Shown here: one piece after another, positions 1 through 64,000 of the stretch
Layout: every line of letters starts with the position of its first letter
Position numbering within the stretch: the first letter of the stretch is position 1
Source of the DNA: Crocinitomix sp.
Lineage (GTDB): Bacteria > Bacteroidota > Bacteroidia > Flavobacteriales_D > Crocinitomicaceae
Direction: 5' to 3'
Length of the DNA: 64,000 nt
NCBI GenBank assembly: GCA_013138735.1
Contig: WTCE01000100.1
Span: 1 to 64,000 of the forward strand
Position numbers and translations under genes: made by a program
The notes under the pieces: generated by a model
The model's input: the letters and a program-made list of their open reading frames with translations, nothing else
Told to the model about the DNA's origin: nothing
Database searches by the model: none

Positions 1-99
1 CATTTTATGAGCGTTAAAAATGCCGTAGCATGCAAAATTGTGTCTCGAATTTTTGCCGTTGTCAAGCGAGATGAACCTTTTTTAAAACTTTCTGCCTAA
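1..99 (+). CDS. C-terminal fragment of a probable IS110-like transposase (runs off the left edge)
   Basis: Frame +1 is open from base 1 to TAA at 97-99: HFMSVKNAVACKIVSRIFAVVKRDEPFLKLSA. It resembles my memory of Bacteroidota IS110-type C-termini (NAV..K..SRVFAVVKR..P). Short fragment, family is tentative. Confidence 0.4.
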   Translation, partial: HFMSVKNAVACKIVSRIFAVVKRDEPFLKLSA

Positions 100-196
100 A
101 AAACTTGTTTTTATCTTAGAATACTCAATGCTGTGTGTTTTGATAATTCAACGGCCTAAATAATCTTAACTCAATGCAACGGATCAATCTTCTAGT

Positions 197-379
197 TTAA
201 CCCGAATTATTCATAGGTTTTCGTTATGAAAAGTCAAAACACCAATAGAATTGGGGAGCGCAGAGTTTTTTTACCGAAAGAATTGTCACCCAATTTTGAG
301 GAAACAAAAAATTGAGCATTCTCAATTATAGCAGGTAGTTTGGCTTTGGAATAGAATACGTGTGAATAATTCGGGTTAA
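197..379. mobile_element. MITE-like element, copy 1 (183 bp, TTAACCCGAATTATTCA terminal inverted repeats)
   Basis: Starts TTAACCCGAATTATTCA and ends TGAATAATTCGGGTTAA (perfect 17-bp inverted repeat). About 96% identical (7 differences by eye) to the 183-bp element at 11478-11660. No coding capacity. Confidence 0.75.
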
Positions 380-412
380 GTACTATAGATTAATGACTTG
401 TTAAAAACAATT

Positions 413-444
413 GTCCCGCTCCGGTAAAACCAAAGCGGGACTTT
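413..444. terminator. Rho-independent terminator-like hairpin
   Basis: GTCCCGCTccggtaaaaccaAAGCGGGAC followed by TTT. Confidence 0.5.
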
Positions 445-658
445 ATGTTGCCGTTCCGCGCTATCCTAAATCTCTTGCGAGCTAGGGAAGAGCAGATCGT
501 CTAGAAAACAATTTAATGCCTCCAAATTAACTAATTTATTCTTTAAAGTCAACACAAAATCTTGTGTCTCTAAAAAGAGTTGGTACCAATAGTTATCATG
601 AACTCTCAGTAAAGCCAAGATCGTTTTTAAAATCTCGGTAGGCTGAGGCTCTCGAAGT

Positions 659-2314
<1,656 letters not shown>

Positions 2315-2325
2315 TTAAATAATTA

Positions 2326-2592
2326 TTATAATACACCGTACACATCAGATTCACGCATAATTAAATACGCGGTTCCGTCTAATTTGATTTCAGTTCCTGA
2401 ATATTGTCCGTAAAGAACGCTATCACCAACTTTTAATGTCATTGGCTCGTCTACTTTCCCTGGTCCAGCTGCAATTACTTTACCTTGTAACGGTTTTTCT
2501 TTTGCCGTATCAGGAATGATGATTCCACTTGCGGTCTTCTCTTCTGCCGGAGCAGCTTCTATCAAAACTCGGTCTGCTAATGGTTTTAACAT
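2326..2592 (-). CDS. groES: Co-chaperonin GroES
   Basis: 88-aa [37 protein letters not shown]; immediately upstream of groEL. Confidence 0.99.
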
Positions 2593-2705
2593 AATTATAT
2601 TTTGTTTGTTCGTTTATACTCTTTGGTTTGGATAGTCATAATTTGTGCCATTCTACTAAACGGGTTTTTAAATGTCATAATGGCTAAATTATGCAAGTTT
2701 AAGAC

Positions 2706-2744
2706 AAAAAAAATGTCAGTATGAATGACATACTGACATTTTTT
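2706..2744. terminator. Bidirectional intrinsic terminator between groES and secG
   Basis: AAAAAATGTCAGTATG-aatga-CATACTGACATTTTTT, 10-bp perfect stem flanked by A/T tracts. Confidence 0.8.
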
Positions 2745-2761
2745 GAATGCTTTTGTAAGAA

Positions 2762-3112
2762 TTAGTTCGCAGGTCCTGTAGGAAGTCCTCCTTCTGGTAA
2801 AGTTAATCCTCCGTCAGGTATGTTATCCGCATCCGATCCAATTTCTGAAAGGTCTGTTTCAAACTCAGTAGGTTCACCGTCTGTTGGTGCGTCATTGCCA
2901 CCAATGGCCATTCCTAAAACGATTACTGCAATTGCAATTGCTAATCCCCAAGTTCCTTTTTCTAGTATGTCGGTCGCTCTTTTTGCGCCTCCTAATTGCA
3001 CAGCTGAACCAAATTCAGAATTTAATCCACCACCTTTTGGGTTTTGAACAAGTACAAATAAAATTAGCGCGATACAGGCAATTAATATGACAATAGTTAA
3101 TAGAGTTCCCAT
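2762..3112 (-). CDS. secG: Preprotein translocase subunit SecG
   Basis: 116 aa, MGTLLTIVILIACIALILFVLVQNPKGGGLNSEFG: typical SecG N-terminus. Confidence 0.9.
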   Translation of the reverse strand: MGTLLTIVILIACIALILFVLVQNPKGGGLNSEFGSAVQLGGAKRATDILEKGTWGLAIAIAVIVLGMAIGGNDAPTDGEPTEFETDLSEIGSDADNIPDGGLTLPEGGLPTGPAN

Positions 3113-3113
3113 T

Positions 3114-4295
3114 TTATCTTTTTTTAGATTCTTCTCTTATTTTTTCAATTCGACTTGCAAAGAAAGTCTTTTTTTCTGGATATAACAACATTAATTTCTC
3201 ATAAGCTGAAATTGCTTTTGAATAATTTTTTTGAAGCACATGTATTTTAGCCAAAGTTTCAGTGACCATATCATCAGATTCCTCAACACTTTTTCGCGCA
3301 TTTTTCACAGGGCTATAGAAGTCTCTAACAGGTTTCGAGATCCTTGGTTCCTCCTGCATAAACTTGTCTAATAAGCTATCAATGTCTTTTTTTCGTGTGT
3401 CTGCTTTTGGTGCTGTTTTTTCTGCCAATTCTTCACTTATTGCCACAGTTTTTGGTGTGGCAACCGGCGCTTCATTTGTAGCTTTTTTTTTCGCGGATTC
3501 AATTTCTTGAGCCTTGTGCGCTTGTTTCAGTCGCAACCATTGTATAAATGTTAGGTCACCTTGCTCAACATCTGTCAGTTCAGGAATAGCAACTGTTTCT
3601 GCTAGCGCAGGTGTCACAATTACATCTTCGACAATCGGGATTTCGGCAGGAGCTTCTGAAGGGATAATTATTGCCTCCTTTTCAAGAGGTTCAATGTTTT
3701 CTATTTCAGAACTGACAAAAGCAACGTCAATTGCTTTGTTTAGTATGTCAACATCCAATTCAGATGTGGTACTTAATTCTGGTAAATCAGCGTTTGTTTG
3801 CGTGTCCTCAGCTATAACCGTTTCAGTTGTGGTCGTTAATTTTTCAAGGGGTTCTGCATCCGTTATTTGCGTTTCGTTTTCAGATGCAACAACGTTTAAT
3901 TCCGGCGGCGTTTCATGCAATTCAGCGACTGCCGTTTCTTTTATTTCTTCAATGTTTTGAGTTATTGCTTCAACTGGAGTTTCAGCAACAATTATTTCTT
4001 GAACATCATTTTCCTTATTTGCTACTTCAGTCGCTATGTCAGAGGCGGTTTCTTGTTCTCCTGAGTGAATTAAAGCATATAAATGACCACGGTCTGGGGC
4101 ATGAATAGCTGTGCGCTTTAATTTCGTTTCAAAGTCGATACTATTGGCAAGTGCTAAACCTTTCAATTCTAGTAAATGCAAACTACTCGCGTACGGGTAT
4201 TTTTTCACCAAATCTGCAAATGCACTTAAGTCCTCTTGCTTAATCGCATTTGGATTACTAATGTATTGCGCTATGTCTTCTCCAGAAATCACCAA
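3114..4295 (-). CDS. Hypothetical protein with TPR-like C-terminus
   Basis: 393 aa; acidic low-complexity centre; C-terminus ETLAKIHVLQKNYSKAISAYEKLMLLYPEKKTFFASRIEKI is TPR-like. Confidence 0.65.
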   Translation of the reverse strand: MVISGEDIAQYISNPNAIKQEDLSAFADLVKKYPYASSLHLLELKGLALANSIDFETKLKRTAIHAPDRGHLYALIHSGEQETASDIATEVANKENDVQEIIVAETPVEAITQNIEEIKETAVAELHETPPELNVVASENETQITDAEPLEKLTTTTETVIAEDTQTNADLPELSTTSELDVDILNKAIDVAFVSSEIENIEPLEKEAIIIPSEAPAEIPIVEDVIVTPALAETVAIPELTDVEQGDLTFIQWLRLKQAHKAQEIESAKKKATNEAPVATPKTVAISEELAEKTAPKADTRKKDIDSLLDKFMQEEPRISKPVRDFYSPVKNARKSVEESDDMVTETLAKIHVLQKNYSKAISAYEKLMLLYPEKKTFFASRIEKIREESKKR

Positions 4296-4783
4296 TTACT
4301 TGTTAGGCGGTTAATAACGTCTTGCGATAATTTGCCGTTAATATCTTCCAATAAAGCATCTTGCACACTGGCTAAATCTAAATTGGCATCAAAATCTGAT
4401 TGCTGCGTGAACGAAGCTTCAAAACTTTGGTCTTCATCTATATTATTGATAACTGTAACAGCAATGGTAACATTTAAGCGGTTAAGTGCAGCCAATTCAT
4501 CTGATTGAACAGAGACAGGAACTGTGTTGAAATAGGTTATTTTACCAGCTATCTCTATGTCTGCGTTTTTATTTTTTAAATTCAGTTTCGTTCTCGAAAT
4601 CATAAAATCTTTCAAGAAGTCTGTGTAAGTAGCCCCGTAACCAACAGGCGCATTGGCGGCTTGTTCTTCAAATAACGCAACAGAAAATGTGTCAGCATCT
4701 ATACTTCCATCAATCATCCCATACTCAATGTCACAAGAGAAGATTAAAAACGGTATCAAAAAAAGTGCAAATCGTGTTTTCAT
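4289..4783 (-). CDS. lptE: LptE-like LPS-assembly lipoprotein
   Basis: 164 aa; lipoprotein signal MKTRFALFLIPFLIFSC; position next to a sigma-54 activator and miaB as in other Bacteroidota. Family call by synteny and general pattern. Confidence 0.65.
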   Translation of the reverse strand: MKTRFALFLIPFLIFSCDIEYGMIDGSIDADTFSVALFEEQAANAPVGYGATYTDFLKDFMISRTKLNLKNKNADIEIAGKITYFNTVPVSVQSDELAALNRLNVTIAVTVINNIDEDQSFEASFTQQSDFDANLDLASVQDALLEDINGKLSQDVINRLTSNW

Positions 4784-4809
4784 AATTATATAACGCTGTG
4801 CGCTACGGC

Positions 4810-6054
4810 TTATTTTAAATCGTATTCTTTTATTTTTCTGTATAAGGTACGCTCGGATATTCCTAAATCTTGCGCAGCATATTTTCTTTTACCTCTGTGT
4901 TTCTCTAATGCTTTTTGAATTAATTCTTTCTCACGATCCTCTAAAGATAAGGATTCTTCAACCTCTACATGTTCTTCAAAACCATTTCCAAATTGATCCG
5001 GAGTATGAGTCGCCGAGTCTTCGTTATAAGCATAAGGTTCAGCTAATAAATTAGGCGTTCCTTTAGTCGGTTCAGGATATAATTTTGCAATCATATCGTT
5101 CCGATCTTCTCTGCTTAAATCATCTGTACCGTCCTGTAGCATATTGACAACCATCTTCTTTAGTTCCCCCAAGTCCTTCTTCATATCAAACAACACTTTA
5201 TACAAAATGTCACGTTCGCTAAAGTCAGAATCTTTATTACGGTGGCTTGCTAAAATTGGCAAGTTCGTTGCAGAGTAGTCTGGTAAGTAGGTACGTAATA
5301 CTTCTCCATTAATTTCGCGGCTATTTTCAACGACAGAAATCTGTTCTGTTACATTCTTCAATTGGCGAATGTTTCCGGGCCAATTATAGCTCCGTAACAT
5401 GTGTTGCGCATCTTCAGTTAAGCGAATAGAGGGCATTCGATATTTCTCTGCAAAGTCTGATGCGAATTTGCGAAACAATAGGTGTATATCGTCCTTTCTT
5501 TGTCGTAAAGGCGGTAATTTTATAGGGACAGTACTTAAGCGGTAAAATAAATCCTCTCTAAATTTTCCTGTTTGAATAGCTTGCAACATATTCTCATTAG
5601 TTGCTGCAATAATTCTAACGTTTGTCTTAATTGGTTTGGATGATCCTACACGAATAAATTCACCCGTTTCCAAAACCCTTAACAAGCGCACTTGTGTCGT
5701 TAATGGTAATTCAGCAACTTCATCCAAAAATATTGTGCCATTGTCGGCAACTTCAAAATATCCTTTACGTTGATCATGAGCACCCGTAAAAGATCCTTTT
5801 TCATGACCAAATAATTCACTGTCAATTGTTCCTTCTGGAATTGCGCCGCAGTTCACCGCAATGTATGAGCCATGTTTACGTGCGCTTAATTGGTGGATTA
5901 CCTTTGGTATTACTTCCTTTCCTGTTCCACTTTCTCCTGTAATTAGAACGCTTATATCAGTTGGAGCAACTTGTACGGCTATGTTTAACGCCTGGTGCAA
6001 GGCACCCGAATTACCAATAATTCCAAAACGTTGTTTTATTTGCGGGATGTCCAT
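4810..6054 (-). CDS. Sigma-54-dependent Fis-family transcriptional activator (AAA+)
   Basis: GESGTGKE Walker A, GAFTGA-equivalent GSFTGAHD, C-terminal Fis HTH ([21 protein letters not shown]). Confidence 0.95.
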
Positions 6055-6056
6055 TC

Positions 6057-7523
6057 TTAGTTTTGTTGTATTTCCGGCTTGGCACTAACTACGGCTAAAC
6101 CTTTCAATGTTGCACTTGTAAAATCAGTAATTTTAACTTCAACATAATCGCCCGGTTTAAAATTGTCTTTTGGAAAAATTATAGTCACATTCTGTGAATT
6201 TCTCCCATAAACAAAATCATCTGAACGTTTCGAAGTTCCTTCAACGAGTACTTTACAAACATTGCCTACCATTTGCTCATTTGCTTTGTATGACAGTTTA
6301 GCTTGTAAAGCTTGTACTTCATAAAGTCGTTGCTTCTTTAATGTTTCTGGAATGTCGTCTTCAAATTTTCGTTCAGCCAATGTCTTTGGTCGTTCAGAAT
6401 AAAAGAACATATATGAAAATTCATATCCAACTTCTTCCATTAAGGATAGTGTTTCCTTATGATCTTCATCTGTTTCACCACAGAAGCCAGTAATAATATC
6501 TGACGAAATAAAAGCATCAGGTAAAATTGTTTTTATGGAGTTAATTCTATTCAAATACCATTCACGTGTATAGCCTCGGTTCATGCGCTTTAAAACATCT
6601 GAACTGCCTGATTGAACAGGAAGGTGGATGTATTTGCATAGGTTCTCATATTTCGCCATGACGTGTAAAACATCATCCGTCATATCTTTTGGGTGAGAAG
6701 TTGAAAAGCGAATTCTTAAATCAGGGTTGACTAAAGCTACCTTTTCCATCAAGCCGGCAAATGTTACCACCTCCTTATCAGGATCGATTATCACTCCTTT
6801 TTTAGTGATGTTCCATTTGTAACTATCTACGTTTTGACCTAATAAAGTAACTTCTCTATAACCATTTTCAAAAAGTTCTTGTGCCTCTTTTATGATTGAT
6901 TCAGGATCGCGGCTTCTTTCTCTACCTCGTGTAAAAGGAACCACACAAAACGAACACATATTATCGCATCCACGCATGATTGAAATGAAAGCCGTAATAC
7001 CACCTGCACCTAATCTAACCGGAGCAATGTCTGCATACGTCTCTTCTCGTGACAATAAAACATTAACGGCTTTTTGCCCGCCATTAACTTCTTCAATTAA
7101 GTTCGGTAAATCACGGTAAGCATCAGGCCCAGCAACCAAATCCACTAACTTTTCCTGTTCCAACAAATCTGTTTTTAACCTTTCGGCCATACAGCCCAAG
7201 ATCCCAATTACTAAGGATGGATTTTTTTTCTTGCGTTTATTATATTGGCTTAATTTATTCCGTACGCGTTGTTCTGCGTTCTCTCGAATTGAACAGGTGT
7301 TCATTAAAATAACATCTGCATCTTCAGCGTTTCGAGTCGTCGTATATCCCTCATCACTTAAAATGGAAGCTACAATTTCACTATCCGAAAAATTCATTTG
7401 ACAGCCATAGCTCTCTAAATAAAGTTTTTTTCCATTTAAGGGTTTATTTCCCGGATCTAACAATGTTGCTGTTCCTTGCAGTTTTTCGTCAATCTCCTTT
7501 TCTTCTGTTCCAAATTCTCTCAT
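6057..7523 (-). CDS. miaB: tRNA-2-methylthio-N6-dimethylallyladenosine synthase MiaB
   Basis: 488 aa; [15 protein letters not shown]; radical [28 protein letters not shown]-terminus. Confidence 0.97.
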
Positions 7524-7819
7524 TCAATCTTATGTTCGACTAGTTTTGGTGCAAATTTAGCTATATTTTAGATGGTATGACATTATGGCAGGAAATTATT
7601 TTTTAGGATTTAAGTTTTTTTATTATTACATAATAAGGGATGAAAAAATTTTTTTTCCATCAAAACAATGGCATTAATCAAAATATCATTTCTAATTTTG
7701 AACCGCAATTTGGAAGATCATCAGAAATAGAGAGAAGCGTAAATTTTAAATTGTATTTCTGAATATCTGACTTATATTACGCAGCAATTATCAAAAACAT
7801 AAGAACCGAATTTTAAGGT

Positions 7820-10126
7820 ATGGCAAAAAATCTCGTTATAGTTGAGTCACCTGCAAAGGCAAAAACAATTGAGAAGTATTTAGGAAAAGATTTCGTAGTA
7901 ATGTCCAGTTATGGTCACGTACGAGACTTGGCTAAAGGGAACGACTCTATTGATGTAGAAAATGGATTTGCACCGAAATATATAGTTTCAACCGATAAGA
8001 AAAAGGTGATAGCTGAATTGAAAAAAATGGTGAAAACTGTTGATGAAGTTTGGTTAGCATCTGATGAGGATCGTGAGGGAGAAGCTATTTCTTGGCACTT
8101 AAAGGAAACTTTAGGACTAGATAAAAAAGGGTATAAACGCATAACCTTTAACGAAATTACCGAGTCGGCAGTTTTAGAAGCTATTGCGAATCCGCGAAAG
8201 ATTGATGACGATTTGGTAAATGCCCAACAAGCTAGAAGAATTTTAGATAGATTGGTTGGTTTCGAACTTTCTCCAGTTTTATGGAGAAAAGTTAAACCAT
8301 CTTTATCTGCTGGTAGAGTGCAGTCTGTAGCCGTGAGATTGGTTGTGGAAAGAGAACAGGAAATTGAGCGTTTTGAATCGAATAGTTTTTATAGAACGGA
8401 TGCTTTGTTTAAAGTAGGTGGTTCACCGCTAAAAGCAAAATTGGGTGGTCAATTTGATGATAAGGCGAAAGCAAAAGACTTTGTTGAAAAGTGTACAAAT
8501 CATAATTTTAAAGTAAATAGTATTATTAAAAAGCCGGGAAAAAAGAGTCCGACGGCACCTTTTACAACATCTACTTTACAACAAGAGGCAAGTTTGAAAT
8601 TGGGTTTCTCGGTTTCAAGAACAATGTCTGTAGCACAGCGTTTATATGAATCGGGTTTGATTACATATATGAGAACAGATTCTGTGAATTTGTCTCAAAC
8701 AGCTGTTGACGCAGCAAAAGCAGAAATTGAATCAGCTTACGGAGCCGAGTATTTTGAGCACCGGAAATTCAAAAATAAATCAAGCTCTGCACAAGAAGCG
8801 CACGAGGCAATTCGTCCTACAAATTTTGGGATACATGAGATTGATGCCGAAAGAGATGAAGCACGTCTTTACCAATTGATTTGGAAAAGATCAATCGCTT
8901 CTCAAATGGCTGAAGCAAAATTAGAGCGTACTTCAATAAAAATTGATGCGCCTGACAATAAAGAATTCTCTGCAACTGGAGAGATTGTTTTGTTTGATGG
9001 TTTCTTAAAAGTGTACTTGGAATCAAAGATTGATGATGATGATGATGAAATGGAAGGATTATTGCCTCCAATGAATGAGGGCGATTCTTTAGATCGTGAT
9101 TCGATTACATCAACTGAACGATTTACGCGACCACCAGCACGATTTGTTGAAGCAAGTTTGGTGAAAAAATTAGAAGAATTAGGAATTGGACGACCGTCAA
9201 CATACGCGCCAACCATTTCTACAATTCAAAAAAGAGGATATGTTGAGCGAGGAGAGCGTGAAGGAACTGAACGTAGTTTTAATGTTATTGCGTTGGAGGG
9301 TTCAACGGTTTCTGAAGCAACAAATACTGAGAAAACTGGAAGTGATAAAGGGAAAATGGTTCCTACAGATATCGGACGTGTTGTAACTGAATTTTTAATG
9401 CAACACTTTGACCAAGTAATGGACTATAACTTTACGGCAAGTGTCGAGAAAGAATTTGATGATATTGCCAAAGGATTAGTTGAGTGGAGTAAAATGATTT
9501 CAGAATTTTATACCCCATTCCATTTAAAAGTAGAAGATACAATTGAAAATTCTGAAAGAGCATCTGGTGAAAGGTTGTTAGGAGTTGATCCAAAATCCGG
9601 TAAGAACATGTATGCACGAATTGGTCGATTTGGCCCAATGGTGCAAATTGGAGAAGCGGATGATGAAGATAAACCAAAGTTTGCTTCAATTCAAAAAGAT
9701 CAAAGTATACAAACCATCACAGTTGAAGAAGCTTTAGAATTATTCAAGTTTCCAAAAGTGATTGGAGAATATGAAGGTGTTCCAGTAAAAATTAACAAAG
9801 GAAGATTTGGACCGTATGTTCAAATAGAGAAATTATTTGTTTCGATTAAAGAGGCAAATGGTGATACCTTAGAGGGGATGGAATTAGCACGAGCAATTGT
9901 TTTAATTGAAGAGAAACGAGAAGAGGATCGCAACAGAATGATTAAGATATTCACCGAAGATGAAACAATGCAATTGTTGAATGGGAGGTATGGTGCTTAT
10001 TTGAAAATAGGAAAGAAAAATTTCAAATTACCAAAAGATGTTGAGCCTGCAGAGTTGACCTACGAGCAATGTATTGAAATTTCTAAAAATCAACCGAAAC
10101 CAAGAGGCAAGAAAAAGAAGAAATAA
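7820..10126 (+). CDS. topA: DNA topoisomerase I
   Basis: 768 aa; MAKNLVIVESPAKAKTIEKYLGKDF, SGLITYMRTDSVNLS active site, C-terminal TopA repeats. Confidence 0.98.
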   Translation: MAKNLVIVESPAKAKTIEKYLGKDFVVMSSYGHVRDLAKGNDSIDVENGFAPKYIVSTDKKKVIAELKKMVKTVDEVWLASDEDREGEAISWHLKETLGLDKKGYKRITFNEITESAVLEAIANPRKIDDDLVNAQQARRILDRLVGFELSPVLWRKVKPSLSAGRVQSVAVRLVVEREQEIERFESNSFYRTDALFKVGGSPLKAKLGGQFDDKAKAKDFVEKCTNHNFKVNSIIKKPGKKSPTAPFTTSTLQQEASLKLGFSVSRTMSVAQRLYESGLITYMRTDSVNLSQTAVDAAKAEIESAYGAEYFEHRKFKNKSSSAQEAHEAIRPTNFGIHEIDAERDEARLYQLIWKRSIASQMAEAKLERTSIKIDAPDNKEFSATGEIVLFDGFLKVYLESKIDDDDDEMEGLLPPMNEGDSLDRDSITSTERFTRPPARFVEASLVKKLEELGIGRPSTYAPTISTIQKRGYVERGEREGTERSFNVIALEGSTVSEATNTEKTGSDKGKMVPTDIGRVVTEFLMQHFDQVMDYNFTASVEKEFDDIAKGLVEWSKMISEFYTPFHLKVEDTIENSERASGERLLGVDPKSGKNMYARIGRFGPMVQIGEADDEDKPKFASIQKDQSIQTITVEEALELFKFPKVIGEYEGVPVKINKGRFGPYVQIEKLFVSIKEANGDTLEGMELARAIVLIEEKREEDRNRMIKIFTEDETMQLLNGRYGAYLKIGKKNFKLPKDVEPAELTYEQCIEISKNQPKPRGKKKKK

Positions 10127-10173
10127 AACGTTTTTTTTCACCAAAGGCAGTCGAGCAGATATAAGCTAGATAA

Positions 10174-11331
10174 ATGAAGGATTTAAGTATTTATTTCGAA
10201 ACCATTGAAAGGCGAGGGGAGTATGCCCCAGGTCAAGTTGGTGAATCTGTTCATGATATTTCCAATGTTCATTATGAAGATTTGGCTGAAAATAGTCTTG
10301 CATTCATTTACGTTCCAGATTACAGAAATAGTGATATTCAGCAAAACGAAAGCTGGATCAATGATTTTAGAGCGGCCCTATTTGAACTTTACAAAGGTGA
10401 ATGGGCTGCAGAAATGTATGAATTAGGTATTATTCGGCCCGGAGCATCAGTTGCCGATACTTATACCGCCGTGCGTGACGTGGTAACCGAGTTGGTTAAA
10501 GCTCAAATTTTTCCAATCATTATTGGAGGAAGTCAAGATTTAACCTATCCAATTTACCAAGCCTACGAAAAATTAGAACAAACCATTAACATTATTGCAG
10601 TTGATCCCGCGCTTGATCTTGGAGATCCTGAGCAGGACATTCATTCAAAAGGATGGTTAAACAAAATTGTACTGCATAAACCCAATTATTTATTTAATTT
10701 TTCATTATTCGGTTATCAATCTTATTTGGTAAATCCTAAGGAAACCCAATTGCTGAACGATCTTTATTTTGATGCGTTCCGCCTAGGAGATTTTTACAAG
10801 AATGAAAAAATGGTAGAGCCCCAGCTCAGAAATGCGGATATTTTGAGTTTTGACATGGATGCTATTCGCTCTTCCGATAATAAAAGCAATCAACGGAATT
10901 TACCCAATGGGTTTTATGGTGAAGATGCCTGCCGCATTATGCGATATGCTGGTTTGAGTGATAAATTGACAAGTCTAGGACTATTTAACTTCTCACCGAA
11001 TCAAAACGGCTATCAAAGCGATATAAACTTGCTAGCGCAAATGATTTGGTATTTCACAGAAGGATTTAACCTTCGAAAAAAAGATTATCCAATTGGGAGC
11101 AAAGCTGCCTATATCAAATACCGGGTGAACATTGATGATTTCCGTGACGAAATCATTTTCTATAAAAGCAATAAAAGCAGCCGCTGGTGGATGGAAGTCC
11201 CTTATCCAAAAATCAAAGGAATAAAACTGCAACGCCATTTATTGGTGCCTTGCGATTATGAAGATTATGAAAATGCCCTCAACAATGAATTGCCAGATTT
11301 GTGGTTGAGAACCTATAAAAAGCTTTCTTAG
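10174..11331 (+). CDS. Arginase/formimidoylglutamase-family protein
   Basis: 385 aa; PIIIGGSQDLTYPIYQAYE, IIAVDPALDLG, LSFDMDAIRSSD: ureohydrolase-like motifs. Confidence 0.75.
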   Translation: MKDLSIYFETIERRGEYAPGQVGESVHDISNVHYEDLAENSLAFIYVPDYRNSDIQQNESWINDFRAALFELYKGEWAAEMYELGIIRPGASVADTYTAVRDVVTELVKAQIFPIIIGGSQDLTYPIYQAYEKLEQTINIIAVDPALDLGDPEQDIHSKGWLNKIVLHKPNYLFNFSLFGYQSYLVNPKETQLLNDLYFDAFRLGDFYKNEKMVEPQLRNADILSFDMDAIRSSDNKSNQRNLPNGFYGEDACRIMRYAGLSDKLTSLGLFNFSPNQNGYQSDINLLAQMIWYFTEGFNLRKKDYPIGSKAAYIKYRVNIDDFRDEIIFYKSNKSSRWWMEVPYPKIKGIKLQRHLLVPCDYEDYENALNNELPDLWLRTYKKLS

Positions 11332-11477
11332 AAATTCTTAGTTAAGTTTCTCTCCTCATAGTTTTTGGGGTTAATCCAAACTTACTCCTCAAAACCCAAA
11401 CTTCTCAATAGCCGAAACTTTAGTGAAGGTTATCTATCCCCAAACTTTTTAGTCACTGAAGCCTTGGCGAAGGTTAT

Positions 11478-11660
11478 TTAACCCGAATTATTCATGGGTT
11501 TTCGTTATGAAAAGTCAAAACACCAATAGAATTGGGAAGCGCAGAGTTTTTTTACTGAAAGAATTGTCACCCAATTTTGAGGAAACAAAAAATTGAGCAT
11601 TCTTAATTATAGCAGGTGGTTTGGCTTTGGAATAGAATACGGGTGAATGATTCGGGTTAA
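11478..11660. mobile_element. MITE-like element, copy 2 (183 bp)
   Basis: Same 183-bp length and ends as 197-379; 7 substitutions by eye, no indels; the right-end inverted repeat has 1 mismatch. Confidence 0.75.
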
Positions 11661-11753
11661 ACTCCATCCTCAAAAAGGTTACTTTTTGATTACCCAGACA
11701 TAAATAAACGAGCAATGCCTCAATTTGTTAAATGGTAAGCAAAGAAATATCTT

Positions 11754-12716
11754 ATGATTAAATTTTTACTCAGCACAATTTTTATCCTAACTACTTATTT
11801 TACTGTTGCCCTAGCGCAACAAGATCGGCAATTCACCCAATTTATGTTCGATCGCATGTCCTACAATCCTGCCACAACAGGCTTCAATGGTTATTGCGGA
11901 ACATTAATATATCGCAATCAATGGGATAGGGTACAAGACGCGCCAAATACAACCTTGCTGAATGTGCAAGGCAACCTTCAAAATTTAAACGTAGGGCGAG
12001 GCACAGTTGGAGTAGGGCTTTCGCTTTCAAATGATGTCATAGGGTTTCTTAAAAGCAATAACGTGGTAATGAACGCGGCTTATCATATGCCGACCGATTA
12101 TGGAACGTTAAGCACTGGAGTAGGGGTTGGATTAATTAATGTGGGGTTTGATCCAAATTGGGTTACTCCAAGCACGCCTGTAGAATTGGATCCTTCCCTT
12201 GTTGGGATAACACAAAAAATAGGGCAAACAGGATTTGACAATAATTTCGGTTTGTATTGGTACGGTGATCAAGATTATTATGTTGGATTTTCAATGACGC
12301 ATGTAGCGCCTGCAAAATTGACCAATCTTAGCTTTAACATGGCACGGCATTATTACGTTATGGCAGGTGTAAAAAAGGAAATAAATAAGGGACACAATGT
12401 TCCGATCTTTTTAAATCCAAGCACGTTGATTAAGGCAGACGGGGCTACAATGGTTTTTGACCTAAATCTAAAAGTAGACGTTTGGGTTTCAAAAGACGCT
12501 TATTTTTGGGGAGGCATAACCTATCGCTTGTCAGATGCCTTTGCGTTTATGGCTGGGTATGCAAGAGATAATTTCAAAGTAGGTTATTCCTTTGATGCAA
12601 TGACCAACCCTTTGAGTGGATATGGCAGGGGATCCCATGAATTAATGGTGAGTTACTGCATTTTTCCACCTAAAAAATCCACCACGCGAACAGGATGGTT
12701 GTTTAAACTTAGGTGA
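11754..12716 (+). CDS. PorP/SprF-family type IX secretion membrane protein
   Basis: 320 aa; QDRQFTQFMFDRMSYNPATTGFNGYCGTLIYRNQW, typical PorP/SprF. Confidence 0.9.
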   Translation: MIKFLLSTIFILTTYFTVALAQQDRQFTQFMFDRMSYNPATTGFNGYCGTLIYRNQWDRVQDAPNTTLLNVQGNLQNLNVGRGTVGVGLSLSNDVIGFLKSNNVVMNAAYHMPTDYGTLSTGVGVGLINVGFDPNWVTPSTPVELDPSLVGITQKIGQTGFDNNFGLYWYGDQDYYVGFSMTHVAPAKLTNLSFNMARHYYVMAGVKKEINKGHNVPIFLNPSTLIKADGATMVFDLNLKVDVWVSKDAYFWGGITYRLSDAFAFMAGYARDNFKVGYSFDAMTNPLSGYGRGSHELMVSYCIFPPKKSTTRTGWLFKLR

Positions 12717-12981
12717 AAATCAGCAGCATTTTTTTTTAAAATAAAATCAATTGAAACTTAGTTTTGGTTTTTTCCGTATCAACATTTGGTAGCGATAGTG
12801 TCTATCGAATATTTAGACCAATGATTGCCTAAGAACATGCCATATTGGAGCGTTAAAAAAAAAGCATAAAATTTAGAAAGTGAAATAGATCAATAAAATA
12901 ATTTCGTTTTCCATTAATTTTAATTATTTTAGCCCTCTGTTGGAGTGTTCCGACGTTAAATGGTATTGAAAAAACTAATTT

Positions 12982-13968
12982 ATGAAGAAAGTTTTATCTC
13001 TAGTATTGTGCTGTTTATCAGTAGGTTTTGTCTACGGACAACAAGATAAACAATTCACGCATTACATGTTTGATCGCATGTCTTACAATCCAGCAACAAC
13101 TGGATTTAATGGCTACTGTGGTACTTTGATCTATAGAAATCAATGGGATCGTGTGCAAGATGCACCTAATACAACTCTTTTCAATGCGCAGGGCAACTTG
13201 CAAAACGTAATTCTAGGGCCTGGTGGTTTAGGAGTTGGTTTATCATTTGCAAATGACGCTATTGGATTTCAACGTAACAATAACTTAACAGTTAGTGCTG
13301 CTTATCACTTACCGACTGATTACGGGATATTAAGTGGAGGTATTGGTTTAGGTTTAATCAATGTAGGATTTAGTCCCGCATGGATTCCGCCACAAACTGC
13401 TGCTAACTTAGATCCAGCTATTGCTTCTATCAATACTAAGATAGGTGCTACAGGATTTGATCAAAGTTTTGGTTTATACTGGTATGGTAATGAAGGTTAT
13501 TATGTAGGATTATCTGCTACGCACCTGGCGCCAGCAAATCTTGATAAAGTAAGCTACTCAGTTGCAAGACACTATTATGTAATGGGAGGTTATACTTATG
13601 ATTTGGGTTCTCAAATCGGAACTAGAAATAAATTAGAATTAAAACCAAGTGTTTTATTAAAGGCTGATGGTTCAACCATGGTGTTTGATGTAAACCTTAT
13701 GGCTGATTATTGGTTGAATACAGATTCTTATTTCTGGGCTGGAGCATCTTATAGATTCTCTGATGCGATTGCAATAATGGCTGGATACGGATTCTCACCA
13801 AGTAAGAATATAAGCAAAGACATGTTTAAAATTGGATATTCATTTGATATAATGACTAACCCTTTGAACGAGTATGGTAAAGGTACGCATGAGCTGATGG
13901 CGAACTATTGTATGTTCCCACCACCACCTGTTGTACCACGTCATGGTAACCCGTTCATTTTGCAATAG
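12982..13968 (+). CDS. PorP/SprF-family type IX secretion membrane protein (tandem paralogue)
   Basis: 328 aa; shares the MSYNPATTGFNGYCGTLIYRNQWDRVQDAPNTTL block with the preceding ORF; directly upstream of gldK. Confidence 0.9.
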   Translation: MKKVLSLVLCCLSVGFVYGQQDKQFTHYMFDRMSYNPATTGFNGYCGTLIYRNQWDRVQDAPNTTLFNAQGNLQNVILGPGGLGVGLSFANDAIGFQRNNNLTVSAAYHLPTDYGILSGGIGLGLINVGFSPAWIPPQTAANLDPAIASINTKIGATGFDQSFGLYWYGNEGYYVGLSATHLAPANLDKVSYSVARHYYVMGGYTYDLGSQIGTRNKLELKPSVLLKADGSTMVFDVNLMADYWLNTDSYFWAGASYRFSDAIAIMAGYGFSPSKNISKDMFKIGYSFDIMTNPLNEYGKGTHELMANYCMFPPPPVVPRHGNPFILQ

Positions 13969-14076
13969 ACAAAAAAAAATGTAACCTAATTAAATTACTC
14001 TCGTTAATAGAAGACCTAACCCTTATTAAGTCCTGATAGTCGAAAGGTAAAGATTGGTAGAAAAAACAAAGGTAGC

Positions 14077-15654
14077 ATGAAGAAATTAATGGTTTTTGTA
14101 GTAGGAATTACACTCTTGATATCAAGTTGTAATTCAGGATCCGGGCACTTGCTCGGAGTGCAGGGAAGAAAAGTCTTTTTTCCAGAAATTCCTCTAGGTA
14201 TGATTTACATCCCTTCAGGTTCTTACACAATGGGTGCAAGTGATCAAGATGTTCCATTCTTGCATCAGTCCCGTTCTCACGTAGTTTCAATACACGCATT
14301 GTATATGGATCAAACGGAGATCACAAATAACGAGTATCGTGAATTTGTGCATTGGGTTCGTGATTCAATCTTTTTGGAGAAAGTGTATGAAAATACCAAT
14401 CCAACTGGGAATGATGAAATTGAAGAGGAAGCAATCGGGGACATGTTAAATCACCCGGACATCTATTATGATGAGGTAAACTTGGAATGGAAAGAATTCG
14501 ATCCAACGCAGCCTTATATCAATAGAGAGTTGTTTTCTTTATCGTGGAAAGTAAGAGGCATAAAAGACAATCAAATTATACCTTTGATTTCTGACATGTA
14601 CTTACGTCCGAACGAAAGATTCTACAAAAGAAGAGAAATTGATACACGTAAGTTGAAATTCCGTTATTACTGGATTGACTTGCAGGAAGCTGCGCGTAAA
14701 GGCCGTGTAAATATTAGACGTGATGGTTATACTAGAGATGGAGATTACAAAGATCCTTCTTTAGATCCACAACACCGTGATTTGAAAAATCCAAGACATC
14801 CATTTACGGATGAACCAGTTGGTCAAGATTTGGATTTAGGTCATTTCAATAAAAAAGGTCAAAACAATGCCTTAAGATCACATGAAGACAGAAGTCGTTT
14901 CATTATTGATGAGGTAATTAATGTATATCCTGATACGTTATGTTGGGTACGTGATTTCACATACTCATTTAACGATCCAATGACGAATATGTATTTCTGG
15001 CATCCAGCATACGACAACTATCCTGTAGTTGGTATCACATGGGTACAAGCGAAAGCATTCTGTATTTGGAGAACACAAAAATTAAATAGCTGGTTAAACT
15101 CAGTTGGTTCACTTTGGGTACAAGATTTTAGATTGCCTACAGAAGGTGAGTGGGAGTATGCTGCTCGTGGAAACTTAAAACACAGTCCATATCCTTGGGG
15201 TGGTCCTTACATCAGAAACTCAGGTGGATGTATGTTAGGTAACTTTAAACCAATGAGAGGAAGATATTTTGATGACGGTGGTTTTTATACTGTGAAATCA
15301 TACTCTTACAATCCAAACGGATACGGTTTATACTGTATGTCTGGTAACGTTGCTGAGTGGACAGAAACTGCATTTGATGAGTCTGTTTATGAGTTCTCTC
15401 ATGACTTAAGTCCTGAATACAGATACCATGCAATGGATTGGGATCCACCATCAATGAAACGTAAAGTAATTAGAGGTGGTTCTTGGAAAGATATAGGATA
15501 CTACCTACAAACTGGAACACGAACATACGAGTACCAGGATACTTCAAAATCATACGTTGGATTTAGATGTGTTCAAACGCACATTGGACGTGGTGGTGAT
15601 GATTTCGATAAAGAAGGCGGAGAAGAGTTGAAGTCTGATATCGAATTGAGATAA
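14077..15654 (+). CDS. gldK: Gliding motility/T9SS lipoprotein GldK (SUMF1/FGE-sulfatase-like)
   Basis: 525 aa; lipobox LLISSC; IPSGSYTMGASDQDVP, RLPTEGEWEYAARGN, VIRGGSWKD; first gene of gldKLMN. Confidence 0.95.
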   Translation: MKKLMVFVVGITLLISSCNSGSGHLLGVQGRKVFFPEIPLGMIYIPSGSYTMGASDQDVPFLHQSRSHVVSIHALYMDQTEITNNEYREFVHWVRDSIFLEKVYENTNPTGNDEIEEEAIGDMLNHPDIYYDEVNLEWKEFDPTQPYINRELFSLSWKVRGIKDNQIIPLISDMYLRPNERFYKRREIDTRKLKFRYYWIDLQEAARKGRVNIRRDGYTRDGDYKDPSLDPQHRDLKNPRHPFTDEPVGQDLDLGHFNKKGQNNALRSHEDRSRFIIDEVINVYPDTLCWVRDFTYSFNDPMTNMYFWHPAYDNYPVVGITWVQAKAFCIWRTQKLNSWLNSVGSLWVQDFRLPTEGEWEYAARGNLKHSPYPWGGPYIRNSGGCMLGNFKPMRGRYFDDGGFYTVKSYSYNPNGYGLYCMSGNVAEWTETAFDESVYEFSHDLSPEYRYHAMDWDPPSMKRKVIRGGSWKDIGYYLQTGTRTYEYQDTSKSYVGFRCVQTHIGRGGDDFDKEGGEELKSDIELR

Positions 15655-15713
15655 TACAAGCATTCAAATAAATAACCAAATAAATAAATGTTTAACTAAA
15701 AAGCAAGGAAACT

Positions 15714-16559
15714 ATGAGACCAGGAACTAAAAAATGGAAATTATTTATGGCGAAGTTGTACGGTATCGGTGCAGCAATCGTTATTATGGGAGCACTCTTT
15801 AAAATTATGCACTGGCCCTTTGCAGGTCTAATGCTTATTATTGGATTGTCTACCGAAGCAGTTATTTTCTTTTTCTCGGCATTTGAGCCGTTACACGAAG
15901 ACCCTAAGTGGGAATTAGTATACCCAGAATTAGCGTTAGCACATGACGAAGATTTTGATTTACATGCTTACTTAGATGAAAAAGGAGAATCAGGATTAAT
16001 GCACGGCGGTGGCGGTGGCGGAGGTTCCGTAACTGGAATTACCGAAAAATTCGATAACCTTTTAGAGGAAGCTAAGATAGACGCAGATCTTTTGAACAGA
16101 TTAGGAGATGGTATTAGAACGTTAAGTGATAATGCTGAAGGTCTTAAAGCCGTTTCTGGAGCTGCTGCAGCAACAGATTCTTATGTTTCAAGTTTAGAAA
16201 ATGCTTCTGAGCAAGTTAAAGGATTGTCTAATACATATGAAAAAGCATCTGAATCAATCTTAGGATTGACTTCTGGAGCTGAAGAAGGAGCATCTTTTGG
16301 AGAGCAAATCTCTAAAGTGTCTACGAATTTAGCCGCTTTAAATAATGTTTACGAACTACAATTAAAAGGATCTAGTGCTCATTTAGAGTCTACAGAGAAA
16401 TTCCAAGCGAATGTAACTGAGATGATGTCTAACTTGAGTGATTCAGTAGAGGATACTAAATTGTACAAAGAAAACATGGCTATGTTATCTAGAAACTTGA
16501 CTGATTTGAATCAAGTTTATGGTAATATGCTAAAAGCTATGACTGTATCTAGAGATTAA
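15714..16559 (+). CDS. gldL: Gliding motility/T9SS membrane protein GldL
   Basis: 281 aa; two N-terminal TM helices (GIGAAIVIMGALFKIMHWPFAGLMLIIGLSTEAVIFFFSAFEP). Confidence 0.95.
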   Translation: MRPGTKKWKLFMAKLYGIGAAIVIMGALFKIMHWPFAGLMLIIGLSTEAVIFFFSAFEPLHEDPKWELVYPELALAHDEDFDLHAYLDEKGESGLMHGGGGGGGSVTGITEKFDNLLEEAKIDADLLNRLGDGIRTLSDNAEGLKAVSGAAAATDSYVSSLENASEQVKGLSNTYEKASESILGLTSGAEEGASFGEQISKVSTNLAALNNVYELQLKGSSAHLESTEKFQANVTEMMSNLSDSVEDTKLYKENMAMLSRNLTDLNQVYGNMLKAMTVSRD

Positions 16560-16612
16560 TTTTCATTTTTAAATGAGATTAATTAATGTTAAATCAAAAA
16601 AATAGATAAATC

Positions 16613-18340
16613 ATGGCAGGAGGAAAAGAAACCCCTAGACAAAAGATGATCGGTATGATGTACCTCGTACTGACTGCCCTTCTAGCACTAAACGTATCGA
16701 AGCAGGTAATTGCTGCTTTTGTTACGATTAATGATAAATTGGATCGCAGTGCACAAATTATCGATCAAAATAATCAAAGTAATTATTCTTCTTTTGACAA
16801 AAAAATCACGACGGTTAAAGCCCAAGGTGGAGATGTTAATACAGTTAAAGTTTGGCAAGAGCGCTCTTTTTTAGTGCGTGACAAAACAACTGAGATTATC
16901 GGATTCCTTTTAGGTGAATGTAACGAAATGGTTGAAATGGCAGAAGGTGTTTCATGGATTGAAGAAAGTGATGACAAAGGAAATATTTTGTCCCTTAAAC
17001 CACTTGCTGAAATCATGAACATGGATAATTACGATATTCCAACGAACTTGTTCATTGGAGGAGATCCTCAAAACCCTTCACAAAGGGGTAAGGATATCAG
17101 AAATAGAGTAATTGAATATAGAAATGCTGTTGCCTCTATTATGGCAACGTATGAAACGCCAAAAGGTAAATTTAGTTTTACAGCTCCAGCCGACATGAGT
17201 GGGTTGAAGGAAAGTTTAAAAACTTGTAACTCTGAAGACACTGCTGCAATTGGAGCGTTCATGAAATCTTTGAATATTCCAGAGATGATTGACCAAACAA
17301 TTCACGGTGAAACCGAAACAATGCCTTGGCCTTCAGTTATGTTTGATCATGCGCCAATTGTTGCAGCTGCAGCAATGTTAACAGCGCTAAAATTAGATGT
17401 TAAGAATTCTGAGTCAATGGCGACTGAATTTTTACTTAGTAAGGTGGATGTACAAGAGTTTGATTTCAACAAAATTGAACCTTTAGCATTTGCACCAACA
17501 GGTTACATCAACCAGGGAGATTCGTTACAGCTTAGCGTAATGATTGCAGCTTATGATTCAACAGAAATTCCAAAAGTAAAATATGGGATGGATGCTGATA
17601 CTGCAAACACGGACAACTGGAAGCCTTCTAATAACGCTGATGGAAGCATCAGCCTAGTAGGTAGCACTCCTGGATTGCACAAAGTAAAAGGTGTGATTAT
17701 GGTAAAGCAACGAGGTATCGAAGTTCCAAAACCATGGAGTTTTGAATACACTGTTGGTCAGCCAATGGGAGTTGTTGCATTGCCTCAAATGCGCGTACTT
17801 TATAGAGGTTACGACAATATTGTAGAAGGAACCGCATCAGGTTTTCCTGCAGATCGTGTAACCTTATCGGGTAGTGGGTGTTCTATTAGTAAAGGAAGTA
17901 ACGGACAATATGTTGCTAAAGTAGGGGCTGGTACCCGTGAAGCAACAATTAGCGTCAACGGACGTAAGGATGATGGTGGATCTGTGAACTTGGGATCATT
18001 CAAGTTTGAAGTAAAAAGTCTACCTACACCAAGTTTATACTTAGGAGGTATCTCTAACGGGCAAAACCCTGGTTTATCCAGTGTAAGAGCACAAGGGAGA
18101 GTTTCTTGTAGATATGACGAAAGTGTTCCATTGACCGGTGTGAAGTTTTCTATTGCTAGTGGTACTGTTACTGTTAATGGTATTAAAGGAGAAGGCAAAA
18201 TTACCGGAGGTGGTGGTTTAGATTCTAAAGCAAAGCAAATTTTGACACAGTCTTCAGGAAAACAAGTAACTATTATGGTTGCCTATCGTGGACCTGACGG
18301 CGTTTCTAAAAGAACTGCGTTAGTATTTACTACGAGGTAA
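16613..18340 (+). CDS. gldM: Gliding motility/T9SS protein GldM
   Basis: 575 aa; MAGGKETPRQKMIGMMYLVLTALLALNVSKQVIAAFVTIN. Confidence 0.97.
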   Translation: MAGGKETPRQKMIGMMYLVLTALLALNVSKQVIAAFVTINDKLDRSAQIIDQNNQSNYSSFDKKITTVKAQGGDVNTVKVWQERSFLVRDKTTEIIGFLLGECNEMVEMAEGVSWIEESDDKGNILSLKPLAEIMNMDNYDIPTNLFIGGDPQNPSQRGKDIRNRVIEYRNAVASIMATYETPKGKFSFTAPADMSGLKESLKTCNSEDTAAIGAFMKSLNIPEMIDQTIHGETETMPWPSVMFDHAPIVAAAAMLTALKLDVKNSESMATEFLLSKVDVQEFDFNKIEPLAFAPTGYINQGDSLQLSVMIAAYDSTEIPKVKYGMDADTANTDNWKPSNNADGSISLVGSTPGLHKVKGVIMVKQRGIEVPKPWSFEYTVGQPMGVVALPQMRVLYRGYDNIVEGTASGFPADRVTLSGSGCSISKGSNGQYVAKVGAGTREATISVNGRKDDGGSVNLGSFKFEVKSLPTPSLYLGGISNGQNPGLSSVRAQGRVSCRYDESVPLTGVKFSIASGTVTVNGIKGEGKITGGGGLDSKAKQILTQSSGKQVTIMVAYRGPDGVSKRTALVFTTR

Positions 18341-18365
18341 TAAGAGTTATTAAAAAATGTGAGTT

Positions 18366-19373
18366 ATGAAAAGATTAATTTTTTCTTTAGTGATGTTAAG
18401 TGTGGGGGCAAGTTATGGTCAGACTATTCGTGGACCAATAGCTAATCCAGCACCGGGTGTCTTGGATGGAGTGTATGTTAAAGAGCATATTCCAACTAAG
18501 AAAGTTGTACCCTATGAGTTTGTTCGCGAAGCGGATGTAACTTGGAGTAAAAGGGTATGGAGTGTGATTGATTTAAGAGAAAAATTTAATCATCCGCTTT
18601 ATTATCCCTTGGATGACATGAACGTTTTAGGTGATTGGAACAAAAATTCCACTCGTTGGAGTCTTTGGACTATCATTCGTTATCACGTGATGACAGCTGA
18701 TTTGACCATCTATTCGCCATATAATCCTGCTTGGCAAGATTGGAAAGACGGTGATCAATTTAAGTATCCAATGAGCTTAGCGGATCCTACTAAAAACTAC
18801 TATAATAGTCAAGAGTTTAGAGATAAAGTTTTTCTATTCATTGGTAGTATTTACAGGGATCCAGGAGCAGTACCATTAAAAAGTTGGCAATATCCGTCTG
18901 ATGATAGTGTAGTATATAACGCAGCAACTGGGTTTTATGATGCAGTTTATCCACCAGATGATACAACTTGGTATCAGTCAGATGATATCGTACAGTACAG
19001 GATAAAAGAGGATTGGTTTTTTGATAAAGAAAGATCAGTAATGGACCGTAGAATTATTGGAATTGCTCCAGTTATTTATGGAAAAGATCAAAATGGTAAT
19101 ATCAATGGATTTGAAGAACTGTTTTGGTTGTATTTCCCTGAATGTAGATATGTTTTCCAAAACTTCTTTGTACAAAATCGTCAAAACGATTCGCAAAGAA
19201 TGTCTTTTGATGACTTGTTCTGGAAACGAATGTTCCAGAGCTATATCATAAAGGAGTCCAACTTATACGATCGAGAGATTGATAGCTACAAAGCAGGCGT
19301 AGATGCCTTGCTAGAGTCTGAAAAGATTAAAGAGAAAATCTTTAATTTTGAACATGACTTGTGGAGCTTCTAG
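18366..19373 (+). CDS. gldN: Gliding motility/T9SS protein GldN
   Basis: 335 aa; DIVQYRIKEDWFFDKERSVMDRRIIGIAPVIYGKDQNGNINGFEELFWLYFPECR. Confidence 0.95.
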   Translation: MKRLIFSLVMLSVGASYGQTIRGPIANPAPGVLDGVYVKEHIPTKKVVPYEFVREADVTWSKRVWSVIDLREKFNHPLYYPLDDMNVLGDWNKNSTRWSLWTIIRYHVMTADLTIYSPYNPAWQDWKDGDQFKYPMSLADPTKNYYNSQEFRDKVFLFIGSIYRDPGAVPLKSWQYPSDDSVVYNAATGFYDAVYPPDDTTWYQSDDIVQYRIKEDWFFDKERSVMDRRIIGIAPVIYGKDQNGNINGFEELFWLYFPECRYVFQNFFVQNRQNDSQRMSFDDLFWKRMFQSYIIKESNLYDREIDSYKAGVDALLESEKIKEKIFNFEHDLWSF

Positions 19374-19392
19374 TTCACATTAAATAAAATTG

Positions 19393-19425
19393 AAACCCCT
19401 GATGTTAAACGTTAGGGGTTTTTTT
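19393..19425 (+). terminator. Intrinsic terminator after gldN
   Basis: AAACCCCTgatgttaaacgttAGGGGTTTTTTT. Confidence 0.8.
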
Positions 19426-19542
19426 ATGCTTTTATTTTGTGCTTGGGACTTTTTATTAAGTGTTTATGGCGTAGATAATTGTAACCAATATTCCCTTTTT
19501 GATTCTACTAAGACGAGTGATTAAAACGTCTAACATAAATCA

Positions 19543-20535
19543 ATGAAAACTTCGGTGTTTATTGTAATACAATTTTTCTTTTGGAATTCGTATTCCCAAA
19601 TTAATTACGATTCTCTTAGCAAGCCCCTTCCCGGGGTACTCGACGGAATTTATATTAAAGAAACACTCTCAAATCAAAATAGCTTCTGCTCTTATCGTGT
19701 TATTGACGAAGGTCCGTATTATTGTAAGACCGTATGGAATACGATTGATTCTTGTCCAAATCTTTTCTTACCGACCTATTATCAATCGGATACCAGTGGA
19801 TATGGAAAGCTTAATGGATTAGTCTATAGCTTCTGGAACATTATCTGCCGCTACATAATGAATGGAGATTTAACCTTATATTCTCCTTTCAACCCAATTA
19901 TACATAAGTGGAATGATGGTGATGCGTTTAAATATCCAATAAAATCTGAACGAATTGAAGGTGATTTTTATAATGATACCATTTTTCGTTTGGACATATT
20001 TTCGTATTTAGCAAGGGAGAAATTAGAGCAGTATACAATGGCTCAAATACTCTCACCAAACCTTTCAATGGATAGTTTAAGTCAATATGGATCCTTTGAG
20101 CGAAAATGTCCTATAAAAAACGATTCGATTTACTTTAACTCTGAGGACATTGTTCAATATAGAATAAAGGAAGAATGGTATTTCGATCAAGAACGCAGTA
20201 TTTTGGATCGTAGAATTATGGGCATTGCACCTCTTGTAAATGAAATTGATATTAATGGTCGTATTACAGGGGTCAGAGAGTTGTTTTGGTTGTATTTGCC
20301 AGAATGTGCAACAATCTTTAAAATTTATAGCCCAGGTAATTCGCAGAATAACAGTCAAAATGAAAATTTACAAGAGCTGTTTAGAAATCGGAATTTTCAG
20401 AGTTATCTTCTTAAAGAATCGAATAGTTGTAATCGACAAATAGAGAGTTATATTTCGGCAATAAATGCCCAGCTAGAATCCGAAATGATTAAAGAGAAAA
20501 TCCTTGATTTTGAACAGGAATTGTGGAACTTCTAG
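19543..20535 (+). CDS. GldN paralogue
   Basis: 330 aa; DIVQYRIKEEWYFDQERSILDRRIMGIAPLVNEIDINGRITGVRELFWLYLPEC, same architecture as gldN. Confidence 0.9.
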   Translation: MKTSVFIVIQFFFWNSYSQINYDSLSKPLPGVLDGIYIKETLSNQNSFCSYRVIDEGPYYCKTVWNTIDSCPNLFLPTYYQSDTSGYGKLNGLVYSFWNIICRYIMNGDLTLYSPFNPIIHKWNDGDAFKYPIKSERIEGDFYNDTIFRLDIFSYLAREKLEQYTMAQILSPNLSMDSLSQYGSFERKCPIKNDSIYFNSEDIVQYRIKEEWYFDQERSILDRRIMGIAPLVNEIDINGRITGVRELFWLYLPECATIFKIYSPGNSQNNSQNENLQELFRNRNFQSYLLKESNSCNRQIESYISAINAQLESEMIKEKILDFEQELWNF

Positions 20536-20673
20536 TTCACTTTCAATAGCTAATTGAGCATAAGTCAATGGAGAAGTTCCGTTTATTTTTGTTTTAATCC
20601 GTTACTTTTTTCATTCCCCTGCATTTCTTGATTAAACCATTCCCCCCTCAAAGGGAATTTAAAATCAAAAACT

Positions 20674-22398
20674 ATGGCCGGAGGAAAAGAAACACCAAGA
20701 CAAAGAATGATCGGGATGATGTATCTCGTTTTAACCGCCTTGCTCGCATTAAACGTGACCAAGGAAGTTGTTAATGCATTCGTGACAATCAACGACAAGC
20801 TAGACGCTAGTGCAGAGATTGTAAACAATAAAGTAGGAGAGGATTATCGAATGTTTGATCAGAAAAGGGCAACCCTTGAAGCCCAAAAGGAAGATTTAAC
20901 AGAATTCAATATGTGGAACGGTAAAGCAGACACATTAGAATTGGAGACTAGAACCCTTGTCAGTTATTTGCTAACAGAGTGCAGCGACATGATCGAAGAA
21001 GCCGAAGGGAATTCTTGGGTAGCGAATGATGGAACGGATGAAGATGGTTTTGTTACGAAGCTAAAACCGCTTTTCGACATTGAGGTTAAAGATAATTATG
21101 ATATTCCTACGCAATTATTTATTGGTTCTAATCCCATGGAGCCAATTGAGCGCGGAAACGAATTAACAAATCGCATTCATGCATATCGCGATAGAGTGGC
21201 AATAATTATGGCCGCATACACAAAAGACGAGAAGAAGTATAGTTTTACACCACCAACTTCTGCAGCAGGTTTATCAGAAGCCTTGCGTTCAGTGCATCCT
21301 GAAGATTCAAGTAGGATTGCTCACTTCTATCATTCGCTAACCGTACCTGAAACTTTATATGATTCAGGCGAAGAAAAGGAGGTGCCATGGGTATCTGCTA
21401 CGTTTAATCATGCGCCAATTGTAGCTGCAGCTGCCATGTTTACTTCTTTAAAAGTAGATGTGAAAAATGCCGAATCAATTGCCTGTGAATACTTATTAAG
21501 TAAAGTTATAGCGCCAATTTTCGTGATTAATAAAATCGAACCTATGGCATTTGCCAATTCGGGTTATATCAATCAAGGTGATTCATTATCGCTAAAAGTA
21601 ATGATTGCAGCATACGATTCTACCTCCGTAAATAAAATTAGATGGGGTATGGATGACGATACCCTTCCGGAGCGTTGGACAGAAACCCAAGGCGGATTGA
21701 ATTTAGATGGAGCAGAAGTAGGATTTCATAAAGTGAAAGGAGCCATTGGAATTAAAGAGCGGGGTAATACAGTATGGAAACCTTGGGAATTTGATTATAC
21801 AGTTGGTGCACCTATGGGCGCTATCTCTCAACCCAATATGCGTTTACTTTATCGTGGATATAATAATGAAATTGAAGCTGCCGCTTCAGGTTTCCCAGCA
21901 GATAAAGTGAGCATTAGTGCAAGCAGTGGTTGCAGTGTTTCTAGAGGAACGAATGGGAAATGGATTGTCAAAGTTGGGGCTGGTATTCGTACTGCCACAC
22001 TTACAGTTCGAGGTCAAAAGGAAGATGGCTCTGTGGTGACCGTTGCTTCAAATACATTTGAAGTGAAACAATTGCCCAAACCCGAAATATTTTTGGGAGG
22101 AATTGCTGGAGGTCAACGTCCAGGTTGTAGTAGCGTACGAGCTCAAACACGAATTTCATTGCGCTATGGTGAAGGAATTCCGTTAACGGGCGTAAATTTT
22201 AATGTGATTAGTGGCTTCGTTTCTGTAGAGGGATTAGTAGGAGACGGTAGAATTAATGGTAACGGAGCACTAGACGATAAAGCTAAACAATTGTTAACTC
22301 AAGCGTGTGGTGGTAAAAAAGTGACCATCACTGTGAAATATGTGGATCCTTCAGGAACGCAAAAAAATGCGAATCCATTAATCTTTACTGTTCGTTAA
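20674..22398 (+). CDS. GldM paralogue
   Basis: 574 aa; MAGGKETPRQRMIGMMYLVLTALLALNVTKEVVNAFVTINDKLD, collinear with gldM. Confidence 0.92.
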   Translation: MAGGKETPRQRMIGMMYLVLTALLALNVTKEVVNAFVTINDKLDASAEIVNNKVGEDYRMFDQKRATLEAQKEDLTEFNMWNGKADTLELETRTLVSYLLTECSDMIEEAEGNSWVANDGTDEDGFVTKLKPLFDIEVKDNYDIPTQLFIGSNPMEPIERGNELTNRIHAYRDRVAIIMAAYTKDEKKYSFTPPTSAAGLSEALRSVHPEDSSRIAHFYHSLTVPETLYDSGEEKEVPWVSATFNHAPIVAAAAMFTSLKVDVKNAESIACEYLLSKVIAPIFVINKIEPMAFANSGYINQGDSLSLKVMIAAYDSTSVNKIRWGMDDDTLPERWTETQGGLNLDGAEVGFHKVKGAIGIKERGNTVWKPWEFDYTVGAPMGAISQPNMRLLYRGYNNEIEAAASGFPADKVSISASSGCSVSRGTNGKWIVKVGAGIRTATLTVRGQKEDGSVVTVASNTFEVKQLPKPEIFLGGIAGGQRPGCSSVRAQTRISLRYGEGIPLTGVNFNVISGFVSVEGLVGDGRINGNGALDDKAKQLLTQACGGKKVTITVKYVDPSGTQKNANPLIFTVR

Positions 22399-22455
22399 TT
22401 CCAACATAGTAGTAATACAACGTTGAAAAACCGTATAAAACGAACACCAGATGAA

Positions 22456-22512
22456 GCCCGGATTATGAGATCGACTAGAAGATCGGCAAGTCGCATACAT
22501 AATTCGGGTTAA
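22456..22512. repeat. Short imperfect palindrome sharing the ATAATTCGGGTTAA end with the 183-bp MITE-like element
   Basis: GCCCGGATTATGAGATCGAC...GTCGCATACATAATTCGGGTTAA; the two arms are imperfectly complementary; last 14 nt equal the right end of the element at 197-379. Confidence 0.5.
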
Positions 22513-22549
22513 TCTTGTACCTTTGCATCTTTTAAGATTTAAATTTCAC

Positions 22550-24487
22550 ATGGTTAGGTTCGGAGGATTATCATATCATTTACCCCAAGGGTTCTTATAT
22601 AAAGACATTTCTTTATTCATTGACCGTGGTGATAAAATCGGTTTAACGGGTAAAAATGGAGTTGGAAAATCAACCTTATTGGGACTGATTTCGAAAGAAA
22701 TTGTACCAAGTGAAGGTACTGTAGTGATTGAAAAAGGAATTTCGATCGGTTATTTAACTCAGGATATCGAGATTAAAAAAGATATTTCTGTTCGAGAATA
22801 TATCGAAAAATCCAATACTGAAATTACTGAGATGAATGCGCGTTTGGATTTCGTGAATAACGAATTAACCACACGGACCGATTATGAATCGGAATCTTAT
22901 TTAGGATTAATTAATGAAGTAACAGTAATTAATGATCGCCTAACGGTTTTAGATGCGCATGCTTTTGCAGAGCGAATTGAGATTGTTTTAAAAGGACTTG
23001 GTTTTAAGCAAGAGGAATTTGATAACCAAATTGGAAGTTTTAGTGGTGGTTGGCAAATGCGTGTTGAATTAGCGAAACTCTTGGTAAATAATCCTGAGGT
23101 ATTGTTAATTGATGAGCCTACCAATCACTTAGATATTGTTTCAATTCAATGGCTAGAGAATTATTTAAAGAATTTTAAAGGTGGATTAGTTCTAATTTCT
23201 CACGATAAAAGATTTTTGGATAATGTAACCAATAGAACGATTGAAATTGCAAATCAACGCTTGTATGATTATAAGTGTAATTATTCGCGTTATTTAGTAT
23301 TGCATGCCGAAGAAATGGAGCGTGCTTTAGCAGCTAAAAAGAACCAAGATCGTGAAATAAAACGAACTGAAGAGCTGATTAATAAATACCGAGCAAAAGC
23401 GAATAAAGCCTCTTTTGCGCAAAGTTTAATCAAGAAATTGGATAAAGTTGAGCGAATAGAAGTAGATACCATTGCGCGTAAAGCTTTTAACCTAAAGTTC
23501 ACAATGCAACAAGCATCAGGTAAAAGGGTGTTGGACATGAATGGCCTTAAAAAAACGTTTGGAACTAAAACTATTTTTGATGGATTAGAAGTTGTATTGG
23601 CTCGTGGAGAAAAAGTCGCTCTTTTGGGGCCAAATGGTGTTGGGAAATCTACCTTGATTAAATGTGTTACGGAAGAAATGTCTTATGACGGGCAAATTGA
23701 ACGTGGACATAATGTAACGGTGGGTTATTTTGCTCAAGACTCAGCTGAAAAGCTAGACGGTGAAAAAACGGTTTTTAAAACCATTGATGATATCGCTAAA
23801 GGTGAGAAGAGAAAAGATATTCGTGCTATTTTAGGAGCATTTTTGTTTGGTGGAGAAGAATCTGAAAAAAGAGTTAAAGTTTTATCTGGTGGAGAGCGAA
23901 CGCGCTTGGCAATTTGTAAATTATTATTTCAAGAATTTAATTTCTTGATAATGGATGAGCCTACCAATCACCTAGATATTCAAAGTAAGGATATCCTAAA
24001 GGAAGCCCTTAAAAATTATGAAGGAACCTTATTATTGGTTTCACATGATAGAGAGTTCTTAGATGGTTTGAGTAATAAAATTTGGGAAATCAAAGAAGGC
24101 AAGATCAAAACGCATTATTTTGGTGTCAACGAATTCTTAGAGCGCATCAATTATGAGGAAGCTGAAATGGCCTCAACCAAAAATTCTAAATCTGCCGAAA
24201 AACCTAAGAAGGTAGAAGTGGCGAATCAATTATCTTGGGAAGATCAAAATCTCTTGAAAAAGTTAGAGAAAAAAATCAAAAAATACGAGCGCAAAATTTC
24301 TGATTTAGAGGTGGAGTTGAAAGAGAAAACTACTACACTAGAAGAAACTCCTTACGATCAAACGGATCAATTCAATGCGGCTACAGAAGCTTTCAAAAAT
24401 ACTGAAGCTGAATTGGATAAAGCAATGACTATTTGGGAGGAATCTGAAATGGAATTGGATGAATTGAATACGCGAATTAAGGCTTAA
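22550..24487 (+). CDS. ABC-F family ATP-binding cassette protein
   Basis: Track ORF starts at a TTG (22523); the first ATG is at 22550 (MVRFGGLSYHLPQGFLYKDISLFIDRGDKIGL). Two Walker A/signature pairs (GKNGVGKST, LIDEPTNHLD; GPNGVGKST, MDEPTNHLD). Confidence 0.93.
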   Translation: MVRFGGLSYHLPQGFLYKDISLFIDRGDKIGLTGKNGVGKSTLLGLISKEIVPSEGTVVIEKGISIGYLTQDIEIKKDISVREYIEKSNTEITEMNARLDFVNNELTTRTDYESESYLGLINEVTVINDRLTVLDAHAFAERIEIVLKGLGFKQEEFDNQIGSFSGGWQMRVELAKLLVNNPEVLLIDEPTNHLDIVSIQWLENYLKNFKGGLVLISHDKRFLDNVTNRTIEIANQRLYDYKCNYSRYLVLHAEEMERALAAKKNQDREIKRTEELINKYRAKANKASFAQSLIKKLDKVERIEVDTIARKAFNLKFTMQQASGKRVLDMNGLKKTFGTKTIFDGLEVVLARGEKVALLGPNGVGKSTLIKCVTEEMSYDGQIERGHNVTVGYFAQDSAEKLDGEKTVFKTIDDIAKGEKRKDIRAILGAFLFGGEESEKRVKVLSGGERTRLAICKLLFQEFNFLIMDEPTNHLDIQSKDILKEALKNYEGTLLLVSHDREFLDGLSNKIWEIKEGKIKTHYFGVNEFLERINYEEAEMASTKNSKSAEKPKKVEVANQLSWEDQNLLKKLEKKIKKYERKISDLEVELKEKTTTLEETPYDQTDQFNAATEAFKNTEAELDKAMTIWEESEMELDELNTRIKA

Positions 24488-25596
24488 ACCTTTTTAAACT
24501 CTCGCCGAATCCTTAATAGCGGTTTTTCTAGCAATTTAAAGCTAATATCTGCCACTACCACCGTACCAATAAAGCCTGCAACAATAACAATCCCGATCAT
24601 GTAAAATGAATCCAATTTTTGGTCTAAAGACTCTATCGCAATAGTCATCATTACACTTATAATGGCTTGGTAGACTAGCATTCCGTAGCTGATTTTACCC
24701 AAATAGGTTAATATTTTCTTCGTCTTAAATTGCACGAATGAATTCTTGCCAAATGTTTGTTCAATGATAACATACCCGAAAAATAGTCCGGTAAACAATG
24801 GAATAACCGCCGTTAGATATGAATTTGCAGCCAAAATATATCCGCCTAAAAATAAAAGACAACCCACAATATAAATAAAGGAGTTAGCGTTTTTTGAAAC
24901 CTCTTTCAACTTCACCACAATAGCGCTATCGTTTCGAATAGCAACCGCAGTTAATACACCAATGCCAATAGGGATTCCAAAAGCCAAGGTGTCCATTAAG
25001 TAATCAGAACTGTTAACTTGATGTAAGATCCGACTCACAAGGCCAACACCTACAAGGATCAAAGCGATTAAATTGAGGTGATTGTGAAAAAACCGTAATA
25101 TAATTCCCCAAAAAATATAGAATTGAAGAAACATAAAAACCGTACAAATCAGCGTGAAATAAATCATTTGAGGACCTGCAAAGTTGGAAAGGTAATTAGG
25201 GATTAATAAAAAATACGGTTCCATACTCGGGGTTACCATTGGTTGCAAATCTAAGATCCGAATTAACCAAGGATGTAATGCAAAAGCAAAAATTAACGCA
25301 AGTGTCAATACAACAGACAAACGTAATATGCGCCTCAAATAAAAGTTTTTGAGTGAGAATCCATCCGTATATTTATATTCGCGCAAACCGTGTGAGGTGA
25401 CTAAAAAGGCCGTTAGAAAAAATAAAAAGTCAAAACTACTTTGCGATATTTTCCCGACAATAGTCGTAACTTCAAATAAAGCGCCCCCATTTGTCGGGCT
25501 AATTAATGAGAGGATGCAGAATAAATAAATGGGTATAAAGACCAACGCTTTTAAAGCATGAATATCTTTGAAATGTAAACGTTTGTTTCTAGGCAT
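24484..25596 (-). CDS. Acyltransferase-3 family membrane protein
   Basis: 370 aa, multiple TM segments; HALKALVFIPI, FDFLFFLTAFLVTSHGLRE, FYLRRILRL motifs. Confidence 0.8.
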   Translation of the reverse strand: MPRNKRLHFKDIHALKALVFIPIYLFCILSLISPTNGGALFEVTTIVGKISQSSFDFLFFLTAFLVTSHGLREYKYTDGFSLKNFYLRRILRLSVVLTLALIFAFALHPWLIRILDLQPMVTPSMEPYFLLIPNYLSNFAGPQMIYFTLICTVFMFLQFYIFWGIILRFFHNHLNLIALILVGVGLVSRILHQVNSSDYLMDTLAFGIPIGIGVLTAVAIRNDSAIVVKLKEVSKNANSFIYIVGCLLFLGGYILAANSYLTAVIPLFTGLFFGYVIIEQTFGKNSFVQFKTKKILTYLGKISYGMLVYQAIISVMMTIAIESLDQKLDSFYMIGIVIVAGFIGTVVVADISFKLLEKPLLRIRREFKKV

Positions 25597-25703
25597 ACAA
25601 ATTTACTTTGGTCTATCAGTTTTCGGGTGTCAAACAAATATATGAAAACTATTCTAATGAATGAATACGCTTTAAATTTGCAAATAATTATAACTTTGTT
25701 TTC

Positions 25704-27332
25704 ATGGACATCAAGCCTTTGTATTTATTACTGTTAGCCCTCGTTGGTGGAACATTGATGGGGATTAGTTTTCCGCATACTGGAGGTTTGTTTCCTTTAG
25801 CATTTGTGGCCTTTGTTCCATTAATTCTGATTAATCTAGAATTGAATAAGAAAAAAGGAGCACGTTTTTTTAAACGCTTCGGATATAATTACCTCTATTT
25901 TGTGATTTTTAATCTAATCACCACATGGTGGATTTATAATGCGTCTGAAGGTGGCATGTATATGGCCGTTTTTTGCAATTCATTGCTCATGACCTTGCCT
26001 TTCTTTTTCTTTGGATTCATAGCGCGTCAGTTGGGTGAGAACAAGGGGCTTTTAGCGCTTGTAGTCTTATGGATTGGTTTTGAATATTGTCATTATTTTT
26101 GGGAATTATCGTGGCCTTGGCTAAGTTTTGGTCATATTTTTGGAGAATATCCATGGCTAATTCAATGGTACGAATATTCAGGTGTTACAGGTGGAACATT
26201 GTGGGTGTTAATGGTCAATATTGGCGTATATTTTATCATTCGAAATGTAAAAATCAGGAAAGAAGCGCTAAGGATTCAAGCGCCAGTTTTTCTTTTTATC
26301 GGTTTGGTGATTTTAGTACCGGTATTAAGTTCAGTACTTATTTACACGTCATATGAAGAAGAAGTTGATCCTGTAAACATGGTAATTATACAACCTAATT
26401 TGGATCCATATTCTGAGAAATTCACAATGCCTTTGCCAGATCAATTAGACATAATATTTGATTTAGCAGAAGAAAAGGTGGATGAAAATACCGATTTAGT
26501 CGTCTGTCCAGAAACAGCAATATCAAGAACTGTAAATGAGGATTATTTGGAGCAGGAACCAAATATGATTCTCATAAAAGAATGGTTGCGTGCGCATCAT
26601 AATGTCAACATGCTAATCGGTGCAGATTCGAGAAAGTATTTTCAGGAAGAAAACTCCTTAGCGTCTAATTATATTGAATCGATTAATGCTTATGTAGAAA
26701 ATTACAACGCCGCATTTTTGATTGATCCAAATCGACCAACACAAATTTACCATAAAGCGAAACCAGTGCTAGGAGCAGAAAAAGTTCCATTTTTGTCATG
26801 GTTTCCTTCTTTAAAAGAATATTCTATAGAACTAGGCGGAACATCAGGAATGATTGGTTTAGGAGAGGAAGCAATAAACATGACTCTCGGCGACCTTTCA
26901 TTTGCACCACTTATTTGTTATGAATCCGTTTATGGTGATTATGTGTCTTATTTCACAGGGCATGGGGCTGACATCTTATGTGTGGTAACGAATGACGGCT
27001 GGTGGGGTGATACGCCTGGATATCGTCAGCATAGAATGTTTTCACAAATCCGTGCCATTGAAAATCGTCGCTCAGTTGCGCGATCTGCGAATACAGGAAT
27101 TTCCTGTTTTATCGATCAAAAAGGGGATATTATTTCCGAATTGGGCTGGGACGAAAGAGGTGCCCTGCAAGAAATATTAAATCGGAATACAGAAATTACT
27201 TTCTTCGTCAGGTATGGAGATGTCTTGGGAAGAGTATCGCTCTTTTTGATTATCGCCCTGTTCGTTTACGCTTTGACATCTTATGCCAAAACTACTGGCT
27301 TGGCAGATAAAGCACATCTTACCAGAAAGTAG
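25704..27332 (+). CDS. lnt: Apolipoprotein N-acyltransferase
   Basis: 542 aa; polytopic N-terminus, CN-hydrolase motifs (VVCPETAIS, LICYESVYGD, NDGWWGDTPGYRQHRMFSQIRAIENRRSVARSANTGIS). Confidence 0.95.
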   Translation: MDIKPLYLLLLALVGGTLMGISFPHTGGLFPLAFVAFVPLILINLELNKKKGARFFKRFGYNYLYFVIFNLITTWWIYNASEGGMYMAVFCNSLLMTLPFFFFGFIARQLGENKGLLALVVLWIGFEYCHYFWELSWPWLSFGHIFGEYPWLIQWYEYSGVTGGTLWVLMVNIGVYFIIRNVKIRKEALRIQAPVFLFIGLVILVPVLSSVLIYTSYEEEVDPVNMVIIQPNLDPYSEKFTMPLPDQLDIIFDLAEEKVDENTDLVVCPETAISRTVNEDYLEQEPNMILIKEWLRAHHNVNMLIGADSRKYFQEENSLASNYIESINAYVENYNAAFLIDPNRPTQIYHKAKPVLGAEKVPFLSWFPSLKEYSIELGGTSGMIGLGEEAINMTLGDLSFAPLICYESVYGDYVSYFTGHGADILCVVTNDGWWGDTPGYRQHRMFSQIRAIENRRSVARSANTGISCFIDQKGDIISELGWDERGALQEILNRNTEITFFVRYGDVLGRVSLFLIIALFVYALTSYAKTTGLADKAHLTRK

Positions 27333-27407
27333 ATCGCTTTTTCTTACACTATTCCCTCAATTTACCTATTACTTTAACTAATTTTGCCGCACTAAATATG
27401 ACAGCAT

Positions 27408-27475
27408 CCGTCAGCAATTGTCAATTTGCCATTATAATTCATGTACTATGATGCAAAAAAGTGACAGATTGACGG
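27408..27475 (+). promoter_or_regulatory. Candidate upstream activator arms of the grpE sigma-54-like promoter
   Basis: CCGTCAgcaattGTCA (27408-27423) and TGACagatTGACGG (27462-27475) are opposed copies of TGAC-N4/6-TGACGG. Confidence 0.4.
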
Positions 27476-27486
27476 AAACTATGTAC

Positions 27487-27503
27487 TGGCAGCCTTTTTG
27501 CGT
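27487..27503 (+). promoter_or_regulatory. Candidate sigma-54 (-24/-12) promoter of grpE-dnaJ
   Basis: TGGCAGCCTTTTTGCGT: GG-N10-GC spacing with TTTGC at -12, ~25 bp before the grpE ATG (27527). Confidence 0.55.
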
Positions 27504-27526
27504 GTGCTATTTAAAAATGAATAAAA

Positions 27527-28087
27527 ATGTCTGAGAAAGAAAACGAAGAAGTAACTGGGCAAGAACAGGAAGCAAAGGAAACTGTTGACGCTACAACTGA
27601 AACTGGCGAGAACGAAAAGGTAGCAGAGGAGAAAGTTGTTAAGGAACCCACTTTGGAAGAGCGATATGCTGAATTAAACAATAAATATGTGCGCCTTTAT
27701 TCTGATTTTGATAATTTCCGAAAAAGAACAATTAAGGAAAAAGCAGATATAATTAGTACTGCAAATGGTACGTTAATGGCTGATCTATTGGGGACCTTAG
27801 ACGATTTTGAGCGTGCTATTGCCAATAATGAAAAAGTAGAAGACATAGAAAATTTGCGCGAAGGTTTTAAGTTGATTTACCATAAGTATTTCATGGCTTT
27901 AAAAAATAAAGGATTAGAACCAATGGATTGCAAAGGAGATGTGTTTGATGCAGATAAGCATGAAGCAATTACAAATATCCCTGTGGAAAATTCTAAGGAT
28001 AAGGGTAAAATTGTAGATGTAATTGAGCGCGGATATAACCTGCGAGGAAGAGCACTTCGTTACGCTAAAGTTGTCGTAGGACAGTAA
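27527..28087 (+). CDS. grpE: Nucleotide exchange factor GrpE
   Basis: 186 aa; LYSDFDNFRKRTIKEKADII, VDVIERGYNLRGRALRYAKVVVGQ. Confidence 0.97.
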   Translation: MSEKENEEVTGQEQEAKETVDATTETGENEKVAEEKVVKEPTLEERYAELNNKYVRLYSDFDNFRKRTIKEKADIISTANGTLMADLLGTLDDFERAIANNEKVEDIENLREGFKLIYHKYFMALKNKGLEPMDCKGDVFDADKHEAITNIPVENSKDKGKIVDVIERGYNLRGRALRYAKVVVGQ

Positions 28088-28107
28088 ACGGAATACAAAT
28101 TTAAAGC

Positions 28108-29241
28108 ATGAGTGAGAAACGAGATTATTATGATGTCCTTGGTGTTGAGCGTAGCGCTGATGAAAAGACAATCAAAAAGGCCTATCGAAAAATTGCCTTA
28201 AAATTCCATCCAGACAAAAATCCTGATGATGATTCGGCGGAAGAGAAATTTAAGGAAGCCGCAGAGGCATATGAAGTATTAAGTAATACGGATAAACGTG
28301 CGCGTTATGATCGTTTTGGACATCAGGGTGTTAGTGGTGCTTCACAAGGCGGTCAAGGCGGTGGTTTTGGCGGAATGAATATGGAAGATATCTTCGATCA
28401 ATTTGGAGATATTTTTGGTAGCTCATTCGGTGGTGGCGGCGGTGGCCGAAGAGGTGGCGGAGGATCACGTGTTGCACGTGGATCGGATTTAAGAATCAAG
28501 ATCAAGTTGAATCTTAAAGAGGTTGCCTTAGGGGTTACTAAAAAAATTAAGGTCAATAAATTGGTAAACGCTGATGGCGTTACTTATAATACCTGTAAAT
28601 CATGTAATGGTCAAGGACGTGTGATGCGTGTTACGCAAACCATGCTTGGTGCCATGCAAACACAATCTACTTGTCCTACTTGTCACGGGACGGGGAAGAT
28701 TATAGATAAAAAACCATCTGGTGTAGATGGGCAAGGTTTAAGAAGAAAAGAAGAAGTTGTAGAAATTAATATTCCTGCAGGAGTAGAAGAGGGCATGCAA
28801 TTGAAAGTTGGCGGCAAAGGAAATGCTGGTCCATTCAATGGTGTTCCTGGTGATTTGCTAGTCGTAATTGAAGAGTTGAAGCACGACCATTTACAACGTG
28901 AAGGAAATAATTTACATTACGAAGCGTATATCAGTTTTATTGATGCAGTTTTAGGTGCGTCAATAGAAATTCCTTTAATCGAAGGGAAAGCTAAAATAAA
29001 AATTGAACCAGGTACACAAAGCGGTAAAATGTTGCGTCTACGCGGTAAAGGTTTGCCAAGTGTCCAAGGATATGGAAGTGGCGACTTATTAGTGCATTTA
29101 AATGTATGGACGCCGAAGAAATTGTCTTCAGATGAAAAAGGTGCCTTGGAGAAATTAAGAAAATCGGAAAATTTTCAGCCGAGTCCTGGTGGGAAAGAAG
29201 AAGGGTTTTTTGATAAAATGAAAAATTTCTTTCAGTCCTAA
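28108..29241 (+). CDS. dnaJ: Chaperone DnaJ
   Basis: 377 aa; [37 protein letters not shown]-rich linker, CxxCxGxG zinc motifs. Confidence 0.98.
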
Positions 29242-29256
29242 GCAAATTAAAAAAGG

Positions 29257-29298
29257 CAGTAGTGCATTTCGAGAGCCTCAATGTACTACTGGTTTTTT
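29257..29298 (+). terminator. Intrinsic terminator after dnaJ with conserved loop CATTTCGAGAGCCTCAATG
   Basis: CAGTAGT...ACTACTG stem followed by GGTTTTTT. Confidence 0.8.
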
Positions 29299-29319
29299 AT
29301 ACAAAGTTTTTCGGCTTTT

Positions 29320-30129
29320 CTAGAAAAAGTAGTTTCCTGCTTCTTTGGAATTTAAGACTAACACAGGCACACCTGCGCTGTTCGTAATTAAACTCTGTGC
29401 AAAGGTGTCAAATTGTGGTAACAACCTGTCTGAATGATATGCAAACGCAATTAGGTTTGCTCCAATTTCAGTTGTGTAATTCACAATGTCATTTGCATAA
29501 CCTTTCTTTTTCTCTAATACTTTTGTTTGGTAAGCAACACGTTTTGCCTTGAGCTGCTTTGTGAACAAACCACTATGAACAGCAGTCTTCAATTTTAAAT
29601 TACTGTCAATTTTCTTCTCAGAAACGACATGAATTTCTGACTTTAATATATCTCCTAATCCTGTGGCAACCTGTTCAATTTGTAAACTTTCTTGCGACTC
29701 GTCAATTGGAACGACAATCTTACTCATGTCAATTCCAGAAAACTGTTCTTGAACAATTAAAAATGGTACATGCGTACTAGTAATTACCTTGATTGCAAAA
29801 CTACCAAATAACTTCTGCATTCCTTTAGCACCATGTGTTCCCATGATTATCATTGTCGAATGTAATTCGTCGGCTTTGCTAGCAATGTCTGTATAAATTG
29901 AACCTGATTTAATATGAAAATTAACTTGAACAGCTTCAGGTTTATCTTTAATGTCTGCTAAGATTTTCTCCAATTTTGTGGTCGCTTTCGCCTTGTCTTT
30001 CTTGTCTTTAACAATATGCAAAATGTCTACATTCGCGTGAATCGAAGTGGCTAAGGTTATTGCATAAGATACCGCGTTATCCGCGACCGCAGTAAAGTCA
30101 TGCGGCACAAGTATTGATCTTCTTTCCAT
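29320..30129 (-). CDS. Universal stress protein (tandem UspA domains)
   Basis: MERRSILVPHDFTAVADNAVSYAITLA...IIMGTHGAKGMQKLFGS. The track start (30201) lies upstream; the internal Met at 30129 is preferred because a sigma-54-like promoter lies at 30168-30184. Confidence 0.9.
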   Translation of the reverse strand: MERRSILVPHDFTAVADNAVSYAITLATSIHANVDILHIVKDKKDKAKATTKLEKILADIKDKPEAVQVNFHIKSGSIYTDIASKADELHSTMIIMGTHGAKGMQKLFGSFAIKVITSTHVPFLIVQEQFSGIDMSKIVVPIDESQESLQIEQVATGLGDILKSEIHVVSEKKIDSNLKLKTAVHSGLFTKQLKAKRVAYQTKVLEKKKGYANDIVNYTTEIGANLIAFAYHSDRLLPQFDTFAQSLITNSAGVPVLVLNSKEAGNYFF

Positions 30130-30167
30130 AAAAATTGGTTTACACGTAAATATACGAAAAAGACCTA

Positions 30168-30184
30168 TGCAAATTACGCGCCTA
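30168..30184 (-). promoter_or_regulatory. Candidate sigma-54 promoter of the usp gene
   Basis: Minus strand TAGGCGCGTAATTTGCA against TTGGCACG-N4-TTGCA: GG-N10-GC spacing, 11 of 13 specified positions match by eye. Confidence 0.55.
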
Positions 30185-30649
30185 AATAGAGTAATCAACA
30201 AGTGATAGTCAATAAGGTAGTTTTAAAAGTGTCGTTCTAAGGCGTTTCTGTTAAGAAATGAACGGAGGGGGCAGGTTGAATTCATCCGTTTTCATCAAAA
30301 TTCATACCCGCTCTATAGCCTAACTTTGAAGCTTGTATAGGCATTATTAGTCAGTTTCTGAGTTACGGTCATTCCGCTACCTATTCTTCTAAATTGAATA
30401 ATTAAAGTTTACATGGCTGAACTATTATGTAGGCGAATTACACATCTATTTGCTTATAGTCAGGTATTAATACGTGTTATAAAAAAGCGAAAATATCACT
30501 ATTTTAGAGTATGTGAATTGATGTATTTGTCAGTTGCAGAATAATGTTGCATTAACCACTTTATTGATGAAAAATAGGCCATAGCATATATTGATTCCAC
30601 TCCACCTTTTACATTTTTAGTTTTTAATGGGAAGGAGTATTTATCCAAG

Positions 30650-30919
30650 CAACCATCAACTCATCACCCCAGCACCCCGGCACCCAATCACCCCATCACC
30701 CCATCAAATCATCAGTCAATCAAATCATCAAACTATCAGTCAATCAAATCATGAACCCTTCAACTCATCACCCCACTATACAATCAAACCATCAGCCAAT
30801 CACCCCACTAAACCATCAAACCATCAAACCATCAAACCATCAAATCGTCAGTCAATCAAATCATCAAACCATCAACCAATCAACCCATGAAATCATCAGT
30901 CAATCAAATCATCAAAACC
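30650..30919. repeat. Degenerate G-poor simple repeat (CATCAAAC / CAATCAAATCAT units)
   Basis: ~270 bp composed of variants of ATCAAACC, AATCAAATCATC, AGTCAATC, ATCACCCC; very few G on the + strand; ends at the comM stop codon. Confidence 0.85.
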
Positions 30920-32452
30920 TCACCCCGCCATCCCCCGATCCAAACTCCTAAACTGTATCGCCTCCGCCAAATGTTGTGGTAAAATTGGAATTGAAGCTTC
31001 CATATCTGCAATAGTGCGCGCCACTTTTAAAATTCGAGCATAAGAGCGTGCAGACAAACCCATTTTCTCCATGGCCTTTTTTAATAACTCTTGACCAACG
31101 TCATCAATGGCGCAAAATTTTTCAATCAATTTCGGCTCCAACTGTGCGTTATAATGCAAATTAGGAATAGCTGTGAACCTTTCTTCTTGCATTTTTCGTG
31201 TTTGTACCACACGCTTGCGAATAATTTCACTTGACTCCCCCTTTTCCTTAGTGGACAATTTTTCGAAGGGAACCGCCGGAACTTCAATATGCAAGTCAAT
31301 CCGATCCATCAAAGGGCCTGATATTTTATTCATATAACGCTTCACAATATATTCCGGATCTGAATTAGGATCATTGGGGTCGTAAAAATTGCCAGACGGG
31401 GAGGGATTCATTGACGCAACTAGCATAAAACCTGCAGGATAATCTACAGACATTTTTGCACGAGAAATGGAGACTACACGATCCTCTAGGGGTTGCCGCA
31501 TGACTTCTAAAACTTGGCGTTTATATTCTGGTAGCTCATCTAAAAACAAAATACCGTTATGCGCCAATGAAATTTCACCCGGTTTCGGATTTGATCCTCC
31601 GCCTACTAGTGCAACATCCGAAACAGTATGGTGCGGAGATCGAAAGGGCCTTTTTGTCAATAAACCTTTATTCGCACCAACTAATCCTGCAACAGAATGA
31701 ATCTTTGTAGTTTCCATTGCTTCGGCAGTTGTGAGCGGAGGCAAAATAGACGGCAGCCGTTTGGCCAACATGGTTTTACCAGAACCTGGGGGGCCAATTA
31801 ACAAGATGTTATGTCCACCGCATGCAGCAATTTCTAAAGCGCGTTTTACGTTTTCTTGTCCTTTCACATCCGAAAAATCTATGGCAAATTCACCGTATAC
31901 TTCTTCATGTTCTTCTGGAATGAATTGAACGGGTGTTAGTTCTATTTCGCCATTAAAAAAATCAACAACTTCTGTTATTTTCTTGATGCCGTAAATTTCT
32001 AAGCCTTCAACAATTGAAACCTCTTGTGCGTTTTGTTCGGGCAATATAAAGCCTTTAAACCCCAATTCTTTTGCTTTAATAGCCATTGAAAGCGCTCCTT
32101 TTATTGGGCGCAAACCACCGTCGAGTGAAAGTTCTCCCATAATGACATAGTTGGCAATATTCTCCGAATCAATTTGCTCACTTGCAGCCAATATTCCTAC
32201 GGCAATAGATAGGTCATAAGCCGAACCTTCTTTACGAATGTCCGCTGGGGCCATATTTATTGTGACTTCTTTACGCGGGAATTTCAAAAGGGTATTCGTA
32301 AACGCAGCTTTAATGCGCTGGTGACTTTCTTTGACAGCACTGTCTGGCAGTCCAACCAAAAAGAAATTAATGCCTTTTCCTACATTGGTTTCTATTGTAA
32401 TTTGAATCGCTTCAATCCCATATACAGCAAAGCCGTATGTTTTAATAAGCAT
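30920..32452 (-). CDS. comM: YifB/ComM family Mg-chelatase-like AAA ATPase
   Basis: 510 aa; MLIKTYGFAVYGIEAIQITIETNVGKGINFFLVGLPDSAVKES, GPPGSGKTMLAKRLPSILPPL. Confidence 0.95.
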   Translation of the reverse strand: MLIKTYGFAVYGIEAIQITIETNVGKGINFFLVGLPDSAVKESHQRIKAAFTNTLLKFPRKEVTINMAPADIRKEGSAYDLSIAVGILAASEQIDSENIANYVIMGELSLDGGLRPIKGALSMAIKAKELGFKGFILPEQNAQEVSIVEGLEIYGIKKITEVVDFFNGEIELTPVQFIPEEHEEVYGEFAIDFSDVKGQENVKRALEIAACGGHNILLIGPPGSGKTMLAKRLPSILPPLTTAEAMETTKIHSVAGLVGANKGLLTKRPFRSPHHTVSDVALVGGGSNPKPGEISLAHNGILFLDELPEYKRQVLEVMRQPLEDRVVSISRAKMSVDYPAGFMLVASMNPSPSGNFYDPNDPNSDPEYIVKRYMNKISGPLMDRIDLHIEVPAVPFEKLSTKEKGESSEIIRKRVVQTRKMQEERFTAIPNLHYNAQLEPKLIEKFCAIDDVGQELLKKAMEKMGLSARSYARILKVARTIADMEASIPILPQHLAEAIQFRSLDRGMAG

Positions 32453-32505
32453 ATAAAATGAATTAAGTTTTGGGGTTGAAACTTTGCATAAATATATGAA
32501 AAAAG
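32450..32505 (+). repeat. Left copy of ~45-55 bp imperfect direct repeat flanking the RiPP cluster
   Basis: CATATAAAATGAATTAAGTTTTGGGGTTGAAACTTTGCATAAATA..AAAAAAG; 4 mismatches over the first 45 columns against 38551-38605. Confidence 0.7.
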
Positions 32506-32848
32506 ATTAATTACACGTCTATTTAACGATTGTTTTTTAATCAAAAAATTGTGTTTAGGTTTATTTAGATTAAATATAAACAATTGAAAATGAGGAATGT
32601 AGCTAAAAAGCGAAAACTGATAAAAGTCAGTTTCTACTTAGCGCGGTTTTAAAGGGTTTAAAGGTGTTTATTCAAAATATTGGGCCTCATCTTGAATGCT
32701 AAACTGATTATTGTCAGCTTTTAAAATCAATAAATATATAATCACCTGATAAACAATTGTTTGTCGCCATACTTTTTAAGCCTTTTAACTGGGGTGAAAT
32801 ATTTTTTATAGGTGTTTGTACGTATTGATTCGTAGGGAGATAAATGGA

Positions 32849-32856
32849 TAAATTTG
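32849..32856 (+). promoter_or_regulatory. Candidate Bacteroidota-type -7 element (TAnnTTTG) upstream of the first precursor
   Basis: TAAATTTG, with a TTG at 32825-32827 about 21 bp upstream; ~90 bp before the ATG at 32947. Confidence 0.35.
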
Positions 32857-32946
32857 AAAGTGTTAACAACGTATTTGCAAATACAACATTAAAACGAAAC
32901 CCAAACGTTTTTTTGGGTACAAAACAAAACTTAAAAATTTTCAATA

Positions 32947-33120
32947 ATGAAAACTAAATTAAACTTAGAAGAATCAAGAATTCTCTCTGATGATGAATTG
33001 GGGAAAATGAAAGGTGGACGTCTAGACGCTTGTGGCGGAGGATGTGAGCCAGGTTGCAAACATGCTTGTAAACCAGGAGAAAAATATGCAAAGGAAGAGG
33101 TTGAGAGAGGATTGGGTTAA
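32947..33120 (+). CDS. RiPP precursor peptide 1 (57 aa; missed by the ORF track)
   Basis: MKTKLNLEESRILSDDELGKMKGGRLDACGGGCEPGCKHACKPGEKYAKEEVERGLG; GG-type leader end, CX3CX3CX3C core; close homologue of precursor 2. Confidence 0.88.
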   Translation: MKTKLNLEESRILSDDELGKMKGGRLDACGGGCEPGCKHACKPGEKYAKEEVERGLG

Positions 33121-33137
33121 GAAATTTTGCAATTACA

Positions 33138-33168
33138 GTTGGAAGCGATACTAACGCTTCCAGCTTTA
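33138..33168 (+). terminator. Attenuator/terminator-like hairpin after precursor 1
   Basis: TGGAAGCG-atactaa-CGCTTCCA perfect 8-bp stem, weak T tract (gctttatt). Confidence 0.5.
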
Positions 33169-33279
33169 TTAGATATTGTGGTCAGGGTAATTGTAATTGT
33201 CAAACATCAGTTTAATCGATCTTGAAAACACCTTGAGTAGAACTCAATAATCTATTTTAATAACTAAAAATTTTACGAG

Positions 33280-33453
33280 ATGAAGACGAAATTAAATTTA
33301 GGAGAATCTAGAATTCTCTCCAATGAGGAATTAGGAAAACTAAAAGGTGGGCGTTTAGATGCTTGCGGAGGTGGATGTGAGCCAGGGTGCAAACATGCTT
33401 GTAAACCGGGGAAAAAGTATGCTGAAGACGCCGTTGAAGAGAGAGAAGGCTAA
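33280..33453 (+). CDS. RiPP precursor peptide 2 (57 aa; missed by the ORF track)
   Basis: MKTKLNLGESRILSNEELGKLKGGRLDACGGGCEPGCKHACKPGKKYAEDAVEEREG. Confidence 0.88.
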   Translation: MKTKLNLGESRILSNEELGKLKGGRLDACGGGCEPGCKHACKPGKKYAEDAVEEREG

Positions 33454-33476
33454 CAGATTTTATTAATAAATGGATG

Positions 33477-33508
33477 GTTGGAGGCCCTAAAACAGCTTCC
33501 AACTTTTT
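33477..33508 (+). terminator. Attenuator/terminator hairpin after precursor 2
   Basis: GTTGGAGGC...GCTTCCAAC followed by TTTTT; same stem sequence family as 33138-33168. Confidence 0.6.
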
Positions 33509-33521
33509 GAAAAAGAAACAA

Positions 33522-33710
33522 ATGAAAACATAATTAGGAGTAGAAGGTGTTAAAATTTGTTCCGTTAAAGAATTAGTAAAAATGAAAGGTGGAATTTTGG
33601 ATCCATGTGCAGGCGGATGTGAAGCAGGTTGTAAACAGGGGTGTAGCCTAGTAGCAGAGTTAGTGGTGGAAGGTTTCGATATGAATAATACCTATTCTGA
33701 TGCCTACTAA
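33522..33710 (+). pseudogene. RiPP precursor 3 with in-frame TAA at codon 4
   Basis: MKT*LGVEGVKICSVKELVKMKGGILDPCAGGCEAGCKQGCSLVAELVVEGFDMNNTYSDAY; the frame continues to TAA at 33708-33710; stop at 33531-33533. Confidence 0.7.
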
Positions 33711-33757
33711 CGTGCTTGATGATACACCTGATTAAAAGACTAATTGAAAATAATCAT

Positions 33758-33886
33758 ATGAAAACTAATATTGATGTTTCAAAAATAAAAATTGTCAAGC
33801 GCAAGAAAGTAGATGATGGACCGAATAGAGGGCTTGGTAAAAGTAAAGTCGGGAGGAAAATAGCTCGGTTAGAAAAAAAAGAGTAA
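33758..33886 (+). CDS. Small basic ORF (42 aa) sharing the MKTN start context
   Basis: MKTNIDVSKIKIVKRKKVDDGPNRGLGKSKVGRKIARLEKKE; no Cys core. Confidence 0.35.
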   Translation: MKTNIDVSKIKIVKRKKVDDGPNRGLGKSKVGRKIARLEKKE

Positions 33887-33940
33887 CAAAGCTGGATGCA
33901 GTGACATATGAGTTCAGTTAAATCATAAATACCAAAACTT

Positions 33941-33997
33941 ATGAAAACAATATTTGACTTGAATGAAATGGTAGTCTTAACAGATGTTAATATGTAA
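33941..33997 (+). pseudogene. Possible precursor leader remnant (18 aa)
   Basis: MKTIFDLNEMVVLTDVNM, leader-like then TAA; a Cys-containing stretch (..KRKGHNCVPTCYETW) follows in another frame. Confidence 0.3.
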
Positions 33998-34262
33998 CAT
34001 TTTAAAAAGAAAAGGTCACAATTGTGTGCCGACATGTTATGAAACATGGTAAGCCAAGAGATAAATTTAAGAGCAGAGACTGGTTCCAAATAGAGAATAT
34101 AAGAAGGAGTCGGATTCTTAGTTGGGTTAGATCCAATTCCGAATTAATCATCCAGATACATGAAAAATAAGAAGTAGAGTTTATTGATTGTATGATTTAA
34201 AGCGTAGCTAATTATCTGCAATTGAAGTACGTAAGTGTAGTTTTAATTATAAAAAAAAAGAT

Positions 34263-34448
34263 ATGAAAACGTTAATGAATTTAGAGTTGAGCAAAATTTT
34301 GACCACAGAAGAATTAGCTGGGTTGAAAGCAGGTGCAATTGGAGAACCTTGCAGAAGAGGTTGTAAAGATGGATGTAAACAAGGATGCCTTGCGGGGCAG
34401 AAAGATAAGTCAGAAACAGAAAAAGTAGAGATGTTTGTACAACCTTAA
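34263..34448 (+). CDS. RiPP precursor peptide 4 (61 aa)
   Basis: MKTLMNLELSKILTTEELAGLKAGAIGEPCRRGCKDGCKQGCLAGQKDKSETEKVEMFVQP; CX3CX3CX3C core; 5 bp upstream of the radical SAM gene. Confidence 0.88.
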   Translation: MKTLMNLELSKILTTEELAGLKAGAIGEPCRRGCKDGCKQGCLAGQKDKSETEKVEMFVQP

Positions 34449-34453
34449 GAGAT

Positions 34454-35971
34454 ATGATAGATAGAAAATATATTTTAAATCCGTATTATATAATGCGAGA
34501 AGATAAGCATAGGGTTCTTTTTACTGAAAGTGGAGGGTATTTTAAAATTCCTTCTGAATTTGCTGAAGATGCAATCATTTCTATGATTCATCCAGTGTTC
34601 GCTATAGTTTTAACTTTTTTTGACGGAAGAAAAACATATGAAGAAAGCATTTCGGGGGCTACAGAATATTTGAAGGCATCTCGAGATCAAGTTGAAGAAA
34701 TAGTAGCAAAGTTAATAGAAAATAAAGGACGTAGTGGTTTCGATATGCAGGGTTATCTTTCTGAGTTCCCTAAAAATGTCCTCGTTGAATATAAGGCCGA
34801 ATATGAGTTTCGTGATTATGACCCCGAGGTTTTTGCCAGTATTGAGACATTAGATTATAAAACGCAACGTCTTTTTAATGGACCTTTGGATCTTAATATT
34901 TTGGTAAATACAATTTGTGCCACAGATTGCGAATATTGTTATGTGGACAGAAGGGTTAAGCAAAATTGTAAGATTCCAATTGAACGCTTTATTGAGTTGA
35001 TTGATGAAGCAAAGGCGATTGGTGTTAGAAAGGTCGATATCGCTGGTACAGAAATTTTTCTTTATAAGCATTGGGACGTGCTCGTTAAACATCTTTTGGA
35101 TAATGGCTATTATCCTTATTTGTCAACTAAGCTACCCCTAGCAAAAGAAAGAATTGATCGCTTATATGAAGTAGGAATTAGACACCTTCAGGTTTCAATG
35201 GATTCTCTTGATTCAGAGACAATCAATAGACTTTGGGGAGTGAAGGTTGAGGATTACATGGTGAAAATGCTTGCGTCGCTTAAAATGGTTGGAGAAAAGG
35301 GAATTGAACTTCAGGTTAATACTGTGGTTACACGGACGAATTATTCAATTGAAAATTTGGAGAAAATGTTCTTAGAATTGAACAATATCCCTATGTTAAA
35401 AGAGGTTTTAGTGAATGAAGCAGGACCCTCAACTGCGAAATCAGAGAAAGAGTTTAAAGCGTTTAGAATTTCATTAGAACAATCTAAAAAAATGGGAGAG
35501 TTTGTTGAAGAAATGAATAAATCGAAAAAATTAAATTATTTTATTGGATATTCTGATGGAGCACACGAAGATGACTATATAAATGATTATAGTGTTAAAA
35601 AAGCCAAGTTTGAATCTAGAGCGTCTTGCCCTGCGGGAACAAGAAGTATGTGTGTTTTGAATGATGGACAAGTAACAATTTGTGAAGAATTATATTGGCA
35701 TAAAGAATTTCTAATTGGAAATGTTTTAGACCAATCAATTATGGATATCTGGAATTCTGATAGGGCAAAGAATTTTGGAAATCTTTCACAAAATGATTTT
35801 ACTGAAGACAGTACATGTAGCTCTTGCTCAAAATTTTACACATGCAAAGGTGTTGATGGTGGAGTTTGTTGGAGCAATATTGTTCAAGCTTATGGTGATG
35901 AAAATTGGATGTTCGCAGATCCGGCCTGTCCAAATGCTCCAGAACCAATTTATGAAATTTATAGTAAATAA
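34454..35971 (+). CDS. Radical SAM/SPASM RiPP maturase with PqqD/RRE-like N-terminal region
   Basis: 505 aa; CATDCEYC (CX3CX2C); SPASM-like Cys region CPAGTRSMCVLNDGQVTICEE...CSSCSKFYTCKGVDGGVC; N-terminus FAIVLTFFDGRKTYEESISGATEYLKASRDQVEEIVAKLIENKG resembles PqqD. Confidence 0.92.
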   Translation: MIDRKYILNPYYIMREDKHRVLFTESGGYFKIPSEFAEDAIISMIHPVFAIVLTFFDGRKTYEESISGATEYLKASRDQVEEIVAKLIENKGRSGFDMQGYLSEFPKNVLVEYKAEYEFRDYDPEVFASIETLDYKTQRLFNGPLDLNILVNTICATDCEYCYVDRRVKQNCKIPIERFIELIDEAKAIGVRKVDIAGTEIFLYKHWDVLVKHLLDNGYYPYLSTKLPLAKERIDRLYEVGIRHLQVSMDSLDSETINRLWGVKVEDYMVKMLASLKMVGEKGIELQVNTVVTRTNYSIENLEKMFLELNNIPMLKEVLVNEAGPSTAKSEKEFKAFRISLEQSKKMGEFVEEMNKSKKLNYFIGYSDGAHEDDYINDYSVKKAKFESRASCPAGTRSMCVLNDGQVTICEELYWHKEFLIGNVLDQSIMDIWNSDRAKNFGNLSQNDFTEDSTCSSCSKFYTCKGVDGGVCWSNIVQAYGDENWMFADPACPNAPEPIYEIYSK

Positions 35972-35986
35972 TTGTGCTCTAAAAAT

Positions 35987-38377
35987 ATGAAGTATTTTTT
36001 GGTAATCATACTGATTTTGCCCCTTTCTCTAATGACATTTGGGCAGGGTGAAATGGAAAAAGGAATGATTAAGGGGAGAATTGTTACAGTAGATAATTCT
36101 CCTATTCCATTTTCCTCTATTCGACTTATGAAATTTTCAGACTCTTCATTGGTCAGAGGAGTTTTCTCTGATACTCTTGGTTCTTTTCAATTTGAAAAAG
36201 TTGAATTTGGGCGCTATTATATTGAAATTACTAATGTCCAATTTGACCCCGTTCAATTTGTGGTGAGTTTAGATTTGGAGAAGCTTGTTCTTGAAGATGT
36301 CAAATGTATTCTAAATAACACATACCTAGATCGAGTAGAAGTTATTGGCAAAAGAGATGTTATCATTTACAGTGACGAAGGTGTGATACTCAATGTGAGT
36401 GGGACGCCACTAGCAAATGGGAGAAGTGCTTTGGATATTTTAAAATTTGCTCCAAATGTTAGTACTAGTGGAGGTGTTCAAATTTTAGGAAGCAATTCTG
36501 TAAAAGTGATCATGGATGGGAAAGAACTCAACCTTTCTGGAAAGCAGTTGGAATCCTTTTTAAGTGGGCTCATGTCCGAAAATGTAAATTCCATTGAAAT
36601 TATTGATAAACCAGGGGTTGGATATGATGGAGAAACAGGTGGTGTTATTGTTATTAATACTATAAATACACAGAATGGATATTCTATTAGTGGTTTTGGA
36701 ACCTACACTCAAAAAACAAAACCTGGGGCCGTTGCAGGATTAAACCTTTTTTTAACTAAAAATAAATTTAGACTTTTCTCCCAGGTTTATTTTGCGAATA
36801 ACCCGAATTTTAATACTGAACAATCAGAGTTTTTTGTCCAAGAAGAGGATTATTTCTTGAGGAGAACGGCCTCATCATCCTTTTCTAATCAGCGTGTTGA
36901 ACAAAGTCTTTCGGCCTCGTTAGATTACCAAATCAATCCTGGGTCTACCTTAGGAGTCATGTATAGCAACCGAAAAGATAATGAAGAGAATATAAAAAGC
37001 CATACAGAAAGCAATATAGAGACTTCTTCAATCGCGGATTCTTTGGCAATAATAGATGTTGAACGCGAGTTCTACTATACAGAAAATTCATTCAATGCAT
37101 ATTATAAAACAACTATTGATACATTAAATAGTAAGATTGAATTAGTTGCAGATTATAGTATTGTTGATCAGCTTTTTCCGAGTTTACAAGAAGTGAATTA
37201 CTCAGGTGCTGATGTTTATAATTCTTCTGGATATATTAGTCAGGATTATACTATTGCGACAGGTATTTTTTCAATTAAATCAAATCTGACAAAATATTTT
37301 AGAAATGGAAATCGTCTTACTGGTGGACTCAAATATTCGTCGAGTAACCCCAAAAAGGATTTTTCTAGTGTAAACGCTCTTTCTGAAGACACTTTGCGTC
37401 AAAGTTTTTTATTTGATTTTAAGCAGGATATTTATGCAGCCTACAGTTCTTATAAAATAAAATTGGATTCATTTTCTATTGTTGCAGGCGTAAGAGCGGA
37501 GTATACAACTAACTATTTTTCCGGCAATCTCAATCAAACTTATTTATCCTTATTTCCTAAATTGACCTTTATTCGCTTGTTTAACAAAAAACATACAGGT
37601 TACCTTACACTTTCTAAAAGTATTAGTCGCCCAAGTTTCAATCGTTATAACCCTTTTGTCAGTATTTCTAGTCCGAATATTACCTCTACTGGTAATCCTG
37701 ATATTTTACCTGTTGATATTTATAAAATCGGATTGACTGACGTATTTAAAAACAAAATTTATTCCTCTCTCTATTTTAAAAGATATGAGCATATAATCAC
37801 CACTTTACCTGTATTCGATACAGCTACCGAAATAACTTCATATTTGCCTGTTAATAATGCAAGTCGTAATAGTATCGGATTCAATTCATCCATTCCTTTT
37901 TCATTGACAAAATGGTGGGATGTCCGAGCATCCGTATATGTCGGTTATCAGCAAACATTAATTGATGAAGAAAATGAAACTGCTCAATCTTTTCAAGGTG
38001 CTTTGGGGAATGCAACCATGGTGAATATGTTTAGTTTGCCTGCGGGAATATCAATGGAGCTTTATTTTAATTATTCAGCTCCTTCAATTAGTGGTTATTA
38101 CAATTATAAATCCGTATTTGTAAGTAGTTGGGAACTACTAATTCCATTATTCAATGAGCGTGCTACGTTAGGGGTAATAGTTGACGATATTTTTAATACT
38201 AATAAAGAGCAGATGAGTTATACATTGAGTACTATTCGTTCAATAAGAACTGATAAATGGGACACAAGAACCTTGATGGTAATGTTCAGTTTTGATCTTT
38301 CTGGAGGAAATGGAGAGAGCTGGAATAAAAGAGATTCTGGTATCGAATCAGAAAAAAATCGCGCTAACGAAAAATAG
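35987..38377 (+). CDS. TonB-dependent-receptor-like outer membrane beta-barrel protein (CarboxypepD-regulatory-like N-terminus, plug)
   Basis: Track ORF begins at TTG 35972; ATG at 35987 gives signal peptide MKYFLVIILILPLSLMTFGQ. GRIVTVDNSPIPFSSIRLMK regulatory domain; plug region INTINTQNGY; aromatic-rich barrel. Confidence 0.85.
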   Translation: MKYFLVIILILPLSLMTFGQGEMEKGMIKGRIVTVDNSPIPFSSIRLMKFSDSSLVRGVFSDTLGSFQFEKVEFGRYYIEITNVQFDPVQFVVSLDLEKLVLEDVKCILNNTYLDRVEVIGKRDVIIYSDEGVILNVSGTPLANGRSALDILKFAPNVSTSGGVQILGSNSVKVIMDGKELNLSGKQLESFLSGLMSENVNSIEIIDKPGVGYDGETGGVIVINTINTQNGYSISGFGTYTQKTKPGAVAGLNLFLTKNKFRLFSQVYFANNPNFNTEQSEFFVQEEDYFLRRTASSSFSNQRVEQSLSASLDYQINPGSTLGVMYSNRKDNEENIKSHTESNIETSSIADSLAIIDVEREFYYTENSFNAYYKTTIDTLNSKIELVADYSIVDQLFPSLQEVNYSGADVYNSSGYISQDYTIATGIFSIKSNLTKYFRNGNRLTGGLKYSSSNPKKDFSSVNALSEDTLRQSFLFDFKQDIYAAYSSYKIKLDSFSIVAGVRAEYTTNYFSGNLNQTYLSLFPKLTFIRLFNKKHTGYLTLSKSISRPSFNRYNPFVSISSPNITSTGNPDILPVDIYKIGLTDVFKNKIYSSLYFKRYEHIITTLPVFDTATEITSYLPVNNASRNSIGFNSSIPFSLTKWWDVRASVYVGYQQTLIDEENETAQSFQGALGNATMVNMFSLPAGISMELYFNYSAPSISGYYNYKSVFVSSWELLIPLFNERATLGVIVDDIFNTNKEQMSYTLSTIRSIRTDKWDTRTLMVMFSFDLSGGNGESWNKRDSGIESEKNRANEK

Positions 38378-38550
38378 ATCAGTTATTTTGGTCAATTACA
38401 CCCAAGTACCAAGTCGAATATTGGTTATGTTGAGGTTGATAAGCTTGGGTATGGAAAAAGAGAAGTAGGGCAAGTTGTGCGTATCGTTTCTTTTTCCTTA
38501 TGCTGTCTCTTCTTAAAACGTTTCGATCCTTGAAGTTTGTGTTGACAGTT

Positions 38551-38605
38551 CATATATAATGAATTAAGTTTTAGGGTAGAAACTTTTCATAAATACGCAA
38601 AAAAG
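38551..38605 (+). repeat. Right copy of the imperfect direct repeat flanking the RiPP cluster
   Basis: CATATATAATGAATTAAGTTTTAGGGTAGAAACTTTTCATAAATA..AAAAAAG. Confidence 0.7.
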
Positions 38606-38722
38606 AATAGTTGGATCATTACCAAAATTCAAAGATCAACATACATACTCAAATACAAATGTATGATTCTTCTCAGTTCTCCTTCTACCGAGAATAATTA
38701 TATTTGGCTAAAAATCAGAACT

Positions 38723-39190
38723 ATGAAACAAATGAGATTATTATTAATTGTACCAATTTGCTTGGTGATGTTCTCTTCTTGCAAGAAGAAAATATGGGGT
38801 TGTATGGATATAACAGCCGAGAATTATTCGCCAGTTGCAACAGAAGATGCGGAAGATTGTACTTATGCAGCTTCGGACGAAGTATTTTCAAGTACCGTTA
38901 CAGATGCTTCTTGGACCTTAGTTGGTGGTATTCAATGGCAGTCTACTATATCTTGGTCGGCCATCACTAACAGTGTGATTGATAATGGAGGCGTAGTTGC
39001 TTTCATTAGTATTTCTGACGGTAGTACATGGGAGCAAATTCCAATGACATTTTATCAAGCAGATACTTATTCAACTTCAATTGGAATTTCATATACATTA
39101 GAAGAAGCCACAATAACTTGGACAGATTCAGATTTGACTGAACCAATTACACCTCCATCTGTGGATGTAAAATTGATTATCCTTAGGTAG
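38723..39190 (+). CDS. Hypothetical lipoprotein
   Basis: MKQMRLLLIVPICLVMFSSCKKKIWGCMDITAENYSPVATEDAEDC; lipobox and GCMDxxAxNYxPxAxxDxxxC motif; ATG at 38723 preferred over 38663. Confidence 0.75.
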   Translation: MKQMRLLLIVPICLVMFSSCKKKIWGCMDITAENYSPVATEDAEDCTYAASDEVFSSTVTDASWTLVGGIQWQSTISWSAITNSVIDNGGVVAFISISDGSTWEQIPMTFYQADTYSTSIGISYTLEEATITWTDSDLTEPITPPSVDVKLIILR

Positions 39191-39215
39191 GACACATTAA
39201 ATCGCGTTTAAATCT

Positions 39216-39241
39216 AAAGGGGCTTAATTGCCCCTTTTTTT
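39216..39241 (+). terminator. Intrinsic terminator
   Basis: AAAGGGGCttaattGCCCCTTTTTTT. Confidence 0.85.
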
Positions 39242-39308
39242 ATTGTAATCTTCCTTAAGATCGAAATCCAAAAAAATTAGCTATTTTCATTAAAAATTGA
39301 CTTATACC

Positions 39309-39596
39309 ATGTCCAATCAACCAGAAAATCAACTTCCACCAAAAGAGAAAGATGTCCTTGACGGAGAACCTAAGATGACCATGAAGCAAAAAGCACGAAT
39401 CGTCGTGATATCTTTGCTAGGAATCTTGCTGATCACTTTTACAGCTCAAAATTGGAATCCTGTAGTTGTGGAGTTTTTGAATATGAATTTTGAGATACGA
39501 ATTATTTTTATAATACTTGGTTCGGCAATATTAGGGGCATTAATCAATTTCCTATTAATGAAGCATAGAGCCGCTGTAAAGCGAAAGAAGAAATAA
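39309..39596 (+). CDS. LapA-domain (DUF1049-like) small membrane protein
   Basis: Two TM segments (ARIVVISLLGILLITFTAQNWNPVVVEFLNMNFEIRIIFIILGSAILGALINFLLM). Confidence 0.7.
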   Translation: MSNQPENQLPPKEKDVLDGEPKMTMKQKARIVVISLLGILLITFTAQNWNPVVVEFLNMNFEIRIIFIILGSAILGALINFLLMKHRAAVKRKKK

Positions 39597-39654
39597 AGTG
39601 CTTGTCTACTTTATTAGTGCCCGGAATTGATTTTGCTGTATTTCCGTCCAAGCA

Positions 39655-40272
39655 CTATATATTACTCTCGATATAGTGAATCAATGAATGGATGATTTTG
39701 ATATGAATTTCTTGAACCCGATCCGCCCACTTGCTCATTGGTGCACGTAATTCTAAATCTGCTAAACCAGCAATTTTACCACCATCTTTACCTGTAAGCG
39801 CAACTACGAACATGCCCTTTTCTTGAGCTTTTTCAATTGCATTAATTACATTCTGTGAATTACCACTTGTAGAAATTGCAAGCAAAACATCATTGCTCCC
39901 ACCAATACTTTCTACAAAGCGCGAGAAAATATATTCATAGCCATAATCGTTAGAAATACAAGAAATATGCGAGGCATCTGAAATGGCAATTGCTGCTAAT
40001 GGACCACGATTTTCTCGAAAACGACCCGTCATTTCTTCAGCAAAATGCATAGCGTCACTCATAGATCCACCGTTGCCACATGAAATGACCTTTCCACCCG
40101 CCTTGATAGATCGAATCATTTGATCCCCAGCGGTTTTTATTTTTTCGAAATTGTCCTGATTTTCAATGAATTGAGATAATATTTCCTGGGCTTCTAAAAA
40201 ATGGTCTGCTATTTGTTTAGTACTCATTAAAATTGATGTTTCACCAAATGTAACAAAAATAGTATAGATCAA
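39655..40272 (-). CDS. gmhA: SIS-domain phosphoheptose isomerase
   Basis: [45 protein letters not shown]; an internal start ([17 protein letters not shown]) is plausible. Confidence 0.88.
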
Positions 40273-40311
40273 TTTCCATTCTTTTGTGAAACTTCTCTTA
40301 TATTTGGGAGA

Positions 40312-40764
40312 TTGATTGATATGATTACCAATTTAGAATATATGAAAAGAACATTTTTACTTTTAATAATTACGTTTTTTGTCTCGGGGGTATATGCTCA
40401 AACGGGATGTTTAGAGGAGTGGAGAGCAGCATTCGAAAAACGAGGAGCATATTCAGTTTCAGATGACATGCATAGAAAAGTCTACATCAGTTTTGTACAA
40501 GATGGAGAGTCGACTTGTTTGTCTGGTAAGGCAAGGGTTGAAAACGGAAAAATAGTTTCTGTATTCTTACAATTCGAAGATGGATCTTATGAATTGATGG
40601 ATATGAAGCTTTATAATAAAGACGGAAAAGCTCCAGGTGTTACTAATGGAATCTCTGAGGAAATTATCAATGAGGAAAAAGAACATTTCTATGTGATTTT
40701 TGTTGAAAAATTGAAGCCAAAGAAAAAAGAATACAAAACGGTTGGCGGTCCTGGGGACATTTAA
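40312..40764 (+). CDS. Hypothetical secreted protein
   Basis: Signal peptide [20 protein letters not shown]; followed by a strong terminator. Confidence 0.65.
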
Positions 40765-40783
40765 TCGGGAATAAACGAATTTG

Positions 40784-40822
40784 AAAAACGTCCAGACATT
40801 TATTGTCTGGACGTTTTTTTTT
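40784..40822 (+). terminator. Intrinsic terminator
   Basis: AAAAACGTCCAGACAtttatTGTCTGGACGTTTTTTTT. Confidence 0.9.
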
Positions 40823-40909
40823 AGACAACCTTTTAAATTTTCAATTGTCTTAGATGAAAATGTATAACATTATTATCTTTATTGCTGCAAAGCGTTAAAA
40901 TTGAGCGAT

Positions 40910-42475
40910 ATGAAAATTATTTTTAGTCTACTTTTTGTTTTTGGATATCTCCTTTCCAGCAATGCTCAGGTCATTGAAAAGAGATATGATGTTTTTGATC
41001 AAACAAAAGGGAGTGCTGTAGTTCAAACGTCAGACGGAGGATTCATTACCGTTGGACAAGATTATGATATTGCGCCGGGAAAAAAAGGAGCTTTATTTTT
41101 TAAATTAAACGCTGCAGGCGATTTGTTGTGGCATACATTCATCCATCAAGAAGAAGGGAATTCTACTACGCTTAAATCTGTTGTTGAAACGACAGATGGC
41201 GCATTTGTGGTAATGGGTTCCAGTATTAAATACAACACGCCCGACCCAGGAAATGTAACGAGTACAATTGCGATTAAATTTAATGGTGACTGAACAGTGA
41301 TTTGGGAAAAAAGTTTTGCTGAACCTGGTGAAATGCTTTGGAACACTGCTATTGGAAGTCACATGGAAGCTTATTCTGACGGAGGTGTTATTATTTCAAT
41401 TAATATAGGATCGTTAACCTGTGGAGGAGCTGCTTTGATTCGCTTAGGAAGTGATGGGAACTTAATCTGGTCCAAAAATTATCATGGCGCAGGTTCGGGT
41501 AGAGGCATTTTAGCGAGATCCACGGGCGAACTTTATTTTACGGGATCAATCAATCAAGGTGATGGCTATAAAGCGCATTTGACAAAGGTTAATCCTGGTA
41601 CTGGTGAGCAAATTATTACCAGGATTTATGATTTTTCTGAGAATGCCACTTATGGCAGAGAGCTAGCGGATGACGGCGAAAATATTTATCTAGCGGGACA
41701 TCATGACGGGCGATTATTTTTAACAAAACTGACGAATGATGGCGAATTCAATGCTGAATGGTCTGTGTTTGCAGGGAATGGTATGGATGTTCCAATGGAG
41801 CTGGAAATTGTGGCTGACCAAATTGTCATTGCAGGTGTTTCGTATACTGATGGACAAAAGAGTGTGCTGGCTATAGTTGATTTTGATGGGGACTTATTGG
41901 GTGACTATACTTTTTCAAATGTGAGCGGCTCCATAAATATTAGCGATATCGCACTTGCTGGTACGGATGAATTAATATTTGCAGGCACTTTTTATGAGGC
42001 AAGTTCTTCCAAGACTATGGTTTATTTTGGTAAATCAGGTTTTCCGCTTTCGTCTAATTGTTCTTTTTTTACAGAGGAAGTGTCTTTTGATGAAGCCACT
42101 ACAATCGTATCCTTACCATCTTTTTTTGAAAGTGATAGCCCAGTTGAGTTACCAATTGAATTTGAACGTGTGACTTTGAGTCAATTTGGGATGACAGATT
42201 ATTGCTCTTTATCTGAGGTTATTGAACAAGAGGCTCAATTGGATTATATCCAGTTTTATCCGAATCCAGCTAATAGTTTTATTCAATTCGAATCAACTTT
42301 TGCTTTGAAAGGATATACTGTTTATGATGCTGCAGGGAAATTAGTTTTACAGGAACAAATCAAAGGTATTGCTTTTCAAAAAACGGTAGACATTTCAGGT
42401 TTGACAAGTGGTGTTTATTTGATTGGTGTGACTACTGAAAATGGAGTAGTGCATGAGCGATTTGTGAAGCGGTAG
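40910..42475 (+). pseudogene. Secreted T9SS-sorted repeat protein interrupted by one in-frame TGA (41291-41293)
   Basis: ORFs 40901-41293 and 41297-42475 are in the same frame: ..AIKFNGD*TVIWEKSF..; signal peptide at the N-terminus, T9SS type A sorting domain at the C-terminus (FYPNPANSFIQFES...GVYLIGVTTENGVVHERFVKR). Confidence 0.75.
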
Positions 42476-42492
42476 GTTGATCGAAAATTTTC

Positions 42493-42948
42493 CTATCTAA
42501 AATAGGAAAACCATTCCCCTTCGAATTCCGTTCCCCAGATTTCTGCTTTTTCGTCCATGCCTTCCATTTGCCAATAATATTCATTGCTGTTTATGACGAA
42601 TTCGGCAGCTAGAGCTATGGTCGAAAGACCTACAAAAACACCGACAATTATTCCGTAGAGTGTTTTTACGACAATACTGTCTCTCATGAGTTTTATTAAT
42701 TTTTGGATGCTGTAATGAATAAGAATGAGTACCAAACAATGGAGGATTATATTCAATAGAAATGGCCAAATATCAACGCGATATGCCAAAGAAGTACCCA
42801 AAGAAGTTTCTTTAAAAACAAAAGGGTTACCATAATAAGTTGGGAGGCCTAAAGGTTCAATACATATATAACGGACGCCAAAAAGTACTGACATTGTTAG
42901 CCCAATAGCGATATATGGTATGATGAAATATTTTAGTTTGGATGACAT
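42493..42948 (-). CDS. Hypothetical membrane protein
   Basis: 151 aa with several hydrophobic segments. Confidence 0.6.
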   Translation of the reverse strand: MSSKLKYFIIPYIAIGLTMSVLFGVRYICIEPLGLPTYYGNPFVFKETSLGTSLAYRVDIWPFLLNIILHCLVLILIHYSIQKLIKLMRDSIVVKTLYGIIVGVFVGLSTIALAAEFVINSNEYYWQMEGMDEKAEIWGTEFEGEWFSYFR

Positions 42949-43920
42949 TTATTTGGGGAAAACATGAACAGGTAAAATAGTGTGAATCCAATATTCTTGA
43001 TTTCGGGAAAGGCTATCGAAAGGCTTATTGTAATATTTCAAGGCAAGCCAATCATGTTTTATTAAGTAGGCTTTTCTTATTTCTTCAAATAGATTGCATT
43101 TTGAATTATAGGCGGTGTTTTCTGATGAATTAATTTTTATGAGCAACTGCCCTTCGTTTGGTTCATTCAAGGCCAAAGTATCCACGGGCAATTCCATGGC
43201 TGAAATGTGATGAGCAAGTTCAGCCGATATATGTTCTGAAACATTTTCTAAGCTCACTTGTTCACCGTCAATCGTAATATGATAATCTGTGTCCATGAAA
43301 ATTTTTATGCTGTCAGAAAATTGGATTGAATCTGGAGGTCCCTCCCGAGTGTCATAGTCGCACATATATAATAAAGCAGGACCTGAGCATGAAGTAAGAT
43401 TCCAAAATATAAATTCATTTGCAAATTCCCTAAGAACATATTGTTGGTAAATAGGATGCTTTAAATCTGCAGCTGATAAAATTTCATTAATTGTTTGAAA
43501 ATGGTTGGACTGATCAACCCAGAGTCTCCATGAGATAGATTCATAATAAAATAACTCATCAAGCGTTGTACCTGAAGAAATGTTAGAATCAAGCTTAAAT
43601 TTGTTCCGACACATACTTGGTGGACGGATTGCAATGAAAACATAATGAAAATAATCTTCCGTATTTTTTTTAATCTTTAAGGTGTAATTGGGTTGAGAAA
43701 GGTCGGTTAAAAATTCTTCGAAAGCTTCACCTGTGCTTGATGTGAGTAAAGAATCTTGTATTAAATAATAAGCCAAACTATCTAAACAGTTATTTAAATC
43801 TATACCAGCCTCAGAATATTCTGTTTCCAAACATTCATACATTTCATCTTCTTGCTCATACTCACTAGAGCAAGAAATGAGTCCTAAAAGATAAAAGGAA
43901 AATATTAGATAATGTTTCAA
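42949..43920 (-). CDS. Hypothetical lipoprotein
   Basis: 323 aa; lipobox MKHYLIFSFYLLGLISCSS. Confidence 0.7.
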   Translation of the reverse strand: MKHYLIFSFYLLGLISCSSEYEQEDEMYECLETEYSEAGIDLNNCLDSLAYYLIQDSLLTSSTGEAFEEFLTDLSQPNYTLKIKKNTEDYFHYVFIAIRPPSMCRNKFKLDSNISSGTTLDELFYYESISWRLWVDQSNHFQTINEILSAADLKHPIYQQYVLREFANEFIFWNLTSCSGPALLYMCDYDTREGPPDSIQFSDSIKIFMDTDYHITIDGEQVSLENVSEHISAELAHHISAMELPVDTLALNEPNEGQLLIKINSSENTAYNSKCNLFEEIRKAYLIKHDWLALKYYNKPFDSLSRNQEYWIHTILPVHVFPK

Positions 43921-43955
43921 TGTGTTTCTTTTTATAAATGCAAATACCTAATTTA

Positions 43956-44416
43956 CTAAAGATCTTTCACCCATATGGTTTTCTTTGTCGCATTAACCGA
44001 AATAAGTGAATCGGGTCGCATAAGGTATTGTTCTACTTTGTTATCTAATTGAAAATTTAATATTAGCGTGTCTTTTTTTACCCGCCAAGTCCCGCTTCTT
44101 GTATATATTATTTCATTCCCATCCATATCTCGTATCCAAATGTTATTGTCATTTTTAGTTATGTTTTGATATCGTAATTCATTGTTTTTTTTTTTAGGTA
44201 AATTCTTGTGGTATAGCTCATTGGATTATAGTGGATAGTTGAGTTTAAGCTGGAGTCGTAAACTGTAAAGCAGGGGTTTGTAGTTGAATCTATTTCGTAT
44301 TCTCCAAGAATGTCAGCTGTTTTATATGATTGGTTGGAAGTACTGTTTAGATAACATCCGGTTAATAGAATCAAAAAGACGAAGGAAATTAGGTGTTTCG
44401 ACTTCATGCTAATCAA
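43956..44416 (-). pseudogene. Hypothetical lipoprotein split by a frameshift at an A11 (T11 on + strand) tract
   Basis: ORF 44159-44416 ends just after LKKK at the homopolymer (44185-44195); with one extra A the frame continues NNELRYQNITKNDNNIWIRDMDGNEIIYTRSGTWRVKKDTLILNFQLDNKVEQYLMRPDSLISVNATKKTIWVKDL* to 43956. Confidence 0.65.
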
Positions 44417-45113
44417 TCAATTTTTTAAAAGGTTGCATGCCGCAATCCGTATGTAATCTTTCGAAATTCTCACTGTAAAATACGTTTCTGAAAATAATTG
44501 AATCGATAGCGGCTATATTCTGATCTCCGCCACATCTATTGATGGAATACAAGCACAATTCATCTTCTAAAACGAAGGCCATGCCGCCAGGTTTAAATAT
44601 GTGAGTAATTGCTCTTCGATCTTCTGATCGATATTCATTGAGCCTGTTTAATGCTGCATTCGCACCGTTTTTTTTCTTGAATTTAATTCTTAAATTGGCC
44701 CCAATGCGCATATAAATTTTATAATTATTAGCCAATGGATAAACGCCTTCAAATATCAGGCGTTCGATTTCTGCAGCAGGAAATAGGTTCGTGACATAAG
44801 TATATGTTTGAATGGAATCTGGATTTGAAATAACAATCGTCGTATAATCATTCCGACCTTTATAATAAGTCTTGCGTTCCTTGTTTGTAATTTCCAGAAG
44901 CGCTTGGAAAGCATCAAAATCAACTGGTTTTTTACGTTTATGAGCTGCGAATCGGGAAGATGCGCGCAATGTATCTTCAAAGATTGGGTGTGCATCCTTA
45001 ATTTCTTTGATTTCACCTTGAACTATAGGTCCATAGTCAGCGTCTGGATGTTTATTACATGCACTCGTAAAAAAGATTAAGATAATAAAAACGAAATGGA
45101 TTTTAAACAACAT
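44409..45113 (-). CDS. Hypothetical lipoprotein
   Basis: 234 aa; MLFKIHFVFIILIFFTSACNK lipobox. Confidence 0.7.
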   Translation of the reverse strand: MLFKIHFVFIILIFFTSACNKHPDADYGPIVQGEIKEIKDAHPIFEDTLRASSRFAAHKRKKPVDFDAFQALLEITNKERKTYYKGRNDYTTIVISNPDSIQTYTYVTNLFPAAEIERLIFEGVYPLANNYKIYMRIGANLRIKFKKKNGANAALNRLNEYRSEDRRAITHIFKPGGMAFVLEDELCLYSINRCGGDQNIAAIDSIIFRNVFYSENFERLHTDCGMQPFKKLID

Positions 45114-46159
45114 TATCGCTTATACAAAACATCCATGTAAATTGGCAAGTGATCTGACCAACCGCCATGGAATCTAAAACCAATATAGGTTCTATTCGTG
45201 ATTTTTCCAACGCCATCTTTTTCGGGTTCTAATAAAAAGTCGGCATCAAATATTTGCGCCAATTCTTGTTTGGAGTATAAGGCACTTGTAGAATCTATCA
45301 TTCCTGTGCTCACCACAAACTGATCTAAAATTCCCCATTCATGATCGTATTTGTGCGTACCTTTTTTGAATTCGTATTGCCAAATCATGTTTAATAAATC
45401 GCCTTGCTCCATTTCAGCAATTGATTTTTTGGCCTTTAGAATATCGAGCATGCTTTCGTCATCTGGGTGATCATTATAATCGCCCATGGCAATAATATTA
45501 GCAGTAGGAACAACTGCTGTAATGGAATCGAATTTGGCACGTAAAACAGTTGCTGCATAGTTGCGTTTGGGCACAGTTGCCAATTGACCGCCATAACGGC
45601 TAGGCCAGTGATTCACGAATAAGTGCAAGGTATCTTTTCCAACAATGCCTTTCGTATAAGAAATGTCGCGTGTTGGACGACTGCCTTCTTCTGGGAAATT
45701 TAGTTTGATGGATTCAAATGAGAGTAGTTCAAAATATTCTGGGCGGTATAAAAGTGCCACATCAATTCCACGTTTGTCATCACAATCGTGAAAGGCAATT
45801 TTATAGCCGAATTTCTTTAAGGGGGAGTTGTACACTAAATCTTGTAAACATTGAATATTTTCAACCTCACATAAACCAATAACTGCTGGAGGTTCCCATT
45901 CTCCTAAAGCCAAAGCAGTCTTACAAATCTTGTTTATTTTTTCTTGATACCGATAAGGTGTCCAATGGCGCATGCCGTCAGCTGTAAATTCATCATCATT
46001 TTTAATGGAATCATTAGTCGGGTGGAATAAATTTTCAACATTATAAAACATGATTCGAATCCCAGACGGATTCACCTGTGGATTTTGGCCATAGGCAAAC
46101 ATTCCTGTAAACAAGCAAAGGAATAACCCTATCGTTTTAGTTTGAAAGAAATCCACCAT
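45113..46159 (-). CDS. Endonuclease/exonuclease/phosphatase family protein, secreted
   Basis: 348 aa; IRIMFYNVENLFHP, VIGLCEVEN, MGDYNDHPDD, WSDHLPIYMDV. Confidence 0.88.
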   Translation of the reverse strand: MVDFFQTKTIGLFLCLFTGMFAYGQNPQVNPSGIRIMFYNVENLFHPTNDSIKNDDEFTADGMRHWTPYRYQEKINKICKTALALGEWEPPAVIGLCEVENIQCLQDLVYNSPLKKFGYKIAFHDCDDKRGIDVALLYRPEYFELLSFESIKLNFPEEGSRPTRDISYTKGIVGKDTLHLFVNHWPSRYGGQLATVPKRNYAATVLRAKFDSITAVVPTANIIAMGDYNDHPDDESMLDILKAKKSIAEMEQGDLLNMIWQYEFKKGTHKYDHEWGILDQFVVSTGMIDSTSALYSKQELAQIFDADFLLEPEKDGVGKITNRTYIGFRFHGGWSDHLPIYMDVLYKR

Positions 46160-46548
46160 AAAATTGAAAATAATAATGTTGCCAAAAATAAGACTAAGGC
46201 AATTTTTAAAAATAGGGGATTGGAAAAAGTCAATTTAGTACTTACACCATTTACCAATCCATTAATTGGTGTAAATCCAATGGCTAACCAAAAGCTTATA
46301 TAAGATAGTGTTAACCCTGTGTCTTGCACCCCTTTTGCCAAAACATTTCGGCGCAGTTCTTCAAAATACAGTTTGAACGGCATTTGAATTAAGTATTTCA
46401 AAAAACGTTCGATTAAATATACACCTAAAATAATCCCCGTCCAAGCAAAAATTTGTGAACGGGGAATATCAAAGAGTTCGCTGGCATATGTCAATCCAAA
46501 ATAGACTGCAATGATGGTTAAAACAAGTAATAGAGCCGTTTTAATCAT
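46129..46548 (-). CDS. Hypothetical membrane protein
   Basis: 139 aa, 3-4 hydrophobic segments. Confidence 0.6.
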   Translation of the reverse strand: MIKTALLLVLTIIAVYFGLTYASELFDIPRSQIFAWTGIILGVYLIERFLKYLIQMPFKLYFEELRRNVLAKGVQDTGLTLSYISFWLAIGFTPINGLVNGVSTKLTFSNPLFLKIALVLFLATLLFSILWWISFKLKR

Positions 46549-46569
46549 GCCAACATTTTAATTGTTATA

Positions 46570-47499
46570 CTAGTCGTCGTCACCGTCACTAGCTTCTTCC
46601 AATTTCTTACCAACTAAAGTTCCATTGATAATTTGTTGTTGGAAGTCTTGCATTGCACTCGGTGAATGAGGGATCAATATGGAAGTGTTTTTTCCATTCT
46701 GTCCAATATTGTTTAACGTATCAAAATACTGCGTTAATAATACAAACTGCATTACTTCTTCATGCGTAATATTTTTTAGTGATTTTTGGAAATCTTCAAC
46801 AGATTCTTTAAAACCACGTACAATTTCTAAACGTTGTGCCGCAATACCTTCACCCGAAAGGCGTTTTGATTCTGCGTCTGCTTCAGCTGCTTTTACAACT
46901 ACAATTTTATCCGCTTCGGCGTTTTCCATTGTTGCCTCTTTGTCACGCTTCGCAGCGTTAATTCGGTTCATTGAATCTTTTACGTTCGAATCAGGATCAA
47001 TATCAGTAATAAGTGCTTTTACAATTGAATAACCGTAGTCATCCATTGAATCAGCTAAGTTTTGACGCACAGCTTTTGCAATGTCTTCTTTCTTAGCAAA
47101 TACATCATCTAACTCCATTTTTGGAACCTCAGCACGTACATCATCAAAAATATAAGACGCAATTTGGTGACGGTGATTATCTAATGCATAATGTGCATCA
47201 AAAATTTTGTCAGGCATTACTTGGAATTGTACCGATACACGCAAGTGAACGAATACATCATCTCTTGTTTTTGTTTCAACATCAACGTCCAATTGTTGTA
47301 CACGCATATTAATGTTACCTGCTTTTTGATCGATAAATGGAATGATCATACCGAAACCTGGACTTGCCATTCGTTTGAATTTTCCAAGACGTTGGATCAC
47401 GTAAATTTTCTTTTCCGGTACAATAATGACGGATTTGATTAGTAATAGAAGCACTACAACTGCGACTATAACCAAGGGGATTAATTGTTCTTCATTCAT
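46570..47499 (-). CDS. SPFH/Band 7 domain protein (paraslipin-like)
   Basis: 309 aa; VPEKKIYVIQRLGKFKRMASPGFGMIIPFIDQKAGNINMRVQQLDVDVETKTRDDVFV. Confidence 0.92.
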   Translation of the reverse strand: MNEEQLIPLVIVAVVVLLLLIKSVIIVPEKKIYVIQRLGKFKRMASPGFGMIIPFIDQKAGNINMRVQQLDVDVETKTRDDVFVHLRVSVQFQVMPDKIFDAHYALDNHRHQIASYIFDDVRAEVPKMELDDVFAKKEDIAKAVRQNLADSMDDYGYSIVKALITDIDPDSNVKDSMNRINAAKRDKEATMENAEADKIVVVKAAEADAESKRLSGEGIAAQRLEIVRGFKESVEDFQKSLKNITHEEVMQFVLLTQYFDTLNNIGQNGKNTSILIPHSPSAMQDFQQQIINGTLVGKKLEEASDGDDD

Positions 47500-47694
47500 A
47501 TTTGATAAGTTTGTTTAGTTTAATATTATCAACCCAGATTAATTCCTAATCAACCGTCGATCGTTTACAGGGATAAATATAGTAAAAAATCAGACGCCAA
47601 AAATATGAAAAACCATTTTATTTAGCTTTATACTAAAAAAAATAGCTTAACACGCAATTGCTTTGAATTTAGTTCAAGATTTGGAATAATCGAA

Positions 47695-48384
47695 CTAAGA
47701 TTTTACACGAAGCTGAAATCCGGTTTGATGAAAAGTGTCAATTGTTACCAATGGATCGGGCTTTAAATATTTGCGTAATTTGGTAATGTAAACGTCCATG
47801 CTTCTTTTTGTAAAGTAGTTTTCTTCTTCCCAAATTTTTAGCAAAGCCTCTTTTCTAGGCATAATGGTGTTTTCATATTTACACAATAAAGCCAGTAAAC
47901 TGTTTTCTTTGGGCGAAAGTTTTACTTCGTTTTCGGCAGTTGAAAGCATTCTATCTTTGGGTTGGAATCGAAATATGCCAAAATTATATTCGTCCGGTTC
48001 TTCTTCTTTTACTGGGTTATTACGATTGAAAATGGCAGAAATTTTAAGTAATAAAATTTCTGTATCAAAAGGTTTGGTGAGGTAATCGTCAGCACCAATC
48101 GCGTATCCTTCTTTCAGGTCTACCTTGGCGTTTTTAGCGGTTAAAAAGAAGAGCGGCATTGTTTTAGACTTGGCTTTAATTTTCTTGGCTAAGGTAAAAC
48201 CATCCATATGAGGCAACATAACATCTAAGATGCACAAGTCAAATTCGTTTTGCGCAAATACAGAATAGGCCTCTGTTCCTGTTTTGCACCAAGTACATTC
48301 ATAATTCGACAATTCAAGATAGTTCTGTAGTAAAGAACCAAAATTCTCCTCATCCTCAACCAATAAAATTCTTTTTAATGACAT
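47695..48384 (-). CDS. OmpR-family response regulator
   Basis: 229 aa; LVEDEENFGSLL, LDVMLPHMDG, LTAKN, GADDYLTKPF, C-terminal winged helix. Confidence 0.95.
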   Translation of the reverse strand: MSLKRILLVEDEENFGSLLQNYLELSNYECTWCKTGTEAYSVFAQNEFDLCILDVMLPHMDGFTLAKKIKAKSKTMPLFFLTAKNAKVDLKEGYAIGADDYLTKPFDTEILLLKISAIFNRNNPVKEEEPDEYNFGIFRFQPKDRMLSTAENEVKLSPKENSLLALLCKYENTIMPRKEALLKIWEEENYFTKRSMDVYITKLRKYLKPDPLVTIDTFHQTGFQLRVKS

Positions 48385-49922
48385 AACGGAAATTCTATGA
48401 TTACAGTTGTACCAACATTCAATTCACTTTCAATTCGAATAGTGCCTTTCATTTTAAACACCATGTATTTTACAAAACTCAGCCCCAAGCCAAATCCTTT
48501 TGTATTGTGAATGTTTCCTTTTTGTGCGCGATAAAAATTATCAAAAGCTTTGCTTACTTGATCCTTGGACATGCCTATTCCGGCATCTTTTATTTTTATG
48601 CGGACTTTATTGCTAGTTATAACTGATTCAATCTCAATTTTAGGTTGCTCGGGCGAATATTTAATGCTGTTTTCTATAATGTTGGAAAAAACATTCTCTA
48701 AATGATAAGCATTGGCATTGATAAATAGGTTTTGACCCAACTTCAGATCGACTGCACAGTTGCGATCATCAATCAATAAGGATAATTTCTCAATCGCTTC
48801 ATTAATTCCTTCGTTCACATCCATGCGACTCAGTTCAATATCAATATCATTTTTCTTTAAGGATGCTACTTCTAAAATGGTTTCTATATGGCGAACGAGT
48901 TTATCTTTTTCTGCTTTTATAATTTCAATAAATGCTTGTACTTTTTCTGTATTTTCTCTTACTTCGGGATGAATGATAGAATCTGCCGCCAAGGATATTG
49001 AGGCCAGCGGAGTTTTAAATTCGTGGGTCATATTATTTATGAAATCAGATTTAATCGTACTAATTTTTTTATGCTTGATCACTAATCGAATAGAATAAAT
49101 AAAAACGAAGACGATAATGGCAATAAATAGGAGTGACAATAAAATCATGACATATATTTGTTGCCAAACCGATTCATTATTCGCCGACATATTTATGTAT
49201 AGCATATATCGGTCTGGATTCAAAATGTCATCCTCAAATAATGGGATTTGATAGTCCCATTCATTATTGTCAATTGGTTGGATTGCAAAACTTTCTGCTA
49301 GTTTATCATAAATACCCCAATCGTTTGGATTCACTAATCCAAGTGCTGCTGTTTCTGAATACAGTTCATCCTTAAACGCGATACTGTCTAAACGAATGTC
49401 ATCTACGTCAGTGTTAACTTCGAATAGTATCCGTTCAAAAACATCATTTATGTCATGCAATTGCACTTGTAATGAGTGATTTTCATCATTTTCAAAAATT
49501 TGCAGGATGCTGTCTTGGTCACCGAAAAACGCTATTTCATTCGTGAAAGTCAAACTATCGCCTTTCACTATTCGAATTTCAACCTGTGTGTTTTTGTCAA
49601 TCGTATCACCGCCTTCAAAATCATGGTAATAAGTAATTCGCAATGAATCATCCTCTGGGATTGTATCATATTTATTATGATCAAGTTCCAGAATGCGTTC
49701 TTGAAATATGGCATTCAATTCAGGTGTGGTGGCTAAATATGCAAGCGAATTAAAATCAGACATACCTTGCTCCACATTGGCAACTAATTGATGCACTTTA
49801 TGATCAACCAGCTTCTTTTTTTCAACTAAAGACTGTTCTATCCACTTGTATTGAATAAAGACAATGCCGATTAACGCAAGTGTCATGGCAGTAATCAAAA
49901 CAGGAATAGTTCTGGTTCTCAT
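48375..49922 (-). CDS. Sensor histidine kinase
   Basis: 515 aa; NNMTHEFKTPLASISLA H-box, NIIENSIKYSPEQP N-box, GFGLGLSFVKYM. Confidence 0.95.
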   Translation of the reverse strand: MRTRTIPVLITAMTLALIGIVFIQYKWIEQSLVEKKKLVDHKVHQLVANVEQGMSDFNSLAYLATTPELNAIFQERILELDHNKYDTIPEDDSLRITYYHDFEGGDTIDKNTQVEIRIVKGDSLTFTNEIAFFGDQDSILQIFENDENHSLQVQLHDINDVFERILFEVNTDVDDIRLDSIAFKDELYSETAALGLVNPNDWGIYDKLAESFAIQPIDNNEWDYQIPLFEDDILNPDRYMLYINMSANNESVWQQIYVMILLSLLFIAIIVFVFIYSIRLVIKHKKISTIKSDFINNMTHEFKTPLASISLAADSIIHPEVRENTEKVQAFIEIIKAEKDKLVRHIETILEVASLKKNDIDIELSRMDVNEGINEAIEKLSLLIDDRNCAVDLKLGQNLFINANAYHLENVFSNIIENSIKYSPEQPKIEIESVITSNKVRIKIKDAGIGMSKDQVSKAFDNFYRAQKGNIHNTKGFGLGLSFVKYMVFKMKGTIRIESELNVGTTVIIEFPLCH

Positions 49923-50005
49923 AAGACAAATGTAAGATCATAAAATGAAGGTTTTGATACTTTAACCTTTTTTAACCCGTGTAGCGATTAGGATTTACGG
50001 ACCAT

Positions 50006-50677
50006 CTATTCGTTTCGAATAAATATAAAACGGCCATAATCCCATTTATCACCCGATTGATAATCTAAATATCCAGAATATAGTTTACCTATGATAAGTG
50101 CACTGTCTATTTCAACATAGGAATTTTCAAAAAAGGCTAAAGACGAATCACTGATATAACTAACTCTCGAAAATCGTAAAAAACCTTCATCTCGACATTC
50201 TTCTAAGTCGAAAACCATCTCTACGTTATTCAACGTTACGCTTTGTCCAGTGTCAACAGGCAAACTTATTTGATCAATAATTTGATGAAAAATCAGACTG
50301 TCACGTTCATAAAATAACCTTCCGTTTTTAATGGCGAATGGGATGCCTTCCGCAAGTTTCGTTGTCCAGTGATAGCAGTCATAAACATACTTTATAGCTG
50401 ACTTTTTAATGCAGTCATCATGAATAGATTTGTGACAATCATCATTCGTGAAATAAATAAATGAAGTGTCAATTAAATCAAAGATGTTTAAAGTGTCTCC
50501 CTTTAAATAATAATTATTCGGAACTGAATCTCTTTTTGGAATATTAGCAAATAGATCGTCAGGAAAGCTGGTTGACGTATCGACATCTCCTGAATTACAA
50601 GCTACCATTAATAGACAACTGAAAATCAGTGTCACTAAACTTTTTGATGTTGTTTTAGCTTGGATTACTGAATTCAT
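50006..50677 (-). CDS. Hypothetical lipoprotein
   Basis: 223 aa; LIFSCLLMVACNSG lipobox. Confidence 0.65.
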   Translation of the reverse strand: MNSVIQAKTTSKSLVTLIFSCLLMVACNSGDVDTSTSFPDDLFANIPKRDSVPNNYYLKGDTLNIFDLIDTSFIYFTNDDCHKSIHDDCIKKSAIKYVYDCYHWTTKLAEGIPFAIKNGRLFYERDSLIFHQIIDQISLPVDTGQSVTLNNVEMVFDLEECRDEGFLRFSRVSYISDSSLAFFENSYVEIDSALIIGKLYSGYLDYQSGDKWDYGRFIFIRNE

Positions 50678-50803
50678 ATAGAGACTAGAGTATTGCTAAA
50701 TTAAAGATCAAATTTAATCAAATCCATTAAACCAAACAGGTCAGATATTGATTAACCAAAACCAAAAAGGCTATATTTGTCCCAAACATTAAAGGAATAA
50801 AAT

Positions 50804-51694
50804 ATGAAAGCTTATGTATTTCCAGGGCAAGGCGCTCAATTTGTAGGGATGGGTAAAGATCTTTACGATAATTCTGCTTTGGCAAAGGATATGTTTGAAA
50901 AAGCCAATGAGATTTTGGGTTTTAGAATTACAGACATCATGTTTGAAGGAACAGATGAGGAGTTAAAGCAAACAAAAGTGACGCAACCAGCTATCTTTTT
51001 GCACTCAGTTATTTTAGCAAAAGTTTTAGGAGATGATTTTAAACCAGAAATGGTTGCGGGTCATTCTTTAGGCGAACTTTCTGCTTTAGTAGCAAATGGC
51101 GTGTTAAATTTTGAAGACGGTTTGAAATTAGTTTCACAAAGAGCTTTAGCAATGCAAAAAGCATGTGAGGCAGAGCCTTCGACTATGGCTGCAATTTTAG
51201 GATTGGATGATGCAATTGTTGAAAAAGTTTGTGCAGATATTGATGGCGTAGTGGTAGCTGCAAATTATAATTGTCCTGGGCAATTGGTGATTTCTGGAGC
51301 CGTAGCTGCGATCGACACTGCCTGTGAGGTTTTAACCGAAGCAGGAGCGCGTCGTGCATTAAAGTTACCAGTTGGTGGAGCTTTTCACTCCCCGTTAATG
51401 GAGCCAGCTCGTGAAGAGTTAGCTGCTGCAATCGCTGCAACAGAATTTAATACACCAATTTGTCCCGTTTACCAAAATGTGACAGCAGCAGCTGTTTTGG
51501 ATCCTGCTGAAATAAAGGCAAATTTAATGGCGCAATTAACTGCTCCAGTTAGATGGACGCAAACTATGCAACAAATGATTGCTGATGGTTGTGCTTCTGT
51601 AACGGAAGTAGGACCTGGGAAAGTATTGCAAGGTTTATTTAAAAAAATCGACCGTAAATTCCCAACTGAAAGTGCCGCGATTGCTACTGAATAA
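50804..51694 (+). CDS. fabD: Malonyl-CoA:ACP transacylase
   Basis: 296 aa; VFPGQGAQFVGMG, VAGHSLGELSALV, PVGGAFHSPLM. Confidence 0.97.
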   Translation: MKAYVFPGQGAQFVGMGKDLYDNSALAKDMFEKANEILGFRITDIMFEGTDEELKQTKVTQPAIFLHSVILAKVLGDDFKPEMVAGHSLGELSALVANGVLNFEDGLKLVSQRALAMQKACEAEPSTMAAILGLDDAIVEKVCADIDGVVVAANYNCPGQLVISGAVAAIDTACEVLTEAGARRALKLPVGGAFHSPLMEPAREELAAAIAATEFNTPICPVYQNVTAAAVLDPAEIKANLMAQLTAPVRWTQTMQQMIADGCASVTEVGPGKVLQGLFKKIDRKFPTESAAIATE

Positions 51695-51710
51695 ATTGAT
51701 CGATACTTAA

Positions 51711-51758
51711 TCCCGTTGTACATTGAGGCTCTCGAAATGCACAGCGGGATTTTTTTTA
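51711..51758 (+). terminator. Intrinsic terminator after fabD with loop CATTGAGGCTCTCGAAATG
   Basis: TCCCGTTGTACATTGAGGCTCTCGAAATGCACAGCGGGATTTTTTTT. Confidence 0.85.
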
Positions 51759-51816
51759 GTTACTTTTTCGTTCCATTGACATTTAAGAATAACAAACATA
51801 TAAAAACGTTATTCAG

Positions 51817-52488
51817 ATGAAGCAGAAATTTTTAATACTCCTTTTAGCACTTGCAGCTGTAGTTTGCCGTGCACAAGATCTCGCTAGTGCTAGTGTACTA
51901 GTTACCAATTTTAGTGATGCTCCAATTTCAGGTGCACAAATTCAATTTTTCGATACCAAAAATAATGTCACAATCTCAGGTGTTTCAGACGGTGCAGGTA
52001 AGTTTATAGTTGATCTACCAGCCGGGTGGTATAACATCCGCTTAAAAAGTGTGGGGATGTCGAAGGATTATTCGGCTATTGAAATTCCGACACTTGGACC
52101 AAATGAAGTCTACAATAACATCAATATTATTATTCAGTATGAAGAGGCATCTTCCTTTACGCTGAGTAATTTACATTTTGAAACCAATAAATCAATCATA
52201 AAAAAGGCCTCTTTTGATGAGCTAGATGAATTGGTGAATTATTTAAAATTAAAGCCAGAACTTAAGATAGAAGTTGGGGGACATACCGATAGTGAAGGAT
52301 CTGAAACTTCGAATCTTTCTTTGTCAGATGCTCGCGCAAAAGCTGTGAAACAATACCTTATTAGTAAGGGAATTAAAGCGGATAGAATTGTAGCGAAGGG
52401 TTATGGTGAAGCAAAACCAATTGCTGAGAACGATTCTGAAAATGGGCGTGCATTAAATCGGCGAACTGAGATTCAAATTATAGAATAA
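51817..52488 (+). CDS. OmpA-family peptidoglycan-binding protein
   Basis: 223 aa; LKIEVGGHTDSEGSETSNLSLSDARAKAVKQYLISKGIKADRIVAKGYGEAKPIAEN. Confidence 0.9.
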   Translation: MKQKFLILLLALAAVVCRAQDLASASVLVTNFSDAPISGAQIQFFDTKNNVTISGVSDGAGKFIVDLPAGWYNIRLKSVGMSKDYSAIEIPTLGPNEVYNNINIIIQYEEASSFTLSNLHFETNKSIIKKASFDELDELVNYLKLKPELKIEVGGHTDSEGSETSNLSLSDARAKAVKQYLISKGIKADRIVAKGYGEAKPIAENDSENGRALNRRTEIQIIE

Positions 52489-52693
52489 TAATGCGTGGTT
52501 ACACTTTTGAAGACTTTTCAAAAGATCGAATCAGTTGGCTGACGGATCGAAATTGAAGCTGTCAACAAAAGGTAATGTCGAATTAAGATTAACGAATGTT
52601 GAATAAAGAAGTGAAAATTCACTTCGTCATTCGTTGATCGAGATTCAGCATTCGAAATTAAAGCTATTGAACAAGGGGAATAATTAGACGCGG

Positions 52694-53347
52694 TTATGCC
52701 TTTAAAGACCGAGCATAAGATCTAACATAGCTGACGATTGCTGAATGCGTAAAAAGCAAAATCAACACGAAAGCATGCGCGGTTAAAAAGCTCCACACAA
52801 ACAAGTTGAAGCCTGTATTATAATACAGACCCAAGCCAAGAGAAAAAACTAAGTTGAAAAGGAGTATGGCAAATCCTAGCACGACTCCTTTCCACTTTCC
52901 TTTTTTCGAAAGTTGAATACCAATGAATAAGAGTAGAATAATTAAGGCGAAATAAGCGATATAGACAATTGTCTTTACGCTAAAGTTAAGCGTACTAAAT
53001 TCTCCCTTTCGCCATAAATCAAAAAGTACGTAAAGCAACTGTAAAGCAAAAATGAGAAGGCCAATTTTTAAGGGCATCAAAGTTCTTTTCAATAATTTTA
53101 TTGGATGCCCGGCCGATTGAATTACATGACGATTATTAAGCATAACCGTAAAACCTTCCGCTTTATTTATGAATTTAAGGAAGATGTTGTCTCCATTAGA
53201 CAAAGAGAATATCTTACCATCTCCAAGCTCTTTATGGCTGCAGAATTCACCAATTGTGGTTCCTTCATAATTAACTCCGCCGCGATTTTTTGGCAATTCA
53301 AGGTTGATGCTTAATTGCTTTTCCGCTACGTCGTAATCGTAATCCAT
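52694..53347 (-). CDS. Hypothetical membrane protein
   Basis: 217 aa with C-terminal TM helices. Confidence 0.6.
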   Translation of the reverse strand: MDYDYDVAEKQLSINLELPKNRGGVNYEGTTIGEFCSHKELGDGKIFSLSNGDNIFLKFINKAEGFTVMLNNRHVIQSAGHPIKLLKRTLMPLKIGLLIFALQLLYVLFDLWRKGEFSTLNFSVKTIVYIAYFALIILLLFIGIQLSKKGKWKGVVLGFAILLFNLVFSLGLGLYYNTGFNLFVWSFLTAHAFVLILLFTHSAIVSYVRSYARSLKA

Positions 53348-53435
53348 ATTTTAAACAGTATTCTAGGTATAAGAATGAATGTCGTTTACTGCTAAATATC
53401 CTTACGTAAATTGTAAAAGAATTGAATTAAAACAA

Positions 53436-53485
53436 AAAAGTCCTGATGCACATTGAGGTTCTCAAAATGCGCGTCAGGACTTTTA
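53436..53485 (-). terminator. Intrinsic terminator downstream of pdhC with the conserved loop
   Basis: AAAAAGTCCTGATGCACATTGAGGTTCTCAAAATGCGCGTCAGGACTTTT. Confidence 0.85.
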
Positions 53486-53508
53486 AATAATATTTTTTTA
53501 AAACTGTT

Positions 53509-54765
53509 TTACACAATCATCTTAACAGGATTCTCTAAAAATGCTTTTAAATCTTTTAAGAACGCAGATCCAACTGCCCCATCTACAACTCTATGGTCGC
53601 ATGACAAGCTTAATTTCATGATGTTTCCAGGAACAATTTCTCCGTTTTTAACAACTGGAGTTGCTTTAATTTGACCAACAGATAGAATACAACCATTGGG
53701 AGGATTAATAATTGAAGTAAAATCTTCAATACCGAACATTCCAAGGTTTGAAATAGCGAAAGTTCCGCCTTGCATTTCCTCAGGTTGTAGTTTTTTATCA
53801 CGTGCTCTTGCAGCCAAGTCTTTAATTTCGTGACCAATTTGCTCAAAGCCTTTCGTGTCCGTGAATTTAACCACCGGCACTAATAAACCTTCATCAACTG
53901 CAACCGCTACACCAATATGAATATGATCATTATAACGAATCGCGTCACCAATCCAGTCAGCATTTACTTTCGGATTCTTTCTTAAAGCCGCCGCAGATGC
54001 TTTAACAATCATGTCATTGAATGAGATTTTAACACCTTCATCCGCATTAATTGCTTTTCTAGCAACAATTGCATTGTCCATATCCACTTCCATTTTTAAA
54101 TAGAAATGTGGAGCAGAAAATTTAGAAGCTGTTAATGTACGTGCAATTGCTTTTCTCATTTGAGAAAGAGGCACATCTGTATATGATTCTGTTCCAATAG
54201 CTGCTGCATAGCTATTAGCGCTTGCTGCTATTGGGGTATAATTTTCAATATCAGCTTTTACAATTCGGTTGTTTTCACCAGTACCATGAACAGTCGCTAA
54301 GTTAATTCCTTTCTCATCTGCCATTTTTCGGGCGAGGGGAGAAGCAAAAATTCTAACGTTTGAATTGGCTGCTGGCGTTGCAGCAACTGGTGTACTTGCA
54401 GCTACGGGAGCCGCAGCTGGAGTTGGTGCTGATTCAGTTTTAGTAGCTGGCGTTGCCGCCTTTTCTTCCTCAGCTGGAGCAGCATTAGTACTTGTGTCTG
54501 CTGCAATTATTGCGTCAACGTCATCACCTTTTTCGCCAATAATGGCTAAAATATCGTTTATTGGAGCAGCAGCACCTTTTTCAACCCCTATATACAGTAA
54601 AACACCATCATAGAAAGATTCAAATTCCATGGTAGCTTTGTCCGTTTCAATCTCAGCGATTAATTCACCTTCTTCAACAGTATCACCTATTTTTTTATGC
54701 CATTCAGCAACAACCCCTTCGGTCATTGTATCTGATAATTTCGGCATTCTTACGATTTCGGCCAT
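53509..54765 (-). CDS. pdhC: Dihydrolipoamide acetyltransferase (PDH E2)
   Basis: 418 aa; lipoyl ETDKATMEFES, Ala/Pro linker, catalytic LSCDHRVVDGAVGSAFL. Confidence 0.95.
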   Translation of the reverse strand: MAEIVRMPKLSDTMTEGVVAEWHKKIGDTVEEGELIAEIETDKATMEFESFYDGVLLYIGVEKGAAAPINDILAIIGEKGDDVDAIIAADTSTNAAPAEEEKAATPATKTESAPTPAAAPVAASTPVAATPAANSNVRIFASPLARKMADEKGINLATVHGTGENNRIVKADIENYTPIAASANSYAAAIGTESYTDVPLSQMRKAIARTLTASKFSAPHFYLKMEVDMDNAIVARKAINADEGVKISFNDMIVKASAAALRKNPKVNADWIGDAIRYNDHIHIGVAVAVDEGLLVPVVKFTDTKGFEQIGHEIKDLAARARDKKLQPEEMQGGTFAISNLGMFGIEDFTSIINPPNGCILSVGQIKATPVVKNGEIVPGNIMKLSLSCDHRVVDGAVGSAFLKDLKAFLENPVKMIV

Positions 54766-54830
54766 TTTATAATTTCGTTTGTGTTTTATTAATTTATTTC
54801 AGATGAATGATCACCTAAAACAGACCAAAT

Positions 54831-55886
54831 TTATGCTAAATATTCTTTGATGTAAGGATAGTCAGCTTGATTATAAACATCTTTGTATAGTTCATCTGCT
54901 GTTGGTAATGGAGAATCCTCAGCGAACTTAATCGATTCGGCAACTTCATTTTTTACCCAAGCATCAATCTCTGCAATTTCCTTTGCAGTTAAAAATTTGT
55001 TCGTTTTAATCTCACTTAAAATATGTTCAATTGGATCTTTCGATTGCCATTCAGCAACCTCATCCTTTGTTCTATATTTTTGTGGATCAGACATTGAATG
55101 TCCTTTATAACGATAAGTACGAATATCCAATAAAGTGGGTCCGTCTCCTCGTCTTGCGCGAGCAGCTGCTTCTTCAATCGCTTCATGTACACTTTCAGGT
55201 CGCATACCATCTACAATAAACGAAGGCATTTCATACGACAAGCCCATTTTAGACATGTCAGTAACATTCGTTGTGCGTTCAACAGATGTTCCCATGGCGT
55301 AGTTATTATTTTCAATAATAAAAATGCATGGTAATTTCCATACCATGGCCATATTGAAAGTTTCATGCAATGCACCTTGTCGCGCAGCGCCATCACCAAA
55401 TGAACAGAAAGCAACATTATTTGTTCCTCTATATTTTTCAGCAAAAGCTAATCCTGCTCCCATTGGAATTTGTGCTCCAACAATACCATGTCCACCGTAA
55501 AAACCTTTATCAGTATCAAAAAAGTGCATAGAACCACCTTTACCTTTTGAACAACCAGTGCTTTTTCCGTATAGCTCGGCTGCTAAAATGCGTGGGTCTG
55601 TGCCCAAAGCCATAGGATGACCATGATCACGATATGCAGTAATGTGTTTATCTCCTTCAATTGCCGCTGAGGCAGTTCCTACCGCAATAGCCTCTTGTCC
55701 AATATAGACATGCAAAAATCCACCGAATTTTTGTTGAATATATAACTGAGAAATTTTCTCTTCGAATTTACGTATCAATAGCATGTCTTTGTACCATTTT
55801 ACATAAGTCTCTTTCGAGAATTTTGTTCCACCAGTTTTTCGGGTAGATTTTGTCGCTTTTTTAGTAGTAGCAGTCTTTGATGCCAT
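54831..55886 (-). CDS. pdhA: Pyruvate dehydrogenase E1 alpha
   Basis: GFLHVYIGQEAIAVG, GDGAARQGALHETFNMA, RYKGHSMSDPQKYRTKDE; internal Met (MASKTATTKK) at 55886 preferred over 55964. Confidence 0.95.
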   Translation of the reverse strand: MASKTATTKKATKSTRKTGGTKFSKETYVKWYKDMLLIRKFEEKISQLYIQQKFGGFLHVYIGQEAIAVGTASAAIEGDKHITAYRDHGHPMALGTDPRILAAELYGKSTGCSKGKGGSMHFFDTDKGFYGGHGIVGAQIPMGAGLAFAEKYRGTNNVAFCSFGDGAARQGALHETFNMAMVWKLPCIFIIENNNYAMGTSVERTTNVTDMSKMGLSYEMPSFIVDGMRPESVHEAIEEAAARARRGDGPTLLDIRTYRYKGHSMSDPQKYRTKDEVAEWQSKDPIEHILSEIKTNKFLTAKEIAEIDAWVKNEVAESIKFAEDSPLPTADELYKDVYNQADYPYIKEYLA

Positions 55887-56366
55887 ATTGCCCGTTTTAG
55901 CTTTAATGAAAGACAAATATAAATTTTTATTTGCAACCTGAGTTCGCTTATTCCAAATTTCCACAGAAGTCTTGAAAATGGTGAGATTCTGATAGGGAAA
56001 ACAGTGTGCTAAAGGGTTGATTTGAGGTTTTTTCTGCCTAAAGATTGCCGTTTACAAGACGTTCCGGAGGATTGATTTCATTTGCCTTATACGTCGTTAT
56101 TGTTTCTCGAAGTATAAATAGTCTATCAAACCAATGCCTTATCTAAGACAATTGAAATCAACTGTGAGCGTTTGGAATAAGCGAACTCAGTTTCATAATT
56201 AATCGGAACTTTTTATCGGATGAATTTGATCCCTAAATAGATCGTCCTTTTTTCTTTACATCACAATGACAATTAGTCCAGTCGAGTTTTGATCGCGGCG
56301 TAAAGAAAAATAGAAGTAAATTTAAATAATTATTAGACTGTAACGTTTTAGATAATTGTATTATAT

Positions 56367-57107
56367 ATGGAGAAATCAGCCCCTATGAACCGCTTACTTT
56401 TATTGCTTATTCTAAGTGTTTTAGCTCCGTCCTTATTTGGACAGAAAATATCGAACGTTGATTTTGACGCGATTAAAATCGAGATTAGCGATTCTAGTTC
56501 AATTTATTATTACCCTTCATTGGTCAAACGTTTTCAAAAGCAAGACACAACCTTAAGTAATGTTGCATTCAACTATTTATATTACGGCAATGTCTTTCAA
56601 GAAAACTACTATCCTTATGGGGCCACAGACCAACAAAGACTTTTTGTAGAAGCTTATAAAAAGAATGATTCATTTGCGAAAACGGAGGAGTTAGGTTTGG
56701 CAGTTTTAAATGAAAACCCAGTCAATTTGGATGTGTTACTAAAGATGGTGTTTTTATATAATAGAGAGAAAGATGTAGGGAAAGCCACAATTTTTGCAAA
56801 GCTCTATGTCTCATTTTTAGAAGTTATTTATGCAAGCGGAACGGGAGAGGATTGTAATAATGGATTTGTCGTGATTTCGGTAGATGATGAATACCGTATC
56901 ACGGGAGATTTGGGTTTGACAGTGGTAAGACAAGCTTTGGTTGGCTCATGCGATCAACTTGTGTTTTCGAGAAAGGGACAAAAATGGAAGAGCCGGATTA
57001 AAGGTTTGTTTTTTAACGTAAAAATGCCATTAAGTTATTTAGCCAAATCTTTCCAGCATTCTGATGATCCTTTACCAGATAAAAATCCAGATGAAGACGA
57101 AGATTAG
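56367..57107 (+). CDS. DUF4919-like secreted protein
   Basis: 246 aa; signal peptide MNRLLLLLILSVLAPSLFGQ; YYYPSLVKRFQKQDTTLSNVAFNYLYYG. Confidence 0.7.
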   Translation: MEKSAPMNRLLLLLILSVLAPSLFGQKISNVDFDAIKIEISDSSSIYYYPSLVKRFQKQDTTLSNVAFNYLYYGNVFQENYYPYGATDQQRLFVEAYKKNDSFAKTEELGLAVLNENPVNLDVLLKMVFLYNREKDVGKATIFAKLYVSFLEVIYASGTGEDCNNGFVVISVDDEYRITGDLGLTVVRQALVGSCDQLVFSRKGQKWKSRIKGLFFNVKMPLSYLAKSFQHSDDPLPDKNPDEDED

Positions 57108-57577
57108 TCTAAAAAACTACCGTCAAAAGCCCACGGAAGCAAATCTTTGCATGAATTTAAGCTGATTATTGTTCCGTTTTTAGCAACCATTATTAATTGA
57201 ATTGGTTGTTCTTGTCTAATTTCCACTTCAACTAATGTTTGCCTGCAAAGTCCGCAGGGTGGCACAGGCACTTTTAAATCTTTGTCTACATAAACAACCA
57301 ACATTGTAATTTTTTGGTTCGGATAATTTGAAACCGTATGTGATAATAAATTACGTTCGGCACATATCGAAACAGGATAAGAAGCGTTTTCCATATTGGC
57401 GCCTTTAATAATTTCGCCCGTTTCTAATCTTAATCCTGCACCCACATGAAATTTAGAATAAGGCGCATAGGCATTGTCTGCAAATTGAATCGTTTCATCA
57501 ATTAGCGCTTTTAAATCCATGTCTTTGATAGAATCATATGTGAATTCTTGATAAGCTATCGTAATTTTTTTTTGCAT
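57104..57577 (-). CDS. cdd: Cytidine deaminase
   Basis: 157 aa; AYAPYSKFHVGAGL, CAERNLL, PVPPCGLCRQTLVE. Confidence 0.95.
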   Translation of the reverse strand: MQKKITIAYQEFTYDSIKDMDLKALIDETIQFADNAYAPYSKFHVGAGLRLETGEIIKGANMENASYPVSICAERNLLSHTVSNYPNQKITMLVVYVDKDLKVPVPPCGLCRQTLVEVEIRQEQPIQLIMVAKNGTIISLNSCKDLLPWAFDGSFLD

Positions 57578-57766
57578 AAATAGGGTTTAGCCATAAGCCA
57601 TTTAGTCGCGTTTTATAACCGTTTTGATGGATCAAGGAAGAATAAATGTACACATTCTGTAGAATATGTCTGACTTATTTATTCTTAAGCGTTAAACCTT
57701 TTGTTTAAGAGGTAGTCCTATGAATCTATATTTAATGTAAGCTTAACATTAAAAAATAACTTATTT

Positions 57767-58528
57767 TTGCAGCCAATGACAAAACCTTTGCCACAAGATA
57801 TTAGCTTATTGAATGATTTTGATCCTATCACATTGCAAGAGATGGATGGGGTGAAGTTAATGAATCGGACGGATACGAAATTTGTCTTTAAGCGTGAGGC
57901 ACTCAATGGTTTTTTAGATATTTTAAAGGATGAATATCGGGTTTTAAATATTAAAGACAATTTAATATCCTCTTATAAAACACTTTATTTCGATACACCA
58001 GAGTTTCAGTTTTTTGCGGACCATCACAACGGCAAAGGCAATCGATTCAAAGTTAGAATGCGAAGCTATGTTGAATCGAATTTGTTCTTTTTAGAAATTA
58101 AGAATAAGTATAAAGGAAGAACGGCTAAGAGCAGAATTAAAGTTCCAGATTTTGAATTGGAATTAAAAAATAAATCAAACAATTATATTGCAGAAGTGAT
58201 TGGTGAACCAATTCATTTGGATGCGAAACTTTGGAATAATTTTAATCGTATCACACTTGTAAACAACAAAGAAAAGGAACGTTTAACCTTAGATTTGGAT
58301 TTGTCTTTTGATTGGGACGGTACTAAAATTAACTACGAACATGTTGTTATTGCTGAGTTGAAACAAGAAAATGTAGATCGTTCAAGTCTTTTTTATAGTA
58401 TAATGAAAAAGAACGGAATCCGACCAAACGGAATGAGTAAATATTGTGTTGGTACGGTTGCATTATATCCGGAACTGAAGTACAATAATTTTAAAGAAAA
58501 AATACTTTTAATAGATAAATTAATATAA
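57767..58528 (+). CDS. VTC-like polyphosphate polymerase domain protein
   Basis: 253 aa; MNRTDTKFVFKREAL, KTLYFDTPEFQFFADHHNGKGNRFKVRMRSY, FFLEIKNKYKGRTAKSRIKV. Confidence 0.85.
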   Translation: MQPMTKPLPQDISLLNDFDPITLQEMDGVKLMNRTDTKFVFKREALNGFLDILKDEYRVLNIKDNLISSYKTLYFDTPEFQFFADHHNGKGNRFKVRMRSYVESNLFFLEIKNKYKGRTAKSRIKVPDFELELKNKSNNYIAEVIGEPIHLDAKLWNNFNRITLVNNKEKERLTLDLDLSFDWDGTKINYEHVVIAELKQENVDRSSLFYSIMKKNGIRPNGMSKYCVGTVALYPELKYNNFKEKILLIDKLI

Positions 58529-58529
58529 T

Positions 58530-59162
58530 ATGGAATCACCAACACCAGATGAAATTGAGTTTTTAGGAATGAAATTAATGGATAACGACTTTTGGAAGTT
58601 GTTGTTCAAGTTTGCTTTCAATTTGTTCTTTCTTACTGCAATTGTTAGATACGTCTATTATAAAAAAACGCCGCGAAAAAATTATTTGTTTACGTTTTTC
58701 ATGATCTCAATCATCTCTTTTTTCATCTGCTTTGCTTTGAAAAAATTTGAAATGGGAGTAGGAATGGGACTTGGTTTATTTGCCATTTTTGGGATTATTC
58801 GCTATCGAACAAACCCCATGCGAATTCGTGAAATGACCTATCTTTTTTTGGTAATCGGATTATCTGTAGTAAATGCCCTTTCGGGTAATTTGAGTGTCAT
58901 TGAAATGGTCTTCATAAATGGGATTGTATGGCTCATTGTTTATTTAATGGAGAATTGGTTGCTTCAAAGTAATGAAGATGACAAGACTATTATTTACGAA
59001 AAAATTGAGAATATTAAACCAGCACGTTATACTGAGCTAGTAGCTGATTTAGAAGAAAGAACTGGTATGTCAATAATTCGAGCAGAAGTAGGAAAGGTTG
59101 ACTTTTTAAAAGATACCGCTGAGATCAAAATTTATTTTGAAGAAGATTTGTCGAAACTATAG
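58530..59162 (+). CDS. DUF4956 membrane protein
   Basis: 210 aa; MGVGMGLGLFAIFGIIRYRTNPMRIREMTYLFLVIGLSVVNAL; adjacent to a VTC-domain gene as usual. Confidence 0.85.
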   Translation: MESPTPDEIEFLGMKLMDNDFWKLLFKFAFNLFFLTAIVRYVYYKKTPRKNYLFTFFMISIISFFICFALKKFEMGVGMGLGLFAIFGIIRYRTNPMRIREMTYLFLVIGLSVVNALSGNLSVIEMVFINGIVWLIVYLMENWLLQSNEDDKTIIYEKIENIKPARYTELVADLEERTGMSIIRAEVGKVDFLKDTAEIKIYFEEDLSKL

Positions 59163-59180
59163 ATTCTGCCTAATGAACTG

Positions 59181-59234
59181 AAAAGTCCAAACGCACATTG
59201 AGGTTTTCGAAATGTGCGTTTGGACTTTTTTTTT
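59181..59234. terminator. Intrinsic bidirectional terminator with conserved loop CATTGAGGTTTTCGAAATG
   Basis: AAAAGTCCAAACGCACATTGAGGTTTTCGAAATGTGCGTTTGGACTTTTTTTTT. Confidence 0.9.
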
Positions 59235-59243
59235 GCAAAATTC

Positions 59244-60458
59244 TTAAAGAATGATTACCCGCCTTGTTTCATTATTTGCCTTTACCAAGTAAATCCCTGC
59301 GGGTAATGTTAAAGTCGTTAGGTCATCAATTATAGTTTTTAAGTATAACTGACCATCTATTGTATAAATTTCAATCGTTTCTTTGTCACCTTCAAAATCA
59401 ATTGTTACATCTCCTGTAGAAGGGTTAGGGTATATGTTCAGTTTTGACAATTTAAGGGCTTCAATACCTGTGTCATCAACTCCGCCAACGCTAATATCTT
59501 CTTGTCCACAACTTGTTACGGTAAGTGTTGCTATATACTCGCTATCGTCAGGGTATTCGTGAACAGGATGTTCTTCAGTCGAAGTTTCACCATCTCCAAA
59601 TTCCCAAAAATATTCAAAGCCGTGTTCGCTTGTATTGATGAATGTAGCAATTGGCCCATCAAATGAAACCATAAAGCTGGCAATTGGTACAGTATAATCT
59701 ATCGTTAAAGAATCGACTTCATGTAAGACATGATGCGCAACACCTTGCAAAAAATCTGTTTCTTCTACTGTCATTCCATCCGGAACATAGGAATTACCGT
59801 CTACCGAAGTGTCAAAAATAAGCTCGTAAAAATAACAAGCAGAAAGATATACACCGTACATGGACGGATGACTGCCATCACCAACATACAAATCTTCAAA
59901 TGGAACAAGTGGTGCTAAATAGGTGTCAATATGTTGGAATCCAATTCCAATAGGTGCCAATCTTCCACTATGCGTGTCGGCCATATAATCATAGGCTATA
60001 TAAAGGCGTTGATTCATTTTTGTAAATGTATTAATCGAATCCCACATGGGGTCACCATCTCGTCTTCCCCAAGTATTAAAGAATATTGGAACAGCACAAG
60101 GGTTTGCACTACGAATTGAATCAACTAAGATTTCGGCAAAAGGAAAGCACTCTTCATGAACTTGTTCCCAAGGAAAAGAAGGCAATTGGCTTTGTTCTTG
60201 AAGGACCACAAAATCCCAATCATTAGCACTTATTTTAGAAAGTGTGGTTGCATTTACAGAATGCATTTCAAAAATGAATCCACCAGGTGCGTTCTGATCT
60301 TTAATTAGAGTATTGCCATCTGCAGCTGCTAATTCAACAACCATCCCTGTTAAATCATAGGAGTTAGTATAACTATTGCCTATAAAGAGGGCCTTTTTCT
60401 CTATTTGAGCAAACGTGAAATTAGAGAGGATTAAAAGTAAGAGTACTATGCGTTTCAT
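59244..60458 (-). CDS. SGNH/GDSL-like (DUF4886-like) secreted protein with PKD and T9SS sorting domains
   Basis: 404 aa; KALFIGNSYTNSYDL, PKD-like FEYFWEFGDGETSTEEHPVHEYPDD, C-terminal LNIYPNPSTGDVTIDF...GIYLVKANNETRRVIIL. Confidence 0.85.
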   Translation of the reverse strand: MKRIVLLLLILSNFTFAQIEKKALFIGNSYTNSYDLTGMVVELAAADGNTLIKDQNAPGGFIFEMHSVNATTLSKISANDWDFVVLQEQSQLPSFPWEQVHEECFPFAEILVDSIRSANPCAVPIFFNTWGRRDGDPMWDSINTFTKMNQRLYIAYDYMADTHSGRLAPIGIGFQHIDTYLAPLVPFEDLYVGDGSHPSMYGVYLSACYFYELIFDTSVDGNSYVPDGMTVEETDFLQGVAHHVLHEVDSLTIDYTVPIASFMVSFDGPIATFINTSEHGFEYFWEFGDGETSTEEHPVHEYPDDSEYIATLTVTSCGQEDISVGGVDDTGIEALKLSKLNIYPNPSTGDVTIDFEGDKETIEIYTIDGQLYLKTIIDDLTTLTLPAGIYLVKANNETRRVIIL

Positions 60459-60572
60459 TTCAATATTTTTTGATTAAGATGAATGTTTCAGTACAAAGGT
60501 TGCTCTTATTTAAATGAATGAAGTAGTTATGTCTCGTTCATATTGGAAACCCAATTCCTTAGAAATCCCGTC

Positions 60573-60944
60573 TTAATCTGCCAATCGAGCAGAAATAGTT
60601 ACTCTTCCTTGGTGAAAGGTTGGATATCCATTGCCCTTTTCAAATTTTAGTTGAGTTAAAATCAAATTCTTTGCGCGATAAGCGTAAATCGTACTTCTTA
60701 TCGTAGATTCTATCTTGTTATGCATACAAGAAGTAACATTTCCTTTCACATCTACAGCAATATCAAAAACCAAAATTCCAGTAGCGTTCATTTCCATAGA
60801 AAAAGAAATTTCTTGGATTACTTTCCGCCCATCTAGCGCAATTTTTCCACTGACTTGGGCGCTGCCAAATAAGGTTGTGAAAAACAGAATGAGGATCAAT
60901 AGGTATTTCATTTTAAACATTTTTTTAAAGATACAAAAAATCAA
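60573..60944 (-). CDS. Hypothetical secreted protein
   Basis: 123 aa; MKYLLILILFFTTLFGSAQ signal peptide (internal Met preferred). Confidence 0.6.
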   Translation of the reverse strand: MIFCIFKKMFKMKYLLILILFFTTLFGSAQVSGKIALDGRKVIQEISFSMEMNATGILVFDIAVDVKGNVTSCMHNKIESTIRSTIYAYRAKNLILTQLKFEKGNGYPTFHQGRVTISARLAD

Positions 60945-60969
60945 ATTTACACGATTACTTATGGCCGAA

Positions 60970-63069
60970 TTAGCTTATGCGACTCCAATTTGGTTTTGAT
61001 TGAATAAGCGAGCGCAATTTTTTCGCCAAATATTCATGTTCTTTTAGTTCAAATTTGATGTCTTTATCCAAAAGCTCTTGCGCTTTTTCTCTTGCTAATT
61101 GTACAATTTGAGTGTCTGTTGCTAGATCAGCAATTTTAAGATTTAACAAGCCACTTTGCTGCGTACCCATGATATCGCCAGGCCCTCTTAATTTTAAATC
61201 GACTTCAGAGATTTTAAAACCGTCATTGGTTTCGCACATGGTTTCCAATCTTTTCTTGGCATTTTCTCCCAATTTATAACTACTCATTAAAATACAAAAA
61301 GACTGTTCTGCGCCACGACCTACGCGGCCACGTAACTGATGCAATTGTGAAAGGCCAAATTTTTCTGCGCTTTCAATAATCATAACACTGGCGTTGGGCA
61401 CATTAACCCCAACTTCGATTACCGTTGTGGCGACCATTATTTGCGTTTTTCCACTCGCAAATTGCTGCATTTCATGTTCCTTATCGTCCGGCTTCATTCT
61501 GCCATGAACAATGCTGACTTTGTATTTGGGTAAAGGAAAACGCCGCGTAATTGATTCATAGCCCGACATTAAATTTTGATAATCTAGTTTTTCAGATTCC
61601 TCAATTAAGGGATAAACAATATAAACTTGGCGCCCTTTTTTTATTTCATCCTCCATGAATTGAAACACTCTTAATCGTGCCGATTCAAAACGGTGAGAAG
61701 TTTGTATTTCCTTTCTTCCTGGCGGTAATTCATCAATGACTGATACATCTAAGTCACCATAAAAGGTAAGTGCCAACGTTCTTGGGATTGGTGTAGCTGT
61801 CATTACCAATTGATGAGGTGGTAATAAGTTTTTCTTCCACAGTTTAGAGCGCTGCGCAACACCAAAACGGTGCTGTTCATCAATAATTGCTAATCCTAAA
61901 TTTTTATAGCGAACAACTGGTTCGAGCAAAGCATGTGTGCCAACTAAAATGTCAATCTCACCATGTTCTAAAGCATCATGTAAAACTTTTCGTTTGGCTT
62001 TTTTTGTTGCTCCAACCAATAATTCAACTTTAACATCCATTTTTGAGAGCATTTCTGAAAGGGAAATAAAATGTTGATTGGCCAATATTGCTGTTGGTGC
62101 CATTATACAAGCCTGGTAACCGTTTCCAACCGCAATAAGCATTACCATTAATGCTACAAGCGTTTTTCCACTTCCAACATCCCCTTGCAATAAACGATTC
62201 ATATGTATTCCTGAACTAAGATCTTTCCTAATTTCTTTAATAACACGTTTTTGTGCCCCTGTCAATTCAAAGGGAATGTATTCGTCGAAAAAAGTGGTAA
62301 ATGGATCGCCAATCTCCTCAAATCGGAAACCTTTTATTTTGCGTTGTGTAATTTGTTTTCGCACTAAAAGTTCCAACTGCAAATAAAATAACTCCTGAAA
62401 TTTAAGTCTAAACTGGGCTTTTTTCGCGGCGTCATACGAAGGTGGTTGGTGAATGTCATAGATGGCCGTCTCTTTGCTGATTAAGCCTAAATCATTTCGG
62501 ATCCAATCTGGTAAATCTTCGGTGATTTGGTTTCTAATAGCTGGCAATAATTCTTTTAATAGACGTTCAATTCCGCGCGTATTAAATCCAGCTTTTTGTA
62601 ATTTTTCACCGCTATGGTAAACTGGCTGTAGTCCTTTTTGAAGTGGTCGGTCAGCAAAAATGAATTCAATTTCGGGGTGGGAAATATTATATTTTGAACC
62701 GAACTGTTTGGCTTTGCCCCACACAATTAACTCCGTACCAATAATCAGTTTTGGTTTAATCCAATTAATTCCTTTAAACCAAACTAAATCAATGGTTCCA
62801 GAGGCATCTCTAAACTTGGCTTCAAATCTTTTGCCGCGACCTGCGCCAATTTCTTTTCCCCCAATAATTTTTCCTTTTAACTGAACAGCTCCTGCAATTT
62901 CAGGTATTTGAGAAATTAAATGAAACTCTGAACGGTCGATATATCTAAATGGAAAGAGAAATAATAAGTCGCCAAAAGTCTTAATGCCAGCCTCTTCACG
63001 CAAGACTGCACCTCTTTTTGGACCAACTCCTTTAAGATATTCAATAGGGGTAGATAAAAAACCCGGCAT
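60970..63069 (-). CDS. recG: ATP-dependent DNA helicase RecG
   Basis: 699 aa; LLQGDVGSGKTLVA, DEQHRFGVAQR, TATPIPRTLALTFYGDLDVS, QLRGRVGRG. Confidence 0.97.
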   Translation of the reverse strand: MPGFLSTPIEYLKGVGPKRGAVLREEAGIKTFGDLLFLFPFRYIDRSEFHLISQIPEIAGAVQLKGKIIGGKEIGAGRGKRFEAKFRDASGTIDLVWFKGINWIKPKLIIGTELIVWGKAKQFGSKYNISHPEIEFIFADRPLQKGLQPVYHSGEKLQKAGFNTRGIERLLKELLPAIRNQITEDLPDWIRNDLGLISKETAIYDIHQPPSYDAAKKAQFRLKFQELFYLQLELLVRKQITQRKIKGFRFEEIGDPFTTFFDEYIPFELTGAQKRVIKEIRKDLSSGIHMNRLLQGDVGSGKTLVALMVMLIAVGNGYQACIMAPTAILANQHFISLSEMLSKMDVKVELLVGATKKAKRKVLHDALEHGEIDILVGTHALLEPVVRYKNLGLAIIDEQHRFGVAQRSKLWKKNLLPPHQLVMTATPIPRTLALTFYGDLDVSVIDELPPGRKEIQTSHRFESARLRVFQFMEDEIKKGRQVYIVYPLIEESEKLDYQNLMSGYESITRRFPLPKYKVSIVHGRMKPDDKEHEMQQFASGKTQIMVATTVIEVGVNVPNASVMIIESAEKFGLSQLHQLRGRVGRGAEQSFCILMSSYKLGENAKKRLETMCETNDGFKISEVDLKLRGPGDIMGTQQSGLLNLKIADLATDTQIVQLAREKAQELLDKDIKFELKEHEYLAKKLRSLIQSKPNWSRIS

Positions 63070-63119
63070 CAGTAAATCAAATAATTTTTAGTAAATTCCA
63101 ACAATAATTTTATTCTGAT

Positions 63120-64000
63120 ATGTTCAAAACCATCTTGCAATTTACGTTAATTTTTTTGATCGTCAGCATTGTTGTTGCCTTCAATAGCTCAGACAATCAC
63201 GTCAGTAAATATACACAAAGTACCCCAAATGCAATGCCTAAAACAGTGTCAGAGGCACTTGTGCAGATTGGCGCGGAAAAACCGAATCATTATATCGAAA
63301 AGATGGATGCGGATTCTGCCCGAATGGGAGAAGAGATAGTGAAATTCGGTAATTTATTGGACGAGTCAAACAAAAGGATCTCTAAATATTTCGTTTGTAC
63401 AGATTGTCATAATCTACAATTAGAATCTGCTAATCCAGCGGATGAATCACCAGAAGCAGTATTGGCATATGGAATGAAAAATGACGTTCCTTATTTACCG
63501 GCATCTACTTTTTATGGCATGTACAATAAAGAGCATTGGTACAATGATGATTATTTGAAAAAATACGGAGATTTAGTTTTACCTACAAGAGATACCCTTT
63601 ATAATGCCATTCAATTATGCGCCACACAATGTTCGCAAGGACGTGCAATGGAGCATTGGGAAGTGCGTGCAGTCTTACATTATTATAAATCAATTGAATT
63701 GAAAATTAGCGATCTTAAATTTGACGGAACTGAATTAATGAAATTCTCGAAACTGCTTTCTAAGGATAAAAAGGCAGCTTTAAAATTATTGAAAGAAAAA
63801 TATACACAGGTTAATCATGCCCATTTTGGTAATTCGGATATTCCAGTGATTGAAGGGTATGAACCGAATGCCGACAATGGCGAATATATTTTTAATAAAG
63901 GATGTTTACATTGCCATGACAAGGAAGCTGGTATTACAAATTTCGCAATGAGTAATGATAAATTAACCTTAGGATTTTTGTATCGCAAAAAAGATAAATA
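63120..64000 (+). CDS. Multi-heme c-type cytochrome domain protein (partial, runs off the right edge; absent from the ORF track)
   Basis: ATG at 63120: MFKTILQFTLIFLIVSIVVAFNSSDNHVSKYTQ...; heme motifs CTDCH and CLHCH; no stop before 64000. Confidence 0.8.
   Translation, partial: MFKTILQFTLIFLIVSIVVAFNSSDNHVSKYTQSTPNAMPKTVSEALVQIGAEKPNHYIEKMDADSARMGEEIVKFGNLLDESNKRISKYFVCTDCHNLQLESANPADESPEAVLAYGMKNDVPYLPASTFYGMYNKEHWYNDDYLKKYGDLVLPTRDTLYNAIQLCATQCSQGRAMEHWEVRAVLHYYKSIELKISDLKFDGTELMKFSKLLSKDKKAALKLLKEKYTQVNHAHFGNSDIPVIEGYEPNADNGEYIFNKGCLHCHDKEAGITNFAMSNDKLTLGFLYRKKDK

Follow-up and report, generated by a model that had tools for sequence, protein, structure and literature searches.

A TonB-receptor-like outer-membrane protein gene joined to a radical SAM maturase, and its possible place in C39-type RiPP transport

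Described systems and the gene set of the window

Outer-membrane proteins (OMPs) of the TonB-receptor type next to RiPP genes are not new in Bacteroidetes. In graspetide loci, pfam14905 has been listed (Table 1, cluster 163), and export was suggested for the TonB-receptor-like proteins (PMC8939145). In the Bacteroidales clusters BGC6-9, a C39-peptidase ABC exporter (PCAT) and an OMP are present, a membrane fusion protein was not found, and the authors asked whether transport is distinct or such a protein was overlooked (PMC10352776). Both arrangements are on record (PMC8939145, PMC10352776). The only export precedent that we found for such barrels has a protein as its cargo: in Myxococcus xanthus, secretion of periplasmic PopC requires Oar, a TonB-dependent transporter with a CarboxypepD_reg domain (PMC6434023). 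MbnT is reported to import copper-methanobactin (PMC9601215, PMC3621798). Adaptors comprise membrane-proximal, beta-barrel, lipoyl and hairpin domains; when hexamerised, their hairpins form a tunnel toward a TolC-type channel (PMC8277102).

The DNA analysed here, in the following the window, is a stretch of 64,000 nucleotides from contig C71, which belongs to the draft genome of Crocinitomix sp. (6.84 Mb, assembly 97.5% complete). It contains precursor genes, a radical SAM/SPASM maturase gene and the gene for a TonB-receptor-like OMP as one compact operon-like set (Table 1). The stop codon of precursor 4 and the maturase start are 5 nt apart, and the ATG of the OMP gene at 35987 lies 15 nt behind the maturase gene, so that the tight coupling proposed in a first-pass annotation is confirmed by the ORF coordinates.

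Table 1. Features of the precursor, maturase and OMP gene set (positions in the window)
Feature	Position	Strand	Remark
Promoter-like TTG-spacer-TAnnTTTG, Bacteroidota-type, before precursor 1	32825..32856	+	Pattern scan; a consensus match only (the + strand of the 64 kb has 5)
Precursor peptide 1, 57 aa, GG leader, core CGGGCEPGCKHAC	32947..33120	+	Four Cys, CX3C spacing
Precursor peptide 2, GG leader, nearly identical to precursor 1	33280..33453	+	
Degenerate third precursor, stop at codon 4; GG site and CX3C core readable	33522..33710	+	Frame 0
Precursor peptide 4, 61 aa, divergent, leader end AG (KAG), core CRRGCKDGCKQGC	34263..34448	+	
Radical SAM/SPASM peptide maturase, 505 aa	34454..35971	+	PF04055 53.6 bits, PF13186 50.2 bits
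OMP, 796 aa: signal peptide, CarboxypepD-reg-like domain, plug-like region, PF14905 barrel	35987..38377	+	

Precursors 1 and 2 and the degenerate copy have GG at the double-glycine site, and precursor 4 has AG. Scores of precursors 1 and 2 against TIGR04149, the model for GG-leader precursors modified by radical SAM enzymes, were 17.6 and 20.7 bits (cut-off 25 bits), and precursor 4 did not match this model. Likewise, TIGR04114 for CXXX repeat peptides (cut-off 20 bits) gave 13.2 and 13.3 bits, despite the plain CX3C spacing. The maturase scored above the cut-offs of PF04055, PF13186 and TIGR04085, and the three Cys of its CATDCEYC motif are invariant in the alignment; it reached no NCBIfam equivalog cut-off. 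Between precursors 2 and 4 (33522-34000), the stop-broken precursor and more leader-like remnants have the appearance of a decaying precursor array. Further upstream, at 30627-30951, low-complexity repeats (SNHQPITP-like when translated) separate two genes.

The OMP had initially been assigned a CarboxypepD-regulatory-like domain, a plug and a barrel. The barrel is clear (PF14905 OMP_b-brl_3, E=3.9e-62, 211 bits versus a gathering score of 27), whereas the CarboxypepD-reg domain of the window protein stays below threshold (PF13620, 27.5 versus 32.3 bits) and passes the Pfam cut-off in the homologues from loci L009, L055 and L054. The plug-like region has no Pfam match and is recognised by profile only: positions 142-244 of a five-homologue profile align with the plug of the colicin I receptor (Cir) and FepA (E=1.6e-7). 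An AlphaFold model of the OMP from a two-row alignment (pLDDT 31) was set aside.

Loci of this kind resemble BGC6-9 in that PCAT and OMP accompany a radical SAM protein or another modifying enzyme and no membrane fusion protein was recognised (PMC10352776), but comparable loci have truncated mini-HlyD genes beside the PCAT, and the window is without PCAT. With the graspetide loci the window shares a PF14905 OMP adjoining the RiPP cluster; here, however, the cluster has a radical SAM/SPASM protein for modification and a core with CX3C spacing. Oar is likewise a TonB-receptor-like barrel with an N-terminal CarboxypepD_reg domain, but it is counted as PF00593/PF07715 type and its cargo is the protein PopC, whereas the cargo of the PF14905 protein would be a short modified peptide. 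As in C39-ABC/HlyD/TolC systems of the colicin V type, a GG leader goes together with a C39-ABC, but the OMP clusters have a reduced adaptor and no TolC gene in the cluster. The methanobactin system also combines a RiPP with a TonB-type receptor gene (PMC9601215), but its modifying enzymes are unrelated.

The OMP in related maturase loci

Maturase homologues were not found around the genome of the window, order- and family-wide, at the thresholds used, and a plasmid search returned only one distant Paenibacillus split gene. The maturase family is commoner in another order. Among the 11 evaluable loci of this family, the window counted and L120, L126 and L127 left out as cut off or weak, 8 have the OMP in the cluster, and in 6 of these 8 a PCAT gene lies directly behind it. 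In L009, from a Flavobacteriales MAG, genes for a precursor (five Cys, CX3C), the radical SAM protein (42% identity), OMP and PCAT are consecutive. OMP and PCAT also accompany the maturase in L054, L055, L118, L119, L122 and L124, with CX3C cores in some of them. The gap between the maturase and OMP genes is 11-15 nt in the window, L054, L055 and L118, the ends overlap in L009, the gap is larger in L124, and genes intervene in L119 and L122. The OMP is absent from L121, L123 and L125, the first two of which lack PCAT as well, while L125 has PCAT and a full HlyD. As unrelated genomes of the phylum share this arrangement of maturase and OMP, it is beyond chance.

Several of these loci contain additional genes. 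In L118 (11350-16905), N-terminal PCAT fragments of 141 and 93 aa each lie next to another OMP copy; these are decayed duplicates of the OMP-PCAT unit, upstream of the intact one. In two CX3C clusters, L119 (2415-3155) and L122 (7504-8241), precursors and OMP are separated by the gene for a secreted protein of about 245 aa, by eye perhaps a relative of the FGE-sulfatase type. In L125 (6728-8938), a 736-aa membrane protein, RDD-like by eye, occupies the slot of the OMP between maturase and PCAT; the HlyD is full length.

As a whole, the OMP family is not specific to RiPP clusters. None of the 28 close OMP relatives in the class is encoded near a PCAT or related radical SAM gene, and of six further full-length relatives in the same genome, five are outside RiPP loci. 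Both observations would suit a common PF14905 barrel that sits in the operon by accident, without taking part in the RiPP pathway. However, the maturase-OMP pairing at 8 of the 11 evaluable loci, in distant families, and the position of the window OMP as sister of the L009 OMP in the tree (support 99) argue against such an accident, which is already disfavoured and which we consider very improbable. RiPP-linked OMPs are grouped in the OMP tree, yet do not form a single clade. What the first-pass annotation would have taken as refuting its reading, an OMP equally common without RiPP genes, is seen in the family at large, but the nearest relative in the tree, from L009, is RiPP-linked.

Exporter genes in the window and in the genome

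The first-pass annotation had seen no C39-peptidase ABC exporter in the window, and this stands: a PF03412 search of the genome gave nothing on contig C71, and a local HMM scan of the window detected neither a C39-ABC nor HlyD, just an unrelated ABC ATPase (22523-24487). PCAT remnants were not found downstream of the OMP, and the window has no truncated HlyD beside a PCAT of the kind seen in mini-HlyD/OMP export clusters. The window is a member of the OMP/PCAT kind of RiPP cluster without a PCAT of its own.

An exporter is, however, encoded elsewhere in the genome. Of the four C39 matches in the genome, three are short stand-alone proteins and one is a full C39-ABC, encoded at C126:60168-62339 and followed by genes for HlyD (428 aa), a protein of the TolC type and another PF14905 OMP. 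The matches on C28 and C156 (258-352 aa, stand-alone, without ABC parts) were rejected as exporters. The C126 PCAT is 51% identical to the L009 PCAT, and its peptidase is intact, with Cys17, His91, Asp107 and Gln11 invariant in four PCATs including this one. As the single full C39-ABC of the genome, it is the only processing candidate in the assembly, and we infer that it would serve the window peptides in trans. It was rejected as the lost cognate of the window cluster, as it groups in the tree with ordinary PCATs and not with those of L009, L054 and L055. The idea that the OMP stands in for a missing PCAT is contradicted by its relatives, which have the OMP beside PCAT, and by the PCAT on C126.

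Other small GG peptides of the genome were also noted. A small divergent ORF with MGGGC adjoins the C126 exporter. On C23 (L042, 14380-19480), two GG-leader peptides, one of them above the TIGR04149 cut-off, occur with a LanC-like protein and a CarboxypepD_reg/prolyl oligopeptidase protein; the locus is lanthipeptide-like, and no local exporter was recognised. On C66 (L043, 9814-10696), three small GG-containing peptides of one family are encoded in tandem, and an adjacent maturase or exporter was not recognised.

Adaptor length and the outer-membrane step

Maturase clusters with both OMP and PCAT carry a mini-HlyD (59-218 aa) behind the PCAT, L054 with 379 aa being the exception. In an alignment, the clearest mini-HlyDs match residues 1-65 and 326-424 of full HlyD, so that they keep the C-terminal beta part as well as the membrane anchor and have lost the lipoyl/hairpin region; the shortest (L009, L078) are hardly more than the membrane anchor. 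Reports of a mini-HlyD were not found in the open-licence literature.

OMP presence follows adaptor length. A five-mini profile run over 324 genomes of another order yielded two size classes, with an OMP at 10 of 14 evaluable mini loci versus 3 of 16 full ones (p=0.009); contexts were fetched irrespective of the OMP, four more mini loci were cut by contig ends, and weak OMP matches of 51-104 bits were counted (L128, partial; L133, at 3.8 kb; L134; L146). Among 31 PCAT loci taken from the class, the adaptor is full length (at least 351 aa) and the OMP absent in 28, and PF14905 was accordingly rejected as a standard part of every PCAT locus. The three with an OMP (L078, L107, L108) have no adaptor or a stub (3/3 versus 0/28, p=2e-4). 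Pooled, the OMP is present at 13 of 17 loci with no or mini-HlyD versus 3 of 44 with full HlyD (Fisher p=1.6e-7), but the counts are not independent, as the mini-HlyD/OMP state has only one or two origins in the PCAT tree, where two changes suffice for the mini state, and a strong association is thus combined with little phylogenetic replication. The association spans RiPP types, including this maturase family, other radical SAM proteins (L078, L108) and the graspetide-like L107. Exceptions exist in both directions, with full HlyD and OMP together at C126, L054, L157, L159 and L160 (the last also with TolC), and mini-HlyD without OMP at L136, L142, L143 and L144. In L143 (2636-5288), the PCAT that precedes the mini-HlyD seemingly has no catalytic Cys (GDSGFACLAM).

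A continuous duct is difficult to form with an adaptor that lacks its hairpin and lipoyl part, so that the PCAT probably releases its product into the periplasm. Another protein would then be needed at the outer membrane, for which the OMP of the cluster is the obvious candidate. We therefore propose that the OMP may serve a C39 RiPP transport module at the outer membrane and plausibly take the place of the TolC duct in mini-HlyD clusters, a proposal that we regard as evenly poised. The maturase would modify the Cys-rich core, and the C39-ABC would cleave at the GG site and carry the core across the inner membrane. The OMP would take the outer-membrane step, most simply as an exit route in a two-step export resembling that of Oar, and would substitute for the TolC duct at loci with a truncated adaptor. 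For the window peptides, cleavage and inner-membrane export could be provided in trans by the PCAT-HlyD-TolC-OMP locus on C126. That the window OMP itself is a barrel of the mini-HlyD/OMP export kind, working with such an exporter in trans, we put forward only tentatively. The outward direction is suggested by gene content. Of the roles initially named for the OMP, namely product release, uptake and self-recognition, release is the best supported, as the OMP tracks truncated HlyD across RiPP classes. Several observations count against export. Where full HlyD and OMP occur together, a second exit would be redundant, and Borrelia BesA is hairpin-less, yet functions with a TolC-like channel (PMC8277102). 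The four mini-HlyD loci and the three maturase loci without OMP, the small number of origins in the PCAT tree and the scatter of RiPP-linked OMPs over more than one clade also speak against it.

Since some loci, C126 among them, pair full HlyD with an OMP, there is room for receptor roles. The OMP might be an uptake receptor for the organism's own peptide, metallophore- or pheromone-like, with release via PCAT-HlyD-TolC. Its TonB-receptor architecture, the metal that Cys-rich CX3C cores could bind, the loci with full HlyD, TolC and OMP, and the methanobactin precedent (PMC9601215, PMC3621798) would all fit. Uptake leaves the pairing with truncated HlyD unexplained, however, the OMPs are linked to RiPPs of differing chemistry, and metal-handling genes were not recognised among the ORFs read around the loci; on balance we think it rather unlikely. 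OMP identity between clusters is only 19-28%, a strong divergence that would be expected for a specificity factor, and OMP copies are in tandem at L108 and L118, as might be the case for a self-recognition or immunity factor, or for the peptide's target or receptor site. Barrel receptors usually confer sensitivity, not immunity, and the correlation with HlyD would be unaccounted for, which makes this role improbable.

The mini-HlyD offers a testable answer to the question asked for BGC6-9 (PMC10352776): the adaptor would be present, its TolC-reaching part would be missing, and the barrel would perform the outer-membrane step. If this is true, it would account for a GG-leader cluster without its own exporter in the window, and small peptides could regularly be exported through TonB-receptor-like barrels.
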